From a virus, in the IMG/VR virus record IMGVR_UViG_3300006735_000171, positions 1 through 27,998 of that record: 27,998 nucleotides of DNA; one strand, 5' to 3'. The number at the start of each line of letters is the position of its first letter. Within the stretch, counting starts at the first letter, position 1. A program made the translations under genes and the position numbers. Shown here piece by piece: positions 1-27,998 of this stretch. The notes under the pieces are model-generated. The model was given only the letters and a program-made list of their open reading frames with translations. It searched no databases and was not told the origin of the DNA.

Positions 1-844
1 GAACGTCTACTGATCTAGCATCTATAAGACTATTAACTTCTTGTTCAGTAAATCCTTTTTTTACTGCAAAGGTTTTAATTGATTGTTTCAATTTAAGACT
101 TTTGTTTGGATCATTCCAATCAGGAAGTCTTTGTGCCATTATTTCTTGCTGTCTAGCAAGTTCTTCTTGCCACTTAGTTTGTGCTTCTTGATGTTGTTTA
201 AGTTGAAGATTATTTTGTTCTTCTTGAACTAATCTTTTGTTTTCTTGAAGTTCTCTGTATTGATCTCTTTTGGTCATATATTCCATTGGATCATCTTCCT
301 TGAGTTTTGCCCAGTCAAAAGATTTAAACTCATTGAGTTTTTTATCTGCTTCGTCTGTAAATTGTTCAAGTTGAGAAATGTATCGCTGTCTTTCTTGCTG
401 AGTGGCAGCTAATTCTTCATCAGCTTTCTGCCTTTGTTCTGCTAATACTTGACTTTTTCGTGTGTAATCAGCTTGTCTTGAATAACCTGAACGAAGCTCA
501 TCGAGGGTAACCTCAACATCTTTACCATCAACTTTGACAGTATATGTACTAGGTTCATCTAGTGCTTGTTCTTGGTCATTTTCAACTAAATCATCAGCAG
601 TCAATTCGTTAGAATCTTGTACTGGTTCTTCAACTGATTCGGTATTTTCCATTACCTGTTCAGAAGTATTATCCTCTACTTCTGTTTGCATTTCTTCCTC
701 TACAGGTTCTTCCGAAGCTGGAGCTTGTAATTGAGAAAGTAATGCTTCCTGTGCTGATGCAACATCAGTTACAGGAATTCCTTTATGTTTGCTTTCTTTT
801 GTTGGAATATTGTCTTGTGGAGTTGGTTTATTTAATTTAGCCAT
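1..844 (-). CDS. Scaffolding protein (partial, C-terminus off the left edge)
   Basis: The first 281 residues are visible and the frame stays open to the window edge. Residues 40-100 are very acidic (Glu/Asp-rich). They are followed by a conserved-looking segment, VDGKDVEVTLDELRSGYSRQ (about 105-124), and then a long Gln/Glu-rich coiled coil (130-240). An acidic N-terminus, the VTLDELR..Y.RQ..YTRKSQ motif and a helical remainder are typical of podovirus scaffolding proteins, which chaperone procapsid assembly and then leave. Position supports this: it lies downstream of TerL and portal in the same leftward operon, where the scaffold normally precedes the major capsid gene. The ATG at 844 overlaps the end of the previous gene by 8 nt. 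The family call is by pattern only. Confidence 0.8.
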   Translation of the reverse strand, partial: MAKLNKPTPQDNIPTKESKHKGIPVTDVASAQEALLSQLQAPASEEPVEEEMQTEVEDNTSEQVMENTESVEEPVQDSNELTADDLVENDQEQALDEPSTYTVKVDGKDVEVTLDELRSGYSRQADYTRKSQVLAEQRQKADEELAATQQERQRYISQLEQFTDEADKKLNEFKSFDWAKLKEDDPMEYMTKRDQYRELQENKRLVQEEQNNLQLKQHQEAQTKWQEELARQQEIMAQRLPDWNDPNKSLKLKQSIKTFAVKKGFTEQEVNSLIDARSVDV

Positions 845-1097
845 TTTTATTCTCCTTTCTTTCTTGTTCTAACAATTTTCCATTTTCCATAGTATTTATT
901 AAAACTTGTTTAAATTTTAATGCAGCAATTTGTTGATGATAAAGAGATTCTCTAATATCTTTATCTTCAGATTTCGTTGATATCCATTGTTGGTAACCAT
1001 CATTTAATATTTGATTAAAAGCATTTACTATTAATGGATTTTCTAAAATATTTTCTGCGTCTTGACCATCTCTGATCTGTTCTTCTTTAGTCGTCAT
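837..1097 (-). CDS. Conserved phage protein, unknown function (86 aa)
   Basis: A soluble, mostly helical, acidic protein that starts MTTKEEQIRDGQDAENIL and has no membrane segment or cysteine. Proteins of this size with an IRDGQ.AE..L start and a central RESLY segment are, as I recall them, found next to scaffold genes of P22-like and marine podoviruses, but I cannot assign a role. The start ATG at 1097 has a good ribosome site (AGGAGAAAATA) inside the end of the preceding gene, with an 11-nt overlap. It overlaps the scaffold start by 8 nt, so it is probably translated in step with capsid genes and may be an assembly or minor virion factor. Confidence 0.75.
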   Translation of the reverse strand: MTTKEEQIRDGQDAENILENPLIVNAFNQILNDGYQQWISTKSEDKDIRESLYHQQIAALKFKQVLINTMENGKLLEQERKENKNG

Positions 1098-1263
1098 TAT
1101 TTTCTCCTAACTGTTTGATTCTATCTGATACATAATCAGGTATAGTTATTCTCCCAGCGAGATATCCTCTCATTCGATTAGCAGGTATGCCAGTCTTATT
1201 AAATATCTCATTGATAGAAATTCTGTTTTTTAATAAAAAATTTTGTAATTGTTTATTATTCAA
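1087..1263 (-). CDS. Small helix-turn-helix (Cro/XRE-like) protein, 58 aa
   Basis: Translation from a TTG at 1263 gives a 58-residue protein. Residues 16-50 (ISINEIFNKTGIPANRMRGY, then LAGRITIP..VSDRIKQL) look like the helix-turn-helix of small XRE/Cro repressors: a helix ending in a turn at TGIP, then a recognition helix RMRGYLAGR. No ATG lies upstream in frame. The TTG overlaps the TGA of the preceding gene in a TTGA junction, the same arrangement as the HNH gene at 14338. It overlaps the next gene by 11 nt. A DNA-binding regulator inside a capsid operon is unusual; it could be an autoregulator or a structural protein with an accidental resemblance. The reading frame is convincing, the fold less so. 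Confidence 0.6.
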   Translation of the reverse strand: MNNKQLQNFLLKNRISINEIFNKTGIPANRMRGYLAGRITIPDYVSDRIKQLGENNDD

Positions 1264-1385
1264 CCAAGTTTTCCATTCCTAGTTTTTTTTAAAACTCCTC
1301 TGCCCATAAGAACATCGGCACGAGTTACTTTTCCATCTTTGTTTAAGTCAGGAAAAGATTTTTTCTTTTTATTTTTTTTCATCAT
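1260..1385 (-). CDS. Small basic protein with an EF-hand/dockerin-like Ca-binding loop (41 aa)
   Basis: A 41-residue protein with a lysine-rich start (MMKKNKKKK) followed by a complete calcium-loop pattern, DLNKDGKVTRAD (residues 13-24), with D at 1, N at 3, D at 5, G at 6 and D at 12 of the loop. The sequence continues VLMGRGVLKK. Small podovirus proteins with this FPDLNKDGKVT.AD pattern are familiar from marine phages, but their function is not known to me. It starts inside the end of the previous gene (ATG at 1385, or the in-frame ATG at 1382) and ends in the TTGA junction with the next gene. A divalent-cation-dependent structural or decoration role is only a guess. Confidence 0.7.
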   Translation of the reverse strand: MMKKNKKKKSFPDLNKDGKVTRADVLMGRGVLKKTRNGKLG

Positions 1386-1552
1386 GATCTTGCTACCTTC
1401 TTTGCTCTTGCAGATAAATCTTTGAAATGAACAACAGGTTTCGATGTTTTGCCGTGTGTCTTGCCTGTATGAATTTGACCATTAGGCATTTTATGAACAT
1501 TTCCTGTAAACTCTTTGCCAGTTTTAAAATAATGTTTAGTTCCTTTAGCCAT
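1382..1552 (-). CDS. Small basic His/Lys-rich phage protein (56 aa)
   Basis: A 56-residue basic protein with many His and Lys and the pattern HKMPNG..HTGKTHGKTSK (residues 20-38), then VHFKDLSARAKK. Similar HTGKTH.KTSK...H..DLS proteins occur, as I recall them, in podovirus structural operons, with no established function. The ATG at 1552 shares a base with the TAA of the 18-aa gene (TAATG), indicating coupled translation. It overlaps the following EF-hand gene by 4 nt. The high Lys/His content would suit DNA or polyanion binding inside the virion, but this is inferred from composition only. Confidence 0.7.
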   Translation of the reverse strand: MAKGTKHYFKTGKEFTGNVHKMPNGQIHTGKTHGKTSKPVVHFKDLSARAKKVARS

Positions 1553-1608
1553 TAGCACTTGCCCTTGCCTTTGCCCTTTTTACCTTTCTTGTATTTTTTT
1601 CCATACAT
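1552..1608 (-). CDS. 18-aa Lys/Gly-rich micropeptide
   Basis: A short frame encoding MYGKKYKKGKKGKGKGKC. It has its own strong ribosome site (AGGAGAAATACT before the ATG at 1608) and ends in a TAATG junction with the next gene, so it fits the tiling of the operon exactly. It is almost entirely Lys, Gly and Tyr with a C-terminal Cys, so it would be a highly cationic peptide. There is no domain to recognise. The alternative is that it is only a translated leader for the 56-aa gene. Confidence 0.5.
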   Translation of the reverse strand: MYGKKYKKGKKGKGKGKC

Positions 1609-1618
1609 AGTATTTCTC

Positions 1619-1825
1619 CTAAAATAAATTTAATATCTCTTGCATGTTATTGCTTAGAAGTGCAAATACAATGACTGCTCCATAAACAATATACTTAAAC
1701 CTAAATATCTCAATCTTTACATCTCGCATATCTTTTTCAATATGTTGCAAATGATTATTCTTAATATCACTTATATCTTTTTTGATGATTTCGATTTCTA
1801 AATTAAGTTCGTTTAAGTCTTTCAT
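1619..1825 (-). CDS. Small coiled-coil protein with a C-terminal membrane helix (XhlA-like)
   Basis: A 68-residue protein. Residues 1-42 form an amphipathic, charged coiled coil, and residues about 45-60 (YIVYGAVIVFALL) form a single hydrophobic helix near the C-terminus. The layout of a soluble coiled coil followed by a tail-anchoring helix matches the hemolysin XhlA family of phage membrane proteins, some of which assist lysis. It begins in an ATGA overlap with the 53-aa gene. Sitting among capsid genes, it could be a lysis helper or a membrane-associated assembly factor. The membrane helix is clear; the family call is tentative. Confidence 0.65.
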   Translation of the reverse strand: MKDLNELNLEIEIIKKDISDIKNNHLQHIEKDMRDVKIEIFRFKYIVYGAVIVFALLSNNMQEILNLF

Positions 1826-1983
1826 GCTAGTGGCAACTTTTTACGTTTTGGATAAGTATTAAGTGCAATAGCTACTGCTTGTTTTTGAGGTTTACCTTCT
1901 TTTTTTAATGTCTTAATTTTTTTTGATATTAATTTACCTCTACTTGTTTTGCTGTAATCAGGTTTATATTTAGGATATGCCAT
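1822..1983 (-). CDS. Small basic protein, DUF6496-like (53 aa)
   Basis: A 53-residue lysine-rich protein. Residues 25-42, KTLKKEGKPQKQAVAIAL, match the EGKPQKQAVAIAL signature that recurs in small phage and bacterial proteins of the DUF6496 type. The function of the family is unknown; a nucleic-acid-binding role is plausible from its charge. The ATG at 1983 overlaps the portal stop codon (TAATG), and the TGA overlaps the next start (ATGA), so it is translationally coupled on both sides. I recognise the motif but cannot confirm the family without a profile search. Confidence 0.7.
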   Translation of the reverse strand: MAYPKYKPDYSKTSRGKLISKKIKTLKKEGKPQKQAVAIALNTYPKRKKLPLA

Positions 1984-4037
1984 TAGGTCGGCCCTATTCC
2001 TATAGGTCTATTTTGCACAGCTTCAAGAGCAAGTTCTTGTTCGTTAAGTTCAAGTTGTGATTTTTTAATTTCTAAGTCTTTATTTTTAAGTGCTAGATTT
2101 ACAGCAGCTTCTTCTTGTTTAAGTTTTAACTCTTGTGCCTTAATTTGTGTTTCAATCTCTAATTCTTTAGCTTGTAGTTGTAATTTTTGTAATTCAACCT
2201 GTGCTTTTTGTTGTTGTACTTTTTCTTCAATAGATGGTTGTGGTGGTTGAGGTGGTGGCATCATTTGTGGATTAGATACAAACATATCTGAGTTTTTATA
2301 TCCTGATTGTGCAACAAATTCACTTACTGCATTATATATATTTTGTGGTGTAACAAGTGATCCCATAGCACCATTTTGTATTAATCCTTGCATGATATTC
2401 ATAATACTGCTCATTGTTTGCATTTTGCTTTGCTGTGAGCCACTTCCTACACCAACATTTACAGTACAATTTAATCTATCTTTCCATTTGCTAGGATCTA
2501 TAGGTACAAATCTATTATTTAAAAATACTATTTTTTCTCTATCTTCGTATCTTTGCACTAATTCATATATACATCTAAACACATCTTTGATTCCTGTTTC
2601 AGCAAATATACGAGCAATTAACTCAGTTCTTTGCATAGCTGACTCTGTTGCTGCTGAGATTGCACCACTAGTTACATGAGATGTTAATACATCAGGATTA
2701 AGTCCTTGCGTCATTTTAGATACCCCTGATCTTTCTTCTCTTACTTGATCTAGATATCGAACCATATTGAAAGCATCAGGTGATATTTGTGGTGTCGGTA
2801 AGGGTGTTACTGCACCTGGTGCTCTCATTCTGACTATTCCACCTGGCCTTGATGTAAGCAAATCATCTAACTCTACTTGTCCTGCAAGAACTGCATACCT
2901 TGCATTATTAGTTAAATACATATTATCGAGTATATTTCTAACTATTGTAGATTTAATTAACTGTATGTCTTTGACTGTATCAGCAACTGACATGCCATAA
3001 AACTTATGAGGTATCGGTAAAGGACATATTGTTGAAAATGGTATATATTCAATCTCTACATTTTCAAGTATTTCATTACCACCTTTAGTAATTTTTCTTA
3101 ACTCTGCAATACCATCGCCATCAAAATCAATATGTGCATAACATTCGTCTAACCATATTTGCCTATTTGCACCTGAACCTTCGTCAGGTGGTATTGCGTC
3201 ATCATCGTAGCTAAATCTTGCAAGTCTTTCTTCATTATATTCAGCTTGTGATTGAGAATAGCTTGGCATATTTTTTACAATTTTAGGATCATATCCTTCT
3301 AAAATTAAATCACTTACTGATTTTTTTACTCTATGACAAATAAATTGTGCAGTATGTATATCAACTGCTCTCCTTGATATTAAAAATTCTTCAGGTGGGA
3401 CAGCAACAACTTTAACCTGTCCACTTGTTTTTGTTCTTTTTGCTTTCAAAGCATGGCTTACAATTTCAGGACTAACCATCATGCCATTTTCATCTAATTG
3501 AGCTTCTTGTATTTGTGTTTCTGTGTGTTCTAAAACTTCAAGTTCATCATTAGCTAATACTGCTTGATATTCAATCTCTGTAAGATTTTCATAATGTTCA
3601 GTAGATACTTCAGTTTTTTCTTCCCAATAATGCTTTACAATACCTGTTTTGCTAATAAGTGCATCTTTAAACACATCGTATAGGACTTTAAAACCATTGT
3701 TTTGCCTGTTAAATACATAGTTTACATAATCAGTAGCTTGTTGTGCCATTTGCACATCTTCAGGGCCTTGTGGCTCAAATTCAGCTATATTGTTATGAGT
3801 TGTAAAAATACGCATAAGACTTGGCATAATATACTCAACAGTATCTCTAACATCAGTTGTTACAATTTCTGATCTGCCATCTATCTCATTACCAAATTTT
3901 TCTCCAAGATAATACTTCATATTGTCCTCTCTTTGTCCTGAGAGTTCACTATTCATATGTCCTGTGGCTTGTTCTATTTCTTGAGATAATTTTGATGCTA
4001 ATTCATCTTCAGTCATTTTTTTTGGTTTTTTTGCCAT
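1983..4037 (-). CDS. Portal protein, P22-like (podovirus)
   Basis: A 684-residue protein from the ATG at 4037 (MAKKPKKMTEDELASK), preceded by AAGGGATCAA. An in-frame ATG 13 codons upstream has no better ribosome site. The portal forms the dodecameric ring at the capsid vertex through which TerL pumps DNA. The N-terminal half carries the pattern typical of P22-type portals: a repeated R..N..YY.G segment (GQREDNMKYYLGEKFGNE), SEIVTTDVRDTVEYIMPSLM (about 45-65), and FKDALISKTGIVKHYWEE (about 120-138). The last 100 residues are a Gln/Lys/Glu-rich coiled coil corresponding to a barrel or crown extension. The length fits P22-type portals (about 700). It follows TerL in the same operon. Confidence 0.9.
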   Translation of the reverse strand: MAKKPKKMTEDELASKLSQEIEQATGHMNSELSGQREDNMKYYLGEKFGNEIDGRSEIVTTDVRDTVEYIMPSLMRIFTTHNNIAEFEPQGPEDVQMAQQATDYVNYVFNRQNNGFKVLYDVFKDALISKTGIVKHYWEEKTEVSTEHYENLTEIEYQAVLANDELEVLEHTETQIQEAQLDENGMMVSPEIVSHALKAKRTKTSGQVKVVAVPPEEFLISRRAVDIHTAQFICHRVKKSVSDLILEGYDPKIVKNMPSYSQSQAEYNEERLARFSYDDDAIPPDEGSGANRQIWLDECYAHIDFDGDGIAELRKITKGGNEILENVEIEYIPFSTICPLPIPHKFYGMSVADTVKDIQLIKSTIVRNILDNMYLTNNARYAVLAGQVELDDLLTSRPGGIVRMRAPGAVTPLPTPQISPDAFNMVRYLDQVREERSGVSKMTQGLNPDVLTSHVTSGAISAATESAMQRTELIARIFAETGIKDVFRCIYELVQRYEDREKIVFLNNRFVPIDPSKWKDRLNCTVNVGVGSGSQQSKMQTMSSIMNIMQGLIQNGAMGSLVTPQNIYNAVSEFVAQSGYKNSDMFVSNPQMMPPPQPPQPSIEEKVQQQKAQVELQKLQLQAKELEIETQIKAQELKLKQEEAAVNLALKNKDLEIKKSQLELNEQELALEAVQNRPIGIGPT

Positions 4038-4161
4038 TTGATCCCTTTCTTTGTAATTTTTGCAATTTTTCTTCAAGATTATTTAGCTTAATTTCAATGT
4101 CTTGTATTCTAAAAGCCATTTGAGTAGGTGTTGTTGCTAATGTTGGTTTTTCGTCTGTCAT
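4009..4161 (-). CDS. 50-aa coiled-coil protein overlapping the portal start
   Basis: A 50-residue frame, MTDEKPTLATTPTQMAFRIQ followed by a heptad-rich helix (DIEIKLNNLEEKLQKLQ) and a basic tail. It fills the 138-nt space between the 107-aa gene and portal and overlaps the first 29 nt of portal in another frame. The ribosome site is weak (A-rich), with a 14-nt gap from the upstream stop. The tidy tiling and protein-like composition support a real gene; the product is too short to classify. It could also act as a translational coupler for portal. Confidence 0.55.
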   Translation of the reverse strand: MTDEKPTLATTPTQMAFRIQDIEIKLNNLEEKLQKLQRKGSNGKKTKKND

Positions 4162-4175
4162 TATCTTTTACTTTT

Positions 4176-4499
4176 TTACTTTTGTGCAACAGTTTTGGAT
4201 TTTTTTCTTTTTTTAATTTCTTTTCTAATTTCATTTCTTATTTCATTTTCTTTTTTCTTAGAATAAAACTTATCTACTGCTTTTTCTGCGGCTATTCCTG
4301 ATCCTGCTCCTAAAATAAAGTTTTTATTTTTTATACTTCTTATGCTAGGTGGTTTTTTCCCTTGTCTAAGTTGTGATGTTAAATTTTGCCTTTTTTTAAA
4401 TAAACCACCTACACTTTTTGCGAGTAGTTCTCTTGCTTTTTTATTTTTAGCTAGAGCCAAACCTGCTCTTACTGCTAGTGGTATTAATGGTAATGCCAT
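4176..4499 (-). CDS. Basic phage protein, unknown (107 aa)
   Basis: It starts MALPLIPLAVRAGLALAKNKKARELLAKS, an Ala/Leu-rich amphipathic or weakly hydrophobic N-terminus. A Gly/Ala segment (FILGAGSGIAAEKAVD) and a strongly basic C-terminal helix (KKENEIRNEIRKEIKKRKK) follow. The ribosome site TAGGAGATAAAC is excellent. It lies immediately after TerL, between the terminase and portal genes. The basic charge and position suggest a DNA-contacting packaging or head-interior accessory protein, but no family is recognised. Confidence 0.7.
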   Translation of the reverse strand: MALPLIPLAVRAGLALAKNKKARELLAKSVGGLFKKRQNLTSQLRQGKKPPSIRSIKNKNFILGAGSGIAAEKAVDKFYSKKKENEIRNEIRKEIKKRKKSKTVAQK

Positions 4500-4508
4500 G
4501 TTTATCTC

Positions 4509-5927
4509 CTAAACTATTGCGACATCAGGGCCTAGAGTACCTTTTCTATTCCACTTTGATGTCTCTGTTGTACTGTGTCTTAAACTCATAACCCCATATC
4601 TTGTAGCAGACATAAGATCATCTTTAATTTTTACTAATTTTCCATCTTTACGATGATATAACCTATACTCTTGAAACCAATCATATAGGGTATTGAATAC
4701 TTTAAATCTACCTTGTTCCATACGAGTAAGCATTTCCATCAACCCTGCTTCAACACTATTACCACCTTTTTTCTCACCTAAAGCTGGTGGATTCTCAAAA
4801 TGAAAAGGCAACATATTGACATGAGCTGTACGATATTGCTCTGCTAGGGTAATCCCACTTCCTTTATCGTGTTGATAGCCATCATGTGGCCATGCTATAG
4901 GAATATAGTGTGAACCTTCTCTTTCGTTAATATGACTTGCATGATAATCAGGTGTCTGTTTAGACATCTTGTAGCAATCATAGATATAAACAATATCTTT
5001 ATCTCTATCCCAAGCAATCCAAACAACTGCTGTTGGGTGGTCATAGCCAAAGTCAAGACCTGCAATCCTAGAAAAGTGGTTGGGTATGGTAAATGGATCA
5101 CAGGTTAAGGTGTCCTCATCTATAGGGAATACTAACCCTGATCCAATCATTGGAACACCTTTTGATCTTAATTCTCTTTCATGTGGTGGTAGAGCAGATA
5201 AAATCTGTTCTTTCATGTCATCAGTTAAATGTTCAGCATCTTCCCAACCTGCTGTGATTAATGCCTGTCCTGATCTCAAATCAGAAGTAAAGTTTTGTAC
5301 CACCTCTGTCATACCTGATTCAGGTGTAAAAGTAAGATATACTTGTCCTTTTCTGTCAAGTGTCCTTGTTATACATTGAGAATAGATATCCTGTGGTGGT
5401 TCTTCATCTAGCCAAATAAGGTCTAAACTCTCACCCATAAACTTCTCAGCACCCATTTCATAAGCTTTAAAGGCAACCCTAGACCAACCACCTGTTCTAT
5501 GTTTTACAAGGACTGATGAGTGTGCATTGGGAACACCAGGTTTCCTTGTTGTTTCTCCAATGAGATGTTTAGGAATAGAACCCTTCCCTTTATCTCTTGG
5601 GTTGTCAGGTTGCCCAAATAATTCTCTTTGACAGATATCTCTAGTGGTTTCATTACTCGCACCACACACCCATGCTTTGATGGGTTTATCAAACTTCTTG
5701 CCAGTCCACCATTTAGGGTACAATCCTGTTAGATGTGCTGCCATCTCCATAGCTCCCACATAGGACTTACCTACCCTGTTTGCTGCCATGAGCAATCTTT
5801 GGTTAGATTCTAATCCTGCCTGATGAAAACTCTTTTGAAACTTATAGGGTTTGTAGTAATTTAATTTATTCTCCTCTCGCCTTTTTTTAAGTGTTGAGAG
5901 GATCTCTTGTACTTGTATCGTAGACAT
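4509..5927 (-). CDS. terL: Terminase large subunit (TerL)
   Basis: The 472-residue packaging motor: an ATPase that drives DNA into the prohead and a nuclease that cuts the concatemer. A variant Walker A, AANRVGKS, is at residues 48-55 and Walker B with catalytic Glu, LDLIWLDEEPP, at about 168-178. A coupling-type TFTPESG lies near 199-205. The C-terminal RNase H-like nuclease starts at GLDFGYDHPTA with an acidic D near 292 and a late Asp pair in KIKDDLMSATRYG. The length is normal for the family. The ATG at 5927 has no convincing Shine-Dalgarno, in contrast to most genes here; the next in-frame Met is inside Walker A, so this start is needed. TerS is not adjacent: it lies over 9 kb away at 15217. 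Confidence 0.95.
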   Translation of the reverse strand: MSTIQVQEILSTLKKRREENKLNYYKPYKFQKSFHQAGLESNQRLLMAANRVGKSYVGAMEMAAHLTGLYPKWWTGKKFDKPIKAWVCGASNETTRDICQRELFGQPDNPRDKGKGSIPKHLIGETTRKPGVPNAHSSVLVKHRTGGWSRVAFKAYEMGAEKFMGESLDLIWLDEEPPQDIYSQCITRTLDRKGQVYLTFTPESGMTEVVQNFTSDLRSGQALITAGWEDAEHLTDDMKEQILSALPPHERELRSKGVPMIGSGLVFPIDEDTLTCDPFTIPNHFSRIAGLDFGYDHPTAVVWIAWDRDKDIVYIYDCYKMSKQTPDYHASHINEREGSHYIPIAWPHDGYQHDKGSGITLAEQYRTAHVNMLPFHFENPPALGEKKGGNSVEAGLMEMLTRMEQGRFKVFNTLYDWFQEYRLYHRKDGKLVKIKDDLMSATRYGVMSLRHSTTETSKWNRKGTLGPDVAIV

Positions 5928-5941
5928 AGCTATCCAACTTC

Positions 5942-5970
5942 ATTATTGCCCTTTTTTAAACTCATGTCAA
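5942..5970 (-). promoter_or_regulatory. Candidate sigma70 promoter for the TerL-portal operon
   Basis: On the minus strand, TTGACA at 5970-5965 is followed by exactly 17 nt and then AATAAT at 5947-5942 (5 of 6 matches to the -10 box). Transcription would start near 5935, leaving a leader of about 8 nt before the TerL ATG at 5927, too short for a normal ribosome site. In AT-rich DNA chance matches occur, but a perfect -35 with ideal spacing at the head of a major operon is worth noting. Confidence 0.5.
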
Positions 5971-6384
5971 TAAGCTAGATTGAATGGTGCAATATTAGAT
6001 AATACTAATAGACTTAATATTCCCACCATAGTATGGATAGATATATATATACATGCCCTTTGGCTCGTGGGGGTTTTGGCTTTGATCGGCTAGAAAATAA
6101 AAGATTAAAGGCCATTAATGGTTATTTTATAGAGTTTTTATTGATTAGTAATAGGTAGATAGTAGTAGCATTGATTAAAGGGCTAGAAAATATATATATG
6201 AGAGTGTGAGAGTACAACAACGTTTTTAATTTACAGAATTAGAGGTTAATTGTCTAATGGTAAAGGCTTAATAAATGATATGTTTATTGATCTATCTATA
6301 TATATGTGCTTATCATAACAAGCCATTAGGAGTTATTGGCGACTTTATTTATTATTAGACTAGACAATAAAACTAGACAAGAAA
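5971..6384. other. Non-coding region upstream of TerL with short repeats
   Basis: More than 400 bp without a convincing reading frame on either strand, between the TerL operon and the terminator of the next operon. It holds a 12-bp direct repeat GGCTAGAAAATA (6088-6099 and about 6180-6191). Each copy lies beside a copy of GATTAAAGG (about 6103-6111 and 6173-6181), with the order swapped. There is also a perfect palindrome CCATTAATGG at 6112-6121, and two CTAGACAA boxes near 6360-6380. Such gaps beside terL commonly hold promoters or packaging-recognition sites, but nothing here identifies which. Confidence 0.5.
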
Positions 6385-6420
6385 AAACCCCCATATATTT
6401 CTATATGAGGGCTTTTTTTT
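6382..6420 (-). terminator. Rho-independent terminator, probably bidirectional
   Basis: An almost perfect 10-bp stem (6388-6397 with 6402-6411, one C/A mismatch) with a TTTC loop is flanked by six A on the left and eight T on the right. It would terminate transcription in either direction. It lies 8 nt beyond the stop of the leftward 79-aa gene, so its main use is probably to end the early leftward operon before the TerL control region. Confidence 0.8.
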
Positions 6421-6428
6421 ACTTATTA

Positions 6429-6668
6429 TTATTGATCTAATACAATTTCTTGTACTAACCATTGATATGATAATTTTTCTGATTTATTCGCATGATCGCA
6501 GAATTTATCAGCTAAACTTTCATTAATAAAAATGTGATGTTTATCACAAAAAATATTATCAATGTTTAGTACTTCATTATCTTTATTTTTTGATAATGAT
6601 ACTTGTATTACTGCATAATAAACAGATTTTTCTTTACTATCTGTAAGATTTTTAATTTTATCTAACAT
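6429..6668 (-). CDS. Unknown 79-aa protein, possibly leaderless mRNA
   Basis: A soluble mixed alpha/beta protein (MLDKIKNLTDSKEKSVYYAV, with IFCDKHHIFIN at about 39-49 and a second Cys-His pair CDHANK) and no recognised family. It is the last gene before a strong terminator. It has its own promoter candidate, and the upstream gene is cut off by a terminator-like hairpin, so it appears to be a single-gene unit. There is no Shine-Dalgarno before the ATG at 6668. The two Cys/His pairs could bind metal, but the spacing matches no finger that I know. Confidence 0.7.
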   Translation of the reverse strand: MLDKIKNLTDSKEKSVYYAVIQVSLSKNKDNEVLNIDNIFCDKHHIFINESLADKFCDHANKSEKLSYQWLVQEIVLDQ

Positions 6669-6674
6669 ATGAGT

Positions 6675-6703
6675 ATATTAAGACAAAATATCTTGATTGT
6701 CAA
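6675..6703 (-). promoter_or_regulatory. Candidate promoter of the 79-aa gene, start site at the ATG
   Basis: On the minus strand, TTGACA (6703-6698), a 17-nt spacer and TAATAT (6680-6675; 4 of 6 matches). The expected start of transcription falls at about 6668, the first base of the ATG. With no ribosome site present, the arrangement predicts a leaderless message. Confidence 0.5.
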
Positions 6704-6713
6704 ACAAATATAT

Positions 6714-6749
6714 AAAAAAAAGGCCTATTCAATGAAAAATAAGTCTTTT
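6714..6749 (-). terminator. Candidate leftward terminator after the 62-aa gene
   Basis: The arms 6718-6729 and 6738-6749 form a 12-bp stem (one mismatch, one G-U) with an 8-nt loop. It is followed leftward by a run of T from 6717 to 6714. It lies between the 62-aa gene and the independent promoter of the 79-aa gene, where a terminator would be expected. Confidence 0.5.
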
Positions 6750-6766
6750 ATAGTTATATATGGTTA

Positions 6767-6955
6767 TTAAATTAAGTTATTATTTGCATATTCTGATAGT
6801 TTTGTAGATATATCAGAATAATTATTTTCATTGATATTTTTACATAGTTTTTTAGCCAATTCCTTAAAACTATCATCTTCATATAAAGTATTAAAATCGC
6901 ATGTTGTTTGTGTTTCTACATCATTTATTACACAATTTATTAAAAAGTTTTTCAT
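6767..6955 (-). CDS. Unknown 62-aa protein
   Basis: A small acidic protein, MKNFLINCVINDVETQTTCD and a helical C-terminus ending SEYANNNLI. No family is recognised. Its last 10 codons and stop are duplicated almost exactly (32 of 33 bases) as non-coding DNA at 7409-7441, and its stop codon runs into half of a repeated intergenic linker. These are signs of local duplication or gene exchange. The ribosome site is modest (AGAAGTAATAAGACA). It is part of the tiny-gene array transcribed leftward from about 8500. Confidence 0.65.
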   Translation of the reverse strand: MKNFLINCVINDVETQTTCDFNTLYEDDSFKELAKKLCKNINENNYSDISTKLSEYANNNLI

Positions 6956-6979
6956 TGTCTTATTACTTCTCTTATATGC

Positions 6980-7207
6980 TTATTTATTAGATTCTATTAT
7001 ATTTAATAGATATTTTTTAAATTCACTAACATTTTGGTTCATATCTGATCCATCTTTTATGCCATTGTATTTTATGACTTGAATCCATGTATCAAATGCT
7101 TTGTATGAAATTGGGATTTCATTCACATATTCATTTAAAAATATCCATTGGTTTTTATTTTCTAGTCTTTTTTTATTAGCTAGTTTTATGAATTCTATTG
7201 TGTTCAT
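6980..7207 (-). CDS. Unknown 75-aa protein
   Basis: A basic N-terminal helix (MNTIEFIKLANKKRLENKNQ) is followed by an aromatic-rich segment (WIFLNEYVNEIPISYKAFDTW) and a C-terminal helix. There are no membrane segments, cysteines or known motifs. The start is set by the repeated leader AGAGGATAAAACAATG shared with three neighbours. Probably an early, host-directed accessory protein by position only. Confidence 0.65.
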   Translation of the reverse strand: MNTIEFIKLANKKRLENKNQWIFLNEYVNEIPISYKAFDTWIQVIKYNGIKDGSDMNQNVSEFKKYLLNIIESNK

Positions 7208-7238
7208 TGTTTTATCCTCTGTTATATATGGTTATTTA
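7205..7238 (-). repeat. 34-bp stop-to-start linker repeat (copy 1; copy 2 at 7613-7646)
   Basis: An identical 34-bp sequence occurs at 7205-7238 and 7613-7646. It spans the stop codon of the upstream small gene, a CCATATATAAC segment, and the ribosome site plus start AGAGGATAAAACAATG of the next. Shorter copies of the start half lie at 7391-7406 and 7808-7824, and of the stop half at 6753-6768. It looks like a mobile or recombining linker between tiny genes. Confidence 0.85.
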
Positions 7239-7393
7239 ATTTTATTTTTACGATCTTTTAATACTTTTTTGGCGTTTTTCAATCGTAAGTTATCATCATC
7301 ACTATTTAAAAAGCTAGACATGGGAAGTTCTAAGGCTTTTATCATTGCTTTTAACTCCCATGTAGGCTTATTCTCTAATATTTTAATATTCAT
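7232..7393 (-). CDS. Unknown 53-aa protein of the tiny-gene array
   Basis: Translation from the ATG at 7393 gives MNIKILENKPTWELKAMIKA, an SDDDN segment and a basic C-terminus (KKVLKDRKNKIK). It is mostly helical, with no recognised family. It is bounded by the linker repeat at its stop and by the 16-bp start half of the linker at its ATG (AGAGGATAAAACA). The strict fit between two linker copies is the best evidence that it is real. Confidence 0.6.
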   Translation of the reverse strand: MNIKILENKPTWELKAMIKALELPMSSFLNSDDDNLRLKNAKKVLKDRKNKIK

Positions 7394-7408
7394 TGTTTTA
7401 TCCTCTAT

Positions 7409-7441
7409 TTATTAAATTAAGTTATTATTCGCATATTCTGA
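7409..7441 (-). repeat. Duplicated 3' end of the 62-aa gene (32/33 identity with 6764-6796)
   Basis: A 33-bp segment is nearly identical to the last codons and stop of the 62-aa gene at 6767. Here it is non-coding, lying between the stop of the 56-aa gene (7445) and the ATG at 7393. It is probably a leftover of a duplicated or replaced gene. Confidence 0.8.
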
Positions 7442-7444
7442 CTA

Positions 7445-7615
7445 TCATTTTATTGTTACCCTCACTCTTATTTGTTGTCTAGTCATTATGTTTTTAAAGT
7501 AATGACTGTTTAAAGGTTCGCTTGAATACATATACATATATTCATCTTTTAAATTTTCGTCTGTATGTTTATCGCATACATCAAAAACTTTTGTTATGTC
7601 TTTTATAATCTTCAT
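7445..7615 (-). CDS. Unknown 56-aa protein (array member)
   Basis: The product begins MKIIKDITKVFDVCDKHTDE, contains a Met/Tyr run (EYMYMYSSE) and ends basic (RQQIRVRVTIK). No family is recognised. The ATG at 7615 sits in linker copy 2 with the ribosome site AGAGGATAAAACA. It is the same length as two neighbours but not visibly homologous to them. It is followed by the vestigial 3' end of a 62-aa-like gene. Confidence 0.6.
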   Translation of the reverse strand: MKIIKDITKVFDVCDKHTDENLKDEYMYMYSSEPLNSHYFKNIMTRQQIRVRVTIK

Positions 7616-7639
7616 TGTTTTATCCTCTGTTATATATGG

Positions 7640-7810
7640 TTATTTATTATTCTCACTTAATGAAACACTTATTATGTTATTAAGTGGAATATCGTGCTTA
7701 TTCATTGCCTTGTGCATAGCAAAGAATTCACTGATAGCTGAATAATATGCTGTATGTATTTGTTTATCTGATAACCTCATTATTATTTTATATACATTAT
7801 CTTTTTTCAT
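7640..7810 (-). CDS. Unknown 56-aa protein (array member)
   Basis: A helical protein, MKKDNVYKIIMRLSDKQIHT followed by AYYSAISEFFAMHKAMNKHD and a short C-terminal segment. No known motif. The start lies in an ATGA-type overlap with the preceding gene and shares the leader AGAGGATAAAACAATG, whose bases also encode the C-terminus of the upstream protein. Its stop lies at the edge of linker copy 2. Confidence 0.6.
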   Translation of the reverse strand: MKKDNVYKIIMRLSDKQIHTAYYSAISEFFAMHKAMNKHDIPLNNIISVSLSENNK

Positions 7811-7977
7811 TGTTTTATCCTCTGCTTTCTTAAATGTCTCAATATTTTTATATCTCTATCGTATTTAACAAGATCAAATATTGGTGTTCTTGGCTTGTTT
7901 TTTCTGATCTCTCCTATTAGATATTGAATTGTTAGCTCAATATCTAATGGGCTATTAGGTTGTATTAATCTGCTCAT
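7807..7977 (-). CDS. Unknown 56-aa basic protein (array member)
   Basis: The product begins MSRLIQPNSPLDIELTIQYL and ends in a strongly basic helix (KYDRDIKILRHLRKQRIKQ). It starts in an ATGA overlap with the 113-aa gene with a good ribosome site (AGAGGAGAAAAGAGC), and ends overlapping the next start by 4 nt. The basic C-terminus could bind nucleic acid. No family is recognised. Confidence 0.6.
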   Translation of the reverse strand: MSRLIQPNSPLDIELTIQYLIGEIRKNKPRTPIFDLVKYDRDIKILRHLRKQRIKQ

Positions 7978-8315
7978 GCTCTTTTCTCCTCTAATAAATT
8001 AATATAATCATTTACAATATATTCGCCTACTATGTAGGTGTACATATTAACTACTTTTTCAGGGTCAGAAAAATCTGTATTTACTAAACCAAAGTGCATA
8101 TTTTCATAATCTGCAATAATATTGATTACATTAAATACTTCATCTGATAACCATTCTTTGGCTTGATATGTGCCTATAATGTAATAATCAGTATTAAAAG
8201 CATGATAATGCAAATCATCAATATTGTCTTTTATCCATTCTTTATCATGTTCCTCTATAAAGTCATAAAAATGCTTTTTTATTTCATCATGTTTATAATA
8301 GTTTTGTATCTTCAT
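7974..8315 (-). CDS. Unknown acidic 113-aa protein
   Basis: A Tyr/Asp-rich acidic protein, MKIQNYYKHDEIKKHFYDFI, with repeated aromatic-acidic segments (EHDKEWIKDN, DDLHYHAFNTDYYIIG) and no cysteine or membrane helix. Small acidic phage early proteins sometimes mimic DNA or inhibit host enzymes; this is only suggested by composition. The ribosome site GAGGTAAAAAAA is shared with the upstream membrane protein gene. Confidence 0.7.
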   Translation of the reverse strand: MKIQNYYKHDEIKKHFYDFIEEHDKEWIKDNIDDLHYHAFNTDYYIIGTYQAKEWLSDEVFNVINIIADYENMHFGLVNTDFSDPEKVVNMYTYIVGEYIVNDYINLLEEKRA

Positions 8316-8320
8316 TTTTT

Positions 8321-8482
8321 TTACCTCAAAAATATAATTAATAATATTGGTAGAATTAAAATTACCAATAACCCTTCAATAAATGCTTTTTCTCCATTAG
8401 TTACATGACACGTATATACAATATATGTATACATTAAACTTGCTATACAAAAGAGAAAAACAAAAAAATATAAGTCGATCAT
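8321..8482 (-). CDS. Small membrane protein with two helices (53 aa)
   Basis: Translation from the ATG at 8482 gives two hydrophobic stretches, about residues 4-25 (LYFFVFLFCIASLMYTYIVY) and 36-52 (FIEGLLVILILPILLIIF), joined by a short polar loop (HVTNGEK). The ribosome site is TTGAGGTAAAAAAAG. A hairpin-like two-helix protein encoded with early genes could be an exclusion or host-membrane factor; a holin is possible but would be out of place here. The membrane topology is clear, the role is not. Confidence 0.65.
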   Translation of the reverse strand: MIDLYFFVFLFCIASLMYTYIVYTCHVTNGEKAFIEGLLVILILPILLIIFLR

Positions 8483-8512
8483 CTTTTTTTACCTCAATAT
8501 ATTAGTTATCTT

Positions 8513-8542
8513 ATTAAAACATGATTTTAACTAATATGTAAA
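8513..8542 (-). promoter_or_regulatory. Weak candidate promoter for the tiny-gene array
   Basis: On the minus strand, TTTACA (8542-8537) is followed after 18 nt by TTTAAT (8518-8513), just upstream of the membrane protein gene at 8482. Both boxes are 4-5 of 6 matches, and the region is so AT-rich that chance is a real alternative. Confidence 0.3.
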
Positions 8543-8586
8543 CAAAATATTTAGATATTTAATTAAATCTAGTAAAAACTTAGATT

Positions 8587-8638
8587 ATTGCTTGAATTTG
8601 ATTGAATTTAATTGATTGAATTTAATTGATTGAATTTT
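8587..8638. repeat. 14-bp tandem iterons
   Basis: The unit ATTGAATTTAATTG occurs perfectly at 8601-8614 and 8615-8628, with a partial copy at 8629-8638 and a degenerate copy at 8587-8600 (ATTGCTTGAATTTG). It lies in a 245-bp gene-free segment that is almost pure A+T. Such short, phased AT-rich iterons are typical of replication origins or regulator arrays. Confidence 0.7.
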
Positions 8639-8656
8639 AAAATATTTTTCTAAAAA

Positions 8657-8706
8657 CATCTGTGATCTAAAAAAACCTCTGTGATCTAAAAAAAACCTCT
8701 GTGATT
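8657..8706. repeat. Three tandem 19-20 bp repeats containing TCTGTGAT
   Basis: TCTGTGATCTAAAAAAACC-type units begin at 8659, 8678 and 8698, about two helical turns apart. A fourth TCTGTGAT lies at 8735-8742 inside the end of the 8728 gene. Read leftward, each unit contains ATCACAGAGG followed by a T-run. The spacing suits cooperative binding of a regulator on one DNA face. The CTGTGAT core also appears twice upstream of TerS. Confidence 0.7.
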
Positions 8707-8727
8707 TCGTATTTTTATAATCTATTT

Positions 8728-8889
8728 TTATTCTTCTGTGATAATTTTAAGGATATCTTTGACTATTTCTGATCTCTCATGGTGTGTGTTTACATCTATG
8801 TAGTCATTATTTTTTGGATCGCTTAGAAACTTCTGAGATTTCTTCAAGACCTCTAAACAATATCCCTCTATTTTATTTAATTTACTCAT
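8728..8889 (-). CDS. Unknown 53-aa protein
   Basis: Translation from the ATG at 8889 gives MSKLNKIEGYCLEVLKKSQK, a DPKNND.IDVNTHHER middle and a helical end EIVKDILKIITEE. The ribosome site AAAGGAAACAA is good and the gene overlaps the previous one by 8 nt. No family is recognised. Its 3' end carries the fourth TCTGTGAT box. Confidence 0.6.
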   Translation of the reverse strand: MSKLNKIEGYCLEVLKKSQKFLSDPKNNDYIDVNTHHERSEIVKDILKIITEE

Positions 8890-9160
8890 TTGTTTCCTTT
8901 ATTGGTATTTTTTTTAAATCATTTCCATATGTATAATCTAATTCTTCTATTTCCCAATGACCGCAATTTGCGTCAAACTTTCTAAAAAATTCTTTTCCCA
9001 AATAATAAATTTCATTATCTATTATATCTTTCATCATACCGATATCTTTTTCGGAGTATCTGTCATCTAAAATAGTATCTCTATGTTCAAAATCATCTAA
9101 GTCTATTATTTTAGAAATAGTATAAACATCTATGCCTGTAATTTTTACTCTATCTACCAT
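8882..9160 (-). CDS. Unknown acidic 92-aa protein
   Basis: A strongly acidic protein (MVDRVKITGIDVYTISKIID, then DDFEHRDTILDDRYSEKD) with one Cys and no membrane segment. The start at 9160 has the ribosome site GAGAGGGGATATAA inside the end of the 71-aa gene, an 11-nt overlap. It is encoded with the 71-aa protein as an acidic pair; the function is unknown. Confidence 0.7.
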   Translation of the reverse strand: MVDRVKITGIDVYTISKIIDLDDFEHRDTILDDRYSEKDIGMMKDIIDNEIYYLGKEFFRKFDANCGHWEIEELDYTYGNDLKKIPIKETNE

Positions 9161-9365
9161 TTATATCCCCTCTCAATTTATTAATGGTTATTGAATCATA
9201 AGGCCAAGAGCAAGTTTGATCATAGCCCTCGTTAGTGGTTTCCATTTCATATAAATGTATCCCGATAGTATCTTCTTGGCCGTCAGAATGAATATTAACA
9301 TTTATCTTTTCGCCTTTTGGTGTGGTTACAAACACCCATTCATCTAAATAATCAAGTTCACTCAT
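9150..9365 (-). CDS. Unknown acidic 71-aa protein
   Basis: It reads MSELDYLDEWVFVTTPKGEK and then NVNIHSDGQEDTIGIHLYEM, giving a predicted small beta-rich acidic fold. The ribosome site TAGGAGATATATT is excellent. It is the first gene after a structured 110-bp gap, so its translation may be governed by the hairpins there. No recognised family. Confidence 0.7.
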   Translation of the reverse strand: MSELDYLDEWVFVTTPKGEKINVNIHSDGQEDTIGIHLYEMETTNEGYDQTCSWPYDSITINKLRGDINGR

Positions 9366-9390
9366 AATATATCTCCTATTAATTCATTAA

Positions 9391-9467
9391 GGATAGATAG
9401 GAATGTCCATGATTAATTACTTCATGCGTACCTATCTATCCATGACCGAGCAGTCGTCATCTGCTCA
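9391..9467 (-). promoter_or_regulatory. Structured intergenic leader: 11-bp inverted repeat plus a small hairpin
   Basis: GGATAGATAGG (9391-9401) and CCTATCTATCC (9431-9441) are perfect 11-bp arms around a 29-nt loop. Beside them, GAGCAG/CTGCTC arms (9449-9454 and 9462-9467) form a 6-bp stem. There is no T-run, so this is not a simple terminator. Candidate roles are an operator, an RNA-processing site or a translational leader for the 71-aa gene. Confidence 0.6.
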
Positions 9468-9477
9468 TTAATACATA

Positions 9478-9735
9478 TTATAGAAATATTTTGTTTTGGT
9501 CAATCTTAACATTAAACATTTTTTCAATCTTCCTATCAACCTCTAATTTCTTAGCTTTTGAGAGCATTTCATAACTTAATCTGCCTTTAACACTTCTAAT
9601 TCTACTTCTTAATTTAGCTTTTTCAGGATCGCTATGATATCTTTGTCGTTCTTTTTCTAAAAGATCAGGGCTATTTGCTCTCTTTTCTCTTAGTTTTGCG
9701 TTTATTTTTTCCTTATTATTTTGGTAATAACTCAT
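9478..9735 (-). CDS. Small basic protein, unknown (85 aa)
   Basis: It starts MSYYQNNKEKINAKLREKRA and is Lys/Arg-rich throughout, with a second helical block (RSRIRSVKGRLSYEMLSKAKKLE). The YYQNNKEKI..K.RE..... pattern resembles the basic DNA-binding lead-in of some phage HNH proteins, but no HNH motif follows. The ribosome site TAGGAGAGAAA is strong. It is the last gene of the recombination operon, so a DNA-binding helper role is plausible. Confidence 0.65.
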   Translation of the reverse strand: MSYYQNNKEKINAKLREKRANSPDLLEKERQRYHSDPEKAKLRSRIRSVKGRLSYEMLSKAKKLEVDRKIEKMFNVKIDQNKIFL

Positions 9736-9743
9736 TTTCTCTC

Positions 9744-10148
9744 CTAGAATGGTATTTCATCTTTGCTTTCTTGTTGCTCATTTTCTTGTTCTTGCTGTTT
9801 TTTTGCTTGTTCTTTTTGTTTATTTTCTTGTTCTTGTTGCCATTTTTTTAAATGTTTTGATACATTTTTAGTTTCTCCTGTTCTCTTTTCGTTGTCTTGA
9901 TCTTGGTTATAATTATCATTGTTAGATTTATATCTGTTTACTTCTCCATAAAAATTATTAATTTTACTCCTTTTGACATCTATGTTTATCCAATCATCAT
10001 CATTGTTTTGACTTTCCAGATACTCAATCAACTCTTTTTTTCTAATGCTTACCTTAAAAAATATAAATTGTTTCTGATTAGTTTCTATGTTTTTTGTAAG
10101 ATCGGTTTCATTGAAATACAAACCTTTACAAAATTCTTTATCTGACAT
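9744..10148 (-). CDS. SSB-like single-stranded DNA-binding protein (134 aa)
   Basis: Residues about 8-75 form a compact domain with alternating hydrophobic residues (GLYFNET, FIFFKVSIRKKELIEYLES, WINIDVKRSK, FYGEVNRYK) that suits an OB-like fold. It is followed by a long Gln/Glu/Lys-rich, low-complexity linker (90-128) and the C-terminal tip DEIPF. The layout of a core, a disordered linker and an acidic tip ending in I-P-F is the hallmark of bacterial and phage SSB, whose tip recruits repair proteins. The core is not close to classical SSB, so this may be an analogue. It is co-transcribed with Sak3-like annealase and exonuclease, which supports a single-strand-binding role. Confidence 0.65.
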   Translation of the reverse strand: MSDKEFCKGLYFNETDLTKNIETNQKQFIFFKVSIRKKELIEYLESQNNDDDWINIDVKRSKINNFYGEVNRYKSNNDNYNQDQDNEKRTGETKNVSKHLKKWQQEQENKQKEQAKKQQEQENEQQESKDEIPF

Positions 10149-10160
10149 TAAGCTTCTCCT

Positions 10161-10889
10161 TTAAAATAATCTAATTTTTTTCTTTTGATTGAAGTTAAAA
10201 ATATCTTCAATGTTTTTTAAATAATCATATTTATTGCTACAACATCTGAGTTTTGTCGGATATGCTGACAACTTTTGTATAAATTTTTTATGATTATAAT
10301 TTTTATTATGAAATAACTCTGACATAGCTAAGAAAAAAGATCTAGTTTTGTACCTGTCAAAATATGGTTTTACTTCCAACATTTTTTCAGCTATTTCTCT
10401 AGCTTTATTAATATCCTTTATTTCATATATGCCCTGTTTAAATTTAATTTGATCTATACCTTGATTGCTTTTAGTGTTACTTAACATTGTAAGAGAATCT
10501 ACAATAGAAAAACCATATTCATTAATAAATTTTTTAACTTGTATATATGTTTTATTTTTTGTTTTACAATAAGCATTTAAGTAATCTTTTAAAGACCATT
10601 GTTTTGAATTTGAGTTTAGAAGTTTAACATCATCTAATCTACAATCATTTATAACAACATAATTAATCGGATATTTTAATTTTTTACAAGATTCAATTCT
10701 GTGTTGTCCATCAATTATTTCAAACTTTTCATTGACAATAATAGGAATTGGCAAATATTTTTTTTCCATTGATTTTATAATTTTTTCTAAATGATTTTTG
10801 TCTATATCTCTATTGCCATTAAGTTTTTTGAACAAAGAATAGTCATGTGTTTCATAAATAGCTATACTTTCATTATTAACTTGTTTCAT
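10161..10889 (-). CDS. ParB/DGQHR-type nuclease-domain protein (242 aa)
   Basis: The N-terminal domain carries the ParB-like fold signature: a segment IDKNHLEKIIKSMEKKYLPI followed by PIIVNEKFEIIDGQHRIESC, with the DGQHR motif at residues 60-64. It continues as in ParB/sulfiredoxin-like proteins. The C-terminal part is helical and basic, and lacks an obvious centromere-binding module. In phages such proteins may be DNA-binding regulators, nucleases or modification partners; there is no ParA nearby, so plasmid-type partition is not supported. It overlaps the exonuclease gene by 14 nt, with the ribosome site TAAGGAGTATAAAT, so it belongs to the recombination operon. Confidence 0.75.
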   Translation of the reverse strand: MKQVNNESIAIYETHDYSLFKKLNGNRDIDKNHLEKIIKSMEKKYLPIPIIVNEKFEIIDGQHRIESCKKLKYPINYVVINDCRLDDVKLLNSNSKQWSLKDYLNAYCKTKNKTYIQVKKFINEYGFSIVDSLTMLSNTKSNQGIDQIKFKQGIYEIKDINKAREIAEKMLEVKPYFDRYKTRSFFLAMSELFHNKNYNHKKFIQKLSAYPTKLRCCSNKYDYLKNIEDIFNFNQKKKIRLF

Positions 10890-11529
10890 ATTTATACTCC
10901 TTAACTAATTTAATGCTTTCATCAATATCGCCTTGATATCTATCAGGTTTATCAACTAAGCCATTTGCTTTACCTTTAAGCAAACATTCTGCAAACTCAC
11001 TTAAATTGCTGATTAGGTAATTGATAAAATCTTGGTTATAGTCAACTTGCCATATTCTGCAAACTGTCGGTGTATAGTTTATTAAGTAAGTTTTCTCTAT
11101 TTTTTTACCCAAAGAAGATAAAATATGTTGCTGACCATATACTTGTGGCAACCAAAGTTTGTTGAACTCCTCATACTTATCTTTCATTGAGCATTTTACC
11201 TCGATCAAGTGAGTTTCATCTTGTGAAATACTATCAGGTGTTGTGGAAATGCTTACAGTTTCCTTGCCTTTAGGTAAGTTAAGCCAATTTTGAATAATGT
11301 AATTTTGCTGATCTTTGAGATAGTCTTTAGGTATCTGCTTAAAATGTTTTACATAAAAAGCTATACCCATTTTCTCATTAAAATTTCCATGAGCAACATA
11401 TTTCATCATGTGTCTTGGTATTTGTGGCTCTTTACCTTGCAACTGTAATTCCAACATTTCTTTTCTTGGTGTGTATTGACCAAAAATATAATTAGAAAAT
11501 TGACTACTTCTGAGATTTAGGTTTTTCAT
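10876..11529 (-). CDS. YqaJ-like PD-(D/E)XK exonuclease (217 aa)
   Basis: A predicted 5'-3' alkaline exonuclease that resects double-stranded ends for annealing by its partner. The motifs fall in order: S..S....G (8-17), an upstream Glu in HGNFNEKMG (48-55, E52), TPDSI with the acidic D99, the metal-binding core LIEVKCS (E110, K112), and WLPQVYGQQHIL (126-137) as the conserved Gln motif of lambda-exonuclease/YqaJ proteins. The length is normal. It overlaps the annealing-protein gene by 26 nt and has the ribosome site TTGGAGATGAAGA. The pairing is the standard two-component phage recombination system. Confidence 0.85.
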   Translation of the reverse strand: MKNLNLRSSQFSNYIFGQYTPRKEMLELQLQGKEPQIPRHMMKYVAHGNFNEKMGIAFYVKHFKQIPKDYLKDQQNYIIQNWLNLPKGKETVSISTTPDSISQDETHLIEVKCSMKDKYEEFNKLWLPQVYGQQHILSSLGKKIEKTYLINYTPTVCRIWQVDYNQDFINYLISNLSEFAECLLKGKANGLVDKPDRYQGDIDESIKLVKEYKYETS

Positions 11530-12043
11530 TCTTCATCTCCAATTTATCTATTAATATCAATGCTTTAGCTAATTGTTCCTTGCTTGTTTCATTTGGATTT
11601 TCCAACTCTAATTCTTCAGGTGTGCCTGATCCATTGTGGAAAACTGACATACCTAACCCAAAATATGCCATACATTTGACCATAGCACGTTGCATATTGT
11701 CTTGAATATCATCAGCAGTAGGATTTGATATAGCTGACCATTGACCTTTTTTGCTATAAACAGGATACCAACAGTGTTGGCTCAGATGGTCTATTTCTAT
11801 GTTACAATGCAACATTATAGTATCATCATTAAACTTCTCGCTAGGTAGCCAAACAACCCTATATTGAGGGTAAAAATGGCTCATAATTGCCCTAGCATAA
11901 TGCCACTCTATGTAATTACCAAATCTATCATCATATGTTTTTACATAAGGACTGACATCAACCTTGCTTAATGTTTCCCAAACCTCTTTATATGTTAGAG
12001 AACTTTTGAGTATTTCTTGTGGTATCATTTCAGGATTATTCAT
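11504..12043 (-). CDS. Single-strand annealing protein, Sak3-like (DUF1071)
   Basis: A 179-residue protein predicted to anneal complementary single strands for recombination-dependent replication and repair. The DUF1071 pattern is visible: an N-terminal W..L..VDVSPYV segment, YIEWHYARAIMSHFYPQYR (44-62, the L.W..AW-type motif), an IEI....H..YPV strand region (82-97), and DIQDNMQRAMVKCMAYFGLG (112-131), which matches the R..VK..A.FGLG signature ending this family. The C-terminus is a charged helix. It is the third gene in the leftward early operon, directly upstream of the exonuclease. The family assignment is by motif reading. Confidence 0.8.
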   Translation of the reverse strand: MNNPEMIPQEILKSSLTYKEVWETLSKVDVSPYVKTYDDRFGNYIEWHYARAIMSHFYPQYRVVWLPSEKFNDDTIMLHCNIEIDHLSQHCWYPVYSKKGQWSAISNPTADDIQDNMQRAMVKCMAYFGLGMSVFHNGSGTPEELELENPNETSKEQLAKALILIDKLEMKNEKPKSQK

Positions 12044-12224
12044 TGACCACCTCTAAATTTTCTTGATCTAGTAACTGAACAACTTGATAGACATGTTCAG
12101 GTTGTATTTCTTGTAGTGTATCTTTTAGTTTATATGCTAATTCTTCTGTTGGTAGCTCATTATTTTGTGCCATATACCAATCTTTAGAATTTTTGCTAAA
12201 TTTGTAAATAATTATAAATTTCAT
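12036..12224 (-). CDS. Unknown 62-aa protein
   Basis: Begins MKFIIIYKFSKNSKDWYMAQ, a beta-strand-like start, then an acidic helix (PTEELAYKLKDTLQEI) and a Val/Gln-rich end. No family is recognised. It overlaps the annealing-protein start by 8 nt, which suggests coupled translation. Membership of the recombination operon is the only functional hint. Confidence 0.65.
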   Translation of the reverse strand: MKFIIIYKFSKNSKDWYMAQNNELPTEELAYKLKDTLQEIQPEHVYQVVQLLDQENLEVVNE

Positions 12225-12227
12225 AAA

Positions 12228-12428
12228 TTACTCCTTATTACTAACTTGTAACTTATGTTTTTTGAGTGTGTCTTTATGCAAATCTTTTTTAAGTTTATCT
12301 GCAAATACATCTGCACTATCTCCAAAGCCACTTATAATTACATGGTCATCAAACCATTTATCTTCTGCTTTTTTGAGTTTATCTGCTTGTTTCTTAGTAA
12401 TATTAATTTTTTTCTTAATATTTTTCAT
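12228..12428 (-). CDS. Unknown basic 66-aa protein, first gene of the leftward early operon
   Basis: A lysine-rich N-terminus (MKNIKKKINITKKQADKLKK) followed by a mixed segment (DHVIISGFGDSADVFADKLK) and a basic tail. The ribosome site AAGGAGATAAAT is strong. Being first after the divergent control region, it is a candidate early regulator or DNA-binding protein, although no helix-turn-helix is evident. Confidence 0.65.
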   Translation of the reverse strand: MKNIKKKINITKKQADKLKKAEDKWFDDHVIISGFGDSADVFADKLKKDLHKDTLKKHKLQVSNKE

Positions 12429-12459
12429 ATTTATCTCCTTAATTTATTAATTGTTAAAA

Positions 12460-12501
12460 GTAGATAGATATTGACCATCAAGTAGGATCTTATCTATCTA
12501 C
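12460..12501 (-). promoter_or_regulatory. 11-bp inverted repeat in the early leader
   Basis: GTAGATAGATA (12460-12470) and TATCTATCTAC (12491-12501) are perfect arms around a 20-nt loop. It lies between the candidate early leftward promoter (start near 12510) and the first gene, so it would fold at the very 5' end of the message. The arms share TAGATAG with the repeat at 9391-9441. Confidence 0.6.
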
Positions 12502-12516
12502 CCCACAATATAAGAC

Positions 12517-12543
12517 ATTATATGAAATATTTGGTTTTGTCAA
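12517..12543 (-). promoter_or_regulatory. Candidate early leftward promoter
   Basis: On the minus strand a perfect TTGACA (12543-12538) is followed by a perfect TATAAT (12522-12517), but with a 15-nt spacer, shorter than the ideal 17. A short spacer can lower activity or require an activator. It would drive the recombination operon. Confidence 0.5.
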
Positions 12544-12729
12544 AAGAAATATTCGTGTTATCTGAAAGAAATATCTTGTAATGATCCCTTATATAATATA
12601 TATAATAATTAGGTATGGAAAAACAAAAACAAGGACAAAGAAATATATAATATATATATAATATATTATATATAAAGAAAAACTCTTTTTTAACATTTTT
12701 CCGATCAAAAAGCAAATAGGAGTAAATTT
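12544..12729. promoter_or_regulatory. AT-rich divergent control region between leftward and rightward early genes
   Basis: No gene is visible. The segment holds AAAAGAAATATTC (12542-12554) and a related GAAAGAAATAT (12564-12574), then a long run of pure A/T (about 12587-12606 and 12641-12675, TATATAAT-type). Several possible -10 boxes exist but no clear rightward promoter. The base composition would also suit an unwinding element of an origin. Confidence 0.5.
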
Positions 12730-12906
12730 ATGAGTGAATATAGAGATTACATAGAGCAAAATTATGATGATATATTGGCAGAATTTCAAAAATATATTAT
12801 CGAGATCAACAAAGTTAGGACTTATTTTGGACTTCCTCACAGGCAGTTTACAAGCCAAGAAAAAGAAGAATTTGAAAGACAGTATGTAGAGGAGAGGTCA
12901 ATATGA
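12730..12906 (+). CDS. Unknown 58-aa protein, first rightward gene
   Basis: Translation from the ATG at 12730 gives MSEYRDYIEQNYDDILAEFQ, a helical acidic protein with a central Tyr/Phe segment and TSQEKEEFERQYVEERSI at the end. The ribosome site ATAGGAGTAAATTT is excellent. No family is recognised. It begins the only rightward block in the window. Confidence 0.65.
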   Translation: MSEYRDYIEQNYDDILAEFQKYIIEINKVRTYFGLPHRQFTSQEKEEFERQYVEERSI

Positions 12907-12931
12907 GTAAAAAAATTAGAGGTAAACAATA

Positions 12932-13285
12932 ATGATTAGACTTGGAGATGAAATGCTTGAAAAAGCAGTACATAAAATATCGGAACTTGGTCAAGAATTG
13001 GCTAAATGGGAGAGTTTATACGAAAAATATAGCCAAGAAATGAAATATGAGAGGGATCTAGCATACATTGATTTGATGAAAAACAAGATGACTGCCACAG
13101 AGAGAACTGCTGTTGCCAATACTCAACCCCAAGTAGTTAAGTATATTGAGCTTATGGCAGAGTCTAAGGAGAAGTATATAGGATTAAGACATAAGATAAA
13201 AAGTGCAGAACTCTTTTGCGACCTTTTCAGGACTCAATCTGCAAACATTAGGAGAGAGAAAAAATTTTATCAGGAATTAAGTTAG
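12932..13285 (+). CDS. Unknown helical 117-aa protein
   Basis: Almost entirely alpha-helical and charged, with a coiled-coil start (LEKAVHKISELGQELAKWES) and a second long helix (MAESKEKYIGLRHKIKSAEL) ending FRTQSANIRREKKFYQELS. It has no Zn finger or nucleotide-binding motif. The ribosome site is GAGGTAAACAATA. Phage early coiled-coil proteins of this type are often helpers of replication or recombination; there is no direct evidence here. Confidence 0.75.
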   Translation: MIRLGDEMLEKAVHKISELGQELAKWESLYEKYSQEMKYERDLAYIDLMKNKMTATERTAVANTQPQVVKYIELMAESKEKYIGLRHKIKSAELFCDLFRTQSANIRREKKFYQELS

Positions 13286-13312
13286 TGCTACAGGTCAATA
13301 GAATCAAGGGGG

Positions 13313-13351
13313 TTGCACAAAAAGAAATATTCTGATACAATAGGGTATACC
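13313..13351 (+). promoter_or_regulatory. Rightward promoter with palindromic operator at the start site
   Basis: TTGCAC (13313-13318), a 17-nt spacer and TACAAT (13336-13341) form a good sigma70 promoter in an 80-bp gap. A perfect 8-bp palindrome GGTATACC (13344-13351) covers the expected start. The spacer contains AAAAGAAATATTC, identical to a copy beside the early leftward promoter. Confidence 0.6.
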
Positions 13352-13378
13352 AGCAATTAAGTTGGAGTGAGGAAAATT

Positions 13379-13636
13379 ATGAAAAAAGAAATAAAACAAA
13401 ACGATAAAGACTTTTTCTATTGTGTTGGTCTTGATAAGAATGGATTGCCACATGCTTATGGGAAAGGAGATACTGTTGAAAAGGCATTGTCTGAATGTAA
13501 GTTAGCTATACAAGAGGGGCAACTTAATAAACCATCATTTATTAGACATAAACCTTTTGCTTATACAGTAGGGCATTATGAAGATTGGTTTTTAGATGGA
13601 GATTCAGAAATTAAAAAACATCTTTTAATGAGATAA
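13379..13636 (+). CDS. Unknown 85-aa protein, weakly HicB-like
   Basis: From the ATG at 13379 (ribosome site GAGGAAAATT; an upstream GTG at 13367 is less likely). The pattern FYCVGLDKNGLPHAYGKGDT.EKAL..CK.AI recalls the HicB antitoxin fold, in which a strand-turn-strand is followed by GDT.EEAL..A..AL. There is no HicA toxin beside it, and the HicB helix-turn-helix is absent; the C-terminus is instead aromatic and basic. It is transcribed from its own promoter. The resemblance may be only structural. Confidence 0.65.
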   Translation: MKKEIKQNDKDFFYCVGLDKNGLPHAYGKGDTVEKALSECKLAIQEGQLNKPSFIRHKPFAYTVGHYEDWFLDGDSEIKKHLLMR

Positions 13637-13650
13637 ATTAATAACAGGAG

Positions 13651-13672
13651 TGGGTATCTCCTAACCTACCCA
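13651..13672 (+). promoter_or_regulatory. Small hairpin between the 85-aa and 47-aa genes
   Basis: TGGGTA (13651-13656) and TACCCA (13667-13672) form a perfect 6-bp stem with a 10-nt loop that contains the sequence TCTCCTAACC. No T-run follows, so this is more likely a message-stability or processing element than a terminator. Confidence 0.4.
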
Positions 13673-13676
13673 TAAC

Positions 13677-13697
13677 AAAACAGGAGAACATTATGAA
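13677..13697 (+). repeat. 21-bp identical leader repeat (second copy 13835-13855)
   Basis: The ribosome site and start region ACAGGAGAACATTATGAA, with three preceding A, is identical before the genes at 13693 and 13851. It is a second, unrelated example of a repeated stop-to-start linker in this genome. Confidence 0.8.
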
Positions 13698-13836
13698 ACT
13701 AACCGATCAAAGAAAAAAACAATTAGAGCAATATGACAATAGCCATATCTTTTATTTCAGAAACATTTATACAGAACAAGAGAAAAATTATATATGTAAA
13801 ATAAAGCCACAGTTCAAAATTGTATTTAAAAAATAA
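13693..13836 (+). CDS. Unknown basic 47-aa protein
   Basis: Translation from the ATG at 13693 gives MKLTDQRKKQLEQYDNSHIF followed by YFRNIYTEQEKNYICKIKPQ and a short basic end. It has an excellent ribosome site (CAGGAGAACATT) and is flanked on both sides by the 21-bp repeat. No family is recognised. Confidence 0.6.
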   Translation: MKLTDQRKKQLEQYDNSHIFYFRNIYTEQEKNYICKIKPQFKIVFKK

Positions 13837-13850
13837 AACAGGAGAACATT

Positions 13851-14150
13851 ATGAATATATTAAAAGTAAAAGACTTGGTTTATAAAGTGCTAGAAGAAAA
13901 CCCAATAGCTAGAGATCAAGATGATATACTTGTGGGCATGGTTTGGTATATTCAATTAAATAATATGGGATATCAAGGCGATAGGGATTTTATGACTATT
14001 TTGGGCATAGAGGAATTATCAAAATATGAATCTATAAGTAGATGTGCTAGGAAAATTAAAGAAGATAATCCTAGTTTACGAGGTAGCAATTACACCGAAA
14101 GACAACAAGAACAAACATCTGTAGTTAGACAGATCAGGAGTTTTAAATGA
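13851..14150 (+). CDS. Conserved phage early protein, unknown (99 aa)
   Basis: The N-terminal helix MNILKVKDLVYKVLEENPIARDQDDILVG is followed by a hydrophobic segment, and the C-terminus reads ESISRCARKIKEDNPSLRG. The pattern, a helix ending in ARDSDD/ARDQDD and a late SI.R.RRK..E..P.LRG motif, is shared by small proteins in early regions of many phages of different hosts, as I recall them, and is thought to bind DNA. The exact role is not established. The start lies in the repeated leader. Confidence 0.7.
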   Translation: MNILKVKDLVYKVLEENPIARDQDDILVGMVWYIQLNNMGYQGDRDFMTILGIEELSKYESISRCARKIKEDNPSLRGSNYTERQQEQTSVVRQIRSFK

Positions 14151-14341
14151 ATAAAGATTTTAAATGGAAAGAAGAAAGAATCAAAGAAATCAATCTATGG
14201 TCTAAAAAAAACAACAAGTCATGCTCAGATTCAAATCCATATTTTGAGGAAGTACAAGCAATTTACAGGTCAAAAGCAAAAACTTACAAGGATTTTTTGA
14301 ATACTGATTTGCATGTTTCGATTAAAAAACAAAGACATTGA
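14147..14341 (+). CDS. Unknown basic 64-aa protein
   Basis: A Lys/Ser/Asn-rich protein, MNKDFKWKEERIKEINLWSK, with a central Cys and an aromatic motif (NPYFEEVQAIYRSKAKTYKD). The ribosome site CAGGAGTTTTAA lies within the previous gene and the starts overlap as ATGA. It joins the HNH gene by a TTGA overlap. No family is recognised, but the coupling suggests a partner of the HNH protein. Confidence 0.65.
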   Translation: MNKDFKWKEERIKEINLWSKKNNKSCSDSNPYFEEVQAIYRSKAKTYKDFLNTDLHVSIKKQRH

Positions 14342-14616
14342 CGAAACCTAAAAAAGAAATTGTTAAACAATACAAAAAAATGATTGATTTCGGGTGTGTA
14401 GTTTGTAAAAGAAAGTATGGCGTTTATACTCAACCTTGCATACATCATTTTACAGGGGCAGGAATGGGATTGAAAAACAAAGAAAAGTTTATTCCTCTAT
14501 GTCATCATCATCATCAAGGACAAGAGGGTATTCATCATTTAGGTAATAAAATATGGGAAGATCGTTTCGGATTACAAGAAGAACTGCTACAATATTACAA
14601 AGAGCATGAAAGCTGA
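14338..14616 (+). CDS. Ref-like HNH nuclease (92 aa)
   Basis: From a TTG at 14338 that overlaps the previous TGA. It carries paired cysteines C20-x2-C23 (GCVVCKRKYG), then IHHF at 35-38 and IPLCHHHHQGQEGIHHLG (52-69) with C55 and H57-H59, and ends WEDRFGLQEEL. This order (CxxC, ..IHH, PLC..HH......H, W...FG.) matches the Ref/RefA-type HNH family, represented by the RecA-dependent nuclease of phage P1 that cuts DNA at displacement loops. The protein is shorter than P1 Ref because the basic N-terminal extension is missing. It could serve phage recombination or replication-fork processing together with Sak3-like and exonuclease proteins. Confidence 0.75.
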   Translation: MTKPKKEIVKQYKKMIDFGCVVCKRKYGVYTQPCIHHFTGAGMGLKNKEKFIPLCHHHHQGQEGIHHLGNKIWEDRFGLQEELLQYYKEHES

Positions 14617-15130
14617 ATTATTAACATTGTTGATTCCCTCTACTCAATCATTTGAGTTATCATCTACCCACCATAATAAAACCACATCTGAGGATATCAA
14701 TATGCTTTTGTCATATTCCAACTTAGATAAAAAAGAATACAGTCTTTTATTGATGAAGTATGTTGATGATAAGACTTCCGAAAGCACATTATTTGATGAA
14801 TTGTTCGAGGAAGTTTGTGATATTTTTTTAAAAAAAGAAGTATTAAAAGAGTGTGGAATAGTAAGAAAGTTTCTCAATACTGCAATAATCGAGTGTTGTG
14901 TAGAAAAATGCGTTGTGTGTAGAGGTACAGGATTTCTTAAAACTAATAACTCCATAGATAAATGTATTCATTGTTCTGAGGGAAATTTTATTTATGATGA
15001 TTATGTAAGATCCTCAATAATGGGAGTTAAAAAAAATTACTTTGTAAAATATAAAAAAGAGTATGAAGAAATAATTAATAAAATTAATTCGATAGAAAAC
15101 TCTGCATTGTCAAAAATTGGTGATAATTGA
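14606..15130 (+). CDS. Zinc-finger protein resembling Q-type antiterminators (174 aa)
   Basis: Residues 102-105 (C-VV-CRGTGF) and 120-123 (C-IH-C) form a DnaJ-like zinc finger, with CxxCxGxG in the first half. It is preceded by a helical domain and followed by a basic helical C-terminus with YVRSSIMGVKKN. Q-type antiterminators of lambdoid phages contain such a finger in a mainly helical protein of similar length, and lie at the end of an early rightward operon, as here. The start overlaps the HNH gene by 11 nt. If correct, it would switch on late transcription, but the long late operons run leftward, so its target would have to be a distant promoter. Confidence 0.5.
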   Translation: MKAELLTLLIPSTQSFELSSTHHNKTTSEDINMLLSYSNLDKKEYSLLLMKYVDDKTSESTLFDELFEEVCDIFLKKEVLKECGIVRKFLNTAIIECCVEKCVVCRGTGFLKTNNSIDKCIHCSEGNFIYDDYVRSSIMGVKKNYFVKYKKEYEEIINKINSIENSALSKIGDN

Positions 15131-15216
15131 TATTTTGTACTCTAATTTAAAAAAAACACCCCTCTAATAGCTCGATTATGGACTTTATTCTAGTGCCCAT
15201 AGGTCTTTAGTACCCC

Positions 15217-15714
15217 CTAATTTATTAATCTTGTATTGGTGTCTTTTTGCTCTTTAGGATCTGTTTTAACAACTTCATCTTTCGTTTCTTCTTTATTTAT
15301 AAGTTTTGGGTTAAGATTTGGCATTGTTTTGAGTAATTCTTGCAATTCTCTCATTAATTCATCATCTGACTTAGAACTCATCTTATCAACATTGAGATTA
15401 ATGTTTTGTGAATGATAGTTTCCTAACTCTAAAATAAGTTTGGCAGTATTTAATCTTACTGAGTCTTGCTCTGATCTTAGCAAGTCTTGAAGAACTGTTA
15501 TTGCCATGCCTGATGTAGAAGATATCCTGTCCTCATTTCTTTCTCTTATTTCTACTGCATATTTTTTCTTTAGATAAGATCCCATTTGTCTTGGACTTTT
15601 ATCTTTCTCCCACCCTGCTTTTATACAGGATTGTGTAGCATTTCCCTGAGTTTCTCCCTCACAATAAAATTCTACAAATTTAATTTCTTTTTCTTTGTCT
15701 ATTTTTTTTGGCAT
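15217..15714 (-). CDS. terS: Terminase small subunit (TerS)
   Basis: Translation from the ATG at 15714 (MPKKIDKEKEIKFVEFYCEG), with ribosome site CAGGAGATTTTTT, gives 165 residues. An upstream in-frame ATG at 15759 lies inside the direct repeats and lacks a ribosome site. The N-terminal domain FVEFYCEGETQGNATQSCIKAGW is the DNA-binding helix-turn-helix of Terminase_2-type small subunits (F...Y....NAT.A...AG). It is followed by RQMGSYLKKKYAVEI and a central oligomerisation helix. The C-terminal 50 residues are acidic and probably bind TerL. It recognises the packaging site for TerL, and is separated from terL by over 9 kb of early genes. Confidence 0.8.
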   Translation of the reverse strand: MPKKIDKEKEIKFVEFYCEGETQGNATQSCIKAGWEKDKSPRQMGSYLKKKYAVEIRERNEDRISSTSGMAITVLQDLLRSEQDSVRLNTAKLILELGNYHSQNINLNVDKMSSKSDDELMRELQELLKTMPNLNPKLINKEETKDEVVKTDPKEQKDTNTRLIN

Positions 15715-15725
15715 AAAAAATCTCC

Positions 15726-15769
15726 TGTTTACAACTGTGATTAACTTATTTGTAAACAACTGTGATTAA
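15726..15769. repeat. 19-bp direct repeat upstream of TerS (operator candidate)
   Basis: TGTTTACAACTGTGATTAA (15726-15744) and TGTAAACAACTGTGATTAA (15751-15769) differ at 2 of 19 bases and start 25 bp apart, just before the TerS ribosome site. The CTGTGATTAA core resembles the TCTGTGAT repeats at 8657-8742. Confidence 0.7.
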
Positions 15770-15831
15770 TCTAATATATACAAATAACAAAGCGATATAA
15801 TCGCTGTTGTTACGAGTGCTTCTAGTATCAT
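15766..15831 (-). CDS. Possible 21-aa membrane micropeptide
   Basis: The ATG at 15831 overlaps the stop of the 75-aa gene (ATGA) and encodes MILEALVTTAIISLCYLYIL plus D. Nearly all of it is a single hydrophobic helix. There is no independent ribosome site, so it would depend on coupling. It could be a lysis helper, given the adjacent membrane-anchored coiled-coil protein, or chance. Confidence 0.35.
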   Translation of the reverse strand: MILEALVTTAIISLCYLYILD

Positions 15832-16055
15832 TGTGCTAGTGGGTTGTCAGACCTTGCTTTCATTTCAGCAACTTTAGCTTCAAGTACAGCTATCTCTGCT
15901 TTCATTACAGCAATATCATTCTCCATTGGTTTAATGTTTGGTGCTTTTTGTGATTCAAGCACTTCAACTCTTTCTATTAACTTCCCTTGAAATATAGCAA
16001 ATCCTAATAAAGTTATTATTAGTGAGCCAATACCAAGATATTCTTTTACTCCCAT
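15828..16055 (-). CDS. N-terminally anchored coiled-coil protein, i-spanin-like (75 aa)
   Basis: Residues 6-22 form a membrane helix (LGIGSLIITLLGFAIFQ), followed by a periplasm-facing coiled coil (about 25-65) made of regular heptads (VEVLESQ..., DIAVMKAEIAVLEAKVAEMKA). A signal-anchor plus coiled coil is the layout of inner-membrane spanins, although 75 residues is short and XhlA-type proteins are the alternative. The ribosome site is AGAGGATATTAAT, and the gene follows the acidic exported protein. A candidate outer-membrane partner, a 42-aa lipoprotein, lies upstream in the operon at 17814. Confidence 0.55.
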   Translation of the reverse strand: MGVKEYLGIGSLIITLLGFAIFQGKLIERVEVLESQKAPNIKPMENDIAVMKAEIAVLEAKVAEMKARSDNPLAQ

Positions 16056-16056
16056 A

Positions 16057-17817
16057 TTAATATCCTCTTATCCTTTTAAGATGTTCTTCTGCTTTAATTC
16101 TTTCCTCTACAGCATCTTCAATTTCTTCGTGATGTTTCGTAACATTGTCTTGATAGATGTTTTGATTGAAAGCATATATATTTCTAGCATCAATGTAGTT
16201 TCTGGTTTCATAGTATTCTCCCCCATCAATCACAGGTTGATCTTGAAAAATGCCTTGATTGACAGAATTGTATGTATCTAAAATTTTATCATTTGACATA
16301 GCTTTAGCAACAATAAGTGATGTTGCAATAAGTCTTTGGTCTACTCTTTGAATAGTTTGATTGACTCTGCGTTCAATGTTTTCTACTGAAATCGTTGTAT
16401 CAACTGCTCTAGGACTTTCACTATCCCTGCTTTCTTCCACCTCTGCATTACTGCTTTCGGTATCTCGCCCTCCACTACTAGCGACTTCAGTTCTTTCATC
16501 TCCTTGTTCACTATCGACTGCTTCTGTTTCTCTGTCAGTTTCATTTACTTCCTCAGAAGCGACCTCAGTTTCCGTATCAACTGTTGCGTCTTCTCTTTGA
16601 GCATCATCATTAACAGGCACATCTTCTCTTTCAACTTCAATAGAAGATTCTTCTGCAACATTTTCTGATACTCTTGTTTCGTCCTCTCGGTTAGACTCTG
16701 CAACAACTGTTGTTTCGTTTCCTGTTGGTGGACTTCCATCTCCTGCTCGATTAATTTCTTCTCCAATATTTCCCTCTCCTTGTCCTCCAATTCCTTCTTC
16801 TGTGCTAGGGATTGGCTCAACTTCTCCCCCAAAGTCAGTGGTTTCGTAGATGGTCTGCCCTGTTTCTGCGAAGGATTCTGTTTCAAACTCTCCCCCAAAG
16901 TCTTGGGCATCGAATTGTTCTTGGACAAATTCTGTTGTTTCGCTTGGTGCGATTCTTTCAACTGTTTCAAAGCCGACTTCTTCGATTTCGATTTCTGTTG
17001 CGACTTCTTGGAAGTCCTCTTGATTGTCATATATTATCTCCTGAAATATCTCGACAACACCTGTGTTTATATCATCTATTATGTCAGTTTCATAAGCCAT
17101 GTCATCTAACATAACAAGATCAAACATCTGCTGTTCGTCTATTTCAATAACAAATTCTTGTATTTCTTCTATAGGTGCAAACTCTATAGTTTGTATTTCT
17201 TGCTCTACAATATCATTTACTGTTTCATTGATAAGCGATATCTCTGTTTGTTGTGTCTGTGATAGCAGACTGTGTTCTATAAGAAGTGTCGGATTCTTTA
17301 AATCAATGGCTCTGTGAGATGTAGATTGTGATGCTTCTGAAAAATCAAATCTTGCGTTAATGGTAAAATTAGATTGATTATTAATGCCCTGAGTATAGCT
17401 ATCTGTATAAGTAGCATATCCACCACAGTTCCAACCATTGCAACCTGGTATTTCAACATCTCTAATCTGCGTAGTTACTGTACCATCTGCACCTGTAATC
17501 GTTTGCGTCATGCGAATCTCTTGGTCGTATTGATTCCAACCCCACATATCAGCACCGAATGTTGATGTCCAACCACCATTTATTTGACTCTGATTGAGAG
17601 TATCGCCAAGCGATATGGTGTTTTCTATGAAATCGCCATGCACAGCAGCAACAATACTGTTGCCATGATTATGACTAGGATCGGTACAATTCCAACCATT
17701 GTGCTCTTGATTGTTGTTAAAAAACTGTTGAGGAAGCAAGTTCCCTGTGGTTTCTGCCATCAAGGAACTTGTAGTAATTATATGAAAAATAATTATTTGG
17801 TATGTTAATTTTATCAT
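16057..17817 (-). CDS. Large acidic exported protein, unknown (586 aa)
   Basis: A typical signal peptide covers residues 1-21 (basic Lys3, hydrophobic core, then SLMA before ETT). The mature part starts with a Trp/Gly/Asn-rich region that holds two NGWNC motifs (40-44 and 127-131), which could pair as a disulfide. A very long acidic, low-complexity region follows (about 185-470, Glu/Asp/Thr/Val-rich, with DFGGE repeated) and then a helical C-terminus (480-586) ending in a charged coiled coil. A phage protein exported to the periplasm or surface at this size is unusual; it might be a receptor-like or adhesin-like factor, or a lysis-related matrix protein. It overlaps the lipoprotein gene by 4 nt. 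Part of it is also open in another frame on the same strand. Confidence 0.75.
   Translation of the reverse strand: MIKLTYQIIIFHIITTSSLMAETTGNLLPQQFFNNNQEHNGWNCTDPSHNHGNSIVAAVHGDFIENTISLGDTLNQSQINGGWTSTFGADMWGWNQYDQEIRMTQTITGADGTVTTQIRDVEIPGCNGWNCGGYATYTDSYTQGINNQSNFTINARFDFSEASQSTSHRAIDLKNPTLLIEHSLLSQTQQTEISLINETVNDIVEQEIQTIEFAPIEEIQEFVIEIDEQQMFDLVMLDDMAYETDIIDDINTGVVEIFQEIIYDNQEDFQEVATEIEIEEVGFETVERIAPSETTEFVQEQFDAQDFGGEFETESFAETGQTIYETTDFGGEVEPIPSTEEGIGGQGEGNIGEEINRAGDGSPPTGNETTVVAESNREDETRVSENVAEESSIEVEREDVPVNDDAQREDATVDTETEVASEEVNETDRETEAVDSEQGDERTEVASSGGRDTESSNAEVEESRDSESPRAVDTTISVENIERRVNQTIQRVDQRLIATSLIVAKAMSNDKILDTYNSVNQGIFQDQPVIDGGEYYETRNYIDARNIYAFNQNIYQDNVTKHHEEIEDAVEERIKAEEHLKRIRGY
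16545..17030 (-). CDS. Same-strand nested reading frame, basic coiled-coil protein (161 aa)
   Basis: Inside the acidic gene, in the +1 frame, an ATG at 17030 follows CAGGAGATAATAT, a near-ideal ribosome site of the type used by the real genes here. The product is strongly basic at the N-terminus (MTIKRTSKKSQQKSKSKKSA), then Gln/Glu/Lys coiled coil, with TLGESL and TLGEKL repeated at 44-49 and 67-72. It ends with a Leu/Arg-rich segment. The host frame is low-complexity Glu codons, which by itself tends to keep the shifted frame open, so this may be an artefact. The ribosome site and 161-codon length argue for a possible overprinted gene. Confidence 0.4.
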   Translation of the reverse strand: MTIKRTSKKSQQKSKSKKSALKQLKESHQAKQQNLSKNNSMPKTLGESLKQNPSQKQGRPSTKPLTLGEKLSQSLAQKKELEDKEREILEKKLIEQEMEVHQQETKQQLLQSLTERTKQEYQKMLQKNLLLKLKEKMCLLMMMLKEKTQQLIRKLRSLLRK

Positions 17818-17942
17818 TTTCTCTCAGGTAAATCTATTTTAATTTCGTTGTTTCCATATACTTCCATCTCCCCAAGTATTACTCGGTGTGAAGCACAGCT
17901 AGTGAGTATGACCATCATGGTTAGTGTGAGTATCTTTTTCAT
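17814..17942 (-). CDS. 42-aa lipoprotein, o-spanin-like candidate
   Basis: Translation from the ATG at 17942 gives MKKILTLTMMVILTSCASHR, a basic start, hydrophobic core and a lipobox LTSC with the lipidated Cys at position 16, then a 26-residue polar, mature tail. The ribosome site CAGGAGAGATCA is strong. It starts within the last 44 nt of the upstream exported-protein gene and ends in an ATGA overlap with the acidic protein. Outer-membrane lipoproteins this short are known among phage o-spanins, which span the periplasm with an inner partner to finish lysis. The mature part is shorter than in most o-spanins, and no proline-rich stretch is seen. Confidence 0.6.
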   Translation of the reverse strand: MKKILTLTMMVILTSCASHRVILGEMEVYGNNEIKIDLPERK

Positions 17943-18564
17943 TGATCTCTCCTGATGGTATAGGTTTGTTGTTCCATGTCATGCTCGGTTTGGTGGTTTC
18001 GTTTCGTAACTCGCCTTTTCTTTTCTCAATCCATCTTGCTTTTGCTTTCTCGCCTATCAAACCATCAATAGGGCAGGGTGTTCCTGCGTCCATCATGGCT
18101 TTCCATACCTTTTCATCTTGGCACATCAATGCTATTGCTGCTACTTTCATGCCAAGTTTTGCCATGACTGCAACAGATTTTCGCCTTTCACACTCCTCAT
18201 CTACCATATATGAGCCAAAACTTCCTGAAAAGCCAATAACAGTTATTCCTGCTGCAAGTGGTATAACACAACTATCTTGCCCATATACACTCATACTGGG
18301 TGCATTAGAGGGGTTTACAGCAGTTTTAGTATTTGTGCTGTTATTGGTTTCATTATTTGTCGTACTATTTGAGCTAGAACCTGACTGATAAGTCGTGCTT
18401 GATTCATAACCACCTGTAATCGCTGTATTGCTCCCAGCATTATTGCTTTGAGTGTTGGTAGTGCTGCCTGATGAAGTAACATCTGATACAGCACTTTCTA
18501 TTCCTAACAATACAACCATAATGATTAGTATGTATATTGCTTGTTTAAGTCTTAACACTTCCAT
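17899..18564 (-). CDS. Exported or signal-anchored Ser/Thr/Asn-rich phage protein (221 aa)
   Basis: Residues 8-22 form a hydrophobic signal-anchor. Residues 29-86 are a Ser/Thr/Asn/Gly-rich low-complexity region. Residues 91-182 form a compact domain with four or more cysteines (DSCVIP, DEECERR, ALMCQDE, GTPCPIDG) and the conserved-looking tail motif MCQDEKVWKAMMDAGTPCPI. I recall similar DEECERI/MCQDE..WDAM..AGTPCP patterns in marine podovirus proteins, but no function. The end is His-rich (HTNHDGHTH). It is coupled to the neighbours by overlaps of 13 and 44 nt. Probably periplasmic or membrane-bound. Confidence 0.7.
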   Translation of the reverse strand: MEVLRLKQAIYILIIMVVLLGIESAVSDVTSSGSTTNTQSNNAGSNTAITGGYESSTTYQSGSSSNSTTNNETNNSTNTKTAVNPSNAPSMSVYGQDSCVIPLAAGITVIGFSGSFGSYMVDEECERRKSVAVMAKLGMKVAAIALMCQDEKVWKAMMDAGTPCPIDGLIGEKAKARWIEKRKGELRNETTKPSMTWNNKPIPSGEINEKDTHTNHDGHTH

Positions 18565-18794
18565 TTTCTTAGTGCCAATGCCTTTCTAGTTGGCCTACCT
18601 TTGCTGTCTTTCATTGGGCCTTTAACACCTGACATTCTTGCACAAAAACTTCTACGTCTTGCTGCTGCTTTAGATCCTCTAGGTGCTTTACCTGTAACTG
18701 GTGGTTTAAGATTAGCTCCTTCTTTTTTTTTAAAGTATGCTCTACCTGCTGCATTTAAACCACCACTTGGATTTTGATATTTTTTTGCTACCAT
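18552..18794 (-). CDS. DUF6321-like small basic protein (80 aa)
   Basis: A basic protein with the conserved segment RRRSFCARMSGVKGPMKDSK and GRPTRKALALRKWKC at the end, with two cysteines (51 and 80). This matches the DUF6321 pattern (FCARM.G.KGPMKD..GRPTRKALALRKW.C) of marine phage proteins as I know it. The function is unknown; the compact cysteines may bind zinc. The ribosome site is GCGAGGACTTAAAC. It sits in a run of three small Lys/Arg-rich proteins between the ejection proteins and exported proteins, and may be packed with or attached to DNA in the virion. Confidence 0.75.
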   Translation of the reverse strand: MVAKKYQNPSGGLNAAGRAYFKKKEGANLKPPVTGKAPRGSKAAARRRSFCARMSGVKGPMKDSKGRPTRKALALRKWKC

Positions 18795-18796
18795 GT

Positions 18797-19036
18797 TTAA
18801 GTCCTCGCATAACTTGGTTTTGGCCCTCTATTAGATTTTGCCTGTTTTCTTTTTACTGCTGCACTTCTTTTACTAGCAGACATACCTCTTGCTTTAGCTA
18901 ATGGTACGCATTTAGGATATTTTTTTCTTTTTTCTCCCTTTGATCTACCACATGGTGGAAAAGAACCATCTGATCTACGATTAGCAATATCTACCCATTT
19001 TTCATTAACCCAATTTCTAAGACCTTTTTTTGCCAC
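18797..19036 (-). CDS. DUF5872-like small basic protein (79 aa)
   Basis: Starts at a GTG at 19036 (GTG GCA AAA AAA), preceded by AAAGGTAAAAAAA. The pattern KWVDI....SDGSFPPCGRSKGE, then KYPKCVPLAKARGMS and a basic tail, matches the DUF5872 family (KWV.I....DG.F.PCG......KYPKCVP). The two conserved cysteines in PCG and KCVP could bind metal. Its function is not known. It overlaps the upstream 48-aa gene by 20 nt. Confidence 0.75.
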   Translation of the reverse strand: MAKKGLRNWVNEKWVDIANRRSDGSFPPCGRSKGEKRKKYPKCVPLAKARGMSASKRSAAVKRKQAKSNRGPKPSYART

Positions 19037-19163
19037 TTTTTTTACCTTTAGGTTTTATTCTTCCTGAACATACTCCTGAAGCATACATATTTGCATAAGC
19101 ACTAGGATATACTTTAAATTTTCTTTTAGCTGCTGCTTTACCTTTTGCACATAATTTTGCCAT
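19017..19163 (-). CDS. Small basic Cys-containing protein (48 aa)
   Basis: Translation from the ATG at 19163 gives MAKLCAKGKAAAKRKFKVYP followed by SAYANMYASGVCSGRIKP and a Lys/Gly tail. The KLCAKGKAAAKRKFKVYPSA pattern with YAN.YAS..C.G.IKP recurs in small phage proteins as I recall them, next to DUF5872/DUF6321 genes. The ribosome site AAGGAAATAAC is good. Three adjacent genes encode short cationic proteins, suggesting a common role such as DNA or RNA binding. Confidence 0.7.
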   Translation of the reverse strand: MAKLCAKGKAAAKRKFKVYPSAYANMYASGVCSGRIKPKGKKSGKKRS

Positions 19164-19164
19164 G

Positions 19165-19596
19165 TTATTTCCTTGTTAATGATCCACCAAAATATAATCC
19201 AATAATGCTAAAAATTGTATGAGATTGTAAATTAGTTATATAAATTGTATTGCCTTGTTCAAAATATGATGTTTCATAAGTTTCACCAAATATCCACCAA
19301 CCACTATCAGCTTCTGTTACTATCTGATAAGCAACATTTACATCTGTAAAAATTGGACTAACGATTGGCACTACGATAATAGAGAATACGCACATCAATG
19401 CTATCCATCTTCTTGTGTGTTTTGTGTGTGGATCAGAAACTTCTCTAGCTTTATCCGTTTGTTTTGCTGCAAAGTTTGCACGTTGCATCAACATCTTCTG
19501 TCTTTCTTGTTCAGCTTGTCCTTTCTGTGCCATGATAGACATGACACCACCTAGAACTGTACTAGCTAACATTGATAAAAGTTCCATTGGTATCAT
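19165..19596 (-). CDS. Holin-like membrane protein of the internal-protein operon (143 aa)
   Basis: MIPMELLSMLASTVLGGVMS is followed by a polar amphipathic region (residues about 22-60, Gln/Lys/Glu-rich), a membrane helix at about 65-85 (WIALMCVFSIIVVPIVSPIF) and a C-terminal HTIFSIIGLYFGGSLTRK. The layout, an N-terminal hydrophobic helix, coiled coil, helix and SIIGLYFGGSL end, matches a conserved podovirus membrane protein found after internal virion genes, often annotated as a holin. It could instead be a virion-associated channel. It starts immediately after the stop of the 1319-aa gene with ribosome site AAAGGAGAAATAA. Confidence 0.6.
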   Translation of the reverse strand: MIPMELLSMLASTVLGGVMSIMAQKGQAEQERQKMLMQRANFAAKQTDKAREVSDPHTKHTRRWIALMCVFSIIVVPIVSPIFTDVNVAYQIVTEADSGWWIFGETYETSYFEQGNTIYITNLQSHTIFSIIGLYFGGSLTRK

Positions 19597-22500
19597 TTAT
19601 TTCTCCTTTATTTTTTTACCATAAATATTTGAATATTTATTTACTATTTTATCTAATAATCTTCGATTGTTTAAAAATGGTGAATTACTTACAGTTGCTC
19701 TATCAATATTATTATCTGAAAAAGGATCTAATGTTGGTATGTAAATATTATTTAGTGTAGTTGCAAGATCTGATATTTCATCTTCTGAAAATCCACCCAT
19801 TCTTTTATCTGTCATAGCTTTGTAAAAATCATTTTGTCCATCAAACATAGTTACACTTGGAGTAATTCCTAATTCTGCATAATCGCTTAATGTTGAATAA
19901 GCATATCTTTGTGCTTCTTGGTCTTTTTCTACAGCATCTGAATACTTTTCAAATAAATATTCTTCGCTTTCTACATCGTTTAAAAGTGTTTCTGATAATG
20001 AATTTGTAAATTCTAAACCTGAATCTTTCTTTTTATTTTTTATAATTCTAAGTTGCCTTCTTAAATTTGCTGTTAAGTCTAATCTTTTTTTTCTAATACC
20101 AAGCATTGATTTTGCATCATCTTTAGTAATAGAATAACCACTATCGCTTAAACTATATTCATCTCCTACTCTATTAGCAGCTTCTAAATTTTTATCATAT
20201 TGTTCTCTTTTAACAAAATATCTATAAAAATCAGGTGGTAAAAATGCCCTTGCTGTTTGATCTAATTTTTGTTCTGCAAATGGAACACCTCGTTGTTCTT
20301 TTCCTGCCATATCTAAAAGAAAATCTGTTATAATACTTCTTCCAAAATATGGCCCTAAAACTTGATCTGCTGCTGCAAATGCTATTTTTTCATAATCTGT
20401 ATCGAGTAAATCAGAATCAAATGCACCTTCTGTTAAAGCATAAAAATTTTTAAAGATAGCTTTAGGATATTGATAAGGATCAATTAAACCAAAATTATAA
20501 TAATCAACACCCATGTGTCCATTACTATCTCTATTAATACCACTCAAATAAATTTTATCTGTTCCTCTTTCGTAATCAGGAACAATATTATTTATTGCAT
20601 CTTGTTGTGCATCACTTATACCCCAGTATGATGCTGTTGCAGTAGATGCAGTTCCACCTACAGCACTTGTAGTAATCATTCCACCAAGTCTTTTAGCACC
20701 TAATTTTTGTAATGCTTCTATTTTTTTAGGATCAGTTATTCCAAACTTACTTGCAGTTTTTCCACTATAATCTTCGTATGCTTGTCTTAGAATATTTTTA
20801 GATGTTCTTAACATTTCTACAGGAAATGCTAAAAAGTTTCCTATTGGGTATCTTCTTACATATTTAAAAAAGTTAGGAATTAAATTATAGTTAGGCATTA
20901 AATCTCTTGTAAGTTGTGCAGCATACATATCTAATTGTTTACCACTTAATCCAAGAGCATCTCCATATTGATTTTTTACAGATCTATAAAACATCATTTT
21001 AAATATATCATCTTCTGCTTGATATGTTTTATATGCTACATCTAATGGTTTAGCAACACCTTTTCCAATAACTTCATATGCAGCATCTATTGCATCATTT
21101 ACTTTTACCGATTCATCTCTCCTTCCATATCTATCTGTAAAAGATTTATCTCTCCTTCTTGCAACATTGTCGTAAAACTTTTCATAACCATCTTTTTTCA
21201 TGTCTTTAAAGGTATTCCTAATCATACCTAAATTAACATTCGATCCTAAAACACCATTTTTTATTAAAAATTCAAATTCATCTGCTAGTTCTTTATCTGA
21301 TGCTTTTGATAAATCATAACCACCAAATAAATCTTTAACAATATTTTTACCTGCAACTCCTGAATTTTTCCAACTATCTATTAACATACCATTTGCAGCT
21401 AACATAAACTGGTTTCCAATTATATTAACTTGATGTGTACTTGGGTTATATGCTGTTTTACTAGCTTGTGTTATTGCTTTACCATATAAAAAACCTTTGT
21501 AAAGTTTGCCTAACCAACTATCTCCTTTATCAAATTTATTTGGTTCAAAACCTTTCATTATCGCTTTTGCTATTTGTGGATCATCAACATATAATCCTGC
21601 TAAAGGATTTTTAACTAAATTAACATTATTGCCTAATCTTGATTTTATTCTATTTACAGCATATTTATCTAAATTATATAAACCTTCAGGTGCTCCAACT
21701 CTTGTACCTAAAGCAGAACCTTGTGTTCTTACAACATCTAAGTTTTGTTCACTTAATATTTTTTTGCTTACTGTATTAAATTTGTTTTTTGCTGCTGTTG
21801 GAGATAGTCCTTTTAATGCAGATTCTCCTGGCAAATCTTTATAAGCTCCTTTTTTTAAAAGAATATCATCTATTTCTTCTAAATATTTAATTTGTGTAAC
21901 AGTTTCAGCAATTTTATTTATACTTTTAAAATAATTTGTATCAGGTTCAGCATATTCACCCCAAAGTTTTCTTATAAATTTATCTTCATCACCTAACTTT
22001 ATTTTGCTTAAAATATTACCACCAGTAACATTTTGTTTTGAAAGGTCAGTAATTAATGAATCATAATCAGGGTATTTAATTAATGATCTTAATGCTTCCA
22101 TTATATTGTCATCATTAATACCATATTGTTTTTTTAATTGTTGTGATGCTTCTGCAACAACAACATCTATGCCTACATTTTTTTGTGCATTAGTACCATG
22201 TCTTTCTAATGCTTTTTCTAAATCTTTTCTATATTTTGGATCATCAAATACTTTATATGTTCTTGTTAAATATGTGCCTAAGTTTTTATCTATAACACCT
22301 TTTGTACTTCCTTTACCTAGTGCATTATTTAATACAATACTCATCTCATCAATATCATCTCTCATAACATTTAATGAATCAAAAACATCAGGATAATCTT
22401 TTTTTAGTTGTAATGATAATGTTTCATCAGAATTATTTAAAACCTTATTAAGATTTTCTAAACCTAATTCTGTTTTTGGATTAAAAACAGGACTTCCTTC

Positions 22501-23556
22501 TAACTTAGAATTTTTTGCTGTTGTTTTAAAAGTTTGAACATTTTTTTCTGCTCTTTTTAATATTGCTTGTTTTCCATTTTCAGCAACGATTGTTGCATCT
22601 GCAATAGCTTGTTTTTGTGGACTACTTGTATCTAATCCTCTATAAGCTGTAAAATTATCTTTTCCAATCTCGATTGCATTTTGAACAAATTTAGTATTTT
22701 TCATTTGATTAGCACCAATTACAATACCAGTACCACCTGCCCATAATGCTCCACCAAGAGTTGCACCTACAGCTAAATTACCAAGAGCAGCTTTTGCATA
22801 TTGATATGCTAGTGGATCATCAGGATTTGCATAAATAGCTTCTAAATATGGTCTTGATGCTTCTGAACTATCATATATTGTATTTACAAAACTTTCTGAT
22901 GGTTTATCTACAATAGTTACTCCTGCATCTAACCACAAACCCTCTTTTGTATATTTTTTAAATTTTTGCCCACGAGTAAGTTCTTTATCAGTCGTAGCAG
23001 TTTTTTCATTTATTGTTTTAGGTTTATTTTTACCAATTACTTTTGAATTACCAGTTATAGATTTTTTTAATATTTTAGTAGCTGATAAATAAGAAAGCAA
23101 TTTTCTAGGTAAAAATTCTAAATCACCTGATGCAAAATCACCACCTGTGGTAGTAATGCCTTCTCCATGATATGGATCAAATAATTCATTAGCACCTCGT
23201 TCAAAATCATCAGGCATCATATCTGAATATTGTTTTGAAATCTGTTGGATTGTTTCAGGTGCAACAATAGAAGCAATACCAGCAAACCCTTTTGCTGTAT
23301 CTCCAATTACACCATATAGAGTTCTTAATGCAGATGAATCTAAGCCAATTCCAATTACACCACTTTTAAATGGTCTTATATCTTCTCCACTTTCAATGGC
23401 TTTTTTGTGTTCTTTATGTGCAAATTTGTAATCATCAACACTAAACCCTTCGCTTTCAATAATGTTAATTTTTTCATCATTAGATAACTTAGGATTTTTT
23501 TTAAATTCATTACGAATGTCATTAAAAGTTTGTGATTTATATGATAATACACCCAT
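19597..23556 (-). CDS. Large internal virion/ejection protein (1319 aa)
   Basis: By far the largest gene, encoding a mostly alpha-helical, Lys/Asp/Asn-rich protein with no transglycosylase motif that I can see. Helical spans are interrupted by Gly/Ala-rich, mildly hydrophobic segments (for example ALGNLAVGATLGGALWAGGT near 255-280 and GMITTSAVGGTASTATASYW near 960-985). Late residues include KREQYDKNL and a heptad-rich region. Podovirus ejection proteins of this size (compare T7 gp16, P22 gp16-type functions) enter the cell with DNA and form a trans-envelope conduit. The position, with three smaller virion-type genes just upstream and a membrane protein downstream, supports that role. Confidence 0.75.
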   Translation of the reverse strand: MGVLSYKSQTFNDIRNEFKKNPKLSNDEKINIIESEGFSVDDYKFAHKEHKKAIESGEDIRPFKSGVIGIGLDSSALRTLYGVIGDTAKGFAGIASIVAPETIQQISKQYSDMMPDDFERGANELFDPYHGEGITTTGGDFASGDLEFLPRKLLSYLSATKILKKSITGNSKVIGKNKPKTINEKTATTDKELTRGQKFKKYTKEGLWLDAGVTIVDKPSESFVNTIYDSSEASRPYLEAIYANPDDPLAYQYAKAALGNLAVGATLGGALWAGGTGIVIGANQMKNTKFVQNAIEIGKDNFTAYRGLDTSSPQKQAIADATIVAENGKQAILKRAEKNVQTFKTTAKNSKLEGSPVFNPKTELGLENLNKVLNNSDETLSLQLKKDYPDVFDSLNVMRDDIDEMSIVLNNALGKGSTKGVIDKNLGTYLTRTYKVFDDPKYRKDLEKALERHGTNAQKNVGIDVVVAEASQQLKKQYGINDDNIMEALRSLIKYPDYDSLITDLSKQNVTGGNILSKIKLGDEDKFIRKLWGEYAEPDTNYFKSINKIAETVTQIKYLEEIDDILLKKGAYKDLPGESALKGLSPTAAKNKFNTVSKKILSEQNLDVVRTQGSALGTRVGAPEGLYNLDKYAVNRIKSRLGNNVNLVKNPLAGLYVDDPQIAKAIMKGFEPNKFDKGDSWLGKLYKGFLYGKAITQASKTAYNPSTHQVNIIGNQFMLAANGMLIDSWKNSGVAGKNIVKDLFGGYDLSKASDKELADEFEFLIKNGVLGSNVNLGMIRNTFKDMKKDGYEKFYDNVARRRDKSFTDRYGRRDESVKVNDAIDAAYEVIGKGVAKPLDVAYKTYQAEDDIFKMMFYRSVKNQYGDALGLSGKQLDMYAAQLTRDLMPNYNLIPNFFKYVRRYPIGNFLAFPVEMLRTSKNILRQAYEDYSGKTASKFGITDPKKIEALQKLGAKRLGGMITTSAVGGTASTATASYWGISDAQQDAINNIVPDYERGTDKIYLSGINRDSNGHMGVDYYNFGLIDPYQYPKAIFKNFYALTEGAFDSDLLDTDYEKIAFAAADQVLGPYFGRSIITDFLLDMAGKEQRGVPFAEQKLDQTARAFLPPDFYRYFVKREQYDKNLEAANRVGDEYSLSDSGYSITKDDAKSMLGIRKKRLDLTANLRRQLRIIKNKKKDSGLEFTNSLSETLLNDVESEEYLFEKYSDAVEKDQEAQRYAYSTLSDYAELGITPSVTMFDGQNDFYKAMTDKRMGGFSEDEISDLATTLNNIYIPTLDPFSDNNIDRATVSNSPFLNNRRLLDKIVNKYSNIYGKKIKEK

Positions 23557-23564
23557 TGTTATTC

Positions 23565-24188
23565 CTATGGTTGTTCAACACCAGTAGTATCTGCTGCATC
23601 TTGATTTATTATATATTGATTTAATCTAGTTATTGCTGTAATAGCACTTTGATCGTTTTCTAATTCAGAACCTTCTTTCAATGAATATTTTTTAGTTTCT
23701 TTATTAAAATTCAAATCTGTTACAAATTTGTTTGGTAAATTTCTTAATCTTTCTATTGCTGCTTGACCACCTTGATTAGCATAAGTCAAATTAATATCGT
23801 TTAAAAATACATCTCTTACTATTTGTGTTTCTGTACCAGTAAACTTGCCAAGTTTTGATAAACTTGGAATTAATGTAGCAAATGAGTCATCGTATTGTTT
23901 TGCTAAATTTGCAGTTGCAGTTACAAAATCGCTACCACCTGCTGTTTTAATTTTATCTTGTGCGAGTCTATATTCAGCTAAATTTTTTGCTGGTTCTAAT
24001 CCTGCATCTAATGCACGACTAGCTTGTGATGCAAAATTTTCTCCTTTTTGTCTAGGTTTTAATAATTCTAAACTACCTCTTAATACTGCTGCATCAATAA
24101 GTTGTTTATTACTTATAGGTTTACCTTGACTTATTGAAGCATAAGGAAAAGCTAAATTAGTTATAAAATCTCCAAATATATTTTTCAT
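23565..24188 (-). CDS. Internal virion protein candidate (207 aa)
   Basis: A helical protein that starts MKNIFGDFITNLAFPYASIS, with segments rich in Ala/Leu/Gln (KTAGGSDFVTATANLAKQYD, YANQGGQAAIERLRNLPNKF). There is no enzyme motif. It overlaps the 163-aa gene by the TAA/ATG bases at 24188, and is separated by 8 nt from the 1319-aa gene. By synteny it occupies the place of a second ejection protein. The start has the ribosome site GAGGGATTATTATA. Confidence 0.6.
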   Translation of the reverse strand: MKNIFGDFITNLAFPYASISQGKPISNKQLIDAAVLRGSLELLKPRQKGENFASQASRALDAGLEPAKNLAEYRLAQDKIKTAGGSDFVTATANLAKQYDDSFATLIPSLSKLGKFTGTETQIVRDVFLNDINLTYANQGGQAAIERLRNLPNKFVTDLNFNKETKKYSLKEGSELENDQSAITAITRLNQYIINQDAADTTGVEQP

Positions 24189-24679
24189 TATAATAATCCC
24201 TCATAAAATCTATTTATGCTTTGCATTGGCATTTGTTGTCCACGCATAAATGCTCCTTGTATGTTTGCAGGAGCTATAGGTTGTGGATCAGGTTGGTTGA
24301 GCAACCCTTGTAATGCAATTTGCGTTAATAATGAATTATCATCTTCATCATTTTCTGCAACAGCTTGTTTTGCAAACCCTTGTGGATTTACACCCATGCC
24401 TTGAAATACACCAGCTACTTTAGGTGTCATGGCATTTAATACTGTGTTTGGATTTTCTTTATTCGGTGGATTTAACATATCATTCACTCTACCAAATAAT
24501 CCTCCTCCTGCAAGAACACCTCCAAGTCCTGGTAACATGCCTGTAATTGCATTGAGTCCTAGTAATGGGGTTGGCCCATCAAAAGCTCCTGTAATATTAT
24601 TTATGCTATTTGGCATACCACCAAACATTTGTCCTGCGAGTCCTCCTCCGAGTCCTCCTAATAATCCTAGTCCTAACAT
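24188..24679 (-). CDS. Gly/Leu/Pro-rich virion protein candidate (163 aa)
   Basis: Begins with a glycine-rich, weakly hydrophobic stretch (MLGLGLLGGLGGGLAGQMFG), followed by more Gly/Leu/Pro repeats (LPGLGGVLAGGGLFG), and a C-terminal region with RGQQMPMQSINRFYEG. Such Gly-rich termini are frequent in podovirus ejection proteins that interact with membranes. The ribosome site TAGGAGAAAAAAT is strong. The function is inferred from position between two other candidates. Confidence 0.6.
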   Translation of the reverse strand: MLGLGLLGGLGGGLAGQMFGGMPNSINNITGAFDGPTPLLGLNAITGMLPGLGGVLAGGGLFGRVNDMLNPPNKENPNTVLNAMTPKVAGVFQGMGVNPQGFAKQAVAENDEDDNSLLTQIALQGLLNQPDPQPIAPANIQGAFMRGQQMPMQSINRFYEGLL

Positions 24680-24697
24680 ATTTTTTCTCCTATATTG

Positions 24698-25627
24698 TTA
24701 TCCTAATAATCCACCTAGTATTGCTGCACCTGCTATGTATGGGTTTACAGCTCCTAATGCTGATAGACTGCCACCTGAAGCGAACATGCTTCCTGCTCCA
24801 CCTAGTCCTGCCAAAGTAGTGCCTGAAACACCTGGAATTAAACTAGCTAATCCTGCTGCACCAGCAGCTCCTGCTAGACCACCTGGCCCACTTGATTCAG
24901 CTCCTTCGGTAGTGGTTGTGCTACCAAACATATTGCCACCTACTCTGTTCATGTATTGGTCAAGTAAATTAGATGGTGCTTCTTGTTCAAAAGCAAACCT
25001 TCTCATAGCTTCATCAATACCTTTTTGTGCTACAGATTCTCTTTGTCTACCTATATCAGCAATAGTTTGTGATGGTGCTAAGAATGTACTCATAATTGAT
25101 GGTGCTAAACCTAATGTTGCTGCTTGTGATCTAAGAGCATCTCCATAAATATTTCCTAGAAATTTATTAGCAAAATCGCTTTGTTGTTGCCCTAGATTTT
25201 TTATTACTTCTGATTGCAATACTTCTTGCCTTGATCCACCAAGTTGTCCACTTTGTGTTGCATCACGTCTTGCTTGTTGCAAAAGTCTTGATGCTGCATC
25301 TTCCATAGGTCTAAAGTTTGCAGTTAAAACACCCTGTAAAGCTGGATCTGCTAATCTTTGCGTAGGCGACATTAACGCACTTTGTAATGCAGGAAATAAA
25401 GAACCAGCTAATGTAGTTTGTTGTCCAAGTGCAGCTAGTCTTGCAAGTTCTTGTGCTTGTTGTGTTTCATCACTTGGTCTTGCAAATGTAGTATCAGGGA
25501 AAAATTGTTGTGGCCCTTGTTGATACAAATCTTGAGATCTTTGCAAAGCATCAGCTATAAAAGGTGCTTGAAGCTGAGATGGCTCAACTCTTTGGACTTG
25601 TTGTCCACCACCACTACCTTTACTCAT
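24698..25627 (-). CDS. Ejection protein candidate, P22 gp7-like layout (309 aa)
   Basis: It starts MSKGSGGGQQVQRVEPSQLQ and continues with a Gln/Ala/Leu-rich helical body (residues 30-215). It ends in a glycine/alanine-rich, membrane-active-looking tail (about 240-309: GGLAGAAGAAGLASLIPGVS, then GLGGAGSMFASGG). The helical-plus-Gly-rich plan is seen in P22 gp7/gp20-type DNA-injection proteins. Ribosome site AGGAGTAAATT. It is the first of four virion-interior genes in a row. The opposite strand also stays open here, but that is a by-product of the codon bias. Confidence 0.6.
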   Translation of the reverse strand: MSKGSGGGQQVQRVEPSQLQAPFIADALQRSQDLYQQGPQQFFPDTTFARPSDETQQAQELARLAALGQQTTLAGSLFPALQSALMSPTQRLADPALQGVLTANFRPMEDAASRLLQQARRDATQSGQLGGSRQEVLQSEVIKNLGQQQSDFANKFLGNIYGDALRSQAATLGLAPSIMSTFLAPSQTIADIGRQRESVAQKGIDEAMRRFAFEQEAPSNLLDQYMNRVGGNMFGSTTTTEGAESSGPGGLAGAAGAAGLASLIPGVSGTTLAGLGGAGSMFASGGSLSALGAVNPYIAGAAILGGLLG

Positions 25628-25636
25628 AATTTACTC

Positions 25637-26065
25637 CTATTGTAATGTTTGTAATTTTTTTGTAAGTATTGTATATGTATGTTCATAATTAAACTTCTCT
25701 AATTTTTTAATAAATCCTTTACGACAAGCTGTTTCCATAGCTTCACAATTATTTTCTAATGCCCATTCTTCTAACATTTCTAAAAATTGTTCTACCCAAT
25801 CGTCCATATCTTTGCCACCTAATGTAACTATTCTGCATGTTTTTACTCTAGGATAAATAACTATCTCTGTTGTAAGCACAGATACAATTTCTGCATCTTC
25901 ATTAAAAACGATCCAAAGTTGCATATCAGTTGTAAGTAATTTTTCATAAATATCATCAACATTCATCTCTTGCTGACTTTTATTATTACCCATTTCTATA
26001 AACTTTTTACATCTATCCCAAACATCATTTACTTTTGATGATGGAATACCTGATACATACATCAT
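25637..26065 (-). CDS. GNAT-like acetyltransferase-fold protein (142 aa)
   Basis: The order of elements suggests a GNAT fold: an N-terminal helical part, then beta strands (LWIVFNEDAEIVSVLTTEIVIYP, read as two strands with a charged turn), a TCRIVTLGG strand, and a long helix (WVEQFLEMLEEWALENNCEA). A segment similar to GF.KKL...G(Y/F) near the end reads RKGFIKKLEKFNYEHTYTIL. The classical Q/R-x-x-G-x-G/A acetyl-CoA loop is not obvious (VTLGGKDMDDW is the candidate), so it may be degenerate. Phage proteins of this type occur beside tail genes. It starts in an ATGATG overlap with the 85-aa gene. Confidence 0.6.
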   Translation of the reverse strand: MMYVSGIPSSKVNDVWDRCKKFIEMGNNKSQQEMNVDDIYEKLLTTDMQLWIVFNEDAEIVSVLTTEIVIYPRVKTCRIVTLGGKDMDDWVEQFLEMLEEWALENNCEAMETACRKGFIKKLEKFNYEHTYTILTKKLQTLQ

Positions 26066-26319
26066 AGTTTTGTGTAGTTACCTGCTGCATTTACAAAATA
26101 AATGCCTTCACCACTGCCAGGATCAAAGTTTGTACCATCAGCATAAATAATATCTCCTTGTTTTTTTCTTCCTGGTGTTGTGTTTTTAACCTCAATAAAA
26201 GTTGTAGGTGTTTCTTCTAATGCACCTTGTAATTTAATAAGTTCCTGAAATAAATATTGTGGCAAATCTTCTATATTATCAGGCACAGGATTTGGTGTAT
26301 ATCTTGGTGCTTGTGCCAT
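26062..26319 (-). CDS. Small tail-associated phage protein, unknown (85 aa)
   Basis: MAQAPRYTPNPVPDNIEDLP begins a Pro-rich N-terminus. A helix QYLFQELIKLQGALEE follows, then a beta-rich domain with the recurring phage motif GDIIYADGTNFDPGSGEGIY (56-75). This ADGTNWDPGSGEG-type pattern is familiar from proteins encoded next to podovirus tail genes, and may be a structural or fibre-linking protein. It is one base from the tail gene start and overlaps the GNAT gene by 4 nt. Confidence 0.65.
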   Translation of the reverse strand: MAQAPRYTPNPVPDNIEDLPQYLFQELIKLQGALEETPTTFIEVKNTTPGRKKQGDIIYADGTNFDPGSGEGIYFVNAAGNYTKL

Positions 26320-27857
26320 TATCTTTCTCCTATTACTTCATATTCTAAATCATAACCATTTAATTCAAAAGTAGAAGATGATGTATGTTGAAATCTTACT
26401 GCTATATATTTACCTGTGGCTCTAGCATCTACTTTATTTTGACTATTAGGGTTATACTCTTGTGCTGATGTAAACGTATATGTGCCATTAGGCGACATAG
26501 AACTACCAATAGATATTTGTGCAGTTCCTGTTCCTGCCATTCTTGGTGTTAGTTTTCTAACTTGCTTTACTGTATTAGTATTGCCATCAAGCACCAAACC
26601 TTTTCTTTCAAGAGTCATAGTAAAATTAGAACCTGCAAAATCAAATCCTTTATCACCTCTAAAAAACTTAGTATCATTAGTACCTGCCATCAAAATGCTT
26701 ACTTCTGATGGATTATAGTTTCTTTCTCCCCAAGTATCTGTAGTATTGTATGATATCCATGTTTGTGATTGTCCTGACCATATTTCAGTTGATGCACCTG
26801 GATTTACAATACCTGTATTAATATGCAATATATTAGGCAAATCTCTAAAACTAAAAGCATTTTTTCGATAATTCCATATTAATGCTTTATTGCAAAAAGT
26901 AGATCCAACTGATGGATAAGATACCCATATTTCATTTTTTTGTTTATTATGAGTTGCAAATATATTTTTAAAATTTGTAGTATCAAGATCATCAAATAAT
27001 GTCCTTTTTACAATATCAGTAGCTACCGATTGCTTTGATACACCATTATGAACAATTAAATCTCCTTCTACTATAACAAAATGTTTATTATCAAATTCTA
27101 CTGCACAGTTTCTAGATAAAATGCCTGTATCGTTAAATAACTTTTGAAAACTAAATACAAGATTACCACCAATATAATTCATTAACCATGTGCTTCTTTC
27201 TTTGTAAATTACAAAAGATTTATTAAGCTGAAACCCATCTACAATAAAATCTCCTTCATCTCCAATAGTATTTGTACCAGCATCGTTAGTTGCACCTGCA
27301 ACCCAAGTGCTAGGTATAGAAATTGAGGTATCAGACCATCTTACTTTATTAGGAAGATTAGTTCCTGATTCTGTCATGTTTAAAGCTATAAGATAATTAC
27401 CATAAGATCTTATAGATTTGCATGTAGTATTTGAAGGCCAATTAGTTAAATCTATAAATTTTGATGTTGAAGTATCAAATAACTGTGGATCATCTACTCC
27501 ATTATTGAGTATTGGATTACCATTAAATATTGTGCCTACCCAATTACCTACTCCAGTTAAATTAGTTGAGTAATCGCCACCTGATGCTCTAGTTACATCT
27601 GTATGATTTGTACCATCTGTTCTAAATATTTTTGCTGTTCCTGCATAAAACCAAAAGTTTGATGTACCTGTTAAATTAATTAAAAAATAAGGTTGCACAG
27701 ATGGATTAGTAAATACTATATCATGTCCTAATATTTTTTTTGCTGCATTATCTTCAAATCTTGCATTTTCTGTGTGCGAAAAAAAATCATTTGGTAGTGC
27801 AGTAGGATTTACATCTTTTACCATTCCTTTTGGTGGGCCTACTTGAAATACTGCCAT
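26319..27857 (-). CDS. Tail stabilisation/hub protein, P22 gp10-like (512 aa)
   Basis: Translation starts at the ATG at 27857 (MAVFQVGPPKGMVKDVNPTA), with ribosome site GGAGAAGGACAGCATA; a GTG 6 codons upstream is less likely. The sequence is beta-rich, with repeated Asn/Thr/Gly-rich strands and Trp residues at blade-like intervals (GVGNWVGTIF, LTNWPSNT, RSTWLMNYIG). It resembles podovirus stabilisation proteins that sit between tail tube and needle or fibre and close the packed head. The pattern FENARFEDNAAKK-like near the start (HTENARFEDNAAKKILGHDI) is typical. It lies directly after the collar-type protein and before small tail-associated genes. Confidence 0.75.
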   Translation of the reverse strand: MAVFQVGPPKGMVKDVNPTALPNDFFSHTENARFEDNAAKKILGHDIVFTNPSVQPYFLINLTGTSNFWFYAGTAKIFRTDGTNHTDVTRASGGDYSTNLTGVGNWVGTIFNGNPILNNGVDDPQLFDTSTSKFIDLTNWPSNTTCKSIRSYGNYLIALNMTESGTNLPNKVRWSDTSISIPSTWVAGATNDAGTNTIGDEGDFIVDGFQLNKSFVIYKERSTWLMNYIGGNLVFSFQKLFNDTGILSRNCAVEFDNKHFVIVEGDLIVHNGVSKQSVATDIVKRTLFDDLDTTNFKNIFATHNKQKNEIWVSYPSVGSTFCNKALIWNYRKNAFSFRDLPNILHINTGIVNPGASTEIWSGQSQTWISYNTTDTWGERNYNPSEVSILMAGTNDTKFFRGDKGFDFAGSNFTMTLERKGLVLDGNTNTVKQVRKLTPRMAGTGTAQISIGSSMSPNGTYTFTSAQEYNPNSQNKVDARATGKYIAVRFQHTSSSTFELNGYDLEYEVIGER

Positions 27858-27998
27858 TATGCTGTCCTTCTCCACATATATACAACAATATATGGTTGTA
27901 AAATATTGTGAGCCGAGCCACTACCTGTAGCTGCTGTAGTAAAAGTTTCACCACTAGAAGTGCCATCAGGAAATAAAGCGTGGTCATTAGAACTTCCA
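27857..27998 (-). CDS. Tail-collar/fibre protein, C-terminal fragment
   Basis: Only the last 46 residues lie in the window. They read GSSNDHALFPDGTS, then SAHNILQPYIVVYMWRRTA before the stop. The ending HN..QPYIV is the recognisable C-terminus of phage tail-collar (fibre tip) domains, which commonly finish HN.MQPY..(L/V)N(Y/W)I. The stop TAA overlaps the next ATG (TAATG at 27857-27859). The protein N-terminus is outside the window. Confidence 0.6.
   Translation of the reverse strand, partial: GSSNDHALFPDGTSSGETFTTAATGSGSAHNILQPYIVVYMWRRTA

Follow-up and report, generated by a model that had tools for sequence, protein, structure and literature searches.

Integron cassettes are promoterless single genes with a shared 3′ element, and the PeSLs of T4-like phages were reportedly described as promoter–terminator cassettes by Arbiol in 2010 and by Comeau in 2014. 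The PeSL is a repeated intergenic promoter plus stem-loop, to which the shuffling of small accessory genes among related phages is attributed (PMC4503421). In Cluster K mycobacteriophages, the start-associated sequences (SAS/ESAS) are short asymmetric ribosome-site repeats right before unrelated non-structural genes, sometimes including the stop codon of the gene upstream, and their authors suggest that the repeat could be a target of homologous recombination (PMC3203893). Short conserved sequences also mark module edges in the phage boundary sequences and in the repeated gene tail of Island3 and Brujita, with an indel between two repeated gene ends (PMC3029335). Most phage mosaic joints have no identifiable shared sequence, hence the frequent appeal to illegitimate recombination (PMC3029335). 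In the locus presented here, the shared joint sequence is still visible, is repeated, and is tied to single-gene indels in genomes with 97–99% identical terminase genes. This makes the trading of small accessory genes between phages testable.

The locus lies in a phage called W below, known from IMGVR_UViG_3300006735_000171; “the window” is the whole stretch of 27,998 nt that was analysed, and L001, L002 and so on are contigs of relatives. It is best explained as an array of accessory-gene cassettes that closes an early phage operon at its 3′ end and immediately precedes the terminase gene. We best file it under homology-boundary module exchange, as an unusually clear variant with a stop-side tag, from an uncultured marine phage group: a conserved short border sequence stands between non-homologous genes, and relatives differ by modules with breakpoints in this border sequence. 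Functionally, the array can be likened to T4 PeSLs, lambdoid boundary sequences and the Cluster K sequences, with PeSLs and boundary sequences as the nearest functional parallels. At the sequence level, SAS/ESAS are the nearest parallel to the linker. In both, the repeat takes the ribosome-site position of several non-structural genes. However, the sequence differs (AGAGGATAAAACA instead of the SAS consensus GGGATAGGAGCCC), the W linker has no inverted-repeat extension, and the W group adds a conserved stop-side tag before terminators and documented cassette indels at the repeats. Compared with the boundary sequences and Island3/Brujita, the modules in W are single genes, arranged in series and joined by one common linker. 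Unlike the PeSL, the W linkers lack both promoter and stem-loop, and only the neighbouring c17 unit looks PeSL-like, with a terminator followed by a promoter. The array resembles integron cassettes in its promoterless single-gene units and shared 3′ element, but differs from integron arrays in that neither an integrase nor a folded attC-like site was found in the records, which may be incomplete.

On the minus strand, to which all coordinates refer unless stated otherwise, the order in W is a Sak-type single-strand annealing protein (11504–12043; PF06378, 1e-13), a RecE-like recombination exonuclease (10876–11529; phrog_434, a weak match, E 0.0045), other early genes, c6, the array, a terminator, a separate c17 unit, and then the large terminase subunit and the portal. 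Sak and RecE-like genes are therefore present, as the annealing protein and exonuclease of the first-pass annotation would require. On the plus strand, 14338–14616 encodes a 92-aa protein with weak similarity to a RecA-dependent nuclease family (PF16786, 1.7e-5, just under the cut-off), possibly a further recombination protein.

The run of small genes in W is c33, c8, c34, c110, c60, c111 and c16. Just upstream of the variable slots lies the conserved c6 (8321–8482), a 53-aa membrane-like protein whose last codons contain the ribosome site of the next gene (TTGAGGTAA). The slot before c8 is exchangeable and is occupied in W by c33 (7974–8315, 113 aa; phrog_10208, function unknown). In c8 (7807–7977, 56 aa), the linker is translated in frame as the terminal codons (RIKQ stop). 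Then follow the cassettes c34 (7640–7810, 56 aa), with orthologues in L001 and L022 next to different neighbours; c110 (7445–7615, 56 aa), missing from L001; c60 (7232–7393, 53 aa), with orthologues in L001 and L104; c111 (6980–7207, 75 aa), with an orthologue in L104 and none in L001; and c16 (6767–6955, 62 aa), which takes other positions in L011, L016 and L104. The operon closes with a rho-independent terminator (6709–6749; fold z −3.1, tag included), directly behind which lies a promoter-like TTGACA-N17-TAATAT (6675–6703). Terminator and promoter belong to the T4 PeSL-like terminator–promoter–gene–terminator unit of c17 (6382–6750), with the 79-aa c17 (6429–6668) followed by a strong terminator (6382–6419; fold z −5.5). 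The gene c17 is present in L011 and cleanly absent from the near-identical L112, and the break lies inside the promoter.

The linker, TAAATAACCATATATAACAGAGGATAAAACAATGAA, is 36 nt long and spans the stop region of one gene through the first codons of the next. It occurs in two exact copies, at the c60/c111 joint (7203–7238) and the c34/c110 joint (7611–7646), and none of 100 dinucleotide shuffles contained a match to its 34-nt core. The RBS/start half, AGAGGATAAAACAATG, has four exact copies, at 7205, 7391 (7391–7406, before c60), 7613 and 7808 (7808–7823, within the end of c8), far above the chance expectation of about one copy at three or fewer mismatches; its AGAGGATAAAACA-ATG stands in Shine–Dalgarno position. 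A third copy of the stop-side half, AATAACCATATATAAC, lies at 6753–6768, with the hairpin of the array terminator immediately after it. An exact double linker of 34 bp, the 36-nt repeat minus two bases, had been noted in the first pass along with partial copies at 6753, 7391 and 7808, and all of these were borne out. In addition, there is a decayed full linker, TAAGCATATAAGAGAAGTAATAAGACAATG, at the joint of the array's last two genes, c111 and c16 (6953–6982), and a c16 C-terminus remnant inside the gap 7394–7444. No structure or hairpin was found when the linker was folded as RNA, and no promoter-like site was called at 7203–7238 or 7611–7646. The same array is present on the separate contig L002, so an assembly accident is unlikely. 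Homogenisation of linkers within genomes was rejected, because identities are nearly equal within and between genomes (0.417 and 0.412, with 590 of 2000 permutations as high, under a fixed ATG alignment).

The remnant lies in the 51-nt gap that separates c110 from c60. It is the end of a c16-type gene (SEYANNNLI stop, 7407–7441) and matches the succession of c16, linker and next gene in L011 and that of c16 and c60 in L104. The same linker comes after c16 in L011, and L104 carries c16, c60 and c111 in this order. The simplest reading would be that c110 took the place of the front part of an internal c16, and that a complete c16 now stands at the array end. The junction of c110 with the remnant falls inside a gene and not at a linker, which speaks against linker exchange as the source of this joint.

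In 843 kb of collected sequence, the stop-side tag TAACCATATATAA is matched 33 times in sense orientation and twice in antisense. It persists behind unrelated genes, and what follows it is either the ribosome site of the next gene or a terminator, the terminators being unrelated to one another: about 20 sense copies precede terminators, with at least six different hairpin sequences, 12 precede ribosome sites, and one (L054) looks like chance. These copies are not all independent, as some contigs are near-identical, and the terminator count includes seven copies that the script had labelled “other” and that have hairpins visible downstream; two of these seven and one labelled as terminator were folded. 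A wide spread of the tag beyond this phage group was rejected; other viral contigs carry the 16-mer at unrelated places. The linker DNA is translated as a protein tail in some genes, as RIKQ in c8 of W and as NYINRSVKQ or similar in L022 f47, in c8 of L025 and L068, and in L102 f226. After other genes, the same DNA lies past the stop and is non-coding, which indicates that DNA or RNA is conserved and not a peptide. In L017 (220–910), two tag-plus-terminator copies with near-identical hairpins (AAAAAGCCGATYC) flank genes of 78 and 52 aa, possibly a recent insertion at an operon end.

Relatives were collected through the terminase (80) and others through searches with the linker, the tag and Sak. 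The genes flanking the array on both sides keep their order, whereas the order inside the array varies. Depending on the relative, c8 is followed by c34, c16, f41 or f32; c16 by a terminator, f30, c60 or an unrelated 108-aa gene; and c34 by c110, c60 or the end of the operon. Between c6 and c8, W has the 113-aa c33, L112 an unrelated 129-aa protein and L009 a GP88-like protein. Array content differs between genomes whose terminase genes are 97–99% identical in nucleotides: the close relatives W, L001, L009 and L011/L112 have different cassette sets, and L022 and L026, with 99.2% nucleotide-identical terminase genes, have no array gene in common. As expected in the first pass, cassettes differ among relatives around shared joints, and the identical gene content and order that would have spoken against this was not found. 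One limit is that the exact wording of the linker is shared among close relatives only; in more distant ones the RBS half changes and the stop-side tag remains. The tag at the c60/c111 joint of W is missing from the same joint in L104, so linkers can differ between the same gene pair. A DNA-level search of isolated phages gave no match for the array, and the nearest isolate by terminase, the marine Pelagibacter phage EXVC032P Baldr (61% amino acid identity), is too distant for array comparison. No bacterial genome contigs matching the linker pattern were found.

The clearest case is the comparison of W with L001, whose terminase genes are 97.0% nucleotide identical. L001 lacks two blocks, c110 and c111 plus c16, and exactly one repeat copy remains at each place. 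Both operon differences are indels between direct repeats (AGAGGATAAAACAATG and AATAACCATATATAAC). In L001, a single linker joins c34 to c60, where W has linker, c110, remnant and linker; likewise, L001 passes from c60 to the terminator through one AATAACCATATATAAC, where W has two copies enclosing c111 and c16. The pattern fits gain or loss equally. Across 19 operons, 99 of 128 homology breakpoints (77%) are found no more than 25 nt away from a gene junction. Positions this close to a junction account for 25% of the operon, and random placement (5000 runs) gave a mean of 32 and a maximum of at most 53; BLAST ends are approximate and the genomes related, so that these events are not independent. 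Homology blocks typically cross the linker and end 3–28 nt inside the next, unrelated gene, and they also end in the RBS half.

Joint pairs with different genes on both sides have a 16-mer in common in 91 of 3854 cases (2.4%). Other starts that have a ribosome site in these phages give 4 of 2191 (0.18%), and gene interiors 0 of 8660. When the start codon and nearest bases are excluded (−30 to −5, 14-mers), the counts are 76 of 3854 joints and 2 of 2191 other starts. Joints of unrelated genes share sequence about 10–20 times more often than other gene starts, and a linker conserved only like other intergenic DNA, which would have told against the idea, was not observed.

Taken together, we consider it probable (roughly 0.68) that accessory cassettes are exchanged by homologous recombination at the short shared linkers, with the help of the phage's own Sak and exonuclease, a role we infer from the presence of the two genes. 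Each cassette is a small ORF that opens with a standard ribosome site and ATG, and in many of them a standard tag (TAACCATATATAAC) comes after the stop; gene ends are thereby homologous to other ends, and the same holds for starts. In the infected cell, single-strand annealing would delete cassettes when it joins two linkers of one genome, and would insert or swap them when it joins linkers of co-infecting genomes; reading frames, ribosome site and terminator would survive each exchange. Recombination at linkers, of the annealing or the RecA type, would explain why one copy is left as a scar, where the breakpoints lie, why the tag is retained before unrelated terminators and why the reading frame does not matter. 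Minimum efficient processing segments are 23–27 bp for Red-beta and 31–34 bp for RecA (PMC3945230). By these lengths the 36-bp linker is a workable substrate and the 16-bp halves are poor ones, and the repeats bounding the L001 indels are 16-nt halves, below the published minimum.

The main competitor, improbable in our estimate yet the strongest of those considered, takes the linker as a stop, an mRNA 3′ element and a strong ribosome site, with cassettes moving illegitimately and only gene-edge recombinants surviving. Illegitimate recombination is a usual account of phage mosaicism (PMC3029335), and selection for intact genes would likewise put breakpoints at gene edges. The RBS half, with AGAGGATAAAACA-ATG in Shine–Dalgarno position, is plausible as a translation signal alone. 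However, such long shared starts are absent from the other genes of the same phages, and one and the same stretch encodes protein in some cassettes and lies outside the gene in others. The two contexts of the tag, before terminators and before ribosome sites, which one expression role hardly covers, and the exactly one repeat copy left by the L001 indels speak against it as well. Also improbable is a stronger form of linker recombination, in which tag and start linker, kept as standard couplings, make up a dedicated acquisition platform, and the phage's own annealing recombinase loads and unloads single-gene counter-defence cassettes, with no integrase.

We give little credence to the tag being mainly an RNA element of the operon 3′ end (for processing, termination or regulator binding), spread by end insertion and with no role in crossover. 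It would fit the roughly 20 of 33 copies that directly precede terminators and the ability of the W tag to pair with bases behind the terminator's T-run, but it leaves aside the 12 copies that precede ribosome sites within the operon, in a linker that does not fold. Site-specific recombination, with the tag as the target of an integrase or resolvase, is very unlikely: one gene per cassette with a conserved 3′ element recalls the integron layout, yet the linker forms no hairpin, and the RBS half is also a place where blocks end. This route was rejected because neither a tyrosine recombinase (PF00589) nor a serine resolvase (PF00239) was found in the window and 12 related records, several of them 31–64 kb and possibly incomplete. 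Least credible of all are diverged tandem duplicates of one ancestral gene plus flanks, since the array proteins have no detectable similarity to each other and several cassettes have their own orthologues elsewhere, in other contexts, despite the tandem repeated linkers and the partial second c16 copy.

The same dissimilarity, together with gene sets that vary among relatives, supports the earlier description of the small proteins as unrelated and exchangeable cassettes. Orthologues differ between relatives mostly at third codon positions (220 of 414 differences), as expected of real genes. The Pfam searches of the W array proteins had no match above the cut-off other than the Sak protein, and the PHROGs search gave a clear match for c33 only, to families of unknown function. 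A clue to counter-defence cargo comes from L011, in which an ArdA antirestriction protein (L011:106–498; PF07275, 2e-16) stands directly before c8, in the place of c33 of W and at the point where this contig starts. With ArdA among the cargo, the linkers offer a route to unknown counter-defence genes between them in uncultured marine phages, and we infer that the cargo may serve host takeover or counter-defence.

Outside the array, a 21-nt sequence, AAAACAGGAGAACATTATGAA, occurs in two exact copies on the plus strand (13677–13697 and 13835–13855; 0.01 expected), before ORFs of 47 and 99 aa. With this as a second repeated start linker, a similar array may be present in the rightward early operon. 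The record of L039 (64,460 bases) contains two Sak genes of equal score 37.8 kb apart, which suggests a concatemeric assembly of a genome of about 37.8 kb; by this size, the window perhaps covers about three quarters of a genome.
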